Positions 1-64,000 of a DNA stretch of 64,000 bases are shown in pieces. Both the position numbers and the translations under genes were made by a program. The notes beneath the pieces are model-generated. The model was not told where the DNA came from. It saw only the letters and a list, made by a program, of their open reading frames with translations, and made no database searches. Within the stretch, counting starts at the first letter, position 1; the number at the start of each line of letters is the position of its first letter. This DNA comes from Loktanella salsilacus (GTDB lineage: Bacteria > Pseudomonadota > Alphaproteobacteria > Rhodobacterales > Rhodobacteraceae): the NCBI RefSeq assembly GCF_900114485.1, contig NZ_FOTF01000011.1:1-64000 (forward strand), given 5' to 3'.

Positions 1-265
1 CGTCATCGCGCCACGCGTAGAAATAGCCCCGAACCGTTGAAACCGGCGGGAAGTCGTTGGGCAACATACGCCATTGGCATCCGGTCGTTGCAATGTAGAG
101 GAGTGCGTCGACCACGTCGCGCAAACATGTCGTACGGGGCCGACCAGTTGTCTTCGGCGGCGACATCGAAGGCGCTATCAACGCCCATTCCGCATCCTTC
201 ATATCGCTTGCGTATTTATCGCCTTTTCGATCATGTTGACGGCGGGTGAGTTCAGTCCAAGCCAT
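1..265 (-). CDS. IS5-family transposase, N-terminal part (truncated by window edge)
   Basis: This is an open frame with no stop in the window, starting at ATG 263-265 behind a GGAG ribosome site. The 88 visible residues begin MAWTELTRRQHDRKGDKYAS and include EWALIAP, GRPRTT, LLYIATTGCQWRMLP, FPPVSTV and GYFYAWRDD. These are the N-terminal (DUF4096-type) signatures of IS5 transposases, including the aromatic YFYxWRD stretch. The DDE catalytic residues would lie beyond the edge, so whether the gene is intact is unknown. It is read away from groEL, so read-through past the groEL terminator could feed it. Family assignment is firm; the subgroup (IS1031/IS427-like) is less so. Confidence 0.85.
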   Translation of the reverse strand, partial: MAWTELTRRQHDRKGDKYASDMKDAEWALIAPSMSPPKTTGRPRTTCLRDVVDALLYIATTGCQWRMLPNDFPPVSTVRGYFYAWRDD

Positions 266-342
266 TGTGATCTCCATTCAGCTTCACAACCGAACAGAAT
301 CACAAACCACTGAACTCACTCAAATAGTTTTAAATCGGGCTC
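1..342 (-). mobile_element. Partial IS5-family insertion sequence (right boundary inferred)
   Basis: The window opens inside an insertion sequence that runs off the left edge. It holds the 5' part of a transposase gene read leftward, preceded by about 75 bases of non-coding DNA. The outer end is placed at 342. Read on the minus strand, the non-coding part begins GAGCCCGATTTAAAAC and is directly preceded by TTA (343-345 on the plus strand, taa), which fits the 3-bp TNA target duplication of the IS1031 branch of IS5. The other end and second duplication copy lie outside the window, so the boundary is inferred. Confidence 0.7.
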
Positions 343-350
343 TAAGATCG

Positions 351-387
351 AAAACGGGCCCGCAGTCTGCACTGCGGGCCCGTCTTT
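351..387 (-). terminator. Rho-independent terminator of groESL (bidirectional shape)
   Basis: A perfect 13-bp stem (354-366 pairing with 371-383, ACGGGCCCGCAGT / ACTGCGGGCCCGT) with a CTGC loop is flanked by AAAA on the left and CTTTT on the right. It can therefore terminate in both directions. It lies about 120 bases past the groEL stop and only 12 bases from the inferred end of the insertion sequence. Confidence 0.9.
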
Positions 388-501
388 TGTAACGTTCAGA
401 TCGGTAAAGCGTCTGTTCGGCGATGTGTGGGGGCTTTGGCGTTTGCAAGCAAACCCCGCACCCCCACTGAAATCATTCAGGCCAGATGGCCTAAATGTTT
501 C

Positions 502-2163
<1,662 letters not shown>

Positions 2164-2230
2164 CTAAAAATTGTGTAGTGGGTTGGAAAAGCGATGGGCC
2201 AAGGCGCAAAAGCGCCAAGGCGTCCGGGCA

Positions 2231-2515
2231 TTACATGATGCCGAGGATGTCGCTTTCCTTCATGATCAGCAGGTCTTCGCCATCAAGCTTGACCTCGGTG
2301 CCGGACCACTTGCCGAACAGAACTTTGTCGCCAGCCTTAACGGCCATCTCGATCAGCTCGCCGTTGTCCTTGCGGGCACCGGTGCCGACGGAAACGATTT
2401 CGCCTTCAGCAGGCTTTTCCTTAGCGGAATCAGGGATGATCAGACCGCCCTTGGTCTTGTCTTCGCCTTCGATGCGACGGACCAGCACGCGGTCGTGCAG
2501 AGGTTTAAATGCCAT
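2231..2515 (-). CDS. groS: Co-chaperonin GroES (Hsp10), 94 aa
   Basis: This is the 10-kDa lid of the GroEL chamber. The 94-residue length and the beginning [14 protein letters not shown] are typical. The mobile loop region ([20 protein letters not shown], residues about 17-36) carries the hydrophobic GGLIIP contact with GroEL, and the dome region [13 protein letters not shown] follows. It is the first gene of the groESL operon, and its leader contains a CIRCE element 35 bases upstream of the start, implying HrcA repression released on heat shock. Confidence 0.98.
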
Positions 2516-2549
2516 CTTGTGAACCTTCCTTGAAGCGTTTCAAATTTCG

Positions 2550-2576
2550 TTAGCACTCACCTAGGTCGAGTGCCAG
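2550..2576 (-). promoter_or_regulatory. CIRCE element (HrcA operator) of groESL
   Basis: On the plus strand TTAGCACTC (2550-2558), 9 bases, then GAGTGCCAG (2568-2576). The consensus is TTAGCACTC-N9-GAGTGCTAA, so the left arm is perfect and the right arm differs at two positions. It sits at or just after the expected transcription start of the promoter at 2584-2612, the usual position for HrcA repression. Confidence 0.92.
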
Positions 2577-2583
2577 CGACGGT

Positions 2584-2612
2584 TAGTTAGGCACCCGCGC
2601 GGCACCTGTCAA
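2584..2612 (-). promoter_or_regulatory. Sigma-70-type promoter of groESL
   Basis: On the minus strand, TTGACA (2612-2607), a 17-base spacer, then TAACTA (2589-2584). The -35 box is perfect and the -10 box is close to consensus. The CIRCE element starts 8 bases downstream, over the start site. No clear sigma-32 promoter was recognised. Confidence 0.75.
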
Positions 2613-2627
2613 CCGGATTGCACCCGA

Positions 2628-2667
2628 TCCGCCATGCCTTATGGCGGACACCTTAATCCCGCCTTAA
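2628..2667 (+). promoter_or_regulatory. Hairpin and CtrA-type box upstream of the TraB/GumN gene
   Basis: A perfect 8-bp hairpin (TCCGCCAT 2628-2635 / ATGGCGGA 2641-2648, 5-base loop) is followed by TTAA-N7-TTAA at 2653-2667, the full recognition pattern of the response regulator CtrA. The box lies 34 bases before the ATG at 2702. Chance occurrence of one such 8-base match in GC-rich DNA is low but not negligible. Confidence 0.4.
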
Positions 2668-2701
2668 GCTTGGGCGGCATCTCGCCACATAAGGACCCGC
2701 C

Positions 2702-3685
2702 ATGCGCGCTTTTTTGATCGTCCTCTTGATCGCTATGACCGGTCCGGCCCATGCCTTGTGCAGCGGGCCTGACATCAAGACGCTTCTGACGCAAACCGAC
2801 CGCGACGCTGTGGCGCAGGCGGTTGCGAACACGCCTTACGGGCAGGGACTTTTCTTTCGCGCTGTCAAAGGCGGCACGCAGATCGACGTGATCGGCACGA
2901 TGCACCTTTTTGATCCGCGCCTGATTCCCTTGGCCGCCCGCACAGCCCCCATCGTCGCCGCCAGCGACCTGCTGCTGGTCGAGGCGGGACCGCAGGAAAA
3001 GGCCGATCTGACGCAAGCGATGACCACGGACCCGGCGCTGATCTTTATGCCAGACGGCCCCACCCTGCCCGAACGGATGGACGAAGCGACCTGGCAAGCC
3101 ATCGTGCAGGCCGCCAGCGACCGGGGTATCCCCGCGATTCTTCTTTCCAAGATGCAGCCTTGGTACGTCGCCCTGACGCTTGCTATTCCGCCCTGTGCCA
3201 TGGCCGATCTTCAATCGGGCAAGGATGGGCTGGACGGCTTAATGATGGATCAGGCGGCGGCGGCCGGCGTGCCAGTGCAAGCGCTAGAGCCTTGGGATAC
3301 CCTGTTTAACATGATGCGCAGCGACCCCATCGATGTGCAGGTCGATCAACTGCGGCTGGCCTTATCGCCACCTGACCTGCAGGCCGCCATGTTCGCCACC
3401 ATGCTGGACAGCTACTTTGCCGGACATACCGCAGAGCTTTGGCACGTGTCCCGCGCGGCGACCCACCTGCTTCCGGGCATCGACGCGGCAGAGGCAGAGG
3501 CGCTTTTCGATCTATCGGAACAACAACTTCTGACCGACCGCAACCGGGCATGGATGCCCATGATCACGCAGGCCGCCGCCACCCATGACCATATCACCGT
3601 CGCCGTCGGCGCGGCCCACCTGCAAGGGCAAACTGGCCTCATGAACCTGCTGGCGCAGGCCGGTTGGACTATCACGCAGCCTTAG
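2702..3685 (+). CDS. TraB/GumN family protein, exported, 327 aa
   Basis: This is a member of the TraB/GumN (PF01963) family, whose molecular role in bacteria is poorly known; some relatives are considered metalloprotease-like. It has a signal peptide (about residues 1-19, ending AHA), the paired motif GTMH at 65-68, a VEAGP stretch near 97, and the second signature VGAAHLQG near residue 305. These glycine/histidine motifs are the conserved family core. The ATG at 2702 has AAGGA 6 bases upstream. It is transcribed away from groESL and converges with the DUF2161 gene, their stops overlapping by 4 bases. A CtrA-type box lies just upstream. Confidence 0.88.
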   Translation: MRAFLIVLLIAMTGPAHALCSGPDIKTLLTQTDRDAVAQAVANTPYGQGLFFRAVKGGTQIDVIGTMHLFDPRLIPLAARTAPIVAASDLLLVEAGPQEKADLTQAMTTDPALIFMPDGPTLPERMDEATWQAIVQAASDRGIPAILLSKMQPWYVALTLAIPPCAMADLQSGKDGLDGLMMDQAAAAGVPVQALEPWDTLFNMMRSDPIDVQVDQLRLALSPPDLQAAMFATMLDSYFAGHTAELWHVSRAATHLLPGIDAAEAEALFDLSEQQLLTDRNRAWMPMITQAAATHDHITVAVGAAHLQGQTGLMNLLAQAGWTITQP

Positions 3686-4338
3686 CTGTCGTCCCAATCC
3701 GCCAGCCCCTTGCGGCCCGCAGCCGTCAAATCGTAAACGCCGCGCCGCACGCGGGTGAACCAGCCGTAATGGTCATTTGCCATGATTCGCGTCGCATCGG
3801 GCACTTCTGCCCAGTCCTTGATCCGCGCGCCGGTGGATTCGCCATGCACCGCCAGAAACCGGGCGCAGGCCACTGCATCCTGCCGGTAACCTGTCACAAG
3901 CCCATGCCGCGTCGCGCCCCCCGCATTGGGATCACCCTTAAGCCGCGCAAACTTTTTCTTGATCGCCTTCGCCTTCTTGGGCGATTTGCGCGGCGTGAAT
4001 GGCGCGGGCTCGGCCATCACCTCGACAAACCCGTCGCGCAAACGCACGGTCATCACGCCCAGCCGCAACCGCCGCGCCAGCCCGACATTGGCCAGCATCG
4101 CCTTGCGCTGCCCGCCCGCAGGCACCGCCAGATACACCTGATCTGTCACCGCCTGCCGCGCGATGCCTTGGTGAAACAGCGTCAGCGAAAAGCCAGTCTT
4201 TAGCTCAACCACCAGCATCTCTTCGCCCTTCAGGGCGACGACATCAGCCGCGCCCACCTCGCCCTTCACGTCATAGCCCTGCCGGGTCAGATGCGCCTTG
4301 ATGGCGGGGTAAAGGTCAGCTTCGCGTGGTTTAGTCAT
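3682..4338 (-). CDS. DUF2161 family protein, PD-(D/E)XK nuclease-like, 218 aa
   Basis: This conserved alphaproteobacterial protein is classed as a putative PD-(D/E)XK phosphodiesterase. In the N-terminal half, ADVVALKGEEMLVVELKTG places Asp32, Glu45 and Lys47 as the likely D...ExK metal-binding/catalytic set. A basic linker (PRKSPKKAKAIKKK) follows, then a C-terminal winged-helix-like segment (WFTRVRRGVYDLTAAGR) resembling the tail of restriction-type proteins. The ATG at 4338 (MTKPREADLY) is preferred to the longer frame, whose extra 13 residues are not family-like. No cognate methylase or helicase is nearby, so it is not obviously part of a defence system. The substrate is unknown. Confidence 0.85.
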   Translation of the reverse strand: MTKPREADLYPAIKAHLTRQGYDVKGEVGAADVVALKGEEMLVVELKTGFSLTLFHQGIARQAVTDQVYLAVPAGGQRKAMLANVGLARRLRLGVMTVRLRDGFVEVMAEPAPFTPRKSPKKAKAIKKKFARLKGDPNAGGATRHGLVTGYRQDAVACARFLAVHGESTGARIKDWAEVPDATRIMANDHYGWFTRVRRGVYDLTAAGRKGLADWDDS

Positions 4339-4419
4339 TGTATTCCCGACTTGCGTGACAGCACGCGTCATCGCCACTATAAGGCGGGAAAATCATTCAT
4401 CAGCATAGGCGAAATGACA

Positions 4420-5337
4420 ATGACCACCCTGATCTTCGGCCACAAATCCCCCGACACTGATTCCACCGGGTCCCCCCTGATCTGGGAATGGTTCTTGAAG
4501 GACGCAGGCGTCGATGCCAAGGCCGTCCTACTGGGCCAGCCCAACACAGAAGCCGCATTTGTCGCCAAGCGCTGGGGCTTTGCCCTGCCTGAAATCGTCC
4601 GCGACGTGACCGATGGCCAAGCCTGCGTCATCGTCGACACCAATAACCCGGCTGAACTGCCAGAAAACATCAACGGCGCCGACGTGCAGGCGATCATCGA
4701 CCACCACCTGCTGGTCGGCGGCATCAAAACCAAAGGCCCGATCGACATCACGATCCGCCCGCTGGCCTGTACCGCCACCATCATGCACCAACTGATGGGC
4801 GACAAAGCGGCCAAAATGCCCGAAGGCATCAAAGGCCTGATGCTGTCCTGCATCCTGTCCGACACACTGGCCTTCCGCTCGCCGACCACAACGCCTGTGG
4901 ATCAGAAACTTGCCGAAGACCTCGCCGCCGATCTGGGCATCGACATCGCATCCTACGCGGATGAAATGTTCGCCGCCAAATCCGATGTCAGCGCCTTCTC
5001 TGACGCCGATCTGCTGCGCATGGACTCCAAAGAGTACGAGATCGACGGCACCAAATTCCGCGTCTCCGTACTGGAAACCACCTCGCCCGCCGTCGTGCTT
5101 GACCGCAAGGATGCGCTGGTCGCTGCCATGCCCGCCGTCGCAGCCGAAGACGGCGTCGATCAGGTCCTGCTCTTCGTCGTCGACATCATCCGTGAAGAAG
5201 CCACGATGCTGCTGCCCAACGATCTGACCAAGCAGGTCGCCAAGGCGTCCTTTGATGCCGACACCGCGGGCGACACCGTTGTTCTGCCCGGCGTGATGAG
5301 CCGCAAAAAGCAGATCATTCCAAACCTGAAGAAGTAA
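4420..5337 (+). CDS. ppaC: Manganese-dependent inorganic pyrophosphatase, 305 aa
   Basis: This family II (DHH-superfamily) pyrophosphatase hydrolyses cytosolic PPi to phosphate. Metal ligands are visible in GHKSPDTDS (His8, Asp12, Asp14), IVDTNN (Asp73) and the DHH motif at 94-96. The C-terminal DHHA2 domain ends with SRKKQIIPNL, the substrate-binding SRKKQ motif. The ATG at 4420 is chosen because AGGCGA lies 7 bases upstream and the resulting 305 residues match the family. The frame is open 43 codons further. A copy of the dispersed GCCTCCGGCGG repeat lies just after the stop. Confidence 0.96.
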   Translation: MTTLIFGHKSPDTDSTGSPLIWEWFLKDAGVDAKAVLLGQPNTEAAFVAKRWGFALPEIVRDVTDGQACVIVDTNNPAELPENINGADVQAIIDHHLLVGGIKTKGPIDITIRPLACTATIMHQLMGDKAAKMPEGIKGLMLSCILSDTLAFRSPTTTPVDQKLAEDLAADLGIDIASYADEMFAAKSDVSAFSDADLLRMDSKEYEIDGTKFRVSVLETTSPAVVLDRKDALVAAMPAVAAEDGVDQVLLFVVDIIREEATMLLPNDLTKQVAKASFDADTAGDTVVLPGVMSRKKQIIPNLKK

Positions 5338-5360
5338 ACCAAAGCGGGCGTAGCGGCTTC

Positions 5361-5400
5361 GCGTCATCATCTTGCCCGAAATACTCCCGCCGGAGGCTCC
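5361..5400 (-). repeat. Dispersed GCCTCCGGCGG repeat, copy A
   Basis: On the minus strand this reads GCCTCCGGCGGGAGTATTT, then CGGGCAAGATGATGA. It is one of three related copies in the window (others at 34851-34894 and 36771-36811), each within about 70 bases of the 3' end of a plus-strand gene, here ppaC. Similar sequences are scattered between genes in many Rhodobacterales genomes; their role is not known to me. Confidence 0.65.
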
Positions 5401-5441
5401 GACACTGGCCTCCGGCATCACCCCCCCATGAAGGCCACGCC

Positions 5442-6317
5442 ATGACCCAGATCGTCCACAGCTTCCTCGACATCGCCAGCGAATACGACGCAGCTTTCGT
5501 CGATCTTTGGGGCTGCATGCACAACGGCGTCACGGCCTTCCCGGACGCGGTCAAGGCGATGCAGGATTATCGCAAAGCGGGCGGCCGCGTGATCCTTGTC
5601 ACCAACGCCCCGCGCCCCTGGACCTCTGTCCAGAAACAGATCCAAGGCATGGGTATTCCTGACGACAGCTGGGACGCCATCGCGACCTCTGGCGACAGCG
5701 CCCGCGCCGCTATGTTCGAAGGTGCCGTTGGCCAAAAGGTCTGGTTCATGGGCGAAGACCACGACCAAAGCTTTTTCAAACCGATGGATATGCTCGCCAA
5801 CCCGGTTGAAATCACGCAGGTTCCGCTGGACGAGGCTGACGGCATCGTCTGCTGCGGCCCTGCCGACCCACACGCCGATCCGTCCGTCTATCGCCCACAA
5901 TTTCTGGCGGCCAAGCAGCGCGGGCTAAAGCTGCTTTGCGCGAATCCCGATATCGTTGTCGATCGCGGCGAAAGCCGGGAATGGTGCGCTGGCGCTCTGG
6001 CGAAACTCTACACCGAAATGGGCGGCGAAAGTCTGTATTTCGGCAAACCGCATCCGCCGATCTATGACCTTGCCCGCCGCCGGCTGTCGCAGCTTGATGG
6101 CGGCGCGGATCTGACGCGGATCATCTGCATCGGCGACGGCATCCACACCGATATTCTTGGCGGGCAGCAAGAAGACCTTGATTCGCTGTTCATCACCGGC
6201 GGTCTGGCCGCCGCGGAAACGCAGACGACCGACATGCACCCCGCCGGTCCGGCGCTTGAATCCTATCTTGCCACACAGCAGGTCAACCCGACCTATGCCA
6301 TCGGCTTTCTGCGCTAA
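5442..6317 (+). CDS. TIGR01459 family HAD-superfamily hydrolase, 291 aa
   Basis: This is a class IIA HAD-like phosphatase of the alphaproteobacterial TIGR01459 family, related to NagD/p-nitrophenyl phosphatases. Visible motifs are FVDLWG (Asp21 as expected nucleophile, with the atypical DLWG instead of DxDG), VTNAPRP (motif II, near 53), the cap region, FGKPHPPIYD (motif III Lys, near 201) and IGDGIHTDILG (motif IV, near 230). In motif I the second Asp of the usual DxD is replaced (DLW), a feature of this subgroup. The physiological substrate is unknown. It stands alone between ppaC and the MaoC gene. Confidence 0.9.
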   Translation: MTQIVHSFLDIASEYDAAFVDLWGCMHNGVTAFPDAVKAMQDYRKAGGRVILVTNAPRPWTSVQKQIQGMGIPDDSWDAIATSGDSARAAMFEGAVGQKVWFMGEDHDQSFFKPMDMLANPVEITQVPLDEADGIVCCGPADPHADPSVYRPQFLAAKQRGLKLLCANPDIVVDRGESREWCAGALAKLYTEMGGESLYFGKPHPPIYDLARRRLSQLDGGADLTRIICIGDGIHTDILGGQQEDLDSLFITGGLAAAETQTTDMHPAGPALESYLATQQVNPTYAIGFLR

Positions 6318-6344
6318 CCGCCCCCCATTCGACCAAGGGCGCAG

Positions 6345-6410
6345 TTGACATTTCGCACCTGCAGCGTAATTTAGTTACAAATGATCCGCCTTATTGGGTC
6401 GTTTGTAACT
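6345..6410 (+). promoter_or_regulatory. Promoter with overlapping dyad upstream of the MaoC gene
   Basis: TTGACA (6345-6350), 16 bases, then TAATTT (6367-6372) form a plausible sigma-70 promoter. A near-perfect inverted repeat follows at once: AGTTACAAATGA (6373-6384), 14 bases, TCGTTTGTAACT (6399-6410). It covers the expected start site, so it could be an operator or a 5'-leader hairpin. AAGGA at 6413-6417 is the ribosome site. Confidence 0.6.
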
Positions 6411-6424
6411 TTAAGGATTGCGCT

Positions 6425-6868
6425 ATGCTCGACAATTCCCCCCGCGGTACCATCGTGATTGAAAACCTCGAAGTCGGCATGATGCGGTCCCTGCGCAAGG
6501 TCGTCACCGACGAGGATATCGAGATGTTCGCGCAGGTCAGCACCGACCGGAATCCCGTCCACCTTGACGATGCCTATGCCCAAGACACCATCTTTGAGGG
6601 TCGCATCGCCCACGGCATGCTGACAGCAGGGCTTGTCTCTGCCGTGATCGGGGAACAGCTGCCGGGTCATGGCACGGTTTATTTGGGCCAATCCCTGCGC
6701 TTTTTGGCCCCCGTGCGCCCCGGCGACATGGTCACAGCAGAGGTCGAAGTCACCGCAATCGACTACAAAAAGCGCAAGGTCACACTGGACACCCGCTGCC
6801 TCGTGGACGGCAAAAAAGTCCTCGCAGGCGAGGCCGTCGTGTTGGCACCGTCTGGCAAGTTCGACTGA
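6425..6868 (+). CDS. MaoC family (R)-specific enoyl-CoA hydratase, 147 aa
   Basis: This single-hot-dog MaoC/PhaJ-type hydratase hydrates trans-2-enoyl-CoA to (R)-3-hydroxyacyl-CoA, usually to supply polyhydroxyalkanoate synthesis or related acyl-CoA chemistry. The catalytic dyad is visible in STDRNPVHLDD (Asp41, His46), followed by GRIAHGML, the family signature helix. Length fits the single-domain enzymes. It is distinct from the two-domain mesaconyl-CoA hydratase at 62748-63773. A strong promoter and a dyad operator candidate directly precede it, suggesting individually regulated expression. The exact substrate cannot be told from sequence. Confidence 0.9.
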   Translation: MLDNSPRGTIVIENLEVGMMRSLRKVVTDEDIEMFAQVSTDRNPVHLDDAYAQDTIFEGRIAHGMLTAGLVSAVIGEQLPGHGTVYLGQSLRFLAPVRPGDMVTAEVEVTAIDYKKRKVTLDTRCLVDGKKVLAGEAVVLAPSGKFD

Positions 6869-6928
6869 AGCCAGCCCCTGCCCTGCGCGCACCTTGCGCC
6901 GGGTGCCGCACCGCGCTACGCAATCGCT

Positions 6929-7867
6929 ATGCGCATCATTCGTGACACACTCTATCTTGATCCCGCCGACCGCGGTGCCGCCGCCGCCATTGGCAATTTT
7001 GACGGCGTTCATCTGGGCCATCGCGCCGTGATCGACGCAGCCCGGGGTGCCGCGACGCAACTTGGCGCACCGCTTGGCCTGATGACGTTCGAGCCGCATC
7101 CACGCCAGCTGTTCGCCGCCGACGCCCCGCCCTTTCGCCTGATGAACGCCGAGGCGCGCGCGAACGAACTCGCCAAGCAAGGCGTGGAAAAGCTGTACGA
7201 GGTGCCGTTCAATGCCGCCCTTGTCGCGCTTAGCCCCCGCGAATTTGCGCAAACAGTGATCCATGACCGCCTTGGCCTAGCCCATGTCGTGATCGGGGCT
7301 GACTTCTGCTTTGGTAAAGACCGCGCAGGCAATGCTGCTGACCTGCAACGCTACGGCGCTGAGATGGGTTTTGGCGTCACCGTCGCCCCTATGGTTGCGC
7401 TCGAAGGCGGGCGCGTCAGCTCTACCGCGATCCGCACGGCCTTGTCCGATGGCAAGCCGCGCGACGCTGCCGCCATGCTGGGCCATTGGCACCGCATCGT
7501 GGGCGAAGTCATTCGCGGTGACCAGCGTGGCCGCGAATTGGGCTATCCCACCGCGAACATGTCCATCGAAGGCCTGCACCCGCCAAAATTCGGCGTCTAT
7601 GCCGTGCGCGTCGATATCGCCAAAGGCCCCCACGCGGGCCGCTATGACGGGGCCGCCAGTATCGGCGTACGCCCGATGTTCAACGGCGAAGTCCCCAATT
7701 GTGAGACGTTTATCTTTGATTTCAAAGGCGACCTTTACGGCCAGCACATCAGCGTCGCCCTTGTCGATTACCTACGGCCAGAGCTGAAGTTTGACGGCCT
7801 GCCGGCCCTGATCGACCAGATGGACGCCGACTGCACCAAGGCAAGAGAGATCCTATCCCATGTCTGA
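6929..7867 (+). CDS. ribF: Bifunctional riboflavin kinase / FAD synthetase, 312 aa
   Basis: This enzyme converts riboflavin to FMN and then FAD in the cytosol. The N-terminal adenylyltransferase domain carries GNFDGVHLGH (residues 22-31), and the VSSTAIR motif follows near 159. The C-terminal flavokinase domain starts around 183 with the GRELGYPTAN motif and includes the family's FGVYAVRV and ETFIFDF signatures. Length is normal. Its end overlaps the ycgN-like gene by 8 bases, indicating translational coupling. No FMN riboswitch was recognised in the 60 bases upstream. Confidence 0.97.
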   Translation: MRIIRDTLYLDPADRGAAAAIGNFDGVHLGHRAVIDAARGAATQLGAPLGLMTFEPHPRQLFAADAPPFRLMNAEARANELAKQGVEKLYEVPFNAALVALSPREFAQTVIHDRLGLAHVVIGADFCFGKDRAGNAADLQRYGAEMGFGVTVAPMVALEGGRVSSTAIRTALSDGKPRDAAAMLGHWHRIVGEVIRGDQRGRELGYPTANMSIEGLHPPKFGVYAVRVDIAKGPHAGRYDGAASIGVRPMFNGEVPNCETFIFDFKGDLYGQHISVALVDYLRPELKFDGLPALIDQMDADCTKAREILSHV

Positions 7868-8330
7868 CGCCATTGACCGCAGCGGGTTGCGCCCGAAGTT
7901 CTGGAAAACCATCCCCATGGCCAAGCTGTCGCGCCCCGAATGGGAAGCGCTGTGCGATGGCTGCGGCAAATGCTGCCTGAACAAGCTAGAGGACGAAGAC
8001 ACCGGCGAAGTCGCCCTAACCCGTGTCGCCTGCCGCCTACTCGACAACGAATCCTGCCTCTGCGCCCGCTATGAAGTGCGGCACAAATTTGTACCTGAAT
8101 GTATCGTGCTGACGCCAAAGACCATCGCGGACAATATGTATTGGCTGCCGCAGACTTGCGCCTATCGCCTCGTGGCGGAAGGGCGCGATCTGTATCCTTG
8201 GCATCCGCTGCTGTCGGGTGATCCGGACAGCCCCCACACCGCTGGCGTTACCATGCGCGGGCAGACCCTGTCGGAAGTCGACGTGAACGACGACGAATGG
8301 GAAGACAACATCATCGAGGAGCCGACCTAG
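7860..8330 (+). CDS. YcgN family (UPF0260) cysteine-cluster protein, 156 aa
   Basis: This small cytosolic protein belongs to the YcgN/UPF0260 group within the CxxCxxCC (zinc- or iron-chelating) superfamily. The cluster CDGCGKCC (near residues 38-45) is followed by further conserved cysteines (ACRLLDNESCLCARY, and PEC), about eight in all, likely binding a metal or iron-sulfur centre. Its function is unknown. It overlaps ribF by 8 bases and its stop abuts the ATG of ltaE (TAGATG), so the three genes form a tight unit. That proximity to a flavin gene hints at, but does not prove, a redox role. Confidence 0.9.
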   Translation: MSDAIDRSGLRPKFWKTIPMAKLSRPEWEALCDGCGKCCLNKLEDEDTGEVALTRVACRLLDNESCLCARYEVRHKFVPECIVLTPKTIADNMYWLPQTCAYRLVAEGRDLYPWHPLLSGDPDSPHTAGVTMRGQTLSEVDVNDDEWEDNIIEEPT

Positions 8331-9380
8331 ATGTTCTTTACCTCTGACAACGCGGGCCCGGCCCACCCCTCTGTGATGCAGGCGCTGATGGACGCCAATA
8401 CCGGTTATGCCAGCGGCTACGGCAGCGACGATGGCATGACCCGCGTGCGCGCCATGATCCAAGAGATCTTTGAGGCGCCAGAAGCTGCCGTGCATCTGGT
8501 TGCCACCGGCACCGCTGCAAACGCGCTAACCCTCGCCACGTTATCGAACCCGTGGGACACGATCTTTTGCAGCCCCATGGCGCATATCCACGAAGATGAA
8601 TGCAACGCGCCCGAGTTTTATACCGGTGGCACCAAGCTGACCTTGGTGCCCGCGACAGATGCCAAGATGACCCCGGACGCCCTGCGCGCGTCGATCTTGG
8701 GCGAGGAAACTCGCGGCGTGCACGGCCCCCAGCGCGGACCGGTCTCTATCACGCAGGCCACTGAAAAGGGGACGGTTTATTCCGTTGCTGAATTGCAGGC
8801 CCTGACCGCCGTTGCGCATGAATTTGGCCTAAAGACCCACCTTGATGGTGCCCGCTTCACCAATGCGCTGGTGTCGCTTGGCTGTTCACCAGCGGAAATG
8901 ACATGGAAAGCTGGCATCGACGCCGTCAGCTTTGGCGGCACCAAAAACGGCCTGCTGGGTGTCGAGGCTTGCATCTTTTTCGACCCCGCCGCGTCGTGGG
9001 AATTCGAGCTGCGGCGCAAGCGCGGCGCGCATCTGTTTTCCAAGCACCGCTACCTGTCCGCCCAGATGGAAGCTTATCTGACGGACGATCTGTGGCTCAC
9101 GCTTGCGGCTAAGGCCAACGCCGCCTGCGCCCGCTTGATCACGGGCCTGAAGACCGCGAAAGACGTTGAAATCCAGTATCAGTCGCAATCGAACCTTGTG
9201 TTCTTTGACGCCCCCCGCGGGCTGCATCAGCGCATGCTGGCCGCAGGCGCGCATTACTACGTCACCTCTGGCGATCCGGACAGCGGCCCGGCGGACGAGG
9301 TCCTGACCGGGCGGCTAGTGTGTGACTGGTCATGCGATCACGCGGCGATTGACCAGTTCATCACGCTTCTGACGCAATAA
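8331..9380 (+). CDS. ltaE: Low-specificity L-threonine aldolase, 349 aa
   Basis: This PLP enzyme of fold type I cleaves L-threonine/allo-threonine to glycine and acetaldehyde. The visible features are GTAAN (60-64) for the phosphate loop, HLDGAR (about 171-176) with the Asp that binds the pyridine nitrogen, and SFGGTKNG with Lys205 as the Schiff-base lysine. Length is typical. It starts directly at the ycgN stop and its 3' end overlaps the convergent alpha/beta hydrolase gene by 20 bases, so the two mRNAs are complementary at their ends. Confidence 0.93.
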   Translation: MFFTSDNAGPAHPSVMQALMDANTGYASGYGSDDGMTRVRAMIQEIFEAPEAAVHLVATGTAANALTLATLSNPWDTIFCSPMAHIHEDECNAPEFYTGGTKLTLVPATDAKMTPDALRASILGEETRGVHGPQRGPVSITQATEKGTVYSVAELQALTAVAHEFGLKTHLDGARFTNALVSLGCSPAEMTWKAGIDAVSFGGTKNGLLGVEACIFFDPAASWEFELRRKRGAHLFSKHRYLSAQMEAYLTDDLWLTLAAKANAACARLITGLKTAKDVEIQYQSQSNLVFFDAPRGLHQRMLAAGAHYYVTSGDPDSGPADEVLTGRLVCDWSCDHAAIDQFITLLTQ

Positions 9381-10134
9381 TCTGCGCGACCTGCGCCACA
9401 TGGGACATCGGCACCATGTGGCCCGCGCCCGGCACGACGTGATCCCGCGCTTGTGGCACGGCCGCGCAAATCCCGGCATGAATGGCCGGGATGATCGGCG
9501 CTGAAAATTCGCCGCGGATCAAGGTGATTGGCATCCGCAGCTGCGACAGCCGTCCAGCGGCATTGTGGATATCATTCTGTATCGACGGCGTTCCCGCCAT
9601 GATCAGGGGCATCCGCCGCGCAAACCCGGCCCGCGTGTGGTCCGGCATCGCATCCCACGCACCACCGCCCCAGTCGCCGTGAAACAGCCGTGCGGCCTCT
9701 TCCAGATCACCAGCATTGTAGGCCGCATAGATCGGCGTGAACCGCGCAACATGGTCCGCCTGCGCCGCCGCATCCGTTGCCAAGGCGAAATAGACAGGCT
9801 CGATCAAGGTCAGCCGCGCGACAGCCTCTGGGTGATCCAGCGCCATGCGCAGTGCGACCGTCGCCCCGAACGAATGGCCGATGACATGCATTGGCCCCTC
9901 GCACAGGTCCAGCGCGGCGGCGGCGTTCGCACTTTGGTAATCCCCCTGCCCGTCCCAATCAGGAGACTTGCCATGGCCCAGCAAGTCCATCAGCACAGAC
10001 CCGCCCGGCAGCGTATGCGCCAGTGGCAACAGCGCCTCTGACCGGGCCAAGGTGCAGTGCAGCAGCAGATTTGCAGGCGGCGCGCCAAGGCGCAGCACTT
10101 TCACTTCGCGGCCGCCCCGCGTTTCAATGCTCAT
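9361..10134 (-). CDS. Alpha/beta hydrolase, 257 aa
   Basis: This is an alpha/beta-hydrolase fold protein of unknown substrate. The nucleophile elbow is GHSFG with Ser88, an oxyanion-hole region lies near LLLHCTL (about 24-30) and the catalytic His is likely in GAGHMVP (near 240). No signal peptide is evident, so it is probably cytosolic. It is translated just after the DsbA-like isomerase gene (one-base TGATG-type overlap at 10134), suggesting an operon for degrading some small ester or aromatic compound. That pairing is inference. Confidence 0.85.
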   Translation of the reverse strand: MSIETRGGREVKVLRLGAPPANLLLHCTLARSEALLPLAHTLPGGSVLMDLLGHGKSPDWDGQGDYQSANAAAALDLCEGPMHVIGHSFGATVALRMALDHPEAVARLTLIEPVYFALATDAAAQADHVARFTPIYAAYNAGDLEEAARLFHGDWGGGAWDAMPDHTRAGFARRMPLIMAGTPSIQNDIHNAAGRLSQLRMPITLIRGEFSAPIIPAIHAGICAAVPQARDHVVPGAGHMVPMSHVAQVAQIIASEA

Positions 10135-10733
10135 CAGATGCGCCCGGAAAGATGAGCGTCCAGATCGGCTAGACGATCCTCGCCCCAGAACCGCTCGTCG
10201 CCATCGGTGATGAAGAACGGCGCGCCGAACACGCCAAGGCGCACGGCGTCTTCGGTGTTGCGGTGATAGGCCTCTGCCCCCGCCAGCAGCCCTTTGTCGG
10301 CCAGCGCAGCGTCAAAGCCGGCGGCGGTCAGGCAGTCGCGGATCACGTCGTCATCTGCGATATTGCGATCCTCAAGCCAGCATGCGCGGGTGATCCCGGC
10401 GACCAATGCGCCCAGATCGCCGCCACCTGCGGCCTGCGCTGCGATAATCGCGTAAGAGCTGGGCGCGGGGTTGGTTGGGAAAAACGCAGGCTTTTCGGTC
10501 ATCTTTAATCCGGTCATCCCCGCGCGGCGGCGCATGTCTTGCAAACGATAGGCCTGCCGATTGGGGTGGCGTTCCGCAGGAGGCTGACCGCCGGTGCGGG
10601 AAAAGACGTTCATCAAATCGATCGGACGATAGGTGATCGTCGCCCCATGCGCCTTTGCGATGTCCGCCGGACGGACCCCGCAAAGGTAAGTATAGGGGCT
10701 AATCGTTGCGAAGTAGTAATCGATATGGGCCAT
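10134..10733 (-). CDS. 2-hydroxychromene-2-carboxylate isomerase family (DsbA-like thioredoxin fold), 199 aa
   Basis: This is a kappa-class GST / HCCA isomerase-like protein. It starts DYYFATISPYTYL, the family N-terminus where the serine of the S-P-Y/W motif replaces DsbA cysteines, and has the cis-proline region GVFGAPFF near 174, then FWGEDRL. Relatives are glutathione-dependent isomerases of aromatic degradation, but many genomic copies have unknown substrates. It is the first gene of a two-gene minus-strand unit with the alpha/beta hydrolase and is divergent from prs across about 100 bases. Confidence 0.9.
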   Translation of the reverse strand: MAHIDYYFATISPYTYLCGVRPADIAKAHGATITYRPIDLMNVFSRTGGQPPAERHPNRQAYRLQDMRRRAGMTGLKMTEKPAFFPTNPAPSSYAIIAAQAAGGGDLGALVAGITRACWLEDRNIADDDVIRDCLTAAGFDAALADKGLLAGAEAYHRNTEDAVRLGVFGAPFFITDGDERFWGEDRLADLDAHLSGRI

Positions 10734-10832
10734 TTTCGTCAGCCTTTCCTGCGAGAGTGTTTTCGGGACCGTAGTGGTGTGCTAGGCGGTGTCAACGCGG
10801 GCGATTCCGCGATGTGGCGATAAGGACCCCCC

Positions 10833-11849
10833 ATGGCGAACCTGCACGAACCCAAGCTGATTTCCGGCAACGCGAACCGCCCCTTGGCAGAGGCCGTCGC
10901 GGCCCGCATGTCGATGCACCGTGGCATGGACGTCAACTTGGTCGATGCGCGGGTTGAACGGTTCAATGACGGAGAGATCTTCGTTGAAGTGTTCGAAAAC
11001 GTACGCGGCGAGGATATGTATATCATCCAGCCGACGTCGAACCCGACCAACGACAACTTGATGGAATTGCTGATCATCGCGGACGCGCTGCGCCGATCTT
11101 CAGCCGCGCGGATCACGGCCGTCATGCCCTATTTCGGCTATGCCCGCCAAGACCGTCGCAGCAAGGCCCGCACGCCAATCACCGCCAAGCTGGTCGCCAA
11201 CATTCTGGTCGAGGCCGGGGTGGAGCGCATTCTGACGCTCGATCTGCACGCGACGCAGATCCAAGGCTTTTTCGATATCCCCGTGGATAACCTGTACGCC
11301 AGCCCTGTCTGGGCGCTGGACGTCATGCACAATTTCAAAGATCAGATGGACGACATCATGGTCGTGTCCCCCGATGTCGGCGGCGTGGCCCGTGCCCGCG
11401 ATCTGGCGCAGCGGATCGGTGCCCCCCTGTCCATCGTCGACAAACGGCGCGGCAAACCAGGCGAAGTGGCCGAGATGACGGTTATCGGTGACGTCAAAGA
11501 CCGCGTTTGCCTGATCGTCGACGACCTTGTCGATACGGCTGGCACCCTGTGCAAAGCGGCTGAAGTGCTGATGGAAAACGGCGCGCGCGAAGTGCATTCC
11601 TACATCACCCACGGCGTCCTGTCCGGCCCCGCGATTGAACGCGTCAGCAAGTCTGTGATGAAGAACCTCGTGATCACAGACACGATCATGCCAAAGCCGG
11701 AAACCATCGCCTGCCCCAATATCCGCATCGTGAAAACGGCACCGATCTTTGCACAGGCGATCTTGAACACATGGAACGGCACATCCGTGTCGTCCCTGTT
11801 CAACCACAAGACACTGCAGCCGATCTATGAGGGCGTCTACGGCCGTTAA
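10833..11849 (+). CDS. prs: Ribose-phosphate pyrophosphokinase, 338 aa
   Basis: This enzyme makes PRPP from ribose-5-phosphate and ATP for purine, pyrimidine, NAD, His and Trp synthesis. Signatures are the ATP-binding [11 protein letters not shown] loop (near residue 105), [15 protein letters not shown] (near 137) and the PRPP loop [14 protein letters not shown] (near 229). AAGGA lies 6 bases ahead of the ATG. It stands alone, with its stop overlapping the convergent lectin-domain gene by 4 bases. Confidence 0.97.
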
Positions 11850-12193
11850 AGGTCCCAGACCTCGTCGCTGGGGATCGGCCCAACGCTCATCCAAGACACT
11901 CTGACACGCGCCACGCGCGTGTCACCCCACGTCCGGAACACGATATCAAAGCCTTCGCGGGTGATGTTTTCAGATGAAACATCGGCCCGCGCGTTGGCAT
12001 TGTTCGAAATATCCCACATTGCCAGCGACACCTGCACCACCGGCGCAGCATCATAGCGGTCCGAGAACAGCACCGCATGCCGGGTCAGGCGCGGCCCCTC
12101 TCCCGTCCACATTTCACCGTCGTCTTCAAAGTCAGAAAACAGGACAAGATTGCCCTGATCAATGCCGACCGTATGGCTTGCGAATTTACGCAT
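11846..12193 (-). CDS. H-type lectin domain protein, 115 aa
   Basis: This small protein consists almost entirely of an H-type lectin domain (PF09458), the fold of snail agglutinin and discoidin C-termini. Family features are [17 protein letters not shown] near the N-terminus, [21 protein letters not shown] in the middle, and the [17 protein letters not shown] block, with the aromatic and Arg residues that shape the sugar pocket in eukaryotic members. No signal peptide is visible, so if it binds glycans it needs another export route or works inside the cell. It lies downstream of the atp operon but beyond a terminator, and converges on prs. Confidence 0.85.
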
Positions 12194-12266
12194 CGTTAAG
12201 TTTATCCAGAAAAAGATTGTTGATTAATTCTGCCTCAGTCTTCCAAAAGAAGCCCTTAAGACAGCA

Positions 12267-12297
12267 AAAAGGCCCCGGAATGCGGGGCCTTTTAAAA
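12267..12297 (-). terminator. Rho-independent terminator of the atp operon
   Basis: An 11-bp stem (AAAAGGCCCCG 12267-12277 / CGGGGCCTTTT 12283-12293) with loop GAATG ends in a T-run on either strand, so it can act both ways. It lies 22 bases past the atpC stop and separates the operon from the lectin gene. Confidence 0.9.
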
Positions 12298-12318
12298 TTT
12301 GTTACCAAAATACAGCGT

Positions 12319-12759
12319 TTAGCCGAAGTTTGACTGCTTTGGATCAAGTCCAATATGGGTGCCAATGGCCACCATATCTGCAATCAGCTTTGCCGCGTCG
12401 TCGACCGGGCCGGGCTCATTCTTGAACACGTCCTTGGCTTTCGACATCTCAGCGTGAGCGTCAGCCATCAGTCCGTTAAATACCTCTTGCGTCATCTCGC
12501 CGCGTGGCAGTGCGCTTTCGGCCAGAACCGACACTGACGTTGCCGTGATTTCAGCGAAACCGCCAAGCACCACGAATTCGTCAGTACCGCCACTGCGCAC
12601 GATGCGCAGAACGCCCGGACGCAGGGTGGTGATGGTGGGCGCGTGGCCCGCCATCGCCGTCAGGTCGCCATCGGCACCGGGGATTTGCACCTCGGAGGCC
12701 TCGACCGAGGCCAACCGGCGCTCGGGCGAGACGAGATCGAATTGCAGAGTTTCTGCCAT
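12319..12759 (-). CDS. atpC: F1Fo ATP synthase subunit epsilon, 146 aa
   Basis: This is the central-stalk subunit that links gamma to the c-ring and can inhibit hydrolysis. The N-terminal beta-sandwich shows [10 protein letters not shown] and the [16 protein letters not shown] signature (about residues 26-41), and GGFAEI follows near 68. The C-terminal helical part is shorter and more acidic than in E. coli, as usual in alphaproteobacteria. It is the last gene of atpHAGDC, 9 bases after atpD, with AAGGAG upstream of the ATG. Confidence 0.96.
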
Positions 12760-12768
12760 GATCGCTCC

Positions 12769-15091
<2,323 letters not shown>

Positions 15092-15118
15092 AACCTAAAC
15101 TCCTCTCTCGGGCAAAGG

Positions 15119-16654
15119 TTACGCGAAATCCTTGGCGAAGGCTTCGATGGCTGCCTTCAGCTTGGCTTCTGCATCGCCTTTGATCTTGGGATCTTCGTTC
15201 GTGATCATGTCCAGAACGTCGCGGCCTTCGCTGCGCATGTGCTTAAGCAGACCAGCCTCGAAACGACCAACTTCTTTTGTGGGGATCTTGTCCAAGAAGC
15301 CCTTCGTGCCCGCATAGATCACGGTGACGATTTCAGCGTTGGTCAGCGGCGAATACTGCGGCTGCTTCATCAGTTCTGTCAGGCGGGCACCACGGTTCAG
15401 CAGACGCTGCGTTGCGGCATCCAGATCGGAACCGAACTGCGCAAAGGCCGCCATTTCGCGGTACTGCGCCAGTTCCAGCTTAACCGGACCTGCGACGGAT
15501 TTCATCGAGTTGGTCTGGGCTGCAGAACCCACACGAGACACCGACAGACCCGTGTTCACAGCAGGACGGATGCCCTGGAAGAACAGTTCGGTTTCCAAGA
15601 AGATCTGACCGTCGGTGATCGAAATCACGTTCGTCGGAATAAACGCGGACACGTCGCCGCCCTGGGTTTCGATGATCGGCAGAGCCGTCAGCGAGCCAGA
15701 ACCGTTGTCTTCGTTCAGCTTGGCCGAACGCTCCAGCAAACGAGAGTGCAGATAGAACACGTCGCCTGGGTATGCTTCACGCCCTGGTGGACGACGCAGC
15801 AACAGCGACATCTGACGATAGGACACAGCCTGCTTGGAAAGGTCATCATAGATGATCAAAGCATGCTTGCCGTTGTCGCGGAAATATTCGGCCATCGCGG
15901 TGGCAGAGTACGGTGCCAGATACTGCATTGGTGCAGGATCGGAAGCCGTTGCAGCGACGATAGTCGTGTATTCAATCGCGCCTGTCTCTTCGAGCTTTTT
16001 CACAAGCTGAGCAACAGTCGAACGCTTCTGACCGATAGCAACATAGATGCAGTACAGCTTCTGGCTGTCATCGGTGGCAGCGTCGTTATACGACTTCTGG
16101 TTCAGAATGGTGTCGAGCGCGACAGCGGTCTTACCAGTCTGACGGTCACCAATGATCAGCTCGCGCTGGCCACGGCCGATTGGGATCATGGCGTCGATGG
16201 ACTTCAGACCCGTTGGCATCGGCTCGTGAACCGACTTACGCGGGATGATGCCCGGCGCTTTGACGTCTGCGACGCGGCGCTCGGATGCGTTGATCGGACC
16301 TTTGCCGTCCAGCGGATTGCCCAGACCGTCAACAACGCGGCCCAGCAGCTCTGGACCAGCAGGCACGTCCACGATGGACTTGGTGCGCTTGACGGTGTCG
16401 CCTTCTTTGATGTCACGGTCGGAACCAAAGATCACGACGCCGACGTTGTCGGTTTCGAGGTTCAGGGCCATGCCGCGGATACCACCGGGGAATTCGACCA
16501 TCTCACCGGCTTGCACGGCATCAAGGCCATAAACGCGGGCGATACCGTCACCGACGGACAGCACACGGCCGACTTCGGCGACTTCGGCATCCTGACCGAA
16601 GTTTTTAATCTGGTCCTTTAGGATCGCAGAGATTTCAGACGCTTGGATCGCCAT
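15119..16654 (-). CDS. atpA: F1Fo ATP synthase subunit alpha, 511 aa
   Basis: This is the non-catalytic nucleotide-binding F1 subunit. The N-terminal barrel begins [16 protein letters not shown]; the Walker A GDRQTGKT lies near residue 169, [12 protein letters not shown] near 265, and the signature [17 protein letters not shown] near 365 contains the arginine finger (SVSR). Length is normal. Its ATG directly follows the atpH stop. Confidence 0.98.
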
Positions 16655-17215
16655 TTATCCGACCTCTTTCATGTTGTTCTGGAGTGCGTTGAGTTTGGAC
16701 GCGATCGACGTGTCGATCATGCGCGAGCCGACCTTGACGATCAGACCACCAAGAATGGAGGCGTCCACAGTTTCCTTAATGCTGACCGACTTGCCGACCT
16801 GTTCAGTCAGAGCCTTAGCAAGGTTGTCGCTTTGAGCTTTGGTCATAGCCTTGGCACTGGTCACCTCTGCGGTGACCTCGCCACGGTCCTCGGCCAAAAG
16901 GTCGCGCAGCGTACCAACGATACTGGCCAGAACGAAAAGGCGACGCTTGTCAGCCAACAGGCCAAGAAGATTCGCCATCGTATCCGACAGTGCCATCTTT
17001 TGCGCGATCGCCTTCACGGCAGAAGCTTGCTGTTCACGATTATAAAGAGGCGATGTGATCAGATCGCGGAAATCCGCGCTCTCGGACAAAGCCGCGTCAA
17101 GCGCGTCGACGTCTTGTTCCATCGCCTTGAGATTGTTGCCGTCTTTAGCGATGTCAAACACCGCCGACGCATAGCGCCCGGCGATACCCTGAGTGATCGA
17201 AGCTGGTTCGGACAC
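16655..17215 (-). CDS. atpH: F1Fo ATP synthase subunit delta, 186 aa
   Basis: This is the peripheral-stalk (OSCP-like) subunit joining F1 to the Fo b subunits. The N-terminal helical bundle contains GIAGRYASAVFDIA, and the C-terminal signature GGLIVKVGSRMIDTSIASKLNAL is typical. The start is taken as GTG at 17215 (read MSEPASITQ) because GGAAGG is 5 bases upstream; the frame runs 12 codons further but that extension is not family-like. It is the first gene of atpHAGDC. The Fo genes are not here, as is usual in this order, where they form a separate operon. Confidence 0.95.
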   Translation of the reverse strand: MSEPASITQGIAGRYASAVFDIAKDGNNLKAMEQDVDALDAALSESADFRDLITSPLYNREQQASAVKAIAQKMALSDTMANLLGLLADKRRLFVLASIVGTLRDLLAEDRGEVTAEVTSAKAMTKAQSDNLAKALTEQVGKSVSIKETVDASILGGLIVKVGSRMIDTSIASKLNALQNNMKEVG

Positions 17216-17341
17216 GTCCACCCTTCCGATATAAGGCCCCCGCGACCCCAAAAGGGTCCGGAGGCGTTCACGTCTCCCCGAAGTAACCGAGGCATTAAAA
17301 TCAGCGTCGATCTAGCAGAGGAGTTTGCATCCCGCAACATG

Positions 17342-17384
17342 TTAAGGCGATGTTTAGCGTCTTATAAGCCCCAGTTTAGACGTC
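17342..17384. promoter_or_regulatory. Direct repeats in the atp operon upstream region
   Basis: GTTTAGCGTC (17352-17361) and GTTTAGACGTC (17374-17384) are repeated 22 bases apart, i.e. two helical turns, with CTTATAAG between them. TTAA-N7-TTTA (17342-17356, one base off a CtrA box) overlaps the first copy. The block lies about 130-170 bases upstream of atpH, between it and the preceding same-strand methyltransferase gene. No convincing -35/-10 pair was recognised. Confidence 0.3.
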
Positions 17385-17438
17385 TGCGCGCGCCAAAGGA
17401 CGATCTGTCGCAGCGCGTCATCACGCCGCGGGGCACCA

Positions 17439-18173
17439 TTATGCGGGTGCGGCCTCTGGGAAGGGGGCAAGCGCCGTTTCACGCCGCCGCACGCGCAGGC
17501 CGGGTCCGCTGGTCGCTGGCGACTGCTTATAAGCCTCGACAATCAGCACGCCGCCGCCCGCTAGCATTGGGATCGCATGGCCTGCACGTTCCAGCAGGCC
17601 TGCCATCCGCCGCCAGACCGGGTGGTGTGATGGCGGCTGATACAGCGTCGCGCGCACGGTGCCGATATCGAAACCATGGCCGCGCAGCTGGCTTTCCAAC
17701 TGGCTCGGCGAATAGGGCCGGCCAAAGCCGAACGGGGTGCGATCCGACCGCGACCACAGCCCGGCGCGGTTTGGCACAATAAAGATCACCCGCCCCCCCG
17801 GCCCCAACACGCGGTGACATTCACTTAGCACCGCGGTTGCGTGATCCGACGTCTCTAGCCCGTGCATCACGACCAGCTTGTCCACGAACCCGGTGGGTAT
17901 GGGCCACAGCGTGTCTTCGCACAGCACGGATACATTCGGCTGCCCCGCCGGCCACGGCATCACGCCTTGCGGGCCGGGCATCAGACCGATGACACGCCGC
18001 GCCTGCCCCAGATAAGGCCGCAGCAAAGGCACGGCAAAACCAAAGCCTGCGACAGTCTGGCCCTTTGCCTCTGGCCACATCCGCACCAGTTCATCACGTA
18101 TGACCTTCTGCGCCGCCCGGCCAAGGGCGCTGCGATAATAGAAGTTACGCAGTTGAAGTACGTCCAGATGCAT
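17439..18173 (-). CDS. SAM-dependent methyltransferase-like protein, 244 aa
   Basis: This is a class I (Rossmann) methyltransferase-like protein, DUF/Methyltransf_11 type. [15 protein letters not shown] (near residue 41) takes the place of the glycine-rich SAM loop (only GFG rather than GxGxG), a [15 protein letters not shown] stretch near 100 and [14 protein letters not shown] near 125 match strand 4-5 motifs. The weak motif I leaves open whether it binds SAM. The substrate is unknown. It is divergent from gloB across 63 bases, an arrangement common in Rhodobacterales, and upstream of atpH on the same strand with a 220-base gap. Confidence 0.82.
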
Positions 18174-18236
18174 TACAAAGTGCGAGGTCCCAAGGCGGTC
18201 TTAAGCACCACCCTACCAAAGAAAAGCGAATTTGCC

Positions 18237-18998
18237 ATGCCCGTTGAACTGATCACCGTCCCTTGCCTGAATGATAACTACGCATTCCTGATTCACGACG
18301 CTGCGACAGGGCAAACCGCGCTGATCGACGCGCCAGAGGCCGCGCCGATTCAAGCTGCCCTTGATGCACGCGGCTGGACCCTGACTGACATCCTGCTCAC
18401 CCACCACCACGACGATCATGTGCAGGCCCTGCCCGCCCTGCGCGGCAATGCCCGCGTCATCGGCGCGAAAGCCGACGTGCATCGCTTGCCAGACCTCGAC
18501 CTTGCTGTTGCGGGCGGCGACACGTTCACCGTCTGCTGCGTGCAGGCCGACGTGATCGAGGTTTATGGCCACACCGTCGGCCATATCGCCTTTCACCTAC
18601 CATCTGAAAACCTGCTGTTCACCGCCGACAGCCTGATGGCGATGGGCTGCGGCCGCCTGTTTGAAGGCACGCCAGCGCAGATGTGGGACAGCCTGCAACG
18701 CCTGCGCGCACTACCCGCCGACACGGTCGTTTGCTCTGGTCACGAATACACGACGACGAACGCAGCGTTTGCTTTGTCTCTTGAACCGGACCATTCTGCT
18801 ATTATCTCTCGTGCAGCGGCGACACGGACTGCGCGGGAAAACGGCCTCGCGACTGTTCCATCGCCATTGTCGCTGGAGTGTGAAACAAACCCGTTTCTAC
18901 GCGCCGACGACCCGGTTTTGGCAAAGGCCCTTGATATGGCTGGCGCACAACCTGCCGATATTTTCACCGAAATCCGCGCCCGCAGGGATCGGTTTTGA
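18237..18998 (+). CDS. gloB: Hydroxyacylglutathione hydrolase (glyoxalase II), 253 aa
   Basis: This binuclear metallo-beta-lactamase-fold enzyme hydrolyses S-lactoylglutathione to lactate and glutathione in methylglyoxal detoxification. The metal motif is THHHDDH (His56, His58, Asp60, His61), with further ligands in YGHTVGHI (near 113) and FTADSL (near 130), then CSGHEYT (near 169). The ATG at 18237 (MPVELITVP) gives the family length; the frame is open 125 codons further upstream but overlaps the divergent gene. Glutathione synthetase (gshB) and a glutathione-degrading ChaC-like protein also lie in the window. Confidence 0.96.
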   Translation: MPVELITVPCLNDNYAFLIHDAATGQTALIDAPEAAPIQAALDARGWTLTDILLTHHHDDHVQALPALRGNARVIGAKADVHRLPDLDLAVAGGDTFTVCCVQADVIEVYGHTVGHIAFHLPSENLLFTADSLMAMGCGRLFEGTPAQMWDSLQRLRALPADTVVCSGHEYTTTNAAFALSLEPDHSAIISRAAATRTARENGLATVPSPLSLECETNPFLRADDPVLAKALDMAGAQPADIFTEIRARRDRF

Positions 18999-19094
18999 CG
19001 CCACTTGGGCAGATTTGCGTAAATTTGCCCCCTCGACCGCCCTGTTCACACCACGTCAGTCTTTTTGTGAACACATCGGACAAGAAAAAACTTG

Positions 19095-19165
19095 AAGGTT
19101 GGGCCGAAAACCCAAACCTTGAACACTAAGGCCACGGTCCATAGCGGGTGCCAGCCCGCCGGACC
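19095..19165 (+). promoter_or_regulatory. Two hairpins in the clpA leader
   Basis: AAGGTTGGG (19095-19103) pairs with CCCAAACCTT (19111-19120) with one bulge; a nested hairpin follows, GGTCC 19136-19140 / GGACC 19161-19165 enclosing GCGGG / CCCGC (19144-19148 / 19155-19159). Neither has a T-run, so they are not terminators. They end 12 bases before the clpA ribosome site (AAGGAG, 19177-19182). Confidence 0.4.
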
Positions 19166-19190
19166 TTCCGAACAGCAAGGAGCACCCGAA

Positions 19191-21509
19191 GTGCCATCTT
19201 TTTCAACGACGCTTGAGCAGTCCATTCACGGCGCGCTGGCCTTGGCCAACGCCCGCCGCCACGAACTTGCCACGCTAGAGCATTTGCTGCTGGCGCTGAT
19301 TGATGAACCGGACGCCGCCCGCGTCATGCAGGCGTGTTCCGTCAATCTGGATGAGTTGCGTAAAGATCTAGAAGATTTCATCAGCGACGATTTGTCGACG
19401 CTGGAAACCGACGTCGACGGCTCTGAAGCCGTGCCAACGGCTGCCTTTCAGCGCGTCATTCAGCGCGCCGCGATTCATGTGCAGTCCTCTGGCCGCACCG
19501 AAGTCACGGGCGCAAACGTGCTGGTCGCAATCTTTGCCGAACGCGAAAGCAACGCCGCCTACTTCCTGCAAGAACAGGATATGACGCGCTACGACGCCGT
19601 CAATTTCATAGCGCACGGCGTCGCCAAAGACCCGGCCTTTGGCGAAAGCCGCCCCGTCAATGGCAGCCCACAGCCCGATGAAGACGAAAGCGTCACCGAC
19701 GGCGACAAAAAGGAATCCGCGCTGGCAAAATACTGCGTGGACCTGAACGAGAAGGCAGGCAAAGGCGACGTCGATCCCCTGATCGGCCGGGCCCATGAAG
19801 TCGAGCGCTGCATTCAGGTTCTATGCCGCCGCCGTAAAAACAACCCGCTTCTGGTGGGCGATCCCGGCGTGGGCAAAACGGCTATCGCCGAAGGCCTTGC
19901 CTACAAGATCGTCATGAAAGAAGTGCCAGAGGTTCTGGCTAAGGCCACGATCTATAGCCTCGACATGGGCGCATTGCTGGCCGGCACCCGCTACCGCGGC
20001 GATTTCGAAGAGCGCCTGAAAGCCGTGATGACCGAGATGGAGAACCACAAGGATGCGGTTCTGTTCATCGACGAAATCCACACGATCATTGGCGCTGGCG
20101 CGACCTCTGGTGGCGCAATGGATGCGTCCAACTTGCTGAAACCTGCGTTGCAGGGCGGCAAACTGCGCTGCATGGGTTCGACGACTTACAAAGAGTTCCG
20201 CCAACACTTTGAAAAGGATCGCGCGCTGGCGCGTCGTTTCCAAAAAATCGACGTGAACGAGCCTTCGGTCGAAGATGCGGTCAAGATCCTCAAGGGTCTG
20301 AAGCCGTACTTTGAAGAGCACCACGGCGTGAAATACACTGCCGACGCCATCAAGGCGGCTGTGGAACTGTCCGCGCGTTACATCAACGACCGCAAACTGC
20401 CGGACAAGGCCATCGACGTGATCGACGAAGCGGGTGCGTCGCAGCAACTGCTGCCCGATTCCAAGCGCCGCAAAACGCTTGGTATCAAAGAGATCGAGGC
20501 CGTCGTGGCTAAGATCGCCCGCATCCCGCCCAAGAACGTCAGCAAGGACGACGCAGAGGTCCTCAAAGATCTCGAAGGTTCGCTCAAGCGTGTCGTCTTC
20601 GGTCAAGACAAAGCGATCGAAGCTTTGTCGTCCGCCATCAAACTGTCCCGCGCGGGTCTGCGCGAGCCAGAAAAGCCGATTGGTAACTACCTGTTCGCAG
20701 GCCCAACTGGTGTGGGTAAAACAGAGGTCGCAAAGCAGCTGGCGGATACGCTGGGTGTTGAACTGATCCGCTTTGACATGTCCGAATACATGGAAAAGCA
20801 CGCTGTTTCGCGGCTGATCGGTGCGCCTCCGGGCTATGTTGGCTTTGATCAAGGCGGCATGCTGACCGACGGCGTCGATCAGAACCCGCACTGTGTGTTG
20901 CTGCTGGACGAGATGGAAAAGGCGCACCCTGACGTCTACAACATCCTGCTGCAGGTAATGGACCACGGCAAACTGACCGACCACAACGGCCGGACGACCG
21001 ACTTCCGCAACGTGATCCTGATCATGACCTCGAACGCTGGTGCCTCTGAAATTGGCAAAAACGCCATGGGCTTTGGCCGCGAATCCCGCGAGGGCGAGGA
21101 TATGGCTGCGATCGAGCGGATCTTTACGCCGGAGTTCCGCAACCGTCTGGACGCGATCATCAGCTTCGGCACGCTGCCACAAGAGGTGATCATGAAGGTG
21201 GTCGAAAAGTTCGTCCTCCAGCTTGAGGCGCAATTGATCGACCGCAACGTCCATATCGAACTGACCCCGGCTGCTGCCGAGTGGCTTGGCAAGAAAGGCT
21301 ATGATGTCAAAATGGGTGCGCGCCCGCTGGGCCGCGTCATCCAAGAGCACATCAAAAAGCCGCTGGCCGAAGAGCTGCTGTTTGGCAAGCTGACCAAGGG
21401 CGGCCTGGTCAAGGTCGGCGTCAAAGGCAAGGATCTGGAGCTTACGTTTGAAGCGCCAGAACAGGCCCGGATCTCTGGCAAGAAGCCTCCGCTGCTTACG
21501 GCTGAATGA
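19191..21509 (+). CDS. clpA: ATP-dependent Clp protease ATP-binding subunit ClpA, 772 aa
   Basis: This AAA+ unfoldase feeds substrates to ClpP. It has an N-terminal Clp_N repeat domain (residues 1-145), AAA-1 with GDPGVGKTAIAEG near 223 and LFIDEIHTIIGAG, and AAA-2 with GPTGVGKTEVA near 503, LLLDEMEKAHPDVYN and the D2-small domain. It lacks the coiled-coil M domain of ClpB, so it is ClpA. Start GTG 19191 (read MPSFSTTLEQ) has AAGGAG 8 bases upstream. The clpS adaptor gene, often adjacent in relatives, is not here. The stop overlaps the M23 gene by 4 bases (ATGA). Confidence 0.97.
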   Translation: MPSFSTTLEQSIHGALALANARRHELATLEHLLLALIDEPDAARVMQACSVNLDELRKDLEDFISDDLSTLETDVDGSEAVPTAAFQRVIQRAAIHVQSSGRTEVTGANVLVAIFAERESNAAYFLQEQDMTRYDAVNFIAHGVAKDPAFGESRPVNGSPQPDEDESVTDGDKKESALAKYCVDLNEKAGKGDVDPLIGRAHEVERCIQVLCRRRKNNPLLVGDPGVGKTAIAEGLAYKIVMKEVPEVLAKATIYSLDMGALLAGTRYRGDFEERLKAVMTEMENHKDAVLFIDEIHTIIGAGATSGGAMDASNLLKPALQGGKLRCMGSTTYKEFRQHFEKDRALARRFQKIDVNEPSVEDAVKILKGLKPYFEEHHGVKYTADAIKAAVELSARYINDRKLPDKAIDVIDEAGASQQLLPDSKRRKTLGIKEIEAVVAKIARIPPKNVSKDDAEVLKDLEGSLKRVVFGQDKAIEALSSAIKLSRAGLREPEKPIGNYLFAGPTGVGKTEVAKQLADTLGVELIRFDMSEYMEKHAVSRLIGAPPGYVGFDQGGMLTDGVDQNPHCVLLLDEMEKAHPDVYNILLQVMDHGKLTDHNGRTTDFRNVILIMTSNAGASEIGKNAMGFGRESREGEDMAAIERIFTPEFRNRLDAIISFGTLPQEVIMKVVEKFVLQLEAQLIDRNVHIELTPAAAEWLGKKGYDVKMGARPLGRVIQEHIKKPLAEELLFGKLTKGGLVKVGVKGKDLELTFEAPEQARISGKKPPLLTAE

Positions 21510-22471
21510 TCCGGCTGATCACGATAACGACCCTGTCCCTCGCAGCCACATCGGCTGCGGGGGATATTCTTTTAGAGCCGCCGCTAGACTGCGATCTGAC
21601 GCAAACTTGCTATATCCAGCAGACCGCCGACCACGATCCCGGGCCCGGCGCGCAGGATTCCCAATGCGGCAACCTGAGTTATGACGGGCATAAAGGCACT
21701 GATTTCGCGCTTCCGACCCTCGCGATGCAGACGGCAGGCGTCGATGTCCTCGCCTCTGCCCCCGGCACAGTGCGCGGCGTCCGCGATGATATGGCTGACA
21801 TCCTGCAAGGCACCCCCGGCGCGCCAGATGTCTCTGACCGCGAATGCGGCAACGGCATTGTCGTCAGCCATGGGGATGGCTGGGAAACGCAATATTGCCA
21901 TATGAAAAAAGGCTCTGTCACGGTGCAAACCGGGCAGACCGTGGCCATGGGGCAAGTGCTCGGGCAGGTCGGCTTGTCCGGCGCGACCCAATTCCCCCAT
22001 GTGCATCTTTCGGTCCGCAAGGACGGCGCGGTTGTCGATCCTTTCGCGCCGAATGCGCTGAACACCTGCGGCACCGTCCCGGACAAAACGCTTTGGAACA
22101 TGGTTGTGCCCTTTACCCCCGGCGGGCTGATCTCGGCAGGGTTTAGCGATGCTGTCCCCGAATTCGATACGATCAAAGCGGGCACCGCCGCCCAAAACGC
22201 GATGCCCACGACGGCCCCCGCGCTTGTGGTCTGGGGCTTTGCCTTTGGTGGCCGCACGGGCGATCTTATGACCCTCACCATTCGCGGCCCGCAAGGGGAC
22301 GTTTTTACCAACACCCAAACCCTAGATCGCACGCAGGCCCAACTATACCGCGCTGGCGGCAAACGCACGCCCCCCGGCGGCTGGTCCGCTGGCGATTATA
22401 CCGGCACGATTGAACTGCGCCGCGACGGCGATCTGCTGGATGTGCAGACCACCCAGGTCACGCTGAACTAG
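21506..22471 (+). CDS. M23 family metallopeptidase (LytM-like), exported, 321 aa
   Basis: This putative peptidoglycan endopeptidase has an N-terminal signal peptide (cleavage near ...AAG, residue 19). The LytM domain contains the zinc motif HKGTD (His62, Asp66) and FPHVHLSV (HxH near 170). Several cysteines suggest periplasmic disulfides. The C-terminal half after about residue 220 has no recognised domain; it looks like a beta-rich accessory region. It overlaps clpA by ATGA, implying co-translation, and its end overlaps the convergent stator gene by 4 bases. The active-site set is complete, so it is probably active. Confidence 0.92.
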   Translation: MIRLITITTLSLAATSAAGDILLEPPLDCDLTQTCYIQQTADHDPGPGAQDSQCGNLSYDGHKGTDFALPTLAMQTAGVDVLASAPGTVRGVRDDMADILQGTPGAPDVSDRECGNGIVVSHGDGWETQYCHMKKGSVTVQTGQTVAMGQVLGQVGLSGATQFPHVHLSVRKDGAVVDPFAPNALNTCGTVPDKTLWNMVVPFTPGGLISAGFSDAVPEFDTIKAGTAAQNAMPTTAPALVVWGFAFGGRTGDLMTLTIRGPQGDVFTNTQTLDRTQAQLYRAGGKRTPPGGWSAGDYTGTIELRRDGDLLDVQTTQVTLN

Positions 22472-24063
22472 CGTTCCGTCAGCTTTAGCTCGATCCGCCG
22501 ATTCTGCGCGCGGGCTGCAGCGGTATTGGCCGGGTTTAGCGGCTGAAACTCTGCAAAGCCGTTGGCAGACATCCGGTTCGGTGCAATGCCAAGCGTTTCC
22601 ATATACTTCACCACGGACAGCGCGCGCGCGTGGGACAGTTCCCAATTGTCGGCAAAAACGCCATTGCCAGACAGCGGCACATTATCCGTGTGCCCGTCGA
22701 CGCGGATGATCCAGTCGATATTGTCTGGGATATTATCCGCGATCTGCCGCAGCAACCCTGCCACCTTGCCAATCTCTTCGCGTCCCCGCGCAGACAAGGT
22801 CGCATCACCGGTGCCAAACAGCACCTCGGACGAGAACACAAACCGGTCGCCTTCAATCTGCACGCCGTCCAAGCCTTCGACCAATCCGCGCAATTCGCCA
22901 AAGAAATCAGACCGGAAGCGTTCTAGATCCTGATTCTCTGCCTCTAGCCGCTGCCGTTCGCTTTCCTCCAGCGCGCGGCGGCGGCGCTCTTCTGCTGCGA
23001 CACGGGCCAGCGCCGTGTTCAACTGCGCGCCCAACTGCTCAATCTGCACCTGCGCGTCCAGCCCGTCCGTTTCAGTCACGTCCAACAACGATTGCAGTGT
23101 GCCAACTTGCTGGCGCAACGCCGCAACCTGCTCATTCAGCAGCGCCGTTTGCCGTTGCGCCTCTAGGCTTTGCGCCTGCTCTTGCGACAACGCCGCCTGC
23201 GCTGTGGCCAGCAAAGCGGCCTGACGCTCCGCCTCGGTTAACGCGTCTGCCCGGCCGCCATCGACCGATTCCAGATCGGCCTGCAACGCATCGCGGGCCG
23301 CATTGGCCGCCGCCAGCAAGGTTAGCGTTTCCTCAGCCTCGCGGCGCTGCGCCTCTAGCGACAGGGTCAAGGCGGTCAACTCGGTGTCCGCCCCCTCTAG
23401 CCGCTTGCGCAAGGCTTCCACTGCGGCGGCATCAGCCAATTGCGCCGCCTCTAGATCACTAATACGGCGCGTCTGCTCCGAAGTTTGCCCCTGCAAGCCG
23501 TCGCTTTGCGCCTGCAAATCAGCGACCATCGCCTGCAACGCCTCGCGCCGGGCCGCTGCCAGACGGGCAGCTTCGGCCTGCGCGTCGACCTCTGACCGCG
23601 CGGCGGCCAGCGCCAATTCCTGCTGCTGTTGCTGCGTCATCAGATCCGCATTTGTCGCCTCAAGCCCAGCAACTTGGGCGGACAAATCTGTGCGCTGCGC
23701 CAGCAACCCGGCGACCTGCGCCTCGAACCCGGTGACCCGGTTTTGCGCCGCTTGCAGATCTGACGCCGCTTGATCCCGCTCGTCCAGCAACAGCGCGATC
23801 CGGCTGGATTGCGCGTCATTATCCGCTGAGAGCGCGGTATTCGCCGTTTCCGCAATACCCAGCGCACTGGTCAGGCTAGCCACCTGCCCCGCCAGATCGT
23901 CAAGCTGCGTTTCCTGCCCGCTGATCGTTTCGCGCAGCACAAACTGAATCACCATAAAGATCGTCAGCACGAACATCAGCACCAGCAAAAGCCCAGTCAT
24001 CGCATCCACGAAACCGGGCCAAATGTTCGCGTTCATCCGCTGATTGCGCCGCGATAAACCCAT
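22468..24063 (-). CDS. MotB/ZorB-like protein: TM helix, long coiled coil, OmpA domain, 531 aa
   Basis: The N-terminal TM segment WPGFVDAMTGLLLVLMF (residues 15-31) carries Asp20 in the proton-conducting position of MotB/ZorB stators. Residues about 45-385 are an Ala/Gln/Leu/Glu-rich periplasmic coiled coil. The C-terminus (about 400-531) is an OmpA/MotB peptidoglycan-binding domain with VDGHTDNVPL, NWELSHARAL and NRRIEL. It would anchor to the cell wall while its TM helix is driven by the ion channel formed with the upstream MotA-like protein, 3 bases away. Relatives occur in many Rhodobacterales as a 'peptidoglycan-binding protein'. The coiled coil is far longer than in flagellar MotB. Confidence 0.88.
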   Translation of the reverse strand: MGLSRRNQRMNANIWPGFVDAMTGLLLVLMFVLTIFMVIQFVLRETISGQETQLDDLAGQVASLTSALGIAETANTALSADNDAQSSRIALLLDERDQAASDLQAAQNRVTGFEAQVAGLLAQRTDLSAQVAGLEATNADLMTQQQQQELALAAARSEVDAQAEAARLAAARREALQAMVADLQAQSDGLQGQTSEQTRRISDLEAAQLADAAAVEALRKRLEGADTELTALTLSLEAQRREAEETLTLLAAANAARDALQADLESVDGGRADALTEAERQAALLATAQAALSQEQAQSLEAQRQTALLNEQVAALRQQVGTLQSLLDVTETDGLDAQVQIEQLGAQLNTALARVAAEERRRRALEESERQRLEAENQDLERFRSDFFGELRGLVEGLDGVQIEGDRFVFSSEVLFGTGDATLSARGREEIGKVAGLLRQIADNIPDNIDWIIRVDGHTDNVPLSGNGVFADNWELSHARALSVVKYMETLGIAPNRMSANGFAEFQPLNPANTAAARAQNRRIELKLTER

Positions 24064-24066
24064 GAC

Positions 24067-25233
24067 TTACACGTCCCGCCGCGACTGTTTTACCGCGCGG
24101 GTCAGCCCGGCCAAATCGCTGCGCAAATCGGCCAGCGTTTCCTGCCGTCCGGCGGCGACGTCCTCTAGCAGGCGCAGCATTTGCGTGTCGATGGACCGTA
24201 GCCGCATCCGGCTTTCCGCATCCAAACCGTCGACGCCGCCGTCCTGCATTTGCGCGATCAGCCGCTCTTGGCCCTCTGCAATCCGCGTCAAAAGGGCGAC
24301 ATCCGCGCCGCTGCCGCGCTGCGTATCGACCAGCCGTTCAATCGTGCGGGTCAGCTGGGTCAGATGATCATCCGCCTGCCCCCGCGTCTGTTCCGCCTGC
24401 ACAAACATACCGCGCATCGTATCCAGTTGCGCGCCCATATGTTCGGCAAAGGCCTGCATCATCGCGCTGTCTTCACCGCATGCACCGTCTTCACCGCTGG
24501 CAAAGCCAAGCCGGGTGATCGTGGACAGCCATTCTTCCAACTCGCGGTAAAAGCGGTTCTGTCCGTGCCCGGCGAACAGCTCGAGCAAACCAACAATCAG
24601 CGATCCGGCAAGACCCAGCAAGGATGACGAAAACGCCGTGCCCATGCCGCCTAGCTGGCTTTCCAGCCCCTGCTGCAACCGGCCAAAGATATCGGCGCCG
24701 CTTTCGCCATCGGCAGGATTAAGTGACCGTATCGTCTCTACCAGCGCGGGTACCGTGGTCGCCAGACCATAGAATGTCCCCAAAAGACCAAGGAAAATCA
24801 ACGTGCTACCCAGATAGCGCGTCATCTCTCGGTCTTCGTCAATGCGCTGCGCCACCGAGTCCTGAATGGACGTCGCTGCCGTTGACGAAATCTGCATCCG
24901 CGCACCGCGCGTTCGCAGCAATGTCGCCAGCGGCGCCAGCAAGGATGGCGCAATCGTCATCCGGTGCCCGACGCGGTTGGTCGCAAAACCTTCGATCCAC
25001 TCGACTGATTTCATCAGCTGCCAGACCTGCGCAAAGGTCGAAGCGACGCCAAGAATGAAAACGACCAGGATCAGGCCGTTCAGGTAGGGGTTGGACAAAA
25101 AGATCAGCCGCATCTCGGCAAAGCCCAGATACAGGCCCGCCCCCACCAGCCCCAGCGCGATCAGCATGGATGTAATTTGGCGCACAGGTTGGGAAAACTG
25201 CGGCGGCACTTCCGGCCTGTTGAAATCCGTCAC
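24067..25233 (-). CDS. MotA/TolQ/ExbB-like channel protein, 388 aa
   Basis: This is a membrane protein with four likely TM helices: about 20-40, 48-70, 138-162 (LGSTLIFLGLLGTFYGL) and 198-222 (GMGTAFSSSLLGLAGSLIVGLLE). The last two are the signature of the MotA/TolQ/ExbB proton channel, with the conserved Thr/Gly-rich faces. The long cytoplasmic C-terminal tail (about 225-388) is helical and charged (ERLVDTQRGSGAD..., RSIDTQMLRLLEDVAAG), like the ZorA tail but shorter. It is the first gene of a two-gene unit with the MotB-like protein. No flagellar, Tol or Exb genes surround it, so the driven process is unknown. Confidence 0.88.
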   Translation of the reverse strand: MTDFNRPEVPPQFSQPVRQITSMLIALGLVGAGLYLGFAEMRLIFLSNPYLNGLILVVFILGVASTFAQVWQLMKSVEWIEGFATNRVGHRMTIAPSLLAPLATLLRTRGARMQISSTAATSIQDSVAQRIDEDREMTRYLGSTLIFLGLLGTFYGLATTVPALVETIRSLNPADGESGADIFGRLQQGLESQLGGMGTAFSSSLLGLAGSLIVGLLELFAGHGQNRFYRELEEWLSTITRLGFASGEDGACGEDSAMMQAFAEHMGAQLDTMRGMFVQAEQTRGQADDHLTQLTRTIERLVDTQRGSGADVALLTRIAEGQERLIAQMQDGGVDGLDAESRMRLRSIDTQMLRLLEDVAAGRQETLADLRSDLAGLTRAVKQSRRDV

Positions 25234-25296
25234 GTCGGCTGTCCTGTCCTGTCAATTGACCGCAGCCTAAGGGGCCTACGGGCCAAACGTAAATGG

Positions 25297-25827
25297 TTAA
25301 TCCGCCTCGCCCAGCGCCTGCACCCGCGCACTCAACCAGCGCATGTCAGGATCGACGATCTCCATCTGATCCAGATGCGCGGCGGTCCGAAACAGATACT
25401 CTGGGTTAGGCCCGCGCCCGCCCGTGCTGCGGGCAATCATCTGGGCCTGTGTTTCCAGATCCAGCTGCACATATTGTTCATGATCCGGGTCAATCACATA
25501 GGCCACCGCGTCTTGCGGTCCCGTTTCAGTCTGCAAGGTCACGATCCGCTCGACATAGGCTGACGATACCAATTCGCGTTCGCGCAGCATCTGCAAAACT
25601 TCATCCGCATCGCTGTCATCAGCGCACAGCGCCATCCCCGTGCATTGTCCGCCCGGCACCGCATCCAGCGCCAGAACCAGCCCCGGCAGTTCCGGCGTGC
25701 CGCGATGGTGGATCGACAACATGCAAAAGCTGCGGTGGTAGTCATGCAACACCGCACGCCGCGCCGCGACCGGCGTGAAACCGGGGTTCCACAGCAACGA
25801 TCCATACCCGAAAACCCACAAGCTCAT
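25297..25827 (-). CDS. ChaC-like gamma-glutamylcyclotransferase, 176 aa
   Basis: This is a glutathione-specific gamma-glutamylcyclotransferase that splits glutathione to 5-oxoproline and Cys-Gly. The signature WVFGYGSLLWNPGF is at residues 3-16 and the fold is followed by RSFCMLSIHHRGTPELPG and LVLALD. The ATG at 25827 is used because the upstream 61-codon extension is not protein-like and overlaps the divergent DUF2125 gene. Expected length is about 180. It lies near gshB, so glutathione synthesis and turnover genes are neighbours but on separate transcripts. Confidence 0.92.
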   Translation of the reverse strand: MSLWVFGYGSLLWNPGFTPVAARRAVLHDYHRSFCMLSIHHRGTPELPGLVLALDAVPGGQCTGMALCADDSDADEVLQMLRERELVSSAYVERIVTLQTETGPQDAVAYVIDPDHEQYVQLDLETQAQMIARSTGGRGPNPEYLFRTAAHLDQMEIVDPDMRWLSARVQALGEAD

Positions 25828-25890
25828 GTGACTGGTCCTTTTCCCTGTGCCCCTATAAACGCGAGGCCAACTGAATACGAGGGGTCTGTC

Positions 25891-26859
25891 ATGAAGCTGC
25901 TGTTGGTCATCGTTCTGACGCTCTCTGCGATTTACGCGGGCGTCTGGTTTGTCGCCGCGCGCGGCCTTGATCGCGGACTGCAGGCCGGGCTGAACGCGGC
26001 AACATCGCAAGGTTGGCAGGTTGAGACGGAAACCCTGAAAACCGGCGGCTTCCCCTCTCGCTTTGACGTCACCGCCCGCGATTTGACCGTCACATCACCC
26101 GGCGGCGGGCTGATCTGGCAGGCCCCTTGGGTGCAAACCGCCGCCCTGTCCTACCGCCCCAACAAAATCATCGCGACCCTCGCGCCGCAGCAAACCTTGC
26201 AGGTCGGACGTCAGACATTCGATGTCACCTCGGACAGCCTGCAGGCCAACGTCGATGTCGCCGCCAACACTGCCCTTAGCTTTGACAGCATGACGGCAGA
26301 GGGGCAAAATCTGGCGATCAAATCCGGCGACGGCTGGACACTGCAAACAGAGCGCACCTTACTGGCGCTGCGCAGCCTTGCGCCGCAGGCCAACACCTAT
26401 GAAGCCTATCTAAACTTAACCGACGTCGCAGTCTTACCAGCCTTGCAGGTCTATCCGAACGGCCCGGCACAATTGGTGATGGATGCGACCCTTACCCTTG
26501 ACCGCCCGCTTGACCGGCAAGCCTTCCTGCCGACGCGTCCCCTTATCACCACAGCCATGCTTAATAGCATTGAGGCAACTTGGGGCGACATCCGCTTGAC
26601 CGGCAGCGGATCAGTTACCGTTGATGCCGCGGGGCTGCCTACGGGTCGCATCGACCTCAAAGCCCAGGGCTGGCTGACGGCAGTTGATTTATTGGCAAAT
26701 CTTGGCGTGATCGCGCCAGCGTCTGTTCAAACGATCAAAGCCGTGGTCGGCATGCTCGCAAACGACGGTGCCGTCAGCCTGCCACTGACTTTCGCGAATG
26801 GCGCAATGGCGCTTGGGCCAGTCCCGCTGGGACCAGCCCCCGTTCTCCGCCTACCCTAG
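25891..26859 (+). CDS. DUF2125 domain protein, exported/membrane-anchored, 322 aa
   Basis: This is a conserved alphaproteobacterial protein of unknown function (DUF2125). One N-terminal hydrophobic segment ([20 protein letters not shown], residues 3-22) acts as signal anchor. The rest is a periplasmic beta-rich repeat-like region, starting with [18 protein letters not shown], reminiscent of AsmA/YdbH-type lipid-transfer or intermembrane beta folds, though I cannot prove that. The ATG at 25891 is preferred because it puts the anchor at the very N-terminus; the frame is open 82 codons further upstream. Its stop overlaps the convergent gshB stop by 4 bases. Confidence 0.85.
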
Positions 26860-27800
26860 GCGGCGCGGCGTGCCTCGATCGCCAGCCAGATTTTTTCCGC
26901 GATGTTCGTGCCGTCAAACCGCTCAAGCTCTTGAATACCGGTCGGAGAGGTGACGTTGATCTCCGTCAGCCACTCGCCAATCACATCAATCCCGACAAAG
27001 ATCTGCCCCTTCTCGCGCAGCAGCGGCCCGATCCGGGCGCAAATCTCGCGGTCGCGGTCCGTCAGCTCAACCTTTTCAGGCCGGCCGCCGACATGCATGT
27101 TCGACCGGGTCTCTCCCGCCGCAGGCACGCGATTGATCGCACCAACAGGCTCACCATCAACTAAAATGACCCGCTTATCGCCCTTGGATACGGCAGGCAG
27201 AAACTTCTGCATAATGAGCGGCTCGCGATTGATACCGGCAAACAGTTCATGCAGCGACGCCAGATTGCCATCGCCCTGCACCAGCTTGAAAACACCAGCC
27301 CCGCCGTTACCGTACAGCGGCTTAAGGATGACATCCCCATGCTCCGCCCGGAAGCTGCGCAACGTGTCCAGATCACGTGCAACCATGGTCGGCGGCGTCA
27401 GATCTTGAAACTGAAGAACCAGCAGCTTTTCGGGGTAATTGCGCACCCAGAAGGGATCATTCACGACCATCGTCGTGTCACGAATCATGTCCAGCAAATG
27501 CGTCGTGGTAATGTAGCCCATATCAAAAGGCGGATCCTGCCGCAGCCACACCACATCAAACGTCGACAAATCGACCTCGACCTCTTCGCCAAGCGAAAAG
27601 TGGTTACCCTTTTCGCGGCGCACCGTCAGCGGCCAGCCCCGCGCGGTGACGCGGCCCTGATTGAACGCCAGTTTGTCAGGCGTATAGTAAAATAGGCTGT
27701 GCCCGCGTGCCTGCGCCTCTTCAGCAATACGAAATGTGCTGTCCGCGTCGATATTAATTGGACCGATCGGGTCCATCTGAATCGCAACTTTTAATGTCAT
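26856..27800 (-). CDS. gshB: Glutathione synthetase, 314 aa
   Basis: This ATP-grasp enzyme joins gamma-glutamylcysteine and glycine to make glutathione. It begins [15 protein letters not shown] (the family N-terminus), with [14 protein letters not shown] near residue 85, the ATP-grasp lysine loop [15 protein letters not shown] near 155, the [11 protein letters not shown] block near 203, and the metal site FVGIDVIG...[11 protein letters not shown] near 274. The start at 27800 is chosen over a 16-codon longer frame. A 7-bp hairpin (27816-27833) lies 16 bases upstream of the start. Confidence 0.97.
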
Positions 27801-27866
27801 AGCCTGGCCCTTTGGATCGGATTTCCATCCGATATGGCGCCGCCCCACCCGTTGCGCAATGGCAGG

Positions 27867-28283
27867 TCACCATCCACCAAAGGCATTGGCGATCACCTGA
27901 ACCTGTCCAGACTGGTCCACGGTTGCCACATCAAACCGCATCGGCGTCAACGCGCCACGCGGTTCAAGCCCGACAAACTCGGACGCTGCCATGCAAATTA
28001 GGTCCATTTGCCGCCGTGTCACCCGTTCCGCTGCCCGCCCATGTGTGCGGCTTTTTTTAACCTCGACGAACACAACAGAATCGCCATCGCGCACAATCAG
28101 GTCAATCTCGCCGCCCTTACCGCGCCAGCGTCGGGCGGCCTCTGCGCAACCGCGCTGTGCGTAATTACGCGCCACGATATCCTCGGCCGCCAGCCCCGCA
28201 TGATAATTTGCCCGGCTACGGTGTTGCACAGCTTTTCCCGGTTTATTGGTCCCGTCTGCGCATATCATGGCCTGCATCTTCAC
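27867..28283 (-). CDS. YraN family (UPF0102) endonuclease-like protein, 138 aa
   Basis: This small protein has a PD-(D/E)XK-type restriction-endonuclease fold; the exact function is unknown although relatives bind DNA. The conserved core runs from AEDIVARNYAQRG to GGEIDLIVRDGD and VVFVEVKK, with Glu-Asp and ExK in the usual positions (about residues 58-76). The start is GTG at 28283, overlapping the rsmI stop (GTGA), or ATG at 28277, which has a better-placed AAGGA (9 bases away). It is translationally coupled behind rsmI, a pairing widely seen in bacteria. Confidence 0.93.
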   Translation of the reverse strand: MKMQAMICADGTNKPGKAVQHRSRANYHAGLAAEDIVARNYAQRGCAEAARRWRGKGGEIDLIVRDGDSVVFVEVKKSRTHGRAAERVTRRQMDLICMAASEFVGLEPRGALTPMRFDVATVDQSGQVQVIANAFGGW

Positions 28284-29143
28284 TCATCCTTATGTTCCAG
28301 CCCAAGAGCTGTCTGATACACTTGCCGCCGTGGTAGCCCCAATGCGCCCGCGACTGCAGTCGCCGCATCCTTCACACGCATCGACTTCATCGCATCGCGC
28401 AGTGCTGTTTCCACATCCACGGCTTCAATCGTTTCAGCGCCAGCGCGCCCGATCAGGACAACAATTTCACCCTTCACGGCGCGACCTTCAAAATCGCGGG
28501 CAAGCGACCCCAAGGTTCCGCGCGACACCTCTTCGAACTTTTTCGTCAGCTCCCGGCACACCACCGCTGACCGACCTTCCCCTAAAATCTCGCACGCACT
28601 CGCTAACATTCCATGAACGCGTTTTGGCGATTCATAAAACACCAGAGTGAATGGTAGATCGCGCAGATCGGCCAGTTGGGTCGCGCGCTGCGCCTGCGCC
28701 GCTGACAAAAAGCCGACAAAGGCAAAGCGGTCCGTCGGCAATCCTGCGACGGCCAGCGCCGTCAACACGGCCGAGGCACCGGGCGCGGCCGTCACCGGTA
28801 ATCCGGCGGCCTGCACTGCCAGAGCCAGTTCATACCCTGGGTCCGCGATCAAAGGTGTGCCCGCCTCGGAGACGCAAGCCACAGACTTACCCTCTGCGAT
28901 CGCGGCAACGAACCGATTGATCTGCCCTTCGCCGCTATGATCGTGGAACGCGATAACGGGGCGTTTACCCAGCGGAACACCGTGGATTTCCAGCAGCTTA
29001 CGCGCTGTGCGCGTATCTTCGGCGGCGATCACATCGCAACTGGCCAAGATATCCAGCGCGCGCAGCGTGATGTCCCGCGCCGACCCGATCGGCGTTGCCA
29101 CCAGATACAATCCCGCAACCAATGGTCTGATCTCGTGATTCAT
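28280..29143 (-). CDS. rsmI: 16S rRNA (cytidine1402-2'-O)-methyltransferase RsmI, 287 aa
   Basis: This SAM-dependent tetrapyrrole-methylase-family enzyme adds the 2'-O-methyl group to C1402 of 16S rRNA at the P-site. It begins GLYLVATPIGSARDITLRAL, with AAEDTR near residue 41, the SEAGTPLIADPGYELA motif near 92 and PGASAVLTALAVAGLPTDRFAFVGFL near 120. Length is normal. It is the first gene of an rsmI-yraN pair, divergent from the LpoA-like lipoprotein gene, another conserved neighbour set in proteobacteria. Confidence 0.97.
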   Translation of the reverse strand: MNHEIRPLVAGLYLVATPIGSARDITLRALDILASCDVIAAEDTRTARKLLEIHGVPLGKRPVIAFHDHSGEGQINRFVAAIAEGKSVACVSEAGTPLIADPGYELALAVQAAGLPVTAAPGASAVLTALAVAGLPTDRFAFVGFLSAAQAQRATQLADLRDLPFTLVFYESPKRVHGMLASACEILGEGRSAVVCRELTKKFEEVSRGTLGSLARDFEGRAVKGEIVVLIGRAGAETIEAVDVETALRDAMKSMRVKDAATAVAGALGLPRRQVYQTALGLEHKDE

Positions 29144-29260
29144 GCCTAGACCCCTGTGCCTGCTGCTTTATGATACCCGAGCCTTGAACCATGGGGCGGA
29201 ACAGGCGTGAGGACAACGCCCGTCGCACCTTGAGGCCCGGAAAACAAGAGGATGCCGCCG

Positions 29261-30460
29261 ATGACTGCCCTGCTGCCCCACGCGACGACACCGAATCTGC
29301 GGCGATGGGCCGCCCGCGCCACTGCGCTGTTTGCCATGTTGTGGATGGCGGCCTGTGTCGCCGTCCCCATGAACAACGCAACTGATACAGGCGTTGCTAT
29401 CGATCCCAACGCGCCTGTTCAGGTTGCCTTACTGGTCCCCGGTGGATCGGGCGATTCGAACGATGCCACACTCGCGCGCAACCTTGAAAACGCCGCCCGC
29501 ATGGCGATTGCCGACCTGAATGGCGTGCAGATTGACCTGCGCGTCTACAACAGCGGTGCCGACCCAGCGAAGGCCGCCAGCGTAGCCACGCAAGCCGTGG
29601 ACGAAGGTGCCAAGATCATCATCGGCCCGCTGTACGGCGAAACCGTGAACCCCGTCGGCAATGCCGTCGCCGCGCGCAACGTCAACGTGCTGGCACTGTC
29701 GAACAACCCCACCGTGGCTGGCGGTAACGTCTTTATCCTTGGCGCGACCTTCAACAATACCGCGAACCGCCTTGTCAGCTATGCCCGCCAGACCGGAGTA
29801 GAGCGTTTCGGCATCGTGCACGCGAACGATCTTGGCGGTCAGCTTGGCCGCGACGCGATTGTGTCTGCCGTGCAGGCCAATGGCGCACAGGTTGCCGGTG
29901 TCGGCAGCTATCCCCTGTCCCAGCAAGGTATCGTGTCTGCCACGCCGCAGATTGCCGAGACGCTGAAAGCCGCAGGCGCGCAGGCCGTGTTCCTGACCGC
30001 AGGTGCCAACGCTGACCTGCCCCTGATCGCGACCTCGTTGCCAGAGGCAGGGATCAACCCCGGCCTGACCCGCTACATTGGCCTGACCAACTGGGCCGCC
30101 GCACCGCAAGCGCTAGCGCTTCCCGGTGTTCAGGGCGGTTTGTTCGCCGTGCCAGACCGCGGCATGGTCGCGAACTTCGAAGCGCGCTACCGCGCCGCTT
30201 ATGGCAGCGATCCGCACCCGCTCGCGGGCCTTGCCTATGACGGCATCGCCGCCGTTGGCGCGCTGGTCGCCACCGGCAACCGCAATGCGCTGACCAAATC
30301 TGCGCTGACCACGCAGCAAGGCTTTCAAGGCACCAACGGTATCTTCCGCCTGTTGCCCAATGGCCTGAACGAGCGCGGCCTTGCTGTCGCCACCGTGCGC
30401 GGCAATCAGATGGTCATTCTGCAGAACGCGCCGCGCAGCTTTGGCCGGACTGGCAGCTAA
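29261..30460 (+). CDS. LpoA/LppC-like lipoprotein (penicillin-binding protein activator), 399 aa
   Basis: This outer-membrane lipoprotein has a periplasmic-binding-protein fold. LpoA stimulates the PBP1A transpeptidase in gammaproteobacteria; a similar role here is inferred. The signal ends LWMAAC with Cys32 as lipobox cysteine, preceded by a long N-region with Arg. After it come VQVALLVPGGSGD and the IIIGPLYGETVNPVGNA motif (near residue 125) typical of type I PBPs. The start ATG at 29261 is preferred to 29252 since AGAGG lies 9 bases away. It is divergent from rsmI and 1 base ahead of glnD. Confidence 0.87.
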   Translation: MTALLPHATTPNLRRWAARATALFAMLWMAACVAVPMNNATDTGVAIDPNAPVQVALLVPGGSGDSNDATLARNLENAARMAIADLNGVQIDLRVYNSGADPAKAASVATQAVDEGAKIIIGPLYGETVNPVGNAVAARNVNVLALSNNPTVAGGNVFILGATFNNTANRLVSYARQTGVERFGIVHANDLGGQLGRDAIVSAVQANGAQVAGVGSYPLSQQGIVSATPQIAETLKAAGAQAVFLTAGANADLPLIATSLPEAGINPGLTRYIGLTNWAAAPQALALPGVQGGLFAVPDRGMVANFEARYRAAYGSDPHPLAGLAYDGIAAVGALVATGNRNALTKSALTTQQGFQGTNGIFRLLPNGLNERGLAVATVRGNQMVILQNAPRSFGRTGS

Positions 30461-30461
30461 G

Positions 30462-33233
30462 TTGAACACGCCCCAAATCGACGCAGCGCCGCAGGATCTG
30501 ATCCTTCCGGCGCTGCAAATCTTTGACGCCCCCGCGATGCAGATCGCATTGGATGCGGCCAACCTGATTGCGCCGGACGACAAGGCGCTGCGCGCCGCTG
30601 CCGTGGGCCTGCTGAAAAATGCGCAGGCCGCTGGCCGCGCCGCGATCAAGACCGCGTTCGAGGCGCAGCCCTTTCGCGCCGGTCCTACGACCCGCGCCTA
30701 TAGCTGGCTGACCGACCAGATCCTGACCACTGTACTGGACGTCGCCCGCAATCGGCTGCACCCCCTATCCAACCCCACAGACGGCGAACGTTTGTCCGTC
30801 ATCGCTGTCGGCGGTTATGGCCGCGGCGAAATGGCCCCCCATTCCGACGTCGACCTGCTGTTCCTGACCCCTTATAAAATGACCCCCTGGGCCGAAAGCG
30901 TGATCGAATCCACGCTCTACATGCTTTGGGATCTTAAGATGAAAGTCGGCCACGCCAGCCGCACCATCAAGGATTGCCTGCGCCTAGCCGAAGAAGATTA
31001 CACCATCCGCACGTCATTGGTGGAATACCGCTATCTGACCGGCGACGCCGCCTTGGCCGAACAGCTAGGCAAGCGCCTGTGGACAGAGCTTTTCAAATCC
31101 ACCGCACCCGATTTTATCGATGCCAAGCTAGAGGAACGCGCCCAGCGCCACCGCAAGCAAGGCGGCCAACGCTACATGGTCGAGCCTAACGTGAAAGAGG
31201 GCAAAGGCGGTCTGCGCGATCTGCAATCGCTGTATTGGATCGGCAAATATATCCACGGTGTGCGCGACGCATCGGAACTGGTGCGCCACAAGGTTTTCAC
31301 CCAAGAGGAATACGAGGCGTTCCGCGCTGCGCATGAATTCCTGTGGGCCGTGCGCTGCCACCTGCACCTGATCGCAAACCGTGCGCAGGATCAGCTGACC
31401 TTTGACATGCAGGTCGCCGTGGCTGACGCCATGGGCTACGCCGACGGCGGCGGGCGGCGCGGCGTTGAACATTTTATGCAGGCCTATTTCCGCCATGCCA
31501 CAATGGTTGGCGATCTGACGCGGATCTTCCTCGTCGCCCAAGAACGCCGCCATGCCAAGGCCGCGCCGATGCTGGAACGGCTGCTAAAACGCAAACCCAA
31601 GACCAAGCCGCCCTACGACATCAAGCAGAACCGCCTCACCGTCTCTGGCCCGAAAACCTTTCTGGCAGACCCGATGAACCTGCTGCGCATTTTCGAGGAA
31701 TCGATGCGCACCGGCACCCTGATGCATCCCGACGCCATGCGCCTGATCAAGGGCAATCTGCACCTGATTGATGACGCGATGCGCAATGATCCGGACGCGA
31801 ACAAACTGTTCCTGGGCCTGCTGCTGAAACACGGCAACCCCGAACGATCCCTGCGGCGCATGAACGAACTCGGCGTGCTGGCCGCGTTCCTGCCCGACTT
31901 TGCCCCGATCGTGGCGATGATGCAGTTCAACATGTATCACCACTACACCGTCGACGAACACACGATCCAATGCATCAGCCACCTCTCCCAGATCGAACGA
32001 GGAGAGCTGATCGAAAGCCTCCCCCTCGCCTCTGGCATTCTGAAGGCTGGGGTGAACCGCAAGGTCCTTTACGTCGCCATGCTTCTGCATGACATCGGCA
32101 AGGGCCGGCCAGAGGATCACTCTATCCTTGGCGCGCAAATCGCCCGCCGCCTCTGCCCCCGCCTAGGCCTGTCGAAAAAGGAATGCGAAACAGTCGAATG
32201 GCTGATCCGCTATCACCTGCTCATGTCCGACACCGCGCAAAAGCGCGACATATCCGAACCGCGCACCATCCGCGGCTTTGCCAAGGCTGTGAAATCCGTT
32301 GAACGGCTGGATCTGCTGACCGTGCTAACCGTCTGCGACATTCGCGGCGTTGGGCCCGGCACGTGGAACAACTGGAAAGCCGTCCTGCTGCGCAACCTGC
32401 ACGCCGCGACCCGCTCTGCCCTTGATAACGGGCTAGAGGACGTGAACCGCGAGACCCGCGAAACCGTCGCCAAGCGCAGTCTGCGCGATACGCTGGACGG
32501 GTGGGAACCTGCGGATATCAAAAAGGAAATGGGCCGCCACTATGGGCCCTACTGGCAGGGTCTGCCCCCCGCGACCCACGTCATCTTTGCCGGACTTCTG
32601 CGCGACATTCCCGACGACGAAATTCGGATCGACCTGATGCCCGACCCCGACCGCGATGCCACCCGCGCCTGCTTTGCCATGGTCGATCACCCGGGTCTGT
32701 TTTCCCGCATGACCGGCGCACTGGCGCTTGTTGGCGCGAACATCGTCGATGCGCGCAGCTACACCTCTAAGGATGGCTACGCGACCGCCGTCTTCTGGAT
32801 CCAAGACGCCGACGGGCACCCATTCGAGGAAACCCGCCTGCCCCGCCTGCGCAATATGATCCACAAGACGCTGCTTGGCGAAGTTGTGCCGCGCGACGCC
32901 CTTGCCGACCGCGATAAATTGCCCAAGCGCATGCGCGCCTTCCGTGTGCCAACCAACATCACCTTCGATAACGAAGGCTCCGAGATTTATACCATCATCG
33001 AGGTCGACACCCGCGACCGCGCTGGTCTGCTGTTCGACCTGACCCGCACGCTAGCGAACGCCCATGTTTATATCGCCTCTGCCGTCATCGCGACCTACGG
33101 CGAACAGGCTGTCGATACCTTCTACGTCAAGGACCTGACGGGCCTGAAATTCCACAGCGAAAGCAAACGCCACAGCCTTGAAAAGCGCCTGCGCGAGGCC
33201 ATTGACCGCGGCGCGGAACGGGCGCACACGTGA
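30462..33233 (+). CDS. glnD: [Protein-PII] uridylyltransferase GlnD, 923 aa
   Basis: This bifunctional nitrogen sensor uridylylates and de-uridylylates PII proteins in response to glutamine. The N-terminal nucleotidyltransferase has GGYGRGEMAPHSDVDLLFL (near residue 118), the GlnD linker follows, the HD domain has HYTVDEHTIQCI and MLLHDIGKG (near 535), and two ACT domains lie at about 740-810 (HPGLFSRMTGALALVGANI) and 855-923 (TRDRAGLLFDLTRTLANAH). No ATG fits. The start is taken as TTG 30462, one base after the lipoprotein stop. An ATG at 30381 would give a 27-residue non-family extension. The ribosome site is weak. Confidence 0.95.
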   Translation: MNTPQIDAAPQDLILPALQIFDAPAMQIALDAANLIAPDDKALRAAAVGLLKNAQAAGRAAIKTAFEAQPFRAGPTTRAYSWLTDQILTTVLDVARNRLHPLSNPTDGERLSVIAVGGYGRGEMAPHSDVDLLFLTPYKMTPWAESVIESTLYMLWDLKMKVGHASRTIKDCLRLAEEDYTIRTSLVEYRYLTGDAALAEQLGKRLWTELFKSTAPDFIDAKLEERAQRHRKQGGQRYMVEPNVKEGKGGLRDLQSLYWIGKYIHGVRDASELVRHKVFTQEEYEAFRAAHEFLWAVRCHLHLIANRAQDQLTFDMQVAVADAMGYADGGGRRGVEHFMQAYFRHATMVGDLTRIFLVAQERRHAKAAPMLERLLKRKPKTKPPYDIKQNRLTVSGPKTFLADPMNLLRIFEESMRTGTLMHPDAMRLIKGNLHLIDDAMRNDPDANKLFLGLLLKHGNPERSLRRMNELGVLAAFLPDFAPIVAMMQFNMYHHYTVDEHTIQCISHLSQIERGELIESLPLASGILKAGVNRKVLYVAMLLHDIGKGRPEDHSILGAQIARRLCPRLGLSKKECETVEWLIRYHLLMSDTAQKRDISEPRTIRGFAKAVKSVERLDLLTVLTVCDIRGVGPGTWNNWKAVLLRNLHAATRSALDNGLEDVNRETRETVAKRSLRDTLDGWEPADIKKEMGRHYGPYWQGLPPATHVIFAGLLRDIPDDEIRIDLMPDPDRDATRACFAMVDHPGLFSRMTGALALVGANIVDARSYTSKDGYATAVFWIQDADGHPFEETRLPRLRNMIHKTLLGEVVPRDALADRDKLPKRMRAFRVPTNITFDNEGSEIYTIIEVDTRDRAGLLFDLTRTLANAHVYIASAVIATYGEQAVDTFYVKDLTGLKFHSESKRHSLEKRLREAIDRGAERAHT

Positions 33234-33257
33234 CGCCGCAATCTTAGGGGCCACGCC

Positions 33258-34844
33258 ATGAAACCGATCCGCCTGATGTCCGGCTTTTTCACTGTCGGCA
33301 TCTGGACCCTGCTAAGCCGCGTCATGGGCTTCGCGCGCGACATCATGATCGCGGGCTACCTTGGCACCGGCCCCGTGGCCGAGGCGTTTCTGGTCGCCTT
33401 CTCCCTGCCCAACCTTTTCCGCCGCTTCTTCGCCGAAGGCGCGTTCAACATGGCCTTCATCCCCATGTTTTCAAAAAAGGTCGAAGGCGGCGATGGCGCC
33501 GAGGAATTCGCCCAAGACGCCTTTGTCGGCATGGCCGTTATCCTGACGTTCTTCACCATCCTCGGCATCGTCTTCATGCCCCTGCTGGTTACGGCCATGG
33601 CATCCGGTTTTCGCGGCGACGAACGCTTTGATCTGGCTGTGGAATATGGCCGCTACGCCTTTCCCTATATCCTATTCATCTCACTCGCCGCGCTGCTGTC
33701 TGGCGTGCTGAACGCCACGGGCCGCTTCATGGCCGCCGCCGCCGCCCCGGTTCTGCTGAACGTCGTCTTCATCCTTGCGATCATCGTCGCTGCCGCGCTT
33801 GGCCGCCCGCTCAGCGACACTTTGGGCGTCAGCCTTGATCAAGCGCTCGGCCTGCGCGTCGGCGATTCCCTTGCCCTGTCCGTCCCTTTCGCAGGTTTTG
33901 TGCAGATGGCAGTTGTCTGGTGGGCCGCCGCCCGCGCGGGTTATCCGCTGCGCCTGAAACGCCCGCGCATGACGCCAGAACTCAAGCGCCTCGCCTATAT
34001 CGCCGCCCCGGCCGCGTTGGCGGGCGGCGTGGTGCAAATCAACCTGTTGGTGGGCCGCCAAGTCGCCAGCTTCTTTGAAGGTGCCGTCGCGTGGCTGAAC
34101 TACGCGGACCGCCTTTACCAGCTGCCCCTTGGCGTCGTCGGCATCGCGATCGGCGTGGTGCTGCTGCCCGACCTGTCCCGCCGTCTGCGCGGCGGCGACA
34201 CGGCGGGCGGGCGCGATGCGTTCAACCGCGCGTCTGAACTTAGCCTCGCCCTGACAGTCCCTGCCGCCGTCGCGCTGGTCGTCATCCCGATGCCGCTGAC
34301 CTCGGTGCTCTTTCAGCGCGGGGCCTTCACCGCCGACGATACGGCCGCCACCGCCCTGACCGTGGCAGTTTACGGCCTCGGCCTGCCGGCCTTTGTGCTG
34401 CAAAAGACGCTGCAACCACTGTTCTTCGCCCGCGAAGACACACGTAGCCCATTTAAATACGCTGTCGCCGCGATGATTCTGAACCTCGTGCTCGCCGTTG
34501 GATTGTCGCCCTTCATCGGCTTCATCGCCGCCGCCCTTGGCACCACCATGACCGGCTGGGCCATGGTCGTCATGCTCTGGCGCGGCTCTCGTGATATGGG
34601 CGAAGCGGCAAATCTGGACGCCCGGTTCAAGACCCGCATCTGGCGCATCATCATCGCATCTGGCGGCATGGGTGTTGCCTTGTGGATCACCCAAGTCATC
34701 CTTGGCCCCTATTTCGGCACGCCGGGTCTGCGCTACATCGCGCTGACCGCCCTCGTGACCACTGGCATCATCAGCTACTTCGCGATCGGCCAAGCCGTCG
34801 GTGCCTTCAAACTCCACGAATTCCGCCGCGCGCTGCGCCGCTGA
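33258..34844 (+). CDS. murJ: Lipid II flippase MurJ, 528 aa
   Basis: This integral membrane MOP-family transporter flips lipid II to the periplasm for peptidoglycan synthesis. The sequence is hydrophobic throughout with about 14 TM segments. Signatures include LSRVMGFARDIMIAGYLG (residues 16-33), AFLVAFSLPNLFRRFFAEGAFN (about 41-62) with the cluster of conserved Arg lining the cavity, and the LDRLYQLPLGVVGIAIG-like stretch near 290. It follows glnD by 24 bases, a common arrangement. The dispersed repeat copy B sits just after its stop. Confidence 0.96.
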   Translation: MKPIRLMSGFFTVGIWTLLSRVMGFARDIMIAGYLGTGPVAEAFLVAFSLPNLFRRFFAEGAFNMAFIPMFSKKVEGGDGAEEFAQDAFVGMAVILTFFTILGIVFMPLLVTAMASGFRGDERFDLAVEYGRYAFPYILFISLAALLSGVLNATGRFMAAAAAPVLLNVVFILAIIVAAALGRPLSDTLGVSLDQALGLRVGDSLALSVPFAGFVQMAVVWWAAARAGYPLRLKRPRMTPELKRLAYIAAPAALAGGVVQINLLVGRQVASFFEGAVAWLNYADRLYQLPLGVVGIAIGVVLLPDLSRRLRGGDTAGGRDAFNRASELSLALTVPAAVALVVIPMPLTSVLFQRGAFTADDTAATALTVAVYGLGLPAFVLQKTLQPLFFAREDTRSPFKYAVAAMILNLVLAVGLSPFIGFIAAALGTTMTGWAMVVMLWRGSRDMGEAANLDARFKTRIWRIIIASGGMGVALWITQVILGPYFGTPGLRYIALTALVTTGIISYFAIGQAVGAFKLHEFRRALRR

Positions 34845-34850
34845 TCCCAT

Positions 34851-34894
34851 TCACCTTGCCCAATAAACTCCCGCCGGAGGCACCCGGGCTTACC
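34851..34894 (-). repeat. Dispersed GCCTCCGGCGG repeat, copy B
   Basis: Minus strand reads GTGCCTCCGGCGGGAG, then TTTATTGGGCAAGGTGA. It fills the space between murJ and the convergent rhomboid gene and overlaps the rhomboid stop codon by a few bases. It differs from copy A in the T-rich centre. Confidence 0.65.
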
Positions 34895-35582
34895 GCTGGC
34901 GCAACCGGTGCAGCAAGGCAGTCCACCCACCCGGAGCCAGCACCACTGACGCCGCAAAGCCAGCCACGAAGCCCGCCAATTCAGCGATCCACATCGGACT
35001 GGACCCGAAGATCAGACCAAAGACCAGCTGCAGTCCCAACAGAAACCCGATCAGCCGAAAGGCCGCGATCTGGTTTTGCCCGGCCTGCCCAAGACGCAGC
35101 CACAGGATATAGGTGAAGGCACCGATCAGCCCGTAGACCGCAGGCCAGACGCCAAACAGCGGCACGGCGCCCTTGACGAAAACACCGTAAACCAGTGCGC
35201 CCACCAGCGTGCCAATCACAAAAACCGCCAAAGTGGCCGCGCCGGAAAACACATCCCCCACGAACTTGCCCAGCGCCAGCAGCAACGCGACACCAAACAG
35301 CGCGTCCGTAAAGCTGCCATGCACAAAGGCATAGGTCATAAACCGCTTCAGTAGCTCTGGGCTGGTATCGCCGCGCGTCCACACATAGTCCCACACCGCA
35401 GGCGAAAATGCGTAGTCGTTCAGCGCCGACAGCCGCCAGCCGATCGCGCCGGGACCGCCCACCAGCCCTGTCGCGCCTGCGCTTAGCGTCAGCTCGATCG
35501 CGGCGACGATGGCCACCAGCACAATGATGACCGGCGGAATGGTGTTGAATGGGCTCTCAAAGGGGGCAGGATCGTCGCTCAT
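34890..35582 (-). CDS. Rhomboid-fold membrane protein lacking catalytic residues, 230 aa
   Basis: This polytopic protein with the rhomboid layout has about six hydrophobic segments, including residues 18-38, 92-108, 113-138 and 175-193. The helix-2 region keeps [11 protein letters not shown] (His88). At the active-site serine motif, normally GxSG, it reads GVWPAVYG (144-151), with no serine. At the second catalytic residue, normally His, it reads IAELAGF with Glu201. Both catalytic residues are therefore replaced, and it should be a proteolytically inactive rhomboid (pseudoprotease). The ATG at 35582 ([10 protein letters not shown]) is preferred to a 25-codon longer frame. Confidence 0.85.
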
Positions 35583-35699
35583 GAAATCTATGACCTTGGC
35601 AGAGGCGGACGGCAGCCATGTCCACCTGTTGTTGAAGTTCGAGTGCGGCTCTGGCATGGGTATGACACCCTGCCCCCTGTGACCACCCCGGATGATCCC

Positions 35700-36713
35700 A
35701 TGACCAAAGCGACCTTCACCCCCCGCGTCTTTTCCGGCATCAAGCCTTCTGGCGGCCTGACGCTTGGCAACTATCTAGGCGCAATCAAGCGCTTCGTCGG
35801 CATGCAAGGCGAGATGGAGACGATGTATTGCGTCGTCGATCTGCACGCGATCACGGTCTGGCAGGACCCCGCAGAGCTAAGCCACGCGACCCGCGAAGTC
35901 GCCGCAGGCTACCTTGCCGCTGGCCTAGATCCCGCGCAATCGATCCTGTTCAACCAGTCGCGTGTCAGCCAGCACGCTGAACTTGGCTGGATCTTTAACT
36001 GCGTTGCGCGCGTCGGCTGGATGAACCGCATGACCCAGTTCAAGGACAAGGCTGGATCGGGCGCTGAAAAAGTATCGCTTGGCCTTTACGCCTACCCGTC
36101 CCTGATGGCCGCCGACATTCTGTTGTATCACGCGACGCATGTGCCCGTGGGCGAGGATCAGAAACAACACGTAGAGCTGACACGCGACATCGCGAACAAG
36201 TTCAACCACGACTTCAAGGTCGATTTCTTCCCTGAAACGATCCCCGTCATCGACGGCCCCGCCACCCGTGTGATGAACCTGCGTGACGGCACGAAAAAGA
36301 TGTCCAAATCCGGCGAGTCGGACATGGAGCGCATCAACATGCGCGACAACGCGGACACGATCGCCAAGAAGTTCAAGAAGGCCAAGACCGACCCGGAGCC
36401 ACTGCCAGACACCCTCGATGGTCTGAAAGACCGCCCCGAGGCGCGCAATCTGGTCGATATCTACGCCGCCCTGTCCGACACAACGTCAGAGGCTGTGATC
36501 GGCGAATATGCCGGCGCTGGCTGGGGCCGCTTCAAGCCTGCGCTGGCTGACTTGGCCGTCGATAAGCTTGCCCCGATCTCGGACGAGATGACGCGCTTGA
36601 TGGACGATCCTGCCGAGATCGACCGCATCCTTGCAAACGGGGCCGAACGCGCCCGCGCCATTGCCGCGCCGATCCTTGCCCGGACCTACGATATCGTCGG
36701 CCTGCTGCGCTAA
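35700..36713 (+). CDS. trpS: Tryptophanyl-tRNA synthetase, 337 aa
   Basis: This class I aminoacyl-tRNA synthetase charges tRNA-Trp. The HIGH-type motif is TLGNYLGA (about residues 20-27) after GIKPSGGL, and the KMSKS motif occurs as [10 protein letters not shown] near 200. Length fits bacterial TrpRS. The ATG at 35700 ([13 protein letters not shown]) is chosen over a longer frame that overlaps the divergent rhomboid gene. The dispersed repeat copy C lies 60 bases past the stop. Confidence 0.97.
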
Positions 36714-36770
36714 CGCGCGGCACGGTCGCTTTTTCGGCTCGCGGGTGAAAAGCGAAGCTGCCGGACGGCA

Positions 36771-36811
36771 GCTGCCTCCGGCGGAGGTATTTTCGACCAG
36801 AAGAAGGGCGG
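36771..36811 (+). repeat. Dispersed GCCTCCGGCGG repeat, copy C
   Basis: Plus strand reads GCTGCCTCCGGCGGAGGTAT, then TTTCGACCAGAAGAAGGGCGG. It matches copies A and B in the GCCTCCGGCGG core and A/T-rich centre but lies in the opposite orientation, downstream of trpS. Confidence 0.65.
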
Positions 36812-36818
36812 ACCTGCG

Positions 36819-36862
36819 CTATTGTGCAGAGCTTCGGTTTGGAAATGCCGCCTATTGTGCAG
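36819..36862 (+). promoter_or_regulatory. Direct repeat upstream of the VOC gene
   Basis: CTATTGTGCAG occurs at 36819-36829 and again at 36852-36862, 33 bases apart (three helical turns), within the 90 bases before the VOC gene. It may be a tandem binding site or a small duplication. The VOC ribosome site (GGAGA) sits between GTGAA and TTCAC (36885-36900), which could form a 5-bp hairpin. Confidence 0.4.
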
Positions 36863-36901
36863 TAGCGTAGCGATTATGTTCGTGGTGAAGGAGATTTCAC
36901 C

Positions 36902-37408
36902 ATGACAAACCTAGCCCCCGCCGCCACGCGTATCGGCCATGTTCACCTCAAGGTCGCTGACCTAGAGCGCGCCATTGCGTTTTACCGCGATGTCCTCGGT
37001 TTTGCAGTCACGATGCGTTATGGTAAACAGGCAGCGTTTTTGTCCGCTGGTGGGTATCATCACCATATCGGCCTGAATACCTGGGAAAGCGCCGGGGCAA
37101 CCCCGCCGCCGCCGGGGCACACAGGGCTGTATCATATCGCTTTTCTGTATCCCGACAGGGCCACATTAGCCGCCGTTCTGCACCGCGTGTTGGCGGCAGG
37201 ATTAACGCTAGACGGCGCGGCAGACCATGCGGTGTCCGAGGCGATCTATCTGCGCGACCCGGATCAAAATGGTGTAGAGCTTTACGTCGACCGTGAAGAG
37301 GCCGACTGGCCCCGCGATGCGGATGGCAATCTGCAGATGAACAACACGCCTTTCGACCTGCAAGCGCTGCTGAACGCTTATCCTGTGCAGGCCCTGTCAC
37401 AAAACTGA
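36902..37408 (+). CDS. VOC family protein (glyoxalase/ring-cleavage dioxygenase superfamily), 168 aa
   Basis: This vicinal-oxygen-chelate protein has two beta-alpha-beta-beta-beta modules. Metal-ligand candidates are the first His in IGHVHLKV (residue 13 or 15), the His in GLYHIAF (near 78) and Glu in NGVELYVD (near 125), all in the positions used by extradiol dioxygenase/CatE-type proteins. The HHHIGLN stretch near 58 is also typical of the CatE-like subgroup. Substrate unknown. It stands alone after trpS with its own upstream region. Confidence 0.88.
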   Translation: MTNLAPAATRIGHVHLKVADLERAIAFYRDVLGFAVTMRYGKQAAFLSAGGYHHHIGLNTWESAGATPPPPGHTGLYHIAFLYPDRATLAAVLHRVLAAGLTLDGAADHAVSEAIYLRDPDQNGVELYVDREEADWPRDADGNLQMNNTPFDLQALLNAYPVQALSQN

Positions 37409-37578
37409 TTCCACCCCCGGGTCAAACTACCCCCGCAGTTCCCCGGCTGCATTTCGACTGGGCCGCACCCTGTCCCAAAAGCGGCCTGTGGCGGCGTGTT
37501 CACAGCGTGAATGCGCCGCCTTTACCCCCCGCGCCCTGTTGCATACTGTGCCGTCAACGTTTCCCGAAAGGCGCAGTC

Positions 37579-38445
37579 ATGGCAACCGGCACCCAGATCA
37601 CCACCTATTTCGAAGGCCGTTGGCACGACGGCGACTTGGCCGTCATGCGCGCAGCGGACCATGGGTCCTGGCTGGGCACCACCGTGTTTGACGGCGCACG
37701 CTATGCCCATGGCGTTGTCCCCGATCTGGCCGCCCATTGCGCCCGCGTAAACCGCTCCGCCCAAGCGCTGATGATTACGCCGACCGTGGCCGCCGATGAC
37801 ATGGTGCAAATCGTCCGCGAGGGGCTTGCCCGCTACACCCCGGGCACCGCCGTCTATATCCGCCCGATGTATTGGGCACTTGATGGCGGCGATCTGGGCA
37901 TCGTGCCGCGCGAAAACTCTACGGGCTTCGCCATCAGCCTAGAGGCGATCCCGATGGCCCCCGCTGGTGCCAGCACCACCTTGACCACCACCCGTTTCCG
38001 CCGCCCCGTGATGGAGGACAACGTCGTCAACGCCAAGGCCGGCTGCCTTTACCCCAATAATGCCCGCATGCTCGCAGAGGCGCGGTCCAAGGGCTTTGGC
38101 AACGCGCTTGTCGCCGACGCCATGGGCAATGTCGCCGAAACCGCCAGCGCCAATGTGTTTATGGTGCGCGGCGGGGTTGTCTTTACGCCCATCCCCAACG
38201 GCACGTTTCTGGCCGGAATCACCCGTGCGCGGCACATCAAAAACCTGCGCGCTGACGGCATTGATGTGCGCGAAACCGTGCTGACCTTTGACGACTTCCG
38301 CAGCGCCGACGAGGTCTTTCTGTCCGGCAACATGATGAAGGTCACCCCCGTCAGCGCCTTTGACGACGTGCGTTACAACAGCGGCCCGGTCACAGACCGC
38401 GTGCGGCAGATGTATTGGGACTGGGCCGCGTCCGAAACACTGTAA
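37579..38445 (+). CDS. ilvE: Branched-chain amino acid aminotransferase, 288 aa
   Basis: This fold-type IV PLP enzyme transaminates Leu, Ile and Val. It has GTTVFDGARYA near residue 33, the Schiff-base lysine in NAKAGCLYPNN (Lys153), and the GNVAETASANVFMV signature near 178. The ATG at 37579 with GAAAGG upstream gives the family length; the frame is open 24 codons further. The sequence is a group close to D-amino-acid transaminase-like enzymes, so substrate range is not certain. The 170 bases upstream are GC-rich and I see no clear regulatory element there. Confidence 0.92.
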   Translation: MATGTQITTYFEGRWHDGDLAVMRAADHGSWLGTTVFDGARYAHGVVPDLAAHCARVNRSAQALMITPTVAADDMVQIVREGLARYTPGTAVYIRPMYWALDGGDLGIVPRENSTGFAISLEAIPMAPAGASTTLTTTRFRRPVMEDNVVNAKAGCLYPNNARMLAEARSKGFGNALVADAMGNVAETASANVFMVRGGVVFTPIPNGTFLAGITRARHIKNLRADGIDVRETVLTFDDFRSADEVFLSGNMMKVTPVSAFDDVRYNSGPVTDRVRQMYWDWAASETL

Positions 38446-38499
38446 CCGTTGCCAGCGCGCCGATGATCCGGCACGATGCGCGCAAACAAGGGGGACACC

Positions 38500-38955
38500 A
38501 TGCGCAAGTTTCTGGTCGTGCTGGATGACAGCCGCGAATGTCTGAACGCTATGCGATATGCCGCGATGCGCGCGTCCAAGACGGGCGCGGGCGTCACCGT
38601 TTTGTCGGTTATCCCGCCAGACGAATTTAATCACTGGATCGGCGTCGGGGAAATCTTTCGCGAAGAAGCCCGCGAGCGGATCGAGGTCCACTTTGAAGTT
38701 TTCGCCAAATGGATGCGGGATCGCCAAAACGTGAACCCCGAACTCGTGATCCGCGAAGGCGAGGTAATGCCCGAAATCCTGGCCCAGATCACCGAAGACC
38801 CCGCCATTGGCGTCCTTGTCCTTGGGGCGAGCACCGACAACAAAGGTCCTGGCCCGCTGATTAACGCGCTATCGCGGCAGGCGGGCACCTTGCCGATCCC
38901 GATCACCATCGTGCCGGGCGATCTCTCCAAGGAAAAGCTGGAATCCATTACCTGA
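38500..38955 (+). CDS. Universal stress protein (UspA family), 151 aa
   Basis: This small cytosolic UspA-fold protein has a nucleotide-binding type Rossmann-like fold. It starts MRKFLVVLDDSRECLNAMRYA, with the phosphate-binding-like LGASTDNKGPGPLI near residue 108 in place of the strict G-x2-G-x9-G-S/T pattern, and the C-terminal strand IPITIVPG. The ATG at 38500 has AAGGGGG just upstream; the longer frame adds 8 residues. Role is probably in stress physiology but not specified. It precedes the NifU gene with an 80-base gap carrying a dyad. Confidence 0.9.
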   Translation: MRKFLVVLDDSRECLNAMRYAAMRASKTGAGVTVLSVIPPDEFNHWIGVGEIFREEARERIEVHFEVFAKWMRDRQNVNPELVIREGEVMPEILAQITEDPAIGVLVLGASTDNKGPGPLINALSRQAGTLPIPITIVPGDLSKEKLESIT

Positions 38956-38958
38956 GAT

Positions 38959-38980
38959 AGGTTAGAATGGTTCCAAACCT
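38959..38980 (+). promoter_or_regulatory. Imperfect dyad upstream of nifU (iron-box-like)
   Basis: The dyad has outer arms AGGTT (38959-38963) and AACCT (38976-38980) and a core TTAGAA-TGG-TTCCAA (38962-38976). The core is one base off a TTAGAA-N3-TTCTAA palindrome. It abuts TTGACG (38980-38985), a possible -35 box. This resembles, from memory of its general form, the iron-responsive Iron-Rhodo-box of Rhodobacterales. Confidence 0.4.
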
Positions 38981-39036
38981 TGACGAAAGCGCCACAAAGG
39001 CGCATATCTGATACCTGACAAAAAAGGACGGTTTTC

Positions 39037-39600
39037 ATGTTCATCCAGACCGAATCAACGCCAAACCCCGCTACGCTTAAGTTCCTGCCGGGTCAGACCG
39101 TGCTGGATATGGGCACTGCCGACTTCCCGACCCCCGATGCCGCAGGCTCTAGCCCGCTGGCGCAGCGCCTTTTCGCCGTGGACGGCGTCGACGGTGTATT
39201 CTTTGGCATGGACTTTGTGACCATCACCAAAGCCGAAGCTGTGGATTGGGACCATATCAAGCCTGCCCTGCTGGGTGCGATCATGGAACACTATCAGTCC
39301 GGCCAGCCCGTCATGGGCGCGGACCATACCCCCGTGTCCGGCCATGCCGCGCATGACGGCGAAGATGGCGCGATCGTTGAGCAGATCAAAGAATTGCTCG
39401 ATACCCGCGTACGTCCCGCAGTGGCACAAGACGGCGGCGACATCACGTTCCACGGCTTTGAACGCGGCGTCGTTTACCTGCATATGCAGGGTGCCTGCGC
39501 CGGTTGCCCCTCGTCCACGCTGACGCTGAAAATGGGTATCGAAAACTTGCTGCGTCACTACATTCCAGAAGTGACCGAAGTCCGCCCCGTCGCGGCCTAA
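39037..39600 (+). CDS. NifU-family Fe-S scaffold protein (Nfu type), 187 aa
   Basis: This is an Nfu-type iron-sulfur cluster carrier. The N-terminal Nfu_N domain begins MFIQTESTPNPATLKF, and the C-terminal NifU domain holds RPAVAQDGGDI and the cluster motif CAGCPSS (Cys154, Cys157). It would deliver [4Fe-4S] clusters to client enzymes. AAGGA precedes the ATG. It is a single gene with its own terminator at 39629-39655, and an iron-box-like dyad upstream that would fit iron-responsive control. Confidence 0.95.
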   Translation: MFIQTESTPNPATLKFLPGQTVLDMGTADFPTPDAAGSSPLAQRLFAVDGVDGVFFGMDFVTITKAEAVDWDHIKPALLGAIMEHYQSGQPVMGADHTPVSGHAAHDGEDGAIVEQIKELLDTRVRPAVAQDGGDITFHGFERGVVYLHMQGACAGCPSSTLTLKMGIENLLRHYIPEVTEVRPVAA

Positions 39601-39628
39601 GCCGTGACAGGTCAGCCTTAATGCGAAC

Positions 39629-39655
39629 AGGCCCGGTGCATCGCGCCGGGCCTTT
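39629..39655 (+). terminator. Rho-independent terminator after nifU
   Basis: AGGCCCGG (39629-39636) pairs with CCGGGCCT (39646-39653), with a 9-base loop that can extend by two more pairs (GTGC/GCGC), followed by TTT. It lies 28 bases after the NifU stop and before tsaB. Confidence 0.8.
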
Positions 39656-39709
39656 GCATGTTCCTCCCAAGCCCATCCTCTCGTTTCCCGACCAAAGCAG
39701 GACCCGCGC

Positions 39710-40372
39710 ATGAGCGACGATCCCACCGTCATCGCCTTTGACACCTCTGGCCCGCGCTGCGCGGGGGCTTTGCTGATTGGCGACCGCATCATCACCCGCA
39801 CCGACGATATGGCGCGCGGTCAGGCGGAACATCTGATGCCCATGCTGGAAGAGATGTTGGCGAAAGAGGGCCTTGTCTGGGCCGATATCGACGTCATCGG
39901 CGTTGGCACCGGGCCAGGCAATTTCACCGGCATCCGCATGTCCGTGGCCGCCGCCCGCGGCCTTGCGCTTGGACTGAACAAGCCTGCCGTCGGCGTCGGC
40001 GTGCTAGAGGCGCAGGCCTTCGGCACATCTGGCCCGATCCTATCCACGGCTGCCGCGCCGCGCGACATGGTTTATGCCCAACGCTTCACCGACGGCTGGC
40101 CCGAATCAGAGCCGATTTTCACCGATCTGACCGGGGCGCTCGCCGTCGCTGGCCCTGATGATGTGACTGTCCTTGGCGATATGGCCCCGATTCTTTTGGC
40201 CGCCCACGGCCTGCCGACCGGCCCGCAAGCCGTCAGTGTGATCGAGGGAATCGCCCTGCTTGCGGCCGATCCGATCTACCGCATGGATCACCCCGAACGC
40301 CCCGCGCCGCTTTATCTGCGCCCTGCAGATGCCGCGCCCGCGCGCGATGCGCCGCCCACCATCATCCCATGA
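39710..40372 (+). CDS. tsaB: tRNA threonylcarbamoyladenosine biosynthesis protein TsaB, 220 aa
   Basis: This ASKHA-fold partner of TsaD is needed for the t6A37 modification of ANN-decoding tRNAs. It begins TVIAFDTSG, with HLMPMLEEML near residue 43, GVGTGPGNFTGIRMSVAAARGLALG near 66 (the family's dimer/TsaD-contact helix) and AAAPRDMVYAQ near 110. Length is normal. It overlaps rimI by 4 bases (ATGA), the usual tsaB-rimI pair. Confidence 0.95.
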   Translation: MSDDPTVIAFDTSGPRCAGALLIGDRIITRTDDMARGQAEHLMPMLEEMLAKEGLVWADIDVIGVGTGPGNFTGIRMSVAAARGLALGLNKPAVGVGVLEAQAFGTSGPILSTAAAPRDMVYAQRFTDGWPESEPIFTDLTGALAVAGPDDVTVLGDMAPILLAAHGLPTGPQAVSVIEGIALLAADPIYRMDHPERPAPLYLRPADAAPARDAPPTIIP

Positions 40373-40797
40373 CACCGGACGATCTGGCCGCCACGCATGA
40401 ACTGGCCTTTACCACTGACCGCCCTTGGTCCGCGGCTGAGTTCACAGCCCTGCTAGCGCATCGCGGAGCCGTCCTATGCGGGACGCCTGCATCCTTTGTC
40501 CTAGGCCGCGTTATCATGGACGAAGCTGAAATCCTGACCGTCGCCACAGCACCAGATCAACGCCGCAAAGGCCTTGCCTACAAGGCTGTCACGGGTTTCT
40601 GCGATCAAGCACAACAAGACGGCGCCGCCACCGTCTTTCTAGAAGTTGCCGCCGATAACGCCGCCGCCATCGCGCTTTATACCGCCCTTGGCTTTGCAAA
40701 AGTCGGCCAGCGCCGCGCCTACTATGACCGCGCAAACGGCCCTGCCGTCGATGCGCTTGTCCTGCGCCGGACGCTGATACCGCTAACAAGCGCCTGA
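40369..40797 (+). CDS. rimI: Ribosomal-protein-alanine N-acetyltransferase RimI-like, 142 aa
   Basis: This GNAT-fold acetyltransferase acetylates the N-terminal Ala of ribosomal protein S18 in E. coli. Motif A is ILTVATAPDQRRKGLAYKAV (acetyl-CoA pyrophosphate loop RRKGLA near residue 64), followed by FLEVAADNAAAIALYTALGF near 99, the typical motif B with the Tyr general acid region. It overlaps tsaB by ATGA. The assignment to RimI rests on family and context; the substrate might differ. Confidence 0.9.
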   Translation: MTPDDLAATHELAFTTDRPWSAAEFTALLAHRGAVLCGTPASFVLGRVIMDEAEILTVATAPDQRRKGLAYKAVTGFCDQAQQDGAATVFLEVAADNAAAIALYTALGFAKVGQRRAYYDRANGPAVDALVLRRTLIPLTSA

Positions 40798-40844
40798 TAT
40801 TTGACCTTATGGCAAAAGATGCAGCATGTTCCGCAAAGAAACGG

Positions 40845-40873
40845 TTGACCCCCGCCGCGCCACATTGCCTTAT
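40845..40873 (+). promoter_or_regulatory. Candidate promoter of the BMP ABC transporter operon
   Basis: TTGACC (40845-40850), 17 bases, CCTTAT (40868-40873). The -35 box matches 5 of 6; the -10 box is weak. It lies about 65 bases upstream of the BMP gene ATG, whose GGGAG ribosome site is 8 bases away. Confidence 0.45.
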
Positions 40874-40939
40874 CTCTTAATGCAACACGGACGGGCTAAA
40901 CCGTTCGGAAAATAACATCGTCCTCTGGGAGACTCTGCA

Positions 40940-41935
40940 ATGACGCTTTTCACAAAATTCCTCGGCGCATCCGCCGCTCTGGCGCTGTCCGCCGGCGCTG
41001 CTATGGCTGACCCCGCAATCATCTTTGACCTTGGCGGCAAGTTCGACAAATCCTTCAACGAATCCGCCTTCAACGGCGCGACCCGTTGGGCAGAAGAGAC
41101 CGGCGGCAAGTTCGCCGAAGTCGAACTGCAGTCCGACGCCCAGCGCGAGCAGGCTTTGCGCCGCTTTGCCGAATCCGGCTCGAACCCCATCGTCATGGCT
41201 GGCTTTTCCTTCATGACACCGCTGGGTGACATCGCTGCCGATTATCCCGACACCAAGTTCGTGATCATCGACGCCGTTGTCGACGCGCCGAACGTCAAAT
41301 CCGTCGTCTTCAACGAAGAGCAGGGTTCCTACCTTGTCGGTATGCTGGCCGCTATGGCGTCCAAGACCGGCACCGTGTCCTTCGTCGGCGGCATGGACAT
41401 CCCGCTGATCCGTAAATTCGCTTGCGGCTATGCCGAAGGCGCGAAGGCTGCGAACCCTGACGTGACCGTCATCGCCAACATGACCGGCACCACCCCCGCC
41501 GCATGGAACGACCCGGTCAAAGGCACCGAACTGACACTGGCGCAGAAGTCCCAAGGCTCTGACGTTGTGTTCCAGGCTGCTGGCGGCACCGGTGTTGGCG
41601 TCCTGCAAGCTGCTGCCGATAACGAGATGCTGGGCATCGGCGTTGACGCAAACCAGAACTACATGCACCCCGGTCAGGTCCTGACCTCGATGCTTAAGCG
41701 CGTTGACGTCGCTGTCTATGACGCCTTCACAGCTGGCACCGACGTAGAGCCCGGCGTTGCATCCCTCGGCGTTAGCGAAGACGGCGTCGGCTATGCGATG
41801 GACGAGAACAACGCATCCCTCGTCACCCCAGAAATGCTGGCCGCTGTCGAAGAAGCCAAGGCTGGCATCTCTGACGGGTCCATCATGGTTCACGACTACA
41901 TGTCCGACGAATCCTGCCCGGCGCTGACGTTCTAA
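40940..41935 (+). CDS. BMP-family ABC transporter substrate-binding protein, 331 aa
   Basis: This periplasmic Bmp/PnrA-type binding protein (PF02608) most likely binds nucleosides or purine bases. The signal peptide is cleaved near AMA-DP (residue 23); the mature protein begins DPAIIFDLGGKFDKSFNESA, with aromatic and charged residues typical of the PnrA-like pocket, and FVGGMDIPLIRKFACGYAEGAKA near residue 152. No lipobox is present, unlike most Gram-positive members. It is the first gene of an operon with a dual ATPase and two permeases, and an attenuator-like hairpin directly follows it. Confidence 0.93.
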   Translation: MTLFTKFLGASAALALSAGAAMADPAIIFDLGGKFDKSFNESAFNGATRWAEETGGKFAEVELQSDAQREQALRRFAESGSNPIVMAGFSFMTPLGDIAADYPDTKFVIIDAVVDAPNVKSVVFNEEQGSYLVGMLAAMASKTGTVSFVGGMDIPLIRKFACGYAEGAKAANPDVTVIANMTGTTPAAWNDPVKGTELTLAQKSQGSDVVFQAAGGTGVGVLQAAADNEMLGIGVDANQNYMHPGQVLTSMLKRVDVAVYDAFTAGTDVEPGVASLGVSEDGVGYAMDENNASLVTPEMLAAVEEAKAGISDGSIMVHDYMSDESCPALTF

Positions 41936-41959
41936 GCACCATTCAGGCCACACTATTCG

Positions 41960-41990
41960 GGGCCGCGCTGATCCATCGGCGCGGCCCTTA
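41960..41990 (+). terminator. Attenuator-type terminator after the binding-protein gene
   Basis: A 9-bp GC-only stem (GGGCCGCGC 41960-41968 / GCGCGGCCC 41979-41987) is followed by TTA. The short T-run suggests partial termination, or an mRNA-stabilising stem, so the binding protein can be made in excess of the membrane parts. Confidence 0.6.
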
Positions 41991-42008
41991 TCCATCAGGG
42001 GACCCGGC

Positions 42009-42365
42009 ATGACAGACATGATCCAGACCTTTTTCGACGCTTGGGGCACAGCAGACGCCGCCCAGCGCCGCGACTTGATTGCTGCCGCCATGGCCGATCA
42101 GTTTGTTTACGCCGATCCCCGCACCGGCGCGGATATCACGACGCTGGACGGCCTTGACGCCTACGTCGGCCAGTTCACCGCCAATGCACCCGGCTGGACG
42201 GCAAAGGTCGTGCAATCTGATGGCCACGGCGACCACCAGCGCACCATCGTCGCCTTTTGCGAAAACGGCGCAGCGCGCCAGCACGGCACCTATGTCGCGG
42301 GCTTGCAGGACGGCAAAATCGCCCGCCTTGTCGGCTTTGTCGGCGCAGAAGGGATCACAGCATGA
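42009..42365 (+). CDS. NTF2/SnoaL-like small protein, 118 aa
   Basis: This is a cone-shaped NTF2/SnoaL-type fold protein. It starts MTDMIQTFFDAWGTADAAQRRDLIAAAMADQ (a helical start), then DPRTGADITTLDGLDAYVG, the typical loop, and a C-terminal beta sheet. It might bind or convert a small ligand, perhaps related to the transported compound. It sits inside the ABC transporter operon, between the binding-protein gene and the ATPase gene, overlapping the latter by 4 bases (ATGA). The catalytic residues of ketosteroid isomerases are not clearly present. Confidence 0.75.
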   Translation: MTDMIQTFFDAWGTADAAQRRDLIAAAMADQFVYADPRTGADITTLDGLDAYVGQFTANAPGWTAKVVQSDGHGDHQRTIVAFCENGAARQHGTYVAGLQDGKIARLVGFVGAEGITA

Positions 42366-43951
42366 CCGCACCCGCCATCGAACTCAAAGGCATCTCCAAG
42401 GCCTTTGGCCCTGTGCAGGCCAACAAAGACATCAGCATCCGCGTCATGCCCGGCACGATTCACGGCATCATCGGTGAAAACGGCGCTGGCAAATCCACGC
42501 TGATGAGCATCCTTTACGGCTTTTACAAAGCCGACGCCGGAGAGATCTTTATCTCTGGTAAAAAAGTAGAGATTCGCGACAGCCAAGCCGCCATCGCGGC
42601 CGGCATCGGCATGGTCTTCCAGCACTTCAAACTGGTCGAGACCTTTACCGTCCTTGAAAACATCGTCCTTGGCGCCGAAGACAGCGGCCTGCTGCGCCCG
42701 TCCCTTGCCCGCGCGCGGCGCGAGCTTAAGGCGCTGGCCGATGAATACGAATTGAACGTCGAACCCGACGCGCTGGTGCAAGACATCGGCGTTGGCATGC
42801 AGCAGCGTGTGGAAATCCTGAAAGCACTGTATCGCAAGGCTGACATCCTGATCCTTGACGAACCCACCGGCGTGCTGACCCCGGCGGAAGCGGACCATTT
42901 GTTCCGAATCCTTGAAAACCTGCGCCGCGAAGGCAAAACCATCATTCTGATCACGCATAAACTGCGCGAAATCATGGAAACCACCGACACCGTCAGCGTC
43001 ATGCGCCGCGGCCAGATGACCGCCACGGTCAAGACGTCCGAAACCAGCCCGCAAGAGCTGGCAGAGCTGATGGTCGGACGTAAAGTCCTGCTACAGGTCG
43101 ACAAAACACCCAGCGTCCCGGGCGCGGTCATTCTGGATGTGCAAAACCTGAACGTCACCGACGACAAGGGCGTTCACCGCCTTAAGGGCATCAACCTTCA
43201 GGTGCGTGCGGGCGAAATCCTTGGCATCGCGGGCGTCGCGGGCAACGGTCAGTCCGAGCTTCTGGAAGTGCTGGGCGGCTATGAAAAAGGCACCGGCACC
43301 ATTTTGATGAACGGCACGCCGATTGATCTGACCGGCACCAAATCCGACGGCCAAAGCCGCCGTGCGCGCGGCATTGCCCATGTGCCAGAAGACCGCCAGC
43401 GCGAAGGTCTGATCATGGATTACGCCGCGTGGGAAAACATCGCCTTCGGCTACCACCTTGACGACAAATTCCGCACCGGCCCCTTCATGAACCACGCCGC
43501 GATGCTGCAAGATACCGAAGAGAAGATGGCCCGTTTCGACGTGCGCCCGCCCGATCCCAAATTGGCGGCCAAGAATTTCTCTGGCGGCAACCAGCAGAAA
43601 ATCGTCCTTGCGCGGGAAATCGAGCGTAATCCCGACCTGCTGCTGATCGGCCAGCCCACACGCGGCGTCGATATCGGCGCGATCGAATTCATCCACCAGC
43701 AAATCGTTGCCCTGCGCGATCAAGGCAAGGCGATCCTGCTGGTCAGTGTCGAGCTTGAAGAAATCTTGGCCCTGTCCGACCGCATCGCAGTCATGTTTGA
43801 CGGCCACATCATGGGCGAACGCGACCCGGCAAAGACAGACGAAAAAGAACTCGGGATGCTGATGGCTGGCATGACCGGCGATCCCGCCGATGTCACCGTC
43901 GCCCAAATCGAAGAACGTCTGGCCTACGCCGGTACAGGCGAGAAGGTATAA
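42362..43951 (+). CDS. ABC transporter ATP-binding protein with two nucleotide-binding domains, 529 aa
   Basis: This is the energy-coupling subunit of the BMP-type importer. NBD1 holds GENGAGKST (residues 38-46), the signature region VGMQQRVEIL (near 143, lacking the full LSGGQ) and LILDEPTGVL. NBD2 has the degenerate Walker A GVAGNGQSE (near 295), FSGGNQQKIVLAREI (near 404), and LLIGQPTRGVD. This tandem-NBD architecture is that of the YufO/NupO-type nucleoside transporters. The start at 42362 is set by the overlap with the NTF2-like gene and the family N-terminus APAIELKGISKAFG. Confidence 0.95.
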   Translation: MTAPAIELKGISKAFGPVQANKDISIRVMPGTIHGIIGENGAGKSTLMSILYGFYKADAGEIFISGKKVEIRDSQAAIAAGIGMVFQHFKLVETFTVLENIVLGAEDSGLLRPSLARARRELKALADEYELNVEPDALVQDIGVGMQQRVEILKALYRKADILILDEPTGVLTPAEADHLFRILENLRREGKTIILITHKLREIMETTDTVSVMRRGQMTATVKTSETSPQELAELMVGRKVLLQVDKTPSVPGAVILDVQNLNVTDDKGVHRLKGINLQVRAGEILGIAGVAGNGQSELLEVLGGYEKGTGTILMNGTPIDLTGTKSDGQSRRARGIAHVPEDRQREGLIMDYAAWENIAFGYHLDDKFRTGPFMNHAAMLQDTEEKMARFDVRPPDPKLAAKNFSGGNQQKIVLAREIERNPDLLLIGQPTRGVDIGAIEFIHQQIVALRDQGKAILLVSVELEEILALSDRIAVMFDGHIMGERDPAKTDEKELGMLMAGMTGDPADVTVAQIEERLAYAGTGEKV

Positions 43952-43954
43952 ATC

Positions 43955-45076
43955 ATGGATGCGATGCCAAAATGGGCCGATGTGGTCCTGATCCCCGTTA
44001 TCTCGCTGGTGCTGGCCGCGCTGCTGTCTGCCCTCGTGATCCTTGCCATCGGTGAAAACCCGTGGGAGGCGCTGAAGCTGATGGTCGATGGTGCCATCGG
44101 ATCGACCTATGGCTGGGGCTATACCCTTTATTACGCGACGAATTTCATCTTTACCGGCCTCGCCGTCGCCATCGCCTTTCACGCCCGCATGTTTAACATC
44201 GGCGGCGAAGGTCAGGCCGTCCTCGGCGGTCTTGGCGTCGCCCTTGTCTGCCTTTATATCCCATGGCCGCATTGGTCGCTCGCCCTACTCGGCGGCACGC
44301 TGGGCGCGGCCCTGTTCGGTGCCGCTTGGGCCGTGATCCCCGCATATTTGCAAGCCAAGCGCGGTAGCCACATCGTCATCACGACGATTATGTTCAACTT
44401 CATCGCAGCCGCTTTGCTGAACTACCTGCTGGTCGGCGCGCTGAAACCTGCGGGCAGCATGGAGCCTTCGACGGGCAAGTTCCCCGAACCGACGCACCTG
44501 CCGTCGTTCCAAGATATGTTCTCAACCGCTGACACCGTGATGTTCCGCGGCGCGCCTGCCAACATCACCTTTTTCGTCGCCATCGCCGCCTGCATCGCGG
44601 TCTGGGCGCTGATCTGGCGCACGCGTCTGGGCTATGAAATCCGCGCCTTTGGCCATTCGGAATCGGCCGCCAAATACGCAGGCATCAGCCCGACCAAAAT
44701 CATCATGATCTCTATGACCATCTCTGGCGCACTGGCTGGCATGATGGCGATAAACAACGTCATGGGCGAAGCTGAACGCCTTGTTCTGAACGCGGTAGAG
44801 GGCGCAGGCTTTATCGGGATCGCCGTCGCCCTGATGGGCCGCAGCCATCCCTTTGGCGTCTTCCTTGCCGCGATCCTGTTCGGGTTCCTGTACCAAGGCG
44901 GCGCGGAACTAGCGCTTTGGACAAGCATCCCGCGTGAACTTATCGTCGTGATTCAAGCCCTCGTGATCCTCTTCACAGGGGCCCTAGACAACATGGTCCG
45001 CATGCCGCTGGAAAGCTTCTTTCTGTCGCGGCGCCGTGCGGCCCAGCGTAAATCCAAACTGACCGCGGCGGAGTGA
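43955..45076 (+). CDS. BMP-type ABC transporter permease 1, 373 aa
   Basis: This multi-TM permease (BPD_transp_2 family, YufP/NupP-like) has about nine hydrophobic segments, including VVLIPVISLVLAALLSALVILAIG at the start. GGEGQAVLGG (near residue 85) is typical of the family. It begins 4 bases after the ATPase gene and precedes permease 2 by 4 bases. With the downstream permease it would form the transmembrane pore for nucleosides or related compounds. Confidence 0.93.
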   Translation: MDAMPKWADVVLIPVISLVLAALLSALVILAIGENPWEALKLMVDGAIGSTYGWGYTLYYATNFIFTGLAVAIAFHARMFNIGGEGQAVLGGLGVALVCLYIPWPHWSLALLGGTLGAALFGAAWAVIPAYLQAKRGSHIVITTIMFNFIAAALLNYLLVGALKPAGSMEPSTGKFPEPTHLPSFQDMFSTADTVMFRGAPANITFFVAIAACIAVWALIWRTRLGYEIRAFGHSESAAKYAGISPTKIIMISMTISGALAGMMAINNVMGEAERLVLNAVEGAGFIGIAVALMGRSHPFGVFLAAILFGFLYQGGAELALWTSIPRELIVVIQALVILFTGALDNMVRMPLESFFLSRRRAAQRKSKLTAAE

Positions 45077-45080
45077 CACC

Positions 45081-46049
45081 ATGGACCTGATGACGCTTCT
45101 GCAACTGCTTGATTCCACCGTCCGTCTGGCCACGCCCCTGCTGCTGGCCTGTATCGCGGGCCTGTATTCCGAACGCGCTGGCATCTTTGACATCGGGCTA
45201 GAGGGCAAGATGCTTGCCGCCGCCTTCCTGTCCGCTGCCATCGCCTACACCACCGGCAACGTCTGGGTCGGCCTGCTGGCTGGCATCGGTGCGTCCTTGC
45301 TGCTGTCCGCGATCCACGGCGTCGCCTCGATCACCTTTCGCGGCAACCAGCTGATTTCTGGCGTCGCGATCAACTTTCTGGCCGCTGGCCTGACCGTCGT
45401 CATCGCGCAAAGCTGGTTCGGTCAAGGTGGCCGCACGCCCCAGCTTGCTGGCGCTGCACGGTTCAACCCAATCACCCTGCCCTTTGCCGACGCCCTGCGC
45501 GACGTGCCCATCCTTGGCCCGATCTATTACGAGCTGATTTCCGGCCACACCGCGCTGGTCTATATCGCCCTGCTGATCGTGCCCGTGACGTGGTGGGTGC
45601 TTTACGCGACCCGCTTTGGCCTGCGCCTGCGCGCCGTGGGCGAAAACCCCGCCGCTGTTGATACCGCTGGCGTGTCCGTCGTCGGCCTGCGCTTTGCCGC
45701 TGTTGCGATCTGCGGTGTGCTTTGCGGTCTGGCCGGTGCCTACCTTGCCACCGCCCTGCAGGCCGGCTTTACCAAAGACATGAGCGCGGGCCGTGGCTAT
45801 ATCGCCCTTGCTGCGCTGATCTTCGCCAAATGGAAGCCTTGGCCCGCCCTTGGCGCGACCATGCTGTTCGGCTTTCTGCAGGCGCTTGCCCTGCGTCCCG
45901 ACCTAATCCAGCGCACGCTTGGCTTCAGCGTCCAGACCCAGCTGCTTGACGCCCTGCCCTACATTCTGACCGTCGTGATCCTTGCCGGCTTTGTCGGCAA
46001 AGCCATCCCCCCAAAGGCCGGAGGCGAGCCCTACGTCAAAGAACGCTAA
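45081..46049 (+). CDS. BMP-type ABC transporter permease 2, 322 aa
   Basis: This is a second BPD_transp_2 permease (YufQ/NupQ-like). The N-terminal LDSTVRLATPLLLACIAGLYSERAGIFDIGLEGKML contains the family's IGLEGKM motif near residue 40. There are about eight TM helices. It is the final gene of the operon; 67 bases separate it from the TauE gene. No purine regulator site was recognised, but deoD at 57234-57938 (purine nucleoside phosphorylase) would use imported nucleosides. Confidence 0.93.
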   Translation: MDLMTLLQLLDSTVRLATPLLLACIAGLYSERAGIFDIGLEGKMLAAAFLSAAIAYTTGNVWVGLLAGIGASLLLSAIHGVASITFRGNQLISGVAINFLAAGLTVVIAQSWFGQGGRTPQLAGAARFNPITLPFADALRDVPILGPIYYELISGHTALVYIALLIVPVTWWVLYATRFGLRLRAVGENPAAVDTAGVSVVGLRFAAVAICGVLCGLAGAYLATALQAGFTKDMSAGRGYIALAALIFAKWKPWPALGATMLFGFLQALALRPDLIQRTLGFSVQTQLLDALPYILTVVILAGFVGKAIPPKAGGEPYVKER

Positions 46050-46116
46050 CCTGTCCGTTTGACACTGCCGCCGATCCGCAGTCTGGTGGGTTAAACCACT
46101 TCCAATCGGACGTTCG

Positions 46117-47034
46117 ATGCAACTTTACCTGCCCATCGCAGAAGTTTCGGTTAACATTTTCCTAATTCTGGGATTGGGCGGGCTGGTTGGCGTCTTATCG
46201 GGTATGTTCGGCGTCGGCGGCGGCTTTTTGATCACGCCGCTGTTGTTCTTTGTCGGCATCCCGCCTGCCGTGGCGGTTGCCACCTCGACCAACCAGATCG
46301 TCGCCTCGTCCTTTTCTGCGCTGCTGGCGCACTTAAAACGGCGCACCGTCGATTTGCGCATGGGCACGGTCCTGCTAATCGGCGGCCTCGTGGGCTCTAC
46401 CCTTGGGCTGTTGATCTTCAACTACCTACGCAGCCTTGGCCAAGTCGATCTGCTGGTCAGCCTGTTCTACGTCGTCTTCCTTGGCATCATCGGCGCGCTG
46501 ATGCTGGTGGAAAGCCTGAACGCGATCCTGAAATCGCGCAAGCCCGGCGCACGCAAGACGCGCAAGCATCACTACTGGGTCCACAACCTGCCGCTTAAGG
46601 TCAAGTTTCGCGTCTCTGGCCTTTATATTTCGGTCATCCCGCCCCTGCTGGTCGGCGTTTTGGTCGGCATTTTGTCCGCAATTATGGGCGTCGGCGGCGG
46701 GTTCATCATGGTGCCTGCCATGATCTATCTGCTGGGCATGCCGACCAAAGTCGTGATCGGCACTTCGCTGTTCCAGATCATCTTTGTCACGGCCTACACC
46801 ACGATGCTGCACGCCACGACGAACTATACCGTCGATATCATGCTGGCCTTGCTGCTGATCGTCGGCGGCGTCATCGGTGCCCAAGTCGGCACCCGCATCG
46901 GTGCCAAGCTAAAGGCCGAAAGCCTGCGCATCTTGCTCGCCCTCTTGGTGCTGCTGGTCTGCGGTAAACTTGGCCTTGATCTGCTGCTGCAACCGGCAGA
47001 GCTGTACTCTCTTAAAGCGGCAGGTGACCTATGA
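46117..47034 (+). CDS. TauE/SafE family membrane protein, 305 aa
   Basis: This is a sulfite-exporter-type permease (PF01925) with two repeats, each starting with a Gly-rich helix: GGLVGVLSGMFGVGGGFLITPLL (residues 21-43) and GVLVGILSAIMGVGGGFIMVPAMIYL (near 185). About eight TM segments in total. The actual substrate (sulfite, sulfoacetate, organosulfonate) is unknown. It overlaps the TIGR02186 gene by 4 bases (ATGA), a pairing I know from other alphaproteobacteria; joint function is inferred from that coupling. Confidence 0.9.
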   Translation: MQLYLPIAEVSVNIFLILGLGGLVGVLSGMFGVGGGFLITPLLFFVGIPPAVAVATSTNQIVASSFSALLAHLKRRTVDLRMGTVLLIGGLVGSTLGLLIFNYLRSLGQVDLLVSLFYVVFLGIIGALMLVESLNAILKSRKPGARKTRKHHYWVHNLPLKVKFRVSGLYISVIPPLLVGVLVGILSAIMGVGGGFIMVPAMIYLLGMPTKVVIGTSLFQIIFVTAYTTMLHATTNYTVDIMLALLLIVGGVIGAQVGTRIGAKLKAESLRILLALLVLLVCGKLGLDLLLQPAELYSLKAAGDL

Positions 47035-47783
47035 TCCGCGCCATCCTCGCCCTGATCTTTTTCGCCACGCAGGCCCATAGCGAAACCATCGTGCTGGGCC
47101 TGAGCCAAGATTCCGTGTCCATTACCGCCACCTTTGACGGCTCTGACATCCTGATCTTCGGTGCTGTTAGCCGCACCGCGCCAGAGCCGCTCGACAAGGG
47201 TAAGCTGGGCGTCATCATCGCCGTGTCCGGCCCCGACCAGACCGTGTCGGTCTTTCGCAAACAGCGGCGCATGGGCATCTGGGTCAATACAGACGAGGTG
47301 ATCGTCGACCGTGCCCCGTCCTTCTATGCCGTCGCCACCAGCGGCCCGATCGAGGACGTGCTGAGCGATACCGAAGACCTGCGTAACCGCGTCACCATCC
47401 CCCGCGCGATCCGGTCCGTCGGGGCCACCGTGGACGACAGCGACACGTTCAGCCAAGCGTTGATCCGTATCCGGGCCAAAGACGCGCTTTTTCAGATGAA
47501 CGCAGGCGCGGTCGATCTGGAACAAGACACGCTATTCCGCACATCATTCAGTCTGCCCGCCAACCTGATTGAGGGCGACTATCTTGCCCGGATTTTTCTG
47601 ACGCGCGGCGGCAAGGTGATCGACACCCACAGCACGGTCATTCCGGTACAAAAGGTCGGGCTGGAACGCTGGCTTTACAACCTTGCCCATGTGCAGCCGT
47701 TCTTTTACGGCCTGCTATCGCTGGTGATCGCGATCGCCGCAGGCTGGGCTGCCTCTGCTGGGGCTGCTGCGCTAAAAAGGTAA
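47031..47783 (+). CDS. TIGR02186 family protein, periplasmic with C-terminal TM anchor, 250 aa
   Basis: This conserved alphaproteobacterial protein has no assigned function. It has a signal peptide (about 1-17, AHS), a beta-rich periplasmic body (VSITATFDGSDILIFGAVS near the start; RTSFSLPANLIEGDYLARIFL near 176), and a C-terminal TM helix (about 222-246, FFYGLLSLVIAIAAGWAASAGAAA). Translationally coupled to the TauE permease, it may be a periplasmic partner of it. Nothing else is known to me. Confidence 0.85.
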   Translation: MIRAILALIFFATQAHSETIVLGLSQDSVSITATFDGSDILIFGAVSRTAPEPLDKGKLGVIIAVSGPDQTVSVFRKQRRMGIWVNTDEVIVDRAPSFYAVATSGPIEDVLSDTEDLRNRVTIPRAIRSVGATVDDSDTFSQALIRIRAKDALFQMNAGAVDLEQDTLFRTSFSLPANLIEGDYLARIFLTRGGKVIDTHSTVIPVQKVGLERWLYNLAHVQPFFYGLLSLVIAIAAGWAASAGAAALKR

Positions 47784-47793
47784 ATATTTGATA

Positions 47794-47836
47794 AATAAGG
47801 CGTACGTTTTATCCGCGGATAAGGTGCCGCCTTATT
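47794..47836. promoter_or_regulatory. Nested palindrome between convergent genes
   Basis: Outer arms AATAAGGCG (47794-47802) and CGCCTTATT (47828-47836) enclose a perfect 14-bp palindrome TTATCCGCGGATAA (47809-47822). It lies in the 50-base gap between convergent genes and overlaps the helicase stop. It could be a bidirectional terminator (A/T-rich arms but no clean T-run) or a protein-binding cruciform. Confidence 0.4.
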
Positions 47837-49373
47837 CGTCGTCCTCTTGCATGGTCAGGGTCAGCGGCGCTGGCCCCTTGTCCAGATCGTCGATCCGCAA
47901 GAACGGCTCTGCCGGTTTCGCCAGACGGTTCCGCACGACCCAGCGCAGCTGGTTTTCGGCCCGCGTGATGGCAACATACGCCAGCCGTTTCCACAGCGGC
48001 TGCCCCGCCTCGACCCGGCCCATGCGCGATGCCATTTCGATATCGGGGGCAAAGACTTGGACCGTGTCCCACTGGCTGCCCTGCGCTTTGTGGATCGTCA
48101 CGGCGGCGCCATGCAGGAACGTCGCGCCCATCTTGGCGGCAAAGGGGATGAACGGCTCTTCATCGCCCTCAAGTTCGATTTTCACGATGCTCGCGGCGGA
48201 CATCTGCGGGTCCAGTGCGCCCAGCACATGCAAACGGCTGAAACCGGGCCGTTTTCCAGGTCCCAGATAGATAACCTGCGCGCCCTTGATCAGGCCGCGT
48301 GCCTCTAGATCGAGCCGCTTTTTACGGTGCTTCACCGGCAATTCGATCCCGTCGCAGATCAGCGGCTCGCCCGGCAGCAGGCTATCGCCCGGCGCGTCAT
48401 AGGCGGCGCGAAAGGCATGGATCAGGCGGATGCGGGTCTTGTTCGTCCAGACAAGGCAGGGCGAGCGGGCCATCAAATCCGCCTCTACCCGCTGCGCCAT
48501 GACGACGCGCTCGTCCTTCTCTGCCGCCTCAGCGACCATGCGTTCAAAATGGTAGAAATCCAGCATCGGATCGGCCAGCGCGTGCGCCAGATCAAGGATC
48601 GGGCTATCCGCGCTTTGCCGGTGGATGCGGTTCAGCGTCAACACACGCTTTTCGGGCAGCGTTTCAAACACCATGCCGCCACTGGATTGCACAGGGGGCA
48701 ACTGCGCCGGATCGCCGAACAGGATCAGCGTGGGAAAGATTTCCTGCAAGTCTTCGAACTGCTTGGCATCCAGCATCGAGGATTCGTCGATAAACCCAAT
48801 ATCCAGCGTCTCTTCACGCCGCTTCCAACCGGTGATGAAATCACTGCCGCGCAGACCTGCGGCAGCCAGCGCAGCCGGAATGGATTTGTGCCCTTGGTAC
48901 GACACATAGGCCCGGTCCAGCGCGACATCGGTCAGCTGTTCCACATCCGGCCGCTCGCCCTGCCCGGCCAGCCATTCGGCGACTTTTTCGTATTCGGGGT
49001 CGTAAACGGGGGTGTACAGGATCCGGTGAATCGTCGTCGCCGGTACGCCGCGATTGCGCAGCACGGACGCGGCTTTGTTCGTCGGGGCCAAAATCGCCAG
49101 CGTGCGTCGACCGGTCCGCTTTTTGCCCTCGTAGTCACCAGAGACGATCTCGACCCCGGCCTTTTCCAGCGCGCGGTAAAGCTCTGCTAAAAGCATCGTT
49201 TTGCCGCTGCCCGCCTTGCCGATCACCGCAAGGACTTCGCTGACGTCGCTTTGCGGCGGCTGCAGAAGGTCATTGTTCAGATCGACGCCGGACTGGCGCA
49301 GCGTCATTTCGACACTGTCCCAAGCGGCGGCCTGATCTTCGGAAAAGGTGATGGTGGGGGCGGGTGTATTCAT
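47832..49373 (-). CDS. RecD-like SF1B helicase, 513 aa
   Basis: This is an AAA/superfamily-1 helicase related to RecD/Dda (UvrD_C_2 type). Visible motifs are the Walker A IGKAGSGKTM (residues 51-60), motif Ia (ILAPTNKAASVLRNRG near 94), motif II FIDESSML, motif III LFGDPAQLPPV (near 219), motif V ALTIHKAQGSQWDTV-like (VTIHKAQGSQWD near 427) and motif VI YVAITRAENQL (near 473). It is a stand-alone protein without RecB/RecC. It follows luxI by 39 bases on the same strand, so it may be in the quorum-sensing transcript. Confidence 0.92.
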   Translation of the reverse strand: MNTPAPTITFSEDQAAAWDSVEMTLRQSGVDLNNDLLQPPQSDVSEVLAVIGKAGSGKTMLLAELYRALEKAGVEIVSGDYEGKKRTGRRTLAILAPTNKAASVLRNRGVPATTIHRILYTPVYDPEYEKVAEWLAGQGERPDVEQLTDVALDRAYVSYQGHKSIPAALAAAGLRGSDFITGWKRREETLDIGFIDESSMLDAKQFEDLQEIFPTLILFGDPAQLPPVQSSGGMVFETLPEKRVLTLNRIHRQSADSPILDLAHALADPMLDFYHFERMVAEAAEKDERVVMAQRVEADLMARSPCLVWTNKTRIRLIHAFRAAYDAPGDSLLPGEPLICDGIELPVKHRKKRLDLEARGLIKGAQVIYLGPGKRPGFSRLHVLGALDPQMSAASIVKIELEGDEEPFIPFAAKMGATFLHGAAVTIHKAQGSQWDTVQVFAPDIEMASRMGRVEAGQPLWKRLAYVAITRAENQLRWVVRNRLAKPAEPFLRIDDLDKGPAPLTLTMQEDDE

Positions 49374-49412
49374 GGCGCGACCCTATCCGCCCCCGCCGCC
49401 CCCTGCCAGATG

Positions 49413-50051
49413 TCAGGCCGCCTTTTCTGACGATGCCTGCCCGATTACATGGCCAAAGGATCGCGCGAACCACGCCTCTGATATGGCAGAGCTAACGCCG
49501 GCCCGGCGCAACACCTTCAGCCGGTCATCCGCGCGGTAAGGCCAAAGCCCGACGCTGATCGTATCGCGCCCGGTGCCAGAACTACCGAGCACCTCTGGCG
49601 CGGCACCGATGGCGTTGTAGATGCGGATCATGCGGGCATCGAAGACACCCAGCAGATGGGTCAAGGAGAACGCCCGCATCAATTCCCCGCCCGCCAGCAT
49701 CAGCAGACCAGCGACGCGCGGGCTGGCCCCTTGGGACAGACAAAAGCGGGTGCATTCCCAGATCAGCGGGCTTTTGATTTCGCCGCTCATCAAATCCGCA
49801 AAGTGGTCATTCACCATGGTGCGCCCCGACATCGGCAGAAAGCGCATGGACCCGCCGTGCACGCCGGGCGTCTCCTCCCATACAACGTAAAGCGGGTTCA
49901 TCGCGTCGTATTCATCACGTTTCCAGCCGTTCTTATCGACCGAGACCTCCCACTTCAGGCGGTCGCGGAATTGGGCGGCGCGGTCTTTGTGCATGCTGGC
50001 TTGTAGGTCCGGGTGGCGGTGGAAGTCGTTGGCATAGATGTAGCGAATCAT
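49413..50051 (-). CDS. Acyl-homoserine-lactone synthase (LuxI family), 212 aa
   Basis: This autoinducer synthase makes N-acyl-homoserine lactone from SAM and acyl-ACP. Conserved residues are all in place: RDRLKWEV (Arg, Trp), the DEYD pair (Asp46 and Asp49 equivalents of LuxI), GSMRFLP (Arg), and WECTRF (Glu and Arg). Length is normal. It lies downstream of the luxR-type gene on the same strand, separated by 76 bases; a clear lux box was not found. Acyl chain length cannot be read from the sequence. Confidence 0.93.
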   Translation of the reverse strand: MIRYIYANDFHRHPDLQASMHKDRAAQFRDRLKWEVSVDKNGWKRDEYDAMNPLYVVWEETPGVHGGSMRFLPMSGRTMVNDHFADLMSGEIKSPLIWECTRFCLSQGASPRVAGLLMLAGGELMRAFSLTHLLGVFDARMIRIYNAIGAAPEVLGSSGTGRDTISVGLWPYRADDRLKVLRRAGVSSAISEAWFARSFGHVIGQASSEKAA

Positions 50052-50127
50052 GGCGAAGGCCCCTGTCGTTGCGATGGGGTAGTCTTCGGATCACTTGGTT
50101 AAGAAAATGATGCCCTGCGAACGGTGC

Positions 50128-50910
50128 TTAGTCGGGCGCAACATCGGTATCGCCTTGGCGTCCCGGCCAGCCGCCGGGCGCATCTTTGGCAGCGCCGCCG
50201 ATGATGATCAGCCCTTCGGACAGGGCGCGGGCCACAGCGTGGACGGTGTTGAGGGCACCCAGTTTATGCCGTGCGCTTTCAATATAGGCCCGCAACGTAT
50301 GTTCGGAAATCGACAGCAAATCAGCGGCTTGAGACCGGGAATAGCCCATGCCCAGAAAGCTGAGCGCATCAACCTCGCGCGGGGATAGCGGGCGTATCGC
50401 ATCGGGGGTACGACCTGCTTCGATTTGAAGCGCCTTGGCGTTCAGAAAATGGGCGATCACAATCAAGTCGCGCTGGTAATCAGCGGTGAAGGCGTCCCAT
50501 TCGGCATCTGTCGCAGTGTGCGATAGGGTAAAAAGGGCGAACTGCCCATTAGGGCCGCGTATCGGAATCGTGAAACCCTGATTGCCGACGCCGTGCGCAA
50601 TCGAATCGGCGCGAAATGCCCGGGCGGCCTTTGACGACCAGTCCATCCGCTTCCAATCGACAGGGTGAAAGCGTTGGAAACAGCCCGACACCACCGGATC
50701 GACGCGGATATATTCCATGTCCTGATAGCGTTGCGCCCAGCCGGGGTCGTAGGTTCCAAATCCGTATTGTTCGCCGTCGACGCTGACCCAGTGATAGACG
50801 ACGTGATCGACATTTAACGCCTGCCGCAAGCTAACGATCAGCTCTTGAAGTTGGTCAAGCTGGTCTGTGGCTTCGAGCCGCTGCAAAAAGCGGTTCAGTT
50901 TGTTCCGCAT
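50128..50910 (-). CDS. LuxR-family autoinducer-binding transcription factor, 260 aa
   Basis: It has an N-terminal autoinducer-binding domain (Autoind_bind, residues about 25-165) with the key Trp/Tyr/Asp residues visible in YHWVS, GWAQRYQDMEYIRVDPV and VDWKRM, followed by a GerE-type HTH (about 190-250): LSPREVDALSFLGMGYSRSQAADLLSISEHTLRAY. The start ATG at 50910 is used because upstream residues in the longer frame are not family-like; the small ORF upstream overlaps the first 56 bases. It is expected to bind the LuxI product and control promoters of this operon and others. Confidence 0.93.
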   Translation of the reverse strand: MRNKLNRFLQRLEATDQLDQLQELIVSLRQALNVDHVVYHWVSVDGEQYGFGTYDPGWAQRYQDMEYIRVDPVVSGCFQRFHPVDWKRMDWSSKAARAFRADSIAHGVGNQGFTIPIRGPNGQFALFTLSHTATDAEWDAFTADYQRDLIVIAHFLNAKALQIEAGRTPDAIRPLSPREVDALSFLGMGYSRSQAADLLSISEHTLRAYIESARHKLGALNTVHAVARALSEGLIIIGGAAKDAPGGWPGRQGDTDVAPD

Positions 50911-51076
50911 CAATGCGCACCCGGCCTGCGTGGCCCTCGGATGTCGACGCGATTTCTGCCGATGCCACGACTGCGGCTTCACGCATCCGATCCGCCACAA
51001 GAGGCAGACCATTTTGGAACGCGAAAGACTCCAAGTCGGCCAGAACGTCGATTATCCACTTATGTCCCACGTTCAC
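50855..51076 (-). CDS. Small conserved-looking ORF overlapping luxR, 73 aa
   Basis: This ORF starts GTG 51076 (alternative GTG 51070, 7 bases after GGGAG, probably better) and overlaps the luxR start by 56 bases in another frame. Sequence features are a Trp/Ile/Leu-rich N-terminal helix WIIDVLADLESFAFQNGLP and a Glu/Ala-rich second helix. I recall similar small ORFs ahead of luxR in other roseobacters, which supports it being real, but the C-terminal third sits inside the luxR frame and may be free to drift. No known domain. It might help couple luxR translation or act as a small regulator. Confidence 0.6.
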   Translation of the reverse strand: MNVGHKWIIDVLADLESFAFQNGLPLVADRMREAAVVASAEIASTSEGHAGRVRIDAEQTEPLFAAARSHRPA

Positions 51077-51091
51077 ACTCCCTTACAAATC

Positions 51092-51108
51092 GTTAATGAG
51101 TCATTAAC
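51092..51108 (-). promoter_or_regulatory. Perfect CtrA-type box at the head of the quorum-sensing operon
   Basis: GTTAATGAGTCATTAAC is a perfect 17-base dyad and contains TTAA-N7-TTAA (51093-51107), the full CtrA recognition pattern. It lies 16 bases upstream of the small-ORF start. A second, shorter palindrome with the same half-site, GTTAATTTAAC, is at 51126-51136. A CCCCC/GGGGG hairpin (51159-51175) is a little further upstream. The rest of 51109-51311 shows no gene. Confidence 0.6.
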
Positions 51109-51311
51109 AACTCAAGGTAGCACGCGTTAATTTAACAAAATACTCACTTCTTAAGCCTCCCCCGATATAGGGGGGTGCCAGCCGCACAAACATTTGACTT
51201 CAAACGATGGGCGTCACGGAACCGACTTGACGGGTACCAAAGGCCCTTTGCTGGGCGCAGGGCGTGCAGGTCAGTGATTGGTCATACAGATGAACAGATT
51301 CTAAATGGCAA

Positions 51312-51337
51312 AAGGCGCCCGCAGATGCGGACGCCTT
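51312..51337 (-). terminator. Rho-independent terminator of ccrA
   Basis: The minus-strand transcript gives the stem AAGGCG-T-CCGCA / TGCGG-G-CGCCTT (51337-51312) with one mismatch, then TTTTGCC. It lies 22 bases past the ccrA stop and insulates ccrA from the quorum-sensing region, which is also on the minus strand. Confidence 0.8.
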
Positions 51338-51359
51338 GCGATAGCTTCAGCCGTGTTAT

Positions 51360-52640
51360 TCAGCCGCGCGATTCAAACTGCGCGTCTTCAAAGGTGCGCA
51401 AACCGGTGCGCGGGCTTTGCACCAGCACGGCCATGTTGCCGGGCTTATGCTCGTTCTTGCGCATCTTGGTGTGAGCGGCGGGGATGTCGTCCCAGCCGAA
51501 CACTTCGGACATGCACGGATCAAGGCGGCGTTCGACCATCAGGTTATTGGCGGCAGAGGCCTGCTTGAGGTTCGCAAAGTGGCTGCCCTGCAACCGCTTT
51601 TGGTGCATCCACATATAGCGCACGTCAAAGGTCAGGTTGTAGCCGGTGGTGCCGGCGCAGATCACAACCATGCCGCCGCGTTTGCACACGAAGGTTGAGA
51701 CGGGGAAGGTCGCCTCGCCGGGGTGTTCAAACACCATGTCGACGTTGTTGCCCTTGCCTGTGATCTCCCAGATCGCCTTGCCGAACTTGCGGGTCTCGTT
51801 GAACCATTCTTTGTATTCGGGCGTGTTTACCGTGGGCATCTGGCCCCAGCAGCTAAAATCATTGCGGTTCAGCACGCCCTTGGCCCCCAGCGACATGACG
51901 AATTCGCGCTTGGATTCGTCTGAGATGACGCCGATTGCATTAGCCCCTGCCGTATTGATCAGCTGGATCGCATAGGACCCGAGGCCGCCGGAGGCCCCCC
52001 AGACCAGCACGTTTTGACCGGGCTTCAGGTCGTGCGGTTCATGGCCGAACAACATGCGGTAAGCGGTCGCCAGCGTCAGGGTGTAGCAGGCGGATTCTTC
52101 CCACGTCAGGTGCTGCGGGCGGGGCATCAATTGCTGCGACTGCACACAGGTGAACTGGGCGAAAGAGCCGTCAGGGGTTTCATAGCCCCAGATCCGCTGG
52201 CTAGGCGAGAACATGGGATCGCCGCCATTGCAGTGCTCGTCATCGCCGTCGTCCTGGTTGCAATGAATCACAACCTCGTCGCCGACTTTCCAGCGCTTCA
52301 CCTTGTCGCCCACAGCCCAAACGATGCCAGAAGCGTCGGAACCGGCGATGTGGAAATCGGCGCCGTGCACGTCAAACGGGCTGATCGGCACGCCAAGGCC
52401 CGCCCAAACGCCATTATAGTTGACGCCAGCGGCCATCACCATGACCAGCACTTCATGACTGTCGGGCTTGGGGCAGGCAACGATTTCGACCTCGAACGCC
52501 TTTTCAGGCTCGCCGTGCCGTTCGCGCCGGATCGTCCAAGCGTACATCTGGTCCGGCACATGGCCAAGGGGCGGCATTTCACCGATTGCGTAAAGGGGCT
52601 TTTGGCTCGCCTTGGTGGCGGGGTCCAGATCAAGGGGCAT
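51360..52640 (-). CDS. ccrA: Crotonyl-CoA carboxylase/reductase, 426 aa
   Basis: This is the key enzyme of the ethylmalonyl-CoA pathway: crotonyl-CoA + CO2 + NADPH gives ethylmalonyl-CoA. It is an MDR-family dehydrogenase with the GEMPPLGHVP start, VMAAGVNYNGVWAGLG near residue 70, the NADPH loop VLVWGASGGLGSYAIQL near 195 and VFEHPGEATFPVS near 300. The ATG at 52640 is used because GGAGA lies 5 bases upstream and the N-terminus then matches the known Rhodobacter enzyme length; ATGs at 52664-52667 are alternatives. It has its own promoter region and terminator. Confidence 0.96.
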   Translation of the reverse strand: MPLDLDPATKASQKPLYAIGEMPPLGHVPDQMYAWTIRRERHGEPEKAFEVEIVACPKPDSHEVLVMVMAAGVNYNGVWAGLGVPISPFDVHGADFHIAGSDASGIVWAVGDKVKRWKVGDEVVIHCNQDDGDDEHCNGGDPMFSPSQRIWGYETPDGSFAQFTCVQSQQLMPRPQHLTWEESACYTLTLATAYRMLFGHEPHDLKPGQNVLVWGASGGLGSYAIQLINTAGANAIGVISDESKREFVMSLGAKGVLNRNDFSCWGQMPTVNTPEYKEWFNETRKFGKAIWEITGKGNNVDMVFEHPGEATFPVSTFVCKRGGMVVICAGTTGYNLTFDVRYMWMHQKRLQGSHFANLKQASAANNLMVERRLDPCMSEVFGWDDIPAAHTKMRKNEHKPGNMAVLVQSPRTGLRTFEDAQFESRG

Positions 52641-52706
52641 GTCCGTCTCCATCATTGCATCCATCATATTTTTGCCGCGCTGCAGAGTCGGCTTCTGTGC
52701 CTGAGT

Positions 52707-52731
52707 ATGCAAGCGCAGCGTAATGATGCAA
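52707..52731 (-). promoter_or_regulatory. TTGCAT direct repeat upstream of ccrA
   Basis: On the minus strand TTGCAT occurs twice, at 52731-52726 and 52712-52707, starts 19 bases apart, about 70-90 bases before the ccrA ATG. A 13-bp palindrome GTAATT-T-AATTAC (52751-52763) lies upstream. RamB-type regulators of propionyl/acyl-CoA genes in Rhodobacter bind TTTGCAAA-like sites, so this is a weak candidate. Confidence 0.3.
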
Positions 52732-52759
52732 CCCCAAAGCGGAGTATTTTGTAATTTAA

Positions 52760-54142
52760 TTACGTAACGGATTCTTCGTCTGGAAAGTGGTGCGCGATGG
52801 AATTGGCGTAGTAGGTCAAGATGTCCTGCCCGCGTTCGGTGATCGTGATGGCTTGGGGCGTGACGGCGACCAGCCCGCGTTCTGTCAGCCGGGACAGGGT
52901 GTCATCGACGAGGATAGAAGGGCTGCGCTGCGGCAGCGGCATGTCGCGGGTGTGCAGTGCGTCAAGGCAGATGGTCGTCTGCGTCAGCAGCTCTGCCGGG
53001 GATAGGCCAGGGCTGCGCAGTAAAAGACGCGCGATCAGCGGGGTGGCCAGAACAGGGACGACGGCGCGGACCCGGTCCATCAATTCAGTCGCCACGACCT
53101 CTGTCCGATCGCCCGTCAGGTCTGGGTGCGCCTTAAGGAAGAGCGAGAGTTCGAGGGGCTCGCCAAAGCCGACAGAGGCGGTGCCGAAACCGTCAAAGCG
53201 CCGGGTGATGCGTTGCCAAAGATGCCAAGAAATCCCGCGTAACACAGTCATCGCAGGCGGACGAAAGCGCCGGACGCCGCGTTTATCAGCGCCGATCAGG
53301 AATTGGTCTTCGAGCACACGGTCATAATTCAGTCCTACGGGGACGAAGATTACGTCCCGCCCACCCGGGCGATAATTACTGACGATGTAGTTCAGCAGGC
53401 CCAGCTTGGGCGGCTTCACCTCTCCGTTCAAGGATAGGCCGCCTTCGGGGAACATGGCCTGCGTGACGCCTGCATCGGTGGCCATCTGGACGTAGCGGGC
53501 CAGCACCCGGCGGTACAAATCACCGCGCGACCGGCGGCGGATAAAGTAAGCGCCAAGCGCGCGGATCAGCGCGGATAGCGGCCAAACCCGCGCCCATTCG
53601 CCGACCGCATAGGACAGCGCGCCAGCGCGGCTGACCAGATAGGTGACAAGGACGTAATCCATGTTGCTGCGGTGGTTCATCACGAAGATGATCGTCGCCT
53701 CTGGGTCAAGCTGGTTCAGTTCTTGGCGTGGAAAAGTCGCGATGCGAACGCGGTATAGTGTGTTGGACAAAAACCGCGCGACCCGCATCCCGAAAGAGAA
53801 ATAGGCCGTCGCAGAAAAGCTAGGGACGATTTCGCGGGCGTAGCTTTTGGCTTTTTCAAAGGCGACGTTTTCGGGAACGTCGTGTTCGTGGGCATAATCG
53901 ACAATCGCCTGCGTCACCTCTGGATCATAGATAAGTCGCTGGATCATGTCGTAGCGGCGCGCGAGCTTGAACGGCTCTATCGGGCGCGCAAGACGCTGGT
54001 TCAGCCGCGCAATGACCCGCTCTGCCCTTTTGCGAAAGAACCAGCGGACAGAAGGAAACAGGAAATGCGACGCAAAGGTCACGGCCGCGAACAGCACAAT
54101 AAGGACAAAGGCCCAGGCCGGCAGGGTCACGGAATGCGTCAT
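52760..54142 (-). CDS. Glycerol-3-phosphate / 1-acylglycerol-3-phosphate acyltransferase (PlsB/PlsC-like), 460 aa
   Basis: This membrane-bound acyltransferase has an N-terminal hydrophobic segment (about 8-30), then the acyltransferase block: NHRSNMD (the H-x4-D catalytic motif, His157, Asp162), with YFIRRRSRGDLYRRVL near 204, FPEGGLSLNGEVKPPK near 232 and VPVGLNYDRVLE near 262. It would start phospholipid synthesis. The C-terminal 150 residues are an additional domain. It is longer than PlsC (about 250) and shorter than PlsB (about 800), a type frequent in Rhodobacterales. It is divergent from the Ecm gene and located between ccrA and ecm. Confidence 0.86.
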   Translation of the reverse strand: MTHSVTLPAWAFVLIVLFAAVTFASHFLFPSVRWFFRKRAERVIARLNQRLARPIEPFKLARRYDMIQRLIYDPEVTQAIVDYAHEHDVPENVAFEKAKSYAREIVPSFSATAYFSFGMRVARFLSNTLYRVRIATFPRQELNQLDPEATIIFVMNHRSNMDYVLVTYLVSRAGALSYAVGEWARVWPLSALIRALGAYFIRRRSRGDLYRRVLARYVQMATDAGVTQAMFPEGGLSLNGEVKPPKLGLLNYIVSNYRPGGRDVIFVPVGLNYDRVLEDQFLIGADKRGVRRFRPPAMTVLRGISWHLWQRITRRFDGFGTASVGFGEPLELSLFLKAHPDLTGDRTEVVATELMDRVRAVVPVLATPLIARLLLRSPGLSPAELLTQTTICLDALHTRDMPLPQRSPSILVDDTLSRLTERGLVAVTPQAITITERGQDILTYYANSIAHHFPDEESVT

Positions 54143-54249
54143 GGCGGAACCGTGACAGGTTTGCGCCGCCTCGTAAATCCCGCCATGCCGCAGCGCAGCG
54201 CTTGACGGCGGTTCAAAGTTACATATAACCGACACTCAACGTAATAAAG

Positions 54250-54257
54250 TTGCGCAA
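54250..54257. promoter_or_regulatory. TTGCGCAA palindrome at the start of ecm
   Basis: TTGCGCAA is a perfect 8-bp palindrome, 20 bases before the ecm ATG at 54278. It recalls the TTGCAT repeat of ccrA and the TTTGCAAA boxes known for RamB/PccR-type regulators. Too short to be more than a lead. Confidence 0.25.
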
Positions 54258-54277
54258 TGAATGACGGAGATTCCCCA

Positions 54278-56233
54278 ATGACCGACCGCCCTTGGCTGTT
54301 TCGCACCTATGCTGGTCACTCCACCGCGAAAGCGTCGAATGCGCTATATCGCGGCAATTTGGCAAAGGGGCAGACCGGATTATCCGTGGCCTTCGATTTG
54401 CCGACGCAAACGGGGTATGACAGCGATCATGAATTAGCGCAGGGCGAGGTCGGTAAGGTCGGGGTCCCAGTATGCCATTTGGGCGATATGCGGATGCTGT
54501 TTGCAGATATTCCGCTGAACCAAATGAATACCTCGATGACGATCAACGCGACGGCGCCTTGGCTTTTGTCGCTTTATATCGCGGCGGCGCAGGAACAAGG
54601 GGCCGATATTTCGGCCCTGCAAGGCACCGTGCAAAATGATATCATCAAAGAATACCTGTCGCGGGGCACTTATATTTGCCCCCCTGCCCCGTCGTTGCGG
54701 ATGATTACCGATATCGCGGCCTATACCCGTGAATTCCTGCCCAAATGGAACCCGATGAACGTTTGTTCATACCATTTGCAAGAGGCCGGCGCGACACCGG
54801 AAGAGGAATTGGCATTCGCACTTGCAACCGCAACGGCAGTGCTGGACGATTTGAAAGGCAAAGTACCCGCAGAGCATTTCCCGCAAATGGTCGGACGAAT
54901 CTCTTTCTTTGTGAACGCGGGGATTCGTTTCGTGACAGAGCTGTGCAAAATGCGCGCCTTTGTCGCCCTATGGGATGAAATCTGCCGCGAACGCTACGGG
55001 GTAGAGGACGCCAAATATCGCCGCTTTCGCTATGGCGTGCAGGTCAATTCGCTTGGGCTGACGGAACAGCAGCCAGAAAACAACGTCTATCGCATCCTGA
55101 TCGAGATGCTGGCCGTGACCTTGTCGAAAAACGCCCGTGCACGGGCTGTGCAATTGCCCGCTTGGAATGAAGCGCTGGGTCTGCCGCGGCCTTGGGACCA
55201 GCAATGGTCCCTGCGCATGCAACAAATTCTGGCCTATGAGACGGACCTTTTGGAATTTGACGATCTATTCGACGGCAACCCGGCGATTGATCGTAAAGTG
55301 CAGGCTTTGATGGACGGTGCGCGCGCAGAATTGGCAACAATTGACGGCATGGGCGGCGCGGTCGAAGCGATTGCCTACATGAAAGGGCGATTGGTGAAAT
55401 CCAACGCCGCCCGTATCCGCGGGATCGAAACCGGCGCCACAACAGTGGTGGGGGTGAACAAGTGGGAAAGCGGCGAGCCATCACCGCTGACCGCTGGCGA
55501 CGATGCCATCATGGTATCCGACCCAGCGGCAGAGGCGGACCAGCTTGATCGCCTTGCAAAATGGAAGGCCGCGCGCGACCCCAAAGCGGTTGAGGCTGCC
55601 CTGACAGCCCTGCGCAAGGCCGCACAAGATGGCACAAATATCATGCCCCCCTCGATTGATGCGGCAAGGGCCGGCGTGACAACAGGCGAATGGGCCGACG
55701 TCGTGCGGGCGGCCTTTGGCCAATACCGCGCGCCCACGGGTGTCAGCCACGCGCCGTCAAATCGCACAGAAGATCTGGACGAGATTCGCGCGCGCGTGGA
55801 TGCGGTTTCGGCGAAATTAGGGCGCCGGTTGAAGTTTCTCGTCGGAAAGCCCGGCTTAGACGGTCATTCCAATGGCGCGGAACAAATTGCAACTCGTGCG
55901 CGTGATTGCGGAATGGATATTGCCTATGAGGGTATTCGCCTGACTCCTGATGAATTGGTGCGGGCCGCGCAGGATGACGAGGCCCATGTCATCGGCCTTT
56001 CGATCCTTTCGGGGTCACATATACCTCTTATTGAAAGCTTTATGCTGAAATTACAGGCTGCTGGGCTTGGGCATATTCCCGTTATTGCTGGCGGCATCAT
56101 TCCTGACGAAGACGCGCTGCGCTTGCAGAAAATGGGCGTTGCCCGCGTTTATACGCCAAAGGATTTCCGCCTTAATCGCATTATGGAAGACATCGTGACT
56201 TTGGTTGACCGGCCAGAAGTCGCTGCACTATAG
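54278..56233 (+). CDS. ecm: Ethylmalonyl-CoA mutase, 651 aa
   Basis: This adenosylcobalamin enzyme converts (2R)-ethylmalonyl-CoA to methylsuccinyl-CoA in the ethylmalonyl-CoA pathway. The N-terminal catalytic barrel begins WLFRTYAGHSTAKASNALY, with the substrate-binding tract FDLPTQTGYDSDH near residue 40; the C-terminal B12-binding domain has DGHSNG (DxHxxG signature, near 530) with GLSILSGSHI near 580 and AGGIIPDEDAL near 610. Start ATG 54278 has CGGAGA upstream. Neighbouring ccrA supplies the previous step. Codon third positions are somewhat AT-richer than in the core genes, a slight compositional difference. Confidence 0.95.
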   Translation: MTDRPWLFRTYAGHSTAKASNALYRGNLAKGQTGLSVAFDLPTQTGYDSDHELAQGEVGKVGVPVCHLGDMRMLFADIPLNQMNTSMTINATAPWLLSLYIAAAQEQGADISALQGTVQNDIIKEYLSRGTYICPPAPSLRMITDIAAYTREFLPKWNPMNVCSYHLQEAGATPEEELAFALATATAVLDDLKGKVPAEHFPQMVGRISFFVNAGIRFVTELCKMRAFVALWDEICRERYGVEDAKYRRFRYGVQVNSLGLTEQQPENNVYRILIEMLAVTLSKNARARAVQLPAWNEALGLPRPWDQQWSLRMQQILAYETDLLEFDDLFDGNPAIDRKVQALMDGARAELATIDGMGGAVEAIAYMKGRLVKSNAARIRGIETGATTVVGVNKWESGEPSPLTAGDDAIMVSDPAAEADQLDRLAKWKAARDPKAVEAALTALRKAAQDGTNIMPPSIDAARAGVTTGEWADVVRAAFGQYRAPTGVSHAPSNRTEDLDEIRARVDAVSAKLGRRLKFLVGKPGLDGHSNGAEQIATRARDCGMDIAYEGIRLTPDELVRAAQDDEAHVIGLSILSGSHIPLIESFMLKLQAAGLGHIPVIAGGIIPDEDALRLQKMGVARVYTPKDFRLNRIMEDIVTLVDRPEVAAL

Positions 56234-56325
56234 GACAGCATTAACTAAATATTATCGACTTCGGTACAAATGCATTATATCGGGCCTATTGGGACTATTC
56301 CCGGCGCCTTTTTCAGGAGTTGAAT

Positions 56326-56658
56326 ATGAATGCCGATCTAAAATCTATGACCCGCAAGGATCTGGAAAAACTGCGCAAGGACGTCGATGCCGCGCTGAAG
56401 AGCGTCGAGAGCCGCGAATTGAAGATGGCCCATGACGCCGCTGCAAAAGCAGCCGCTGATTTCGGCTATTCGTTGAGCGACCTGGCCGATATGGCTGGCA
56501 GCAAAAAGCGTGGCGGCAGCGGTCCAAAGTCCGTTTCTGCGCCTAAGTATCGCAATCCTGCCGACGCAACACAGACCTGGACCGGCAAAGGCCGCCAGCC
56601 TGAATGGTACAAGTCGGAAATGGCAAACGGCACAGATCCCAGCACGCTGGAAATCTAA
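56326..56658 (+). CDS. H-NS family nucleoid protein, 110 aa
   Basis: This small DNA-binding protein of the H-NS/HvrA group represses transcription by bridging DNA; HvrA in Rhodobacter affects photosynthesis genes. An N-terminal helix for dimerisation (MTRKDLEKLRKDVDAALKSV) is followed by a linker and the C-terminal DNA-binding region YRNPADATQTWTGKGRQPEWY (near residue 75-95), the H-NS family motif. ATG at 56326 has CAGGAG 6 bases upstream. The upstream 90 bases contain AT-rich DNA with a near-CtrA box TTAA-N7-TTAT (56241-56255). It stands alone. Confidence 0.9.
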   Translation: MNADLKSMTRKDLEKLRKDVDAALKSVESRELKMAHDAAAKAAADFGYSLSDLADMAGSKKRGGSGPKSVSAPKYRNPADATQTWTGKGRQPEWYKSEMANGTDPSTLEI

Positions 56659-56660
56659 AT

Positions 56661-57173
56661 CTATCGCTGATGGCGTCGCAATGCCTCGAAGGTATATTCT
56701 TCGGCAACCTCGCCATCAGCCTCTTTGCGGAATTGGGGTGCGACAGGTAAACACCCTAAACCACAAATCTGCCGCGATACCCGTGTGCGACCGTTGATAA
56801 ACCACAACCGTCCACCAGGCGTTGCCACATATCCATTCATATAGGCGGCGCTATCGCTTTCCACGTCAATCGTGCTGGGCATTTCGTTGAAATAGCCCTC
56901 ATCGAATGTGCCATGGGTATGATAGGACGCGATCACCGCAATGTCGTCCGGGAAGCGCGCGGCGCAGCTAGCCATATCGCCAGCCACCGGATCGCTGCTG
57001 ATCAATGTGCCGTCCCGGGTCAGCCCAAGATAGCCGCAGTATTCACGTTTTTTCTTGAACGACAGCGTTTGTAGATCGCTCAGCACAGTGCGGGCCAGGG
57101 CCAATTCTTGCGCGTCTTGCGCCGTGGCGGGGGCGGCCAGTAGAAGCGGCAGAAAGATCACGTAGCGTAGCAT
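56661..57173 (-). CDS. Secreted DUF4329-type, JAMM-like protein, 170 aa
   Basis: It has a signal peptide (1-19, ATA-QD) and a single DUF4329-type domain. It carries a JAMM/MPN+-like metal motif in order: Glu44 in [11 protein letters not shown] (His85 and His87) in SYHTHG, then Ser100 and Asp103 in PSTID, matching E...HxH...SxxD of JAB1/MPN metalloenzymes, with a 12-residue gap between the second His and Ser (usually 7-10). So it might be an exported zinc isopeptidase-like enzyme; DUF4329 has no proven function. It converges with the H-NS gene, with stops 2 bases apart. The ATG at 57173 is used as the longer frame is non-coding. Confidence 0.78.
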
Positions 57174-57233
57174 GGCTTTTCTTTCGATGCGGTTTCCAGC
57201 AATACTCGGTCGAAACAACAAGGAAACCAAGAC

Positions 57234-57938
57234 ATGACTATTCATATTGGCGCAAAACCCGGTGATATCGCTGAAACCGTCCTGATGCCGGGCGATCCTT
57301 ACCGCGCCAAATGGGCGGCAGAGACGTTTTTGACCGACGCCGTTTGCATTAACGAAGTACGCGGGATGCTGGGCTACACGGGCATGTGGAATGGCAACCG
57401 CGTCACCATTCAAGGTTCGGGCATGGGTATGCCGTCGATGTCGATTTATGCGAACGAGCTGATCAAGGATTACGACGTCCAGACACTGATCCGGATTGGC
57501 AGCTGCGGCGGCATGCAGGATCGAACCAAGGTGCGCGACGTGGTGCTGGCAATGACGGCCTGCTCTTCCGGCACCCCGTCGGACACGATCTTTCGCGAAC
57601 TGAACTACGCCCCCGTCGCCGATTTCGGCCTGCTGCAGGCGGCCCATGCTGCGGCGACAAAGCGCGGCACCCCAACCCATGTCGGCAGCATCTATTCCTC
57701 TGACACCTTCTATGCCGAACGTACCGACCTTACGGAACAGATGATCCGTCATGGCGTTCTGGCAGTCGAAATGGAAGCGGCAGAGCTTTATATCCTTGCC
57801 GCCCGTTACAAGCGCCGCGCCTTGGCCGTGATGACCGTCAGCGACCACATCATCACCGGAGAGGCGCTGCCGTCCGATCAACGCGAGCGTAGCTTTGGCG
57901 ATATGGTTGAAATCGCGCTGGAAGCCGCTTTCGCCTAA
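57234..57938 (+). CDS. deoD: Purine-nucleoside phosphorylase (DeoD type), 234 aa
   Basis: This hexameric NP-I enzyme phosphorolyses purine (deoxy)nucleosides. Signatures: [20 protein letters not shown] at the start, [17 protein letters not shown] near residue 62 (phosphate/purine site), RIGSCGGMQ near 87, and [15 protein letters not shown] near 180, with [10 protein letters not shown] (the catalytic Asp, DHI) near 205. Length is right. It converges with the DUF1989 gene with stops overlapping by 4 bases. The BMP-type ABC importer in this window is a plausible supplier of substrate. Confidence 0.96.
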
Positions 57939-58768
57939 ACGCCGTGGCTGCGTGAATACGAATTTAGGGGCGGCTCCTGCCAAGGTTCCGCCCCTTTTGG
58001 ATCCAGCACCTCCATCGCGAGGGGATAGCAGACCGCCGTGTCGGACGAATGCTGGGCGCTGCAGTCACCACCGGGACAGGCCGACAGGACCGCAAGCAGG
58101 TCAATTTCCGCAAGAAGGTCTAAGTAGTCGCCCTTGCGCACGGGGCTGGCTTTCATGAAGTACTGCCCGGTGTCTGCGGTAAAACCGGTGCACATGAAAA
58201 CGTTCAGCACATCATGCACATGCGGTTCCGCATCCAGCAGCGGCAGGCCAGACGCATCAGCCAAGGCGCGGGTCAGGTTAGAATGGCAGCAGTGATGGTA
58301 ATCACCCCCGCCGAGCAGCCGCGCCGTATAGGGATCGCAGCGCGTCCCGATCACGTCGTGCACCGCACCGCCATATGCATCCCGCCCGTACCATCCCAGC
58401 GTGTCATGCGTGACTGTCGCCATAGGGCGCAGATAGGGGAAGTTCGACCAAAGCTGGTCGCCAGTGGTGACATGGCTGCCGTGCAGGGCGCGAGTTTTGC
58501 CAGAATAGAACCGCTCTGACAGGTCATTTGCGTTGAACAGGTTCAAATCACCCACCTGCGGCCCGTCCAGGCAGTGAATGCGCAGCACCTGCCCCGCCTT
58601 CACGCGGATCGATGCGGCCTCTCGGGCAGGAACAGTGACGCGAGACACCGGCACAAGCGGTAAGGCACCGCGATCCAATGCGGCTTGCGGTACAGCCAAG
58701 CTGTCATTGGGATAACAGATGACCGGCGCGATGTCCCGCAGCGCCTGTGCGTCCAAAGGCTCGCCCAT
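57935..58768 (-). CDS. DUF1989 (urea-carboxylase-associated family) protein, 277 aa
   Basis: This cupin-like family is often found beside urea/guanidine carboxylase or glycine-cleavage-type genes. Here it reads [37 protein letters not shown] near residue 44 (the central strand), [14 protein letters not shown] (His/Cys cluster near 156), [15 protein letters not shown] near 182 and CPGGDCSAQ near 233, with several cysteine and histidine residues that might bind metal. No urea carboxylase or amidolyase genes are in the window, so its partner is unclear. It converges with deoD and is followed upstream by the sdhB terminator region. Confidence 0.85.
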
Positions 58769-58801
58769 GTCGTTCCTCCCTTTTTTCTAAGTACTCAAAA
58801 C

Positions 58802-58829
58802 AAAACGCCGCCCACAAGGGACGGCGTTT
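58802..58829 (-). terminator. Rho-independent terminator after sdhB
   Basis: On the minus strand AAACGCCGTCCC (58829-58818) pairs with GGGCGGCGTTT (one bulge), loop TTGT, then TTTTGTTTT. It lies 22 bases past the sdhB stop and ends the sdh transcript before the DUF1989 promoter. Confidence 0.85.
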
Positions 58830-58851
58830 GCGTTGTAACGTCCAGTCAGGA

Positions 58852-59631
58852 TTAAACGATCCGCTCGACCATCATGTGCTTGATCTCTGCAATCGCCTTG
58901 GCCGGGTTCAGACCCTTAGGGCAAGCCTTGGCGCAGTTCATGATCGTGTGGCAGCGATACAGTTTGAACGGATCTTCCAGATCATCCAGACGCTCGCCCG
59001 TCGCCTCGTCGCGGCTGTCAACGATCCAGCGGTGCGCCGCCAGCAAGGCAGCTGGGCCAAGGTAGCGGTCAGAGTTCCACCAGTAAGACGGGCAACTGGT
59101 AGAGCAGCAGGCGCACATGATGCACTCGTAGCGACCATCTAGCTTTTCACGGTCCTCGATCGACTGCTTCCACTCTTTCGCGGGAGCATTCGTCTTGGTT
59201 TCGAGCCACGGCATGATGCTGGCGTGCTGCGCATAGAAATGCGTCAGATCGGGGATCAGGTCCTTAACCACAGGCATGTGCGGCAGCGGATAGATCTTGA
59301 TATCGCCCTTGGCTTCATCAAGGCCAGAAATACAGGCCAGCGTGTTCACGCCGTCGATGTTCATCGCGCAGGATCCGCAGATCCCTTCGCGGCAAGACCG
59401 GCGGAACGTCAGGGTCGGGTCGATATCGGTTTTGATCTTGATCAAAGCGTCCAGAACCATCGGGCCGCAAGTGTCCAGATCGACAAAATAGGTATCCAAA
59501 CGCGGGTTTTTGCCGTCGTCAGGGTTCCAGCGATAAACCTGCACCTTTTTCGTGTTCTTGGCACCGTCTGGCTTGGGCCAAGTCTTGCCCGTCACCATGC
59601 GGCTGTTTTTGGGTAGCGTGAATTCAACCAT
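58852..59631 (-). CDS. sdhB: Succinate dehydrogenase iron-sulfur subunit, 259 aa
   Basis: It passes electrons from FAD to ubiquinone through three clusters. The [2Fe-2S] motif [16 protein letters not shown] lies near residue 80, the [4Fe-4S]/[3Fe-4S] motifs [17 protein letters not shown] near 170 and [21 protein letters not shown] near 226. Length fits. It is the last gene of sdhCDA-lipoprotein-sdhB, with a terminator following. Confidence 0.98.
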
Positions 59632-59658
59632 GTCTCAGGCTCCTGTCTGCAAACGGCC

Positions 59659-59958
59659 TTACCGGGCTGCGGTAGGCGAATAAGGGGTCAGCGGCGCGGC
59701 ACCGGACAACCGGGTGTAGCATTCCGCATAAACGACGGCCGGATCGCGGCCGCGCAAGAAATCGTCCGTCACACCGATCGAGATGCCAGAGCGCAGCCCG
59801 TTACTGCTAGAGGCACCGACAGTGACCTGACCGGTCGGTCCGGCCGCTGCGCGTGCCTCTTGGCTGCACTTGGCTTCGACCTGTTGCAAGGTCGGTGGCG
59901 TGGGCGGAGTGCAAGCCGCCAACACCGCCAAACCCGCAATCAGGCCGAAAGCGCGCAT
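59659..59958 (-). CDS. Small lipoprotein in the sdh operon, 99 aa
   Basis: It has a signal peptide with lipobox VLAAC (Cys16), followed by a Pro/Thr linker [15 protein letters not shown]. The body has a pair of further cysteines (KC and ECY), possibly disulfide-bonded, and ends [11 protein letters not shown]. It has no known domain. It overlaps the sdhA stop by one base (TGATG) and precedes sdhB, so it is co-translated with succinate dehydrogenase subunits; I recall a similar small lipoprotein in this place in other Rhodobacterales. It might assist complex II assembly or simply be a passenger. Confidence 0.75.
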
Positions 59959-61763
59959 CAGTACACCCGCTTTTTCGGTGCGATCTTTTTCAGGTCGATC
60001 CCGCCTTCAGCTTCGGTGGTGAGCGGGTCCATGTGGACCGGACGATAGGTCAGGTTCACATTCGCGCCGTCCACTGTCGCAAGGCTGTGCTTGCGCCAGT
60101 CTGCGTCGTTGCGATCAGGGTAATCCTCGTGCGCGTGGGCACCGCGGGATTCCTTACGCGCCTCGGCAGAGACGATGGTCGCCAGCGCGTTCGGCATCAG
60201 GTTTGTCAGTTCCAGCGTTTCCATCAGGTCGCTGTTCCAGACAAGGCTGCGGTCGGTCACGTGCAGATCGTCCAGCTTGGCGGCGATCTTTTTCATCGCT
60301 TCCACGCCTTCGGCCAGCGTCTTATCCGTACGGAAGACGGCGGCGTCGGCTTGCATGGCCTCTTGCATTTCAAGGCGCAGGGCAGCGGTCGGGGTGCTGC
60401 CATTGGCGTTGCGCAGTTTGTCGAAACGGTCGAACGCCGCATCAACGGACGCTTGGTTCAGCGGCGCGTTTTCCGTGTTTGGGTCAACGATTTCGCCAGC
60501 TTTGATCGCGGCGGCGCGGCCAAAGACCACGAGGTCGATCAAAGAGTTAGAGCCAAGACGGTTCGCACCGTGCACAGAGGCGCACCCTGCCTCGCCCACG
60601 GCCATCAGGCCAGGCACGACGGCATCGGGGTTTTCGTCCGTCGGGTTCAGCACTTCGCCCCAATAGTTCGTGGGGATGCCGCCCATGTTGTAGTGAACGG
60701 TCGGCTGCACCGGGATCGGCTCTTTGGTCAGATCGACGCCAGCAAAGATACGGGCCGATTCGGTGATGCCCGGCAGGCGCAGGTCCAGCGTTTCCGGCGG
60801 CAGGTGGTTCAGGTTCAGGTGGATGTGGTCCTTTTTCGGGCCAACACCGCGGCCTTCGCGGATTTCCATCGTCATGCAGCGGGATACGACGTCGCGGGAC
60901 GCAAGGTCCTTATAGGTCGGCGCATAACGCTCCATAAAGCGCTCGCCCTCGGAGTTGGTCAGGTAACCACCCTCGCCGCGCGCGCCTTCGGTGATCAGGC
61001 AGCCAGCGCCGTAAATGCCGGTGGGGTGGAACTGCACGAATTCCATGTCCTGCAGTTTCAGGCCCTGACGGGCGACCATGCCGCCGCCGTCGCCGGTGCA
61101 GGTATGGGCAGAGGTCGCGCTGAAGTAGGCGCGGCCATAGCCGCCCGTGGCCAGCACGACCATCTTGGCGTTAAAGACGTGCATGGTGCCGTCGTCCAGC
61201 TTCCATGCGACAACGCCTTGGCACTGACCGTCTTCGCCCATGATCAGGTCGATGGCGAAGTATTCGATGTAAAACTCGGCCTTCTGCTTCAGCGACTGAC
61301 CATACAGCGTGTGCAGGATCGCGTGGCCTGTGCGGTCGGCTGCGGCGCAGGTGCGCTGCACGGGGGGGCCTTCACCGAATTCGGTGGTGTGGCCGCCGAA
61401 GGGGCGCTGATAGATCGTGCCTTCTTCTGTCCGGGAAAACGGCACGCCGTAGTGCTCTAGCTCATACACAGCCTTGGGGGCTTCACGCGCGAGGTATTCC
61501 ATCGCGTCGGTGTCGCCCAGCCAGTCAGAGCCTTTGACGGTGTCATACATGTGCCACTGCCAGTGGTCAGGGCCCATGTTGGACAAGGACGCAGCGATGC
61601 CGCCCTGGGCCGCAACGGTGTGGGACCGGGTCGGAAACACCTTGGTGATGCAGGCGGTTTTCAGGCCCTGTTCGGCCAGACCCAGCGTCGCACGCAGGCC
61701 AGAGCCGCCAGCGCCGACAACGATCGCGTCATAAGTGTGGGTTTCGTATTCGTAAGCAGCCAT
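59958..61763 (-). CDS. sdhA: Succinate dehydrogenase flavoprotein subunit, 601 aa
   Basis: It has covalent FAD and oxidises succinate to fumarate. [17 protein letters not shown] (residues 17-33) is the Rossmann dinucleotide loop; [14 protein letters not shown] (near 47) holds the FAD-linking His in the SHT motif; the catalytic [11 protein letters not shown]-like region and [16 protein letters not shown] near 356, [19 protein letters not shown] near 398, follow. Length is typical for alphaproteobacteria. It is the third gene of the operon, 20 bases after sdhD. Confidence 0.98.
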
Positions 61764-61783
61764 CGGTCAGTTCCTCAAGCGAT

Positions 61784-62155
61784 TCAAAGGGCAAGGCTAG
61801 CGACGGCAAGAACGCCGGCCGCAGCTGCGGTATAGGACAGGCAGATCATCGCGATGATCGCGACCTTCTTGGCTGTGCCGTGAACGTAGTCTTCGATCAG
61901 GGTCTGCACACCACCGCGAAAGTGGATGAAGCCGACAGCGATTGTCAGCAATGCGACGATCGCCGGGAACGGACGCTGATAATAGGCGACGACATCTTCA
62001 TAGGGCGCGCCGTAGATGCTGCCGAAGGTGAAGATGAACAAAGGGATCAGGCCAGCAAGTGCGACAGAGCTGATCATCATGTGCCAGTGGTGCTGGGTAC
62101 CGGATTTTGCGGAACCCATGCCAGCGGCGCGTTTACGGTCGGTCATATAAGCCAT
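61784..62155 (-). CDS. sdhD: Succinate dehydrogenase membrane anchor subunit, 123 aa
   Basis: This is a three-helix anchor that with SdhC binds heme b and ubiquinone. It has HHWHMMISSVALAGLIPLFIFTFG (about 22-45), AIVALLTIAVGFIHFRGG (about 65-82) with the His ligand, and VAIIAMICLSYTAAAAGVLAVAS (about 98-120). ATG at 62155, with Met4 as an alternative. It is second in the operon, 12 bases after sdhC. Confidence 0.95.
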   Translation of the reverse strand: MAYMTDRKRAAGMGSAKSGTQHHWHMMISSVALAGLIPLFIFTFGSIYGAPYEDVVAYYQRPFPAIVALLTIAVGFIHFRGGVQTLIEDYVHGTAKKVAIIAMICLSYTAAAAGVLAVASLAL

Positions 62156-62167
62156 GGTCAGAACCCC

Positions 62168-62551
62168 TTACAGCACGATGACAGTGAAAATCGTCAGCAG
62201 CACGGCGATCAGCACCATGGCCTGACCGAACGTTTCCGACTTGTCGACATCTAGCATGCGGCCGCTGTCCCAGATCAGGTGACGGATGCCAGCGAGCGTG
62301 TGATACCAGATCCCCGCGACAGAGAAGAACATGATCAGATCGCCAAACCAGCTGGTGATGAAACCATCAGCGGTGGCAAAGGCGTCGGGGCCGGTCGCAG
62401 CGGCGACAAACCACCATACGATCAGCAGCGCGGTCACAATCAGCGCATTGCCGGTGATCCGCGTAAAGATCGACGTCATCGACGTCCACTGCGGACGGTA
62501 AATCGTCAAATGCGGCGAAAGCGGGCGATTGCCCCGGTTTGCATCAGCCAT
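62168..62551 (-). CDS. sdhC: Succinate dehydrogenase cytochrome b556 subunit, 127 aa
   Basis: This is the large heme-binding anchor. RPLSPHLTIYRPQWTSMTSIFTRITG (residues 8-33) is the family start motif, with three TM segments and the His ligand in WYHTLAGIRHLIWDSG near 82. It is the first gene of sdhCDA-lipoprotein-sdhB and has the long upstream region 62552-62747, in which a perfect dyad lies. GGGAAC precedes the ATG. Confidence 0.96.
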   Translation of the reverse strand: MADANRGNRPLSPHLTIYRPQWTSMTSIFTRITGNALIVTALLIVWWFVAAATGPDAFATADGFITSWFGDLIMFFSVAGIWYHTLAGIRHLIWDSGRMLDVDKSETFGQAMVLIAVLLTIFTVIVL

Positions 62552-62686
62552 GTCAGTTCCCTTAAGCTACGGCATCCCGCGTCCGGGTGCGCAATTGGTC
62601 TAGTTCTGCACCATCACGAACGCGAAGTCACGCGCAGCGGCGGTCAAATTCTGCGCGATAACGCCGCGCCCGGCGGATTTTGGGCG

Positions 62687-62721
62687 TTTGTGATCACGTA
62701 TTTTCAAGGCGTGATCACAAA
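62687..62721. promoter_or_regulatory. Perfect long dyad in the sdhC upstream region
   Basis: TTTGTGATCACG (62687-62698) and CGTGATCACAAA (62710-62721) form a perfect 12-bp inverted repeat with an 11-base spacer. Each arm itself contains the palindrome GTGATCAC, so two copies are 21 bases apart (two helical turns). On the minus strand the spacer holds TTGAAA, a possible -35 box. There is no T-run after the repeat, so it is more likely an operator than a terminator of the upstream mch gene. It lies about 140-170 bases before sdhC; the remaining upstream sequence shows no other gene. Confidence 0.65.
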
Positions 62722-62747
62722 ACTTGTAGTCGAGGTTATCGCGCCCC

Positions 62748-63773
62748 TTAAAGTGGCATCAGCGCCCAATAATCCAGATCAAGAAGAACATCGGGTAAAT
62801 ATTTGCCGTCATCATCCCGCAATTCGCCAGCGGTGCCTTTTGTCGCGACCAGACGCAGGCGGATTGCGCCGATGCCCGGGGCAGTGGTTTCAGCGGTATT
62901 CAGCACTTCGGACCAGGCCCGCACCGTGTCGCCTGCAAAGCAAGGATTAGCGTGGGCCCCGCCATTCAGCGCAACGATCAGCTGCGCATTGGCTAGTCCA
63001 TTAAAAGACAACGCGCGGGCAAGGCTGATGACGTGGCCGCCATAAATCAGCCGCTTGCCGTCAGGACGGTTGGTCGCGTCAAAGTGGACCTTGGCAGTGT
63101 TCTGCCACAGGCGGGTGGCCAGCATATGTTCTGCTTCTTCCACAGTGACGCCGTCGACGTGGTCGATAATATCGCCAACCTTATAGTCGCTCATGCGGTG
63201 CGGCTCGCCCGCGAGGGCGAAGTCGTAGTTGGTGAAATCCAGCCCGCGGGGGATGACCAGATCAGTGGCAGCAACGCTACCCGATAGATCAGGAATGACG
63301 GTTTGCGGCGCAGGGCCATCACCGCGTTTGCGGACCATGACCCAGCGAACATAGGACAACAGGACTGCGCCGTGCTGATTGCGACCAGTGGTGCGGACCC
63401 ACACGACGCCGCTTTTGCCGTTGGAGTTCTGCTTCACGCCGATCACTTCGGACGTGGCCGTGATGGTATCACCCGGCCAAAGCGGGGTTTCCCAGCGGCC
63501 TTCGGCGTAACCAAGGTTGGCGACAGCGTTCAGGGACACATCGGGCACGGTTTTGCCAAAGACGGTATGGAAAGTGACCAGATCGTCCAGCGGGCTGAAC
63601 GGCAAACCGCAGCTTTGCGCAAAGGTATCGGCAGAATGCAGGGCGTGCCGCGCGGGGTAAAGCGCGTGATACAGCGCCCGTTCCCCCATTTGGATCGTAC
63701 GCGGCACGGCGTGGGTAATGACATCGCCGACCGCGTAATCTTCGAAAAAGCGGCCGGCGTTGGTTTTGGTCAT
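62748..63773 (-). CDS. mch: Mesaconyl-CoA hydratase (MaoC-type, two hot-dog halves), 341 aa
   Basis: In the ethylmalonyl-CoA pathway it hydrates mesaconyl-C1-CoA to beta-methylmalyl-CoA. The N-terminal half starts GRFFEDYAVGDVITHAVPRTI and contains ALHSADTFAQSCGLPFSPLDDLV, the C-terminal half has LIYGGHVISLARALSFNGL (near 250), the hydratase signature with its His. Two tandem hot-dog halves give the 341-residue length of this enzyme, unlike the 147-residue single-domain MaoC at 6425-6868. It overlaps the DUF1737 gene by 4 bases (ATGA). Confidence 0.9.
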   Translation of the reverse strand: MTKTNAGRFFEDYAVGDVITHAVPRTIQMGERALYHALYPARHALHSADTFAQSCGLPFSPLDDLVTFHTVFGKTVPDVSLNAVANLGYAEGRWETPLWPGDTITATSEVIGVKQNSNGKSGVVWVRTTGRNQHGAVLLSYVRWVMVRKRGDGPAPQTVIPDLSGSVAATDLVIPRGLDFTNYDFALAGEPHRMSDYKVGDIIDHVDGVTVEEAEHMLATRLWQNTAKVHFDATNRPDGKRLIYGGHVISLARALSFNGLANAQLIVALNGGAHANPCFAGDTVRAWSEVLNTAETTAPGIGAIRLRLVATKGTAGELRDDDGKYLPDVLLDLDYWALMPL

Positions 63774-63976
63774 TGCTGCCCCAGCTTCATATCGGCGTGA
63801 TAGTCGACCGAAATGTCCTTGGTCACGGCCTGCCCGCAGCGCATGACGCCGTTCGCCTGATCAAAGGCGTAGGTAGGCGTGCCATAGAGCTCCCACCCTT
63901 TGGACAGGGCGTCAGAGACTTTGTGGCAGAAGGCAGAGGTGTCGTCTTCGGTCAGGAGGCGATAGATTTTGGTCAT
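63770..63976 (-). CDS. DUF1737 small protein, 68 aa
   Basis: This small protein of the DUF1737 family starts MTKIYRLLTEDDTSAFCHKVS, then GWELYGTPTYAF and ends KDISVDYHADMKLGQQ. It has no known function. Its ATG is 3 bases after the stop of a further gene at the window edge and its 3' end overlaps mch by 4 bases, so it is part of an operon with the ethylmalonyl-CoA enzymes. Confidence 0.85.
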   Translation of the reverse strand: MTKIYRLLTEDDTSAFCHKVSDALSKGWELYGTPTYAFDQANGVMRCGQAVTKDISVDYHADMKLGQQ

Positions 63977-63979
63977 GAT

Positions 63980-64000
63980 TTATCCGAATGGGTTGTAGCC
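63980..64000 (-). CDS. 3' end of an upstream gene, product unidentified
   Basis: The minus strand reads GGC TAC AAC CCA TTC GGA TAA in one frame, i.e. a C-terminus GYNPFG and stop, 3 bases before the DUF1737 ATG. The tight spacing suggests another operon member. From neighbours (mch), a (3S)-malyl-CoA / beta-methylmalyl-CoA lyase or thioesterase would be a natural candidate, but six residues cannot show this. Confidence 0.4.
   Translation of the reverse strand, partial: GYNPFG

Follow-up and report, generated by a model that had tools for sequence, protein, structure and literature searches.

A TTAA-N7-TTAA box of the CtrA type stands at a fixed place before a small ORF, luxR and luxI, all on the minus strand, both in the 64,000-nucleotide stretch of DNA analysed here as a whole (the window) and in most of its relatives: the exact motif was found within the 70 bp before the small ORF at 132 of 155 orthologous loci, a raw count that ignores phylogeny among loci sharing ancestry. 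The presence of a CtrA-type box at the luxR operon, as claimed in the first-pass annotation, is thereby borne out, and the box is very probably a real CtrA operator of the small-ORF/luxR/luxI operon. It overlaps the predicted transcription start, and on this geometry a direct repressive effect of CtrA, by occlusion of that start, seems to us an even call. Activation, for which the genetics of Dinoroseobacter shibae speak, is possible, if on the doubtful side.

Gene context and conservation of the box

The genes around the box follow the Roseobacter topology B (crotonyl-CoA reductase, luxR, luxI, helicase), which is the commonest luxRI arrangement in the Roseobacter genomes studied by Cude and Buchan (2013; PMC3824088). 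A reductase-like gene precedes luxRI and a helicase gene follows it (Table 1), the name of the former being taken from the topology, with a match at domain level only (zinc-type dehydrogenase). For luxR, the domain search was run from 50919. The small ORF shows the signature of a coding sequence, with pS of 0.56 vs. pN of 0.14 over 205 pairs and a median dN/dS of 0.16, the other frames being without such a pattern. No Pfam or NCBIfam family and no family or solved-structure match was found for its product, which is predicted to form a two-helix hairpin (residues 2-19 and 23-47) with a disordered tail, the mean pLDDT being at least 90 over residues 1-40.

Table 1. Features of the luxRI region in the window, ordered by coordinate
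Feature	Coordinates	Strand	Evidence
Helicase after luxRI, topology B marker	47832..49373	-	AAA_30, UvrD_C_2
luxI, AHL synthase	49413..50051	-	Pfam PF00765 (Autoind_synth)
TTAAC half-site upstream of luxI	50098..50102	-	TTAAC within 140 bp upstream in 89/110 loci
luxR, autoinducer-binding regulator	50128..50910	-	Pfam PF03472 (Autoind_bind), PF00196 (GerE); start from ORF table
Small ORF, 71 aa, GTG start, overlapping the luxR start	50855..51070	-	155/158 loci; coding signal
Shine-Dalgarno-like AAGGGAG of the small ORF	51078..51084	-	Purine-rich SD kept among relatives
Putative CtrA box GTTAATGACTCATTAAC, operon-strand reading, TTAA-N7-TTAA(C)	51092..51108	-	Sequence; orthologous box in 132/155 relatives
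Predicted +1 (inferred), first base of TTAA-N7-TTAA	51107..51107	-	7 nt after the -10-like element
Extended -10-like element TGCTACCTT (TG-n-TAnnnT)	51114..51122	-	TGnTAnnnT near box in 122/132
Second palindrome GTTAAATTAAC, operon strand	51126..51136	-	GTTAAnTTAAC in 1/132; weakly conserved spacer
GTGAGTATT, counterpart of conserved GYGAAT, about -40 to -35	51139..51147	-	155-promoter alignment
Conserved CC[CT]CnCnATTTnnGGGGAG dyad, centre about -60	51157..51175	-	CC[CT]C-N9-GGGG in 114/155 promoters
Crotonyl-CoA reductase-like gene before luxRI, topology B marker	51360..52664	-	ADH_N, ADH_zinc_N

In the window, the 17 bp of the box (GTTAATGAGTCATTAAC) form a perfect palindrome, within which the exact TTAA-N7-TTAA occupies positions 51093-51107. 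A distance of 16 bases to the small-ORF start had been given earlier; this holds for a GTG at 51076, whereas the start conserved among relatives is the GTG at 51070, which the first T of the box precedes by 37 bases. The motif occurs twice in the window (mean of 0.10 in dinucleotide shuffles, of which one in 100 reached two) and 41 times in the whole genome of 4.13 Mb, vs. 28 for a reversed control pattern. With so many control sites, the motif alone is weak, suggestive evidence within a single genome, and the comparison between genomes decides. As for the 40 genomic sites other than that of luxR, 37 lie between ORFs (as delimited by a crude ORF caller), no flagellar set was evident among neighbouring genes judged by eye, and their reading as a CtrA regulon was dropped. 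One of them (L282:100-114, contig G000:C16) lies 57 bp before an ORF that resembles, by eye, a microbial rhodopsin.

A LuxR orthologue at E <= 1e-50 was present in 225 of the family's 394 genomes (almost all of different genera), and the upstream DNA was read at 158 luxR loci orthologous to that of the window, with close to one locus per genus and seven from the genus of the window. The 158 loci comprise 149 of the 150 matches listed, eight further loci (L002-L006, L012, L016, L017) and that of D. shibae (L137); a genome whose contig starts too close to the gene (G149), loci with a split gene or weak matches (L018-L030) and weaker LuxR matches were left out. A motif-based search found the same small ORF at 155 of these loci. 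It is missing from three (L196, L204, L228), which all lack the box too and stand outside the 155.

The spacing of the two half-sites is strict: spacings of N3-N6 and N8-N12 gave 0-3 of the 155 loci, five other 70-bp segments gave none, and 50 shuffles of the 155 promoters yielded TTAA-N7-TTAA 0.9 times on average, with a maximum of 6. When up to one mismatch is tolerated, the box is found in 146 of the 155 promoters, the left half being the altered one in 12 of the 14 one-mismatch cases. Since the spacer, of which 99 distinct versions exist among the 132 exact boxes, and the flanks vary freely, we argue that the half-sites are held by selection. Only two of these 99 versions are palindromic, which removes the weight placed at first on the perfect palindrome of the window. 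The right half reads TTAAC in 121 of the 132 boxes and tends to extend as CATT (TTAACcaTT), and the conserved motif agrees with the CtrA motif of D. shibae, quoted as TTAAC-N5-GTTAAC (PMC7232146). The position is equally constrained: relative to the small-ORF start, 130 of the 132 boxes have their first base between -34 and -38, and 110 have it 36 or 37 nt before the start codon. In a separate but overlapping retrieval of 80 named loci, not pooled with the main set, 70 carried the exact box. The conservation of the box across Rhodobacterales luxR loci, which the first-pass annotation had proposed to check, is thus supported by the 132 loci of the main set.

The second palindrome, GTTAATTTAAC, is present upstream of the box as described earlier. 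The helper role suggested for it did not survive comparison, GTTAAnTTAAC being found in a single one of the 132 box-bearing orthologues, namely the window itself. Half-sites of any kind occur in this stretch in 22 of the 132 (shuffle mean 7.2, maximum 16), and may have a minor role in some lineages.

Promoter architecture and the possible direct effect of CtrA

An alignment of all 155 promoters, unselected for the box, gave four conserved blocks: CC[CT]CgCcATTTctGGGGAG, GYGAAT, TGcTAnnnT and the box itself. The first is a dyad (CC[CT]C..GGGGAG) and a candidate activator site, perhaps for LuxR or another activator. TGnTAnnnT, which resembles an extended -10, stands at about the right place in 137 of the 155 promoters; among the 132 box-bearing ones, 122 have it no more than 18 nt ahead of the box (shuffle mean 4.4), which places the predicted +1 on bases 1-3 of the box in every one of the 122. 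A Shine-Dalgarno stretch is conserved between the box and the start codon of the small ORF, which would place the 5' end of the mRNA upstream of this stretch.

In Caulobacter, CtrA half-sites over the -10 repress and activating full sites lie mostly near -35 (PMC4287350, PMC6180460). At the luxR operon, the box would cover the start in the 122 promoters above, as in repressed promoters, on the basis of a predicted start. The elements of an activated promoter, i.e. a box near -35 followed by a -10, were found in far fewer: TAnnnT stands where an activating box would need its -10 in 7 of the 132, below the shuffles (mean 15.4). This test is weak, because the same-genus ctrA promoters, taken at their printed positions as a positive control, have TAnnnT in place in only one case out of seven. 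CtrA-activated promoters of Rhodobacter sphaeroides, for their part, carry the site around -35 and, downstream of it, only an A at -11 that is invariant (PMC6180460). The start inside the small ORF that had been suggested as driven by CtrA therefore finds no backing in a -10 hexamer, although proven CtrA promoters of the order may lack a clear hexamer. As a whole, the geometry favours occlusion of the predicted start. A search of the open-licence literature found no footprint, ChIP or start-site map for this promoter and no useful published start-site map of Roseobacters.

We propose that the promoter of the small-ORF/luxR/luxI operon contains the box as an integral and conserved CtrA operator. 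An activator-dependent promoter, consisting of the dyad at about -60, GYGAAT at about -40 and the extended -10 TGnTAnnnT, would start transcription inside the box, and phosphorylated CtrA, occupying about +1 to +16, would directly occlude this start, so that the output of quorum sensing would have CtrA as its brake or timer. That CtrA has a net positive effect in D. shibae would then be due to other routes, e.g. the loss of C14-AHL synthesis and autoinduction in the mutants.

The data from D. shibae bear directly on this operon. The 86,208-base contig of the D. shibae genome used here (G066) matches NC_009958.1 with 100% identity over 6,001 bases, and its luxR2I2 genes form the orthologous operon, with the box TTAATGTTTCGTTAAC in the same place. 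The link between CtrA and AHL signalling named for this species by the first-pass annotation is thus supported and concerns luxR2I2 itself (PMC4046655). Wang et al. (2014; PMC4046655) reported that the luxR2 promoter has two perfect CtrA sites and that luxR2I2 expression falls strongly in ctrA, cckA and chpT deletion mutants. In 450 bp of this DNA a single TTAA-N7-TTAA was found, and since TTAA-N7-TTAAC matches it once on each strand, we suspect that the two reported sites are a single palindrome, read once per strand. No box was found within 700 bp at three further LuxR-like loci of D. shibae.

Direct activation of the operon by CtrA, with a start some 35 nt past the first base of the box, at or near the small-ORF start codon, that would give luxR mRNA, is the reading that these mutants suggest most readily; together with the control of CtrA by quorum sensing, it would close a positive loop from quorum sensing to CtrA and back. 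The distance of 36 or 37 nt between the box and the start codon in most loci is likewise that of Caulobacter activating full sites near -35, and when AHL is added, ctrA increases at once and luxR2I2 follows from 20 min on (PMC6473078), a time order which, like the fall in the mutants, fits activation better than occlusion. The promoters argue the other way: the conserved extended -10 lies upstream of the box instead of downstream, the Shine-Dalgarno sequence sits between the box and the start codon, and the deficit of TAnnnT counts as a further point, weakened by the ctrA promoters and by the R. sphaeroides pattern. For the idea, already in the first-pass annotation, that CtrA represses the small-ORF transcript, this means support from the geometry and opposition from the expression of luxR2I2 in the mutants. 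A family-wide start-site switch, in which CtrA over +1 shuts the activator-dependent promoter and then either caps quorum sensing or shifts the start into the small ORF, is put forward tentatively, at rather less than even confidence. In its capping version, the switch and the known positive effect would together make an incoherent loop; with a second start inside the small ORF, net activation in D. shibae would become compatible with a repressor geometry.

That another regulator with a TTAA-like half-site, either of the Fnr/Dnr type or LuxR itself, uses the site appears improbable. The Dnr/Fnr site of D. shibae, TTAAC-N4-GTCAA, has the same half-site, and luxR2 mRNA is increased in the fnrL and dnrE mutants (PMC7232146). 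Such a regulator would, however, give TTAA-N6-TTAA, which occurs in 3 of the 155 promoters vs. 132 for N7, so that an Fnr/Dnr-type site was rejected for its spacing, and the TTAACcaTT extension is CtrA-like; for LuxR, the separate conserved dyad upstream is the better candidate. A chance match or an inherited, functionless sequence, for which the 41 genomic sites vs. 28 controls and the broken ctrA of this isolate could be cited, is scarcely credible, being contradicted by comparative data in which the exact spacing persists while the spacer takes its many forms, and a chance origin is ruled out by the conservation among orthologues.

A separate effect of CtrA on luxI, apart from the luxR promoter, is possible, because TTAAC (often TTAACCAT) is enriched upstream of this gene (89 of the 110 loci, within 140 bp, vs. 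a shuffle mean of 9.1 and maximum of 18); it would complicate the reading of the mutant data. The luxI start was obtained for 110 of 124 loci. The distance between the TTAAC and a CTAnnnT-like element differs, by eye, between lineages, and the CC[CT]C..GGGG dyad was found upstream of luxI in only 5 of 76 loci.

The luxI leader (50052-50102 in the window) was folded for 106 loci, four having been dropped for a doubtful luxI start. Its Shine-Dalgarno region is paired in the predicted fold in 104 of these 106 orthologues, with a mean z of -2.0 relative to shuffles and 75 of the 106 below -1, and the arm sequences differ between genera. The fold could perhaps serve translational control of luxI.

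Lineages without the box or without an intact ctrA

In Phaeobacter inhibens, the homologous pgaRI1 is unchanged in ctrA, cckA and chpT mutants (PMC12363192). The genome used here (G427) has 99% identity to P. inhibens plasmid DNA over 3,301 bases, and its 520 bp before luxR contain no box, even with one mismatch, nor the small ORF, TGnTAnnnT or the dyad. All seven genomes of the genus searched (L319-L325) lack the box, the dyad and the small ORF before luxR, and TGnTAnnnT occurs somewhere upstream in three of them. The presence of the box thus agrees with CtrA dependence in the two species out of two for which data exist, a comparison in which the box is confounded with the rest of the cassette, all of which Phaeobacter lacks.

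The second case is the isolate of the window. When its genome was searched with the CtrA model NF045991, the sole CtrA-grade match, of 207.8 bits, was a C-terminal half (model positions 119-224) located close to the end of contig C58 (G000:C58:48132-48808, L257), the other matches being other response regulators of at most 166 bits. Codons 1-19 of ctrA lie near the end of contig C33 (G000:C33:211118-212285, L268) and run into an IS66-type element; from about codon 118, the gene borders on an element of the IS5 family, for which the genome gives 16 matches. The middle part of ctrA was not found in the genome assembly, which thus holds no intact ctrA. Of the eight other same-genus genomes searched, seven have an intact ctrA (414-432 bits), and the eighth (G008, 92% complete) gave no ctrA match at E <= 1e-60. 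Either two insertions or an insertion with a deletion would explain the break, and a short contig between two IS copies could also be missing from the assembly. A ChpT homologue is present in this genome. As ctrA is not intact, CtrA control of the luxR operon is predicted to be lost in this isolate, where the box still fits the family pattern, and the proposed brake should be absent since the gene is interrupted.

Two natural experiments are available in these lineages: the box is missing in Phaeobacter, and this isolate has it but apparently lacks ctrA. Were the start-site switch true, lineages would either drop it wholesale, as in Phaeobacter, or lose CtrA, as here.

Comparison with known systems

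In Ruegeria sp. KLH11, quorum sensing by SsaRI controls ctrA, and a feedback on SsaRI has been suggested (PMC3692519); the KLH11 motility promoters reportedly have no clear CtrA boxes (PMC3692519). The CtrA-repressed promoters of Caulobacter (PMC4287350) share with the luxR operon a CtrA site over the core promoter, with the difference that half-sites lie over the -10 there, whereas here a full site would lie over the predicted +1. The gene order is that of topology B of Cude and Buchan (PMC3824088), in the available text of which the small ORF and the promoter are unmentioned; this conserved small ORF before luxR is an uncharacterised and testable component.

The closest system is luxR2I2 of D. 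shibae (PMC4046655), an orthologous operon with the same box in the same place and a reported dependence on CtrA, and its comparison with the present data exposes a conflict between the promoter geometry and the published mutant data. Ruegeria pomeroyi, Roseobacter litoralis and Octadecabacter were also listed with CtrA sites in that study, which covered 89 genomes and described their occurrence as scattered and independently evolved (PMC4046655); here, the box keeps a fixed place in most of the loci and overlaps the predicted start. No description of a fixed family-wide cassette, of the overlap with a predicted start or of the small ORF was found in open-licence papers. CtrA at Roseobacter quorum-sensing promoters has been in print since 2014. 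What is new is the fixed, family-wide architecture: the CtrA sites predicted at quorum-sensing genes of Roseobacters, so far a scattered list, can now be read as instances of a single conserved promoter design.
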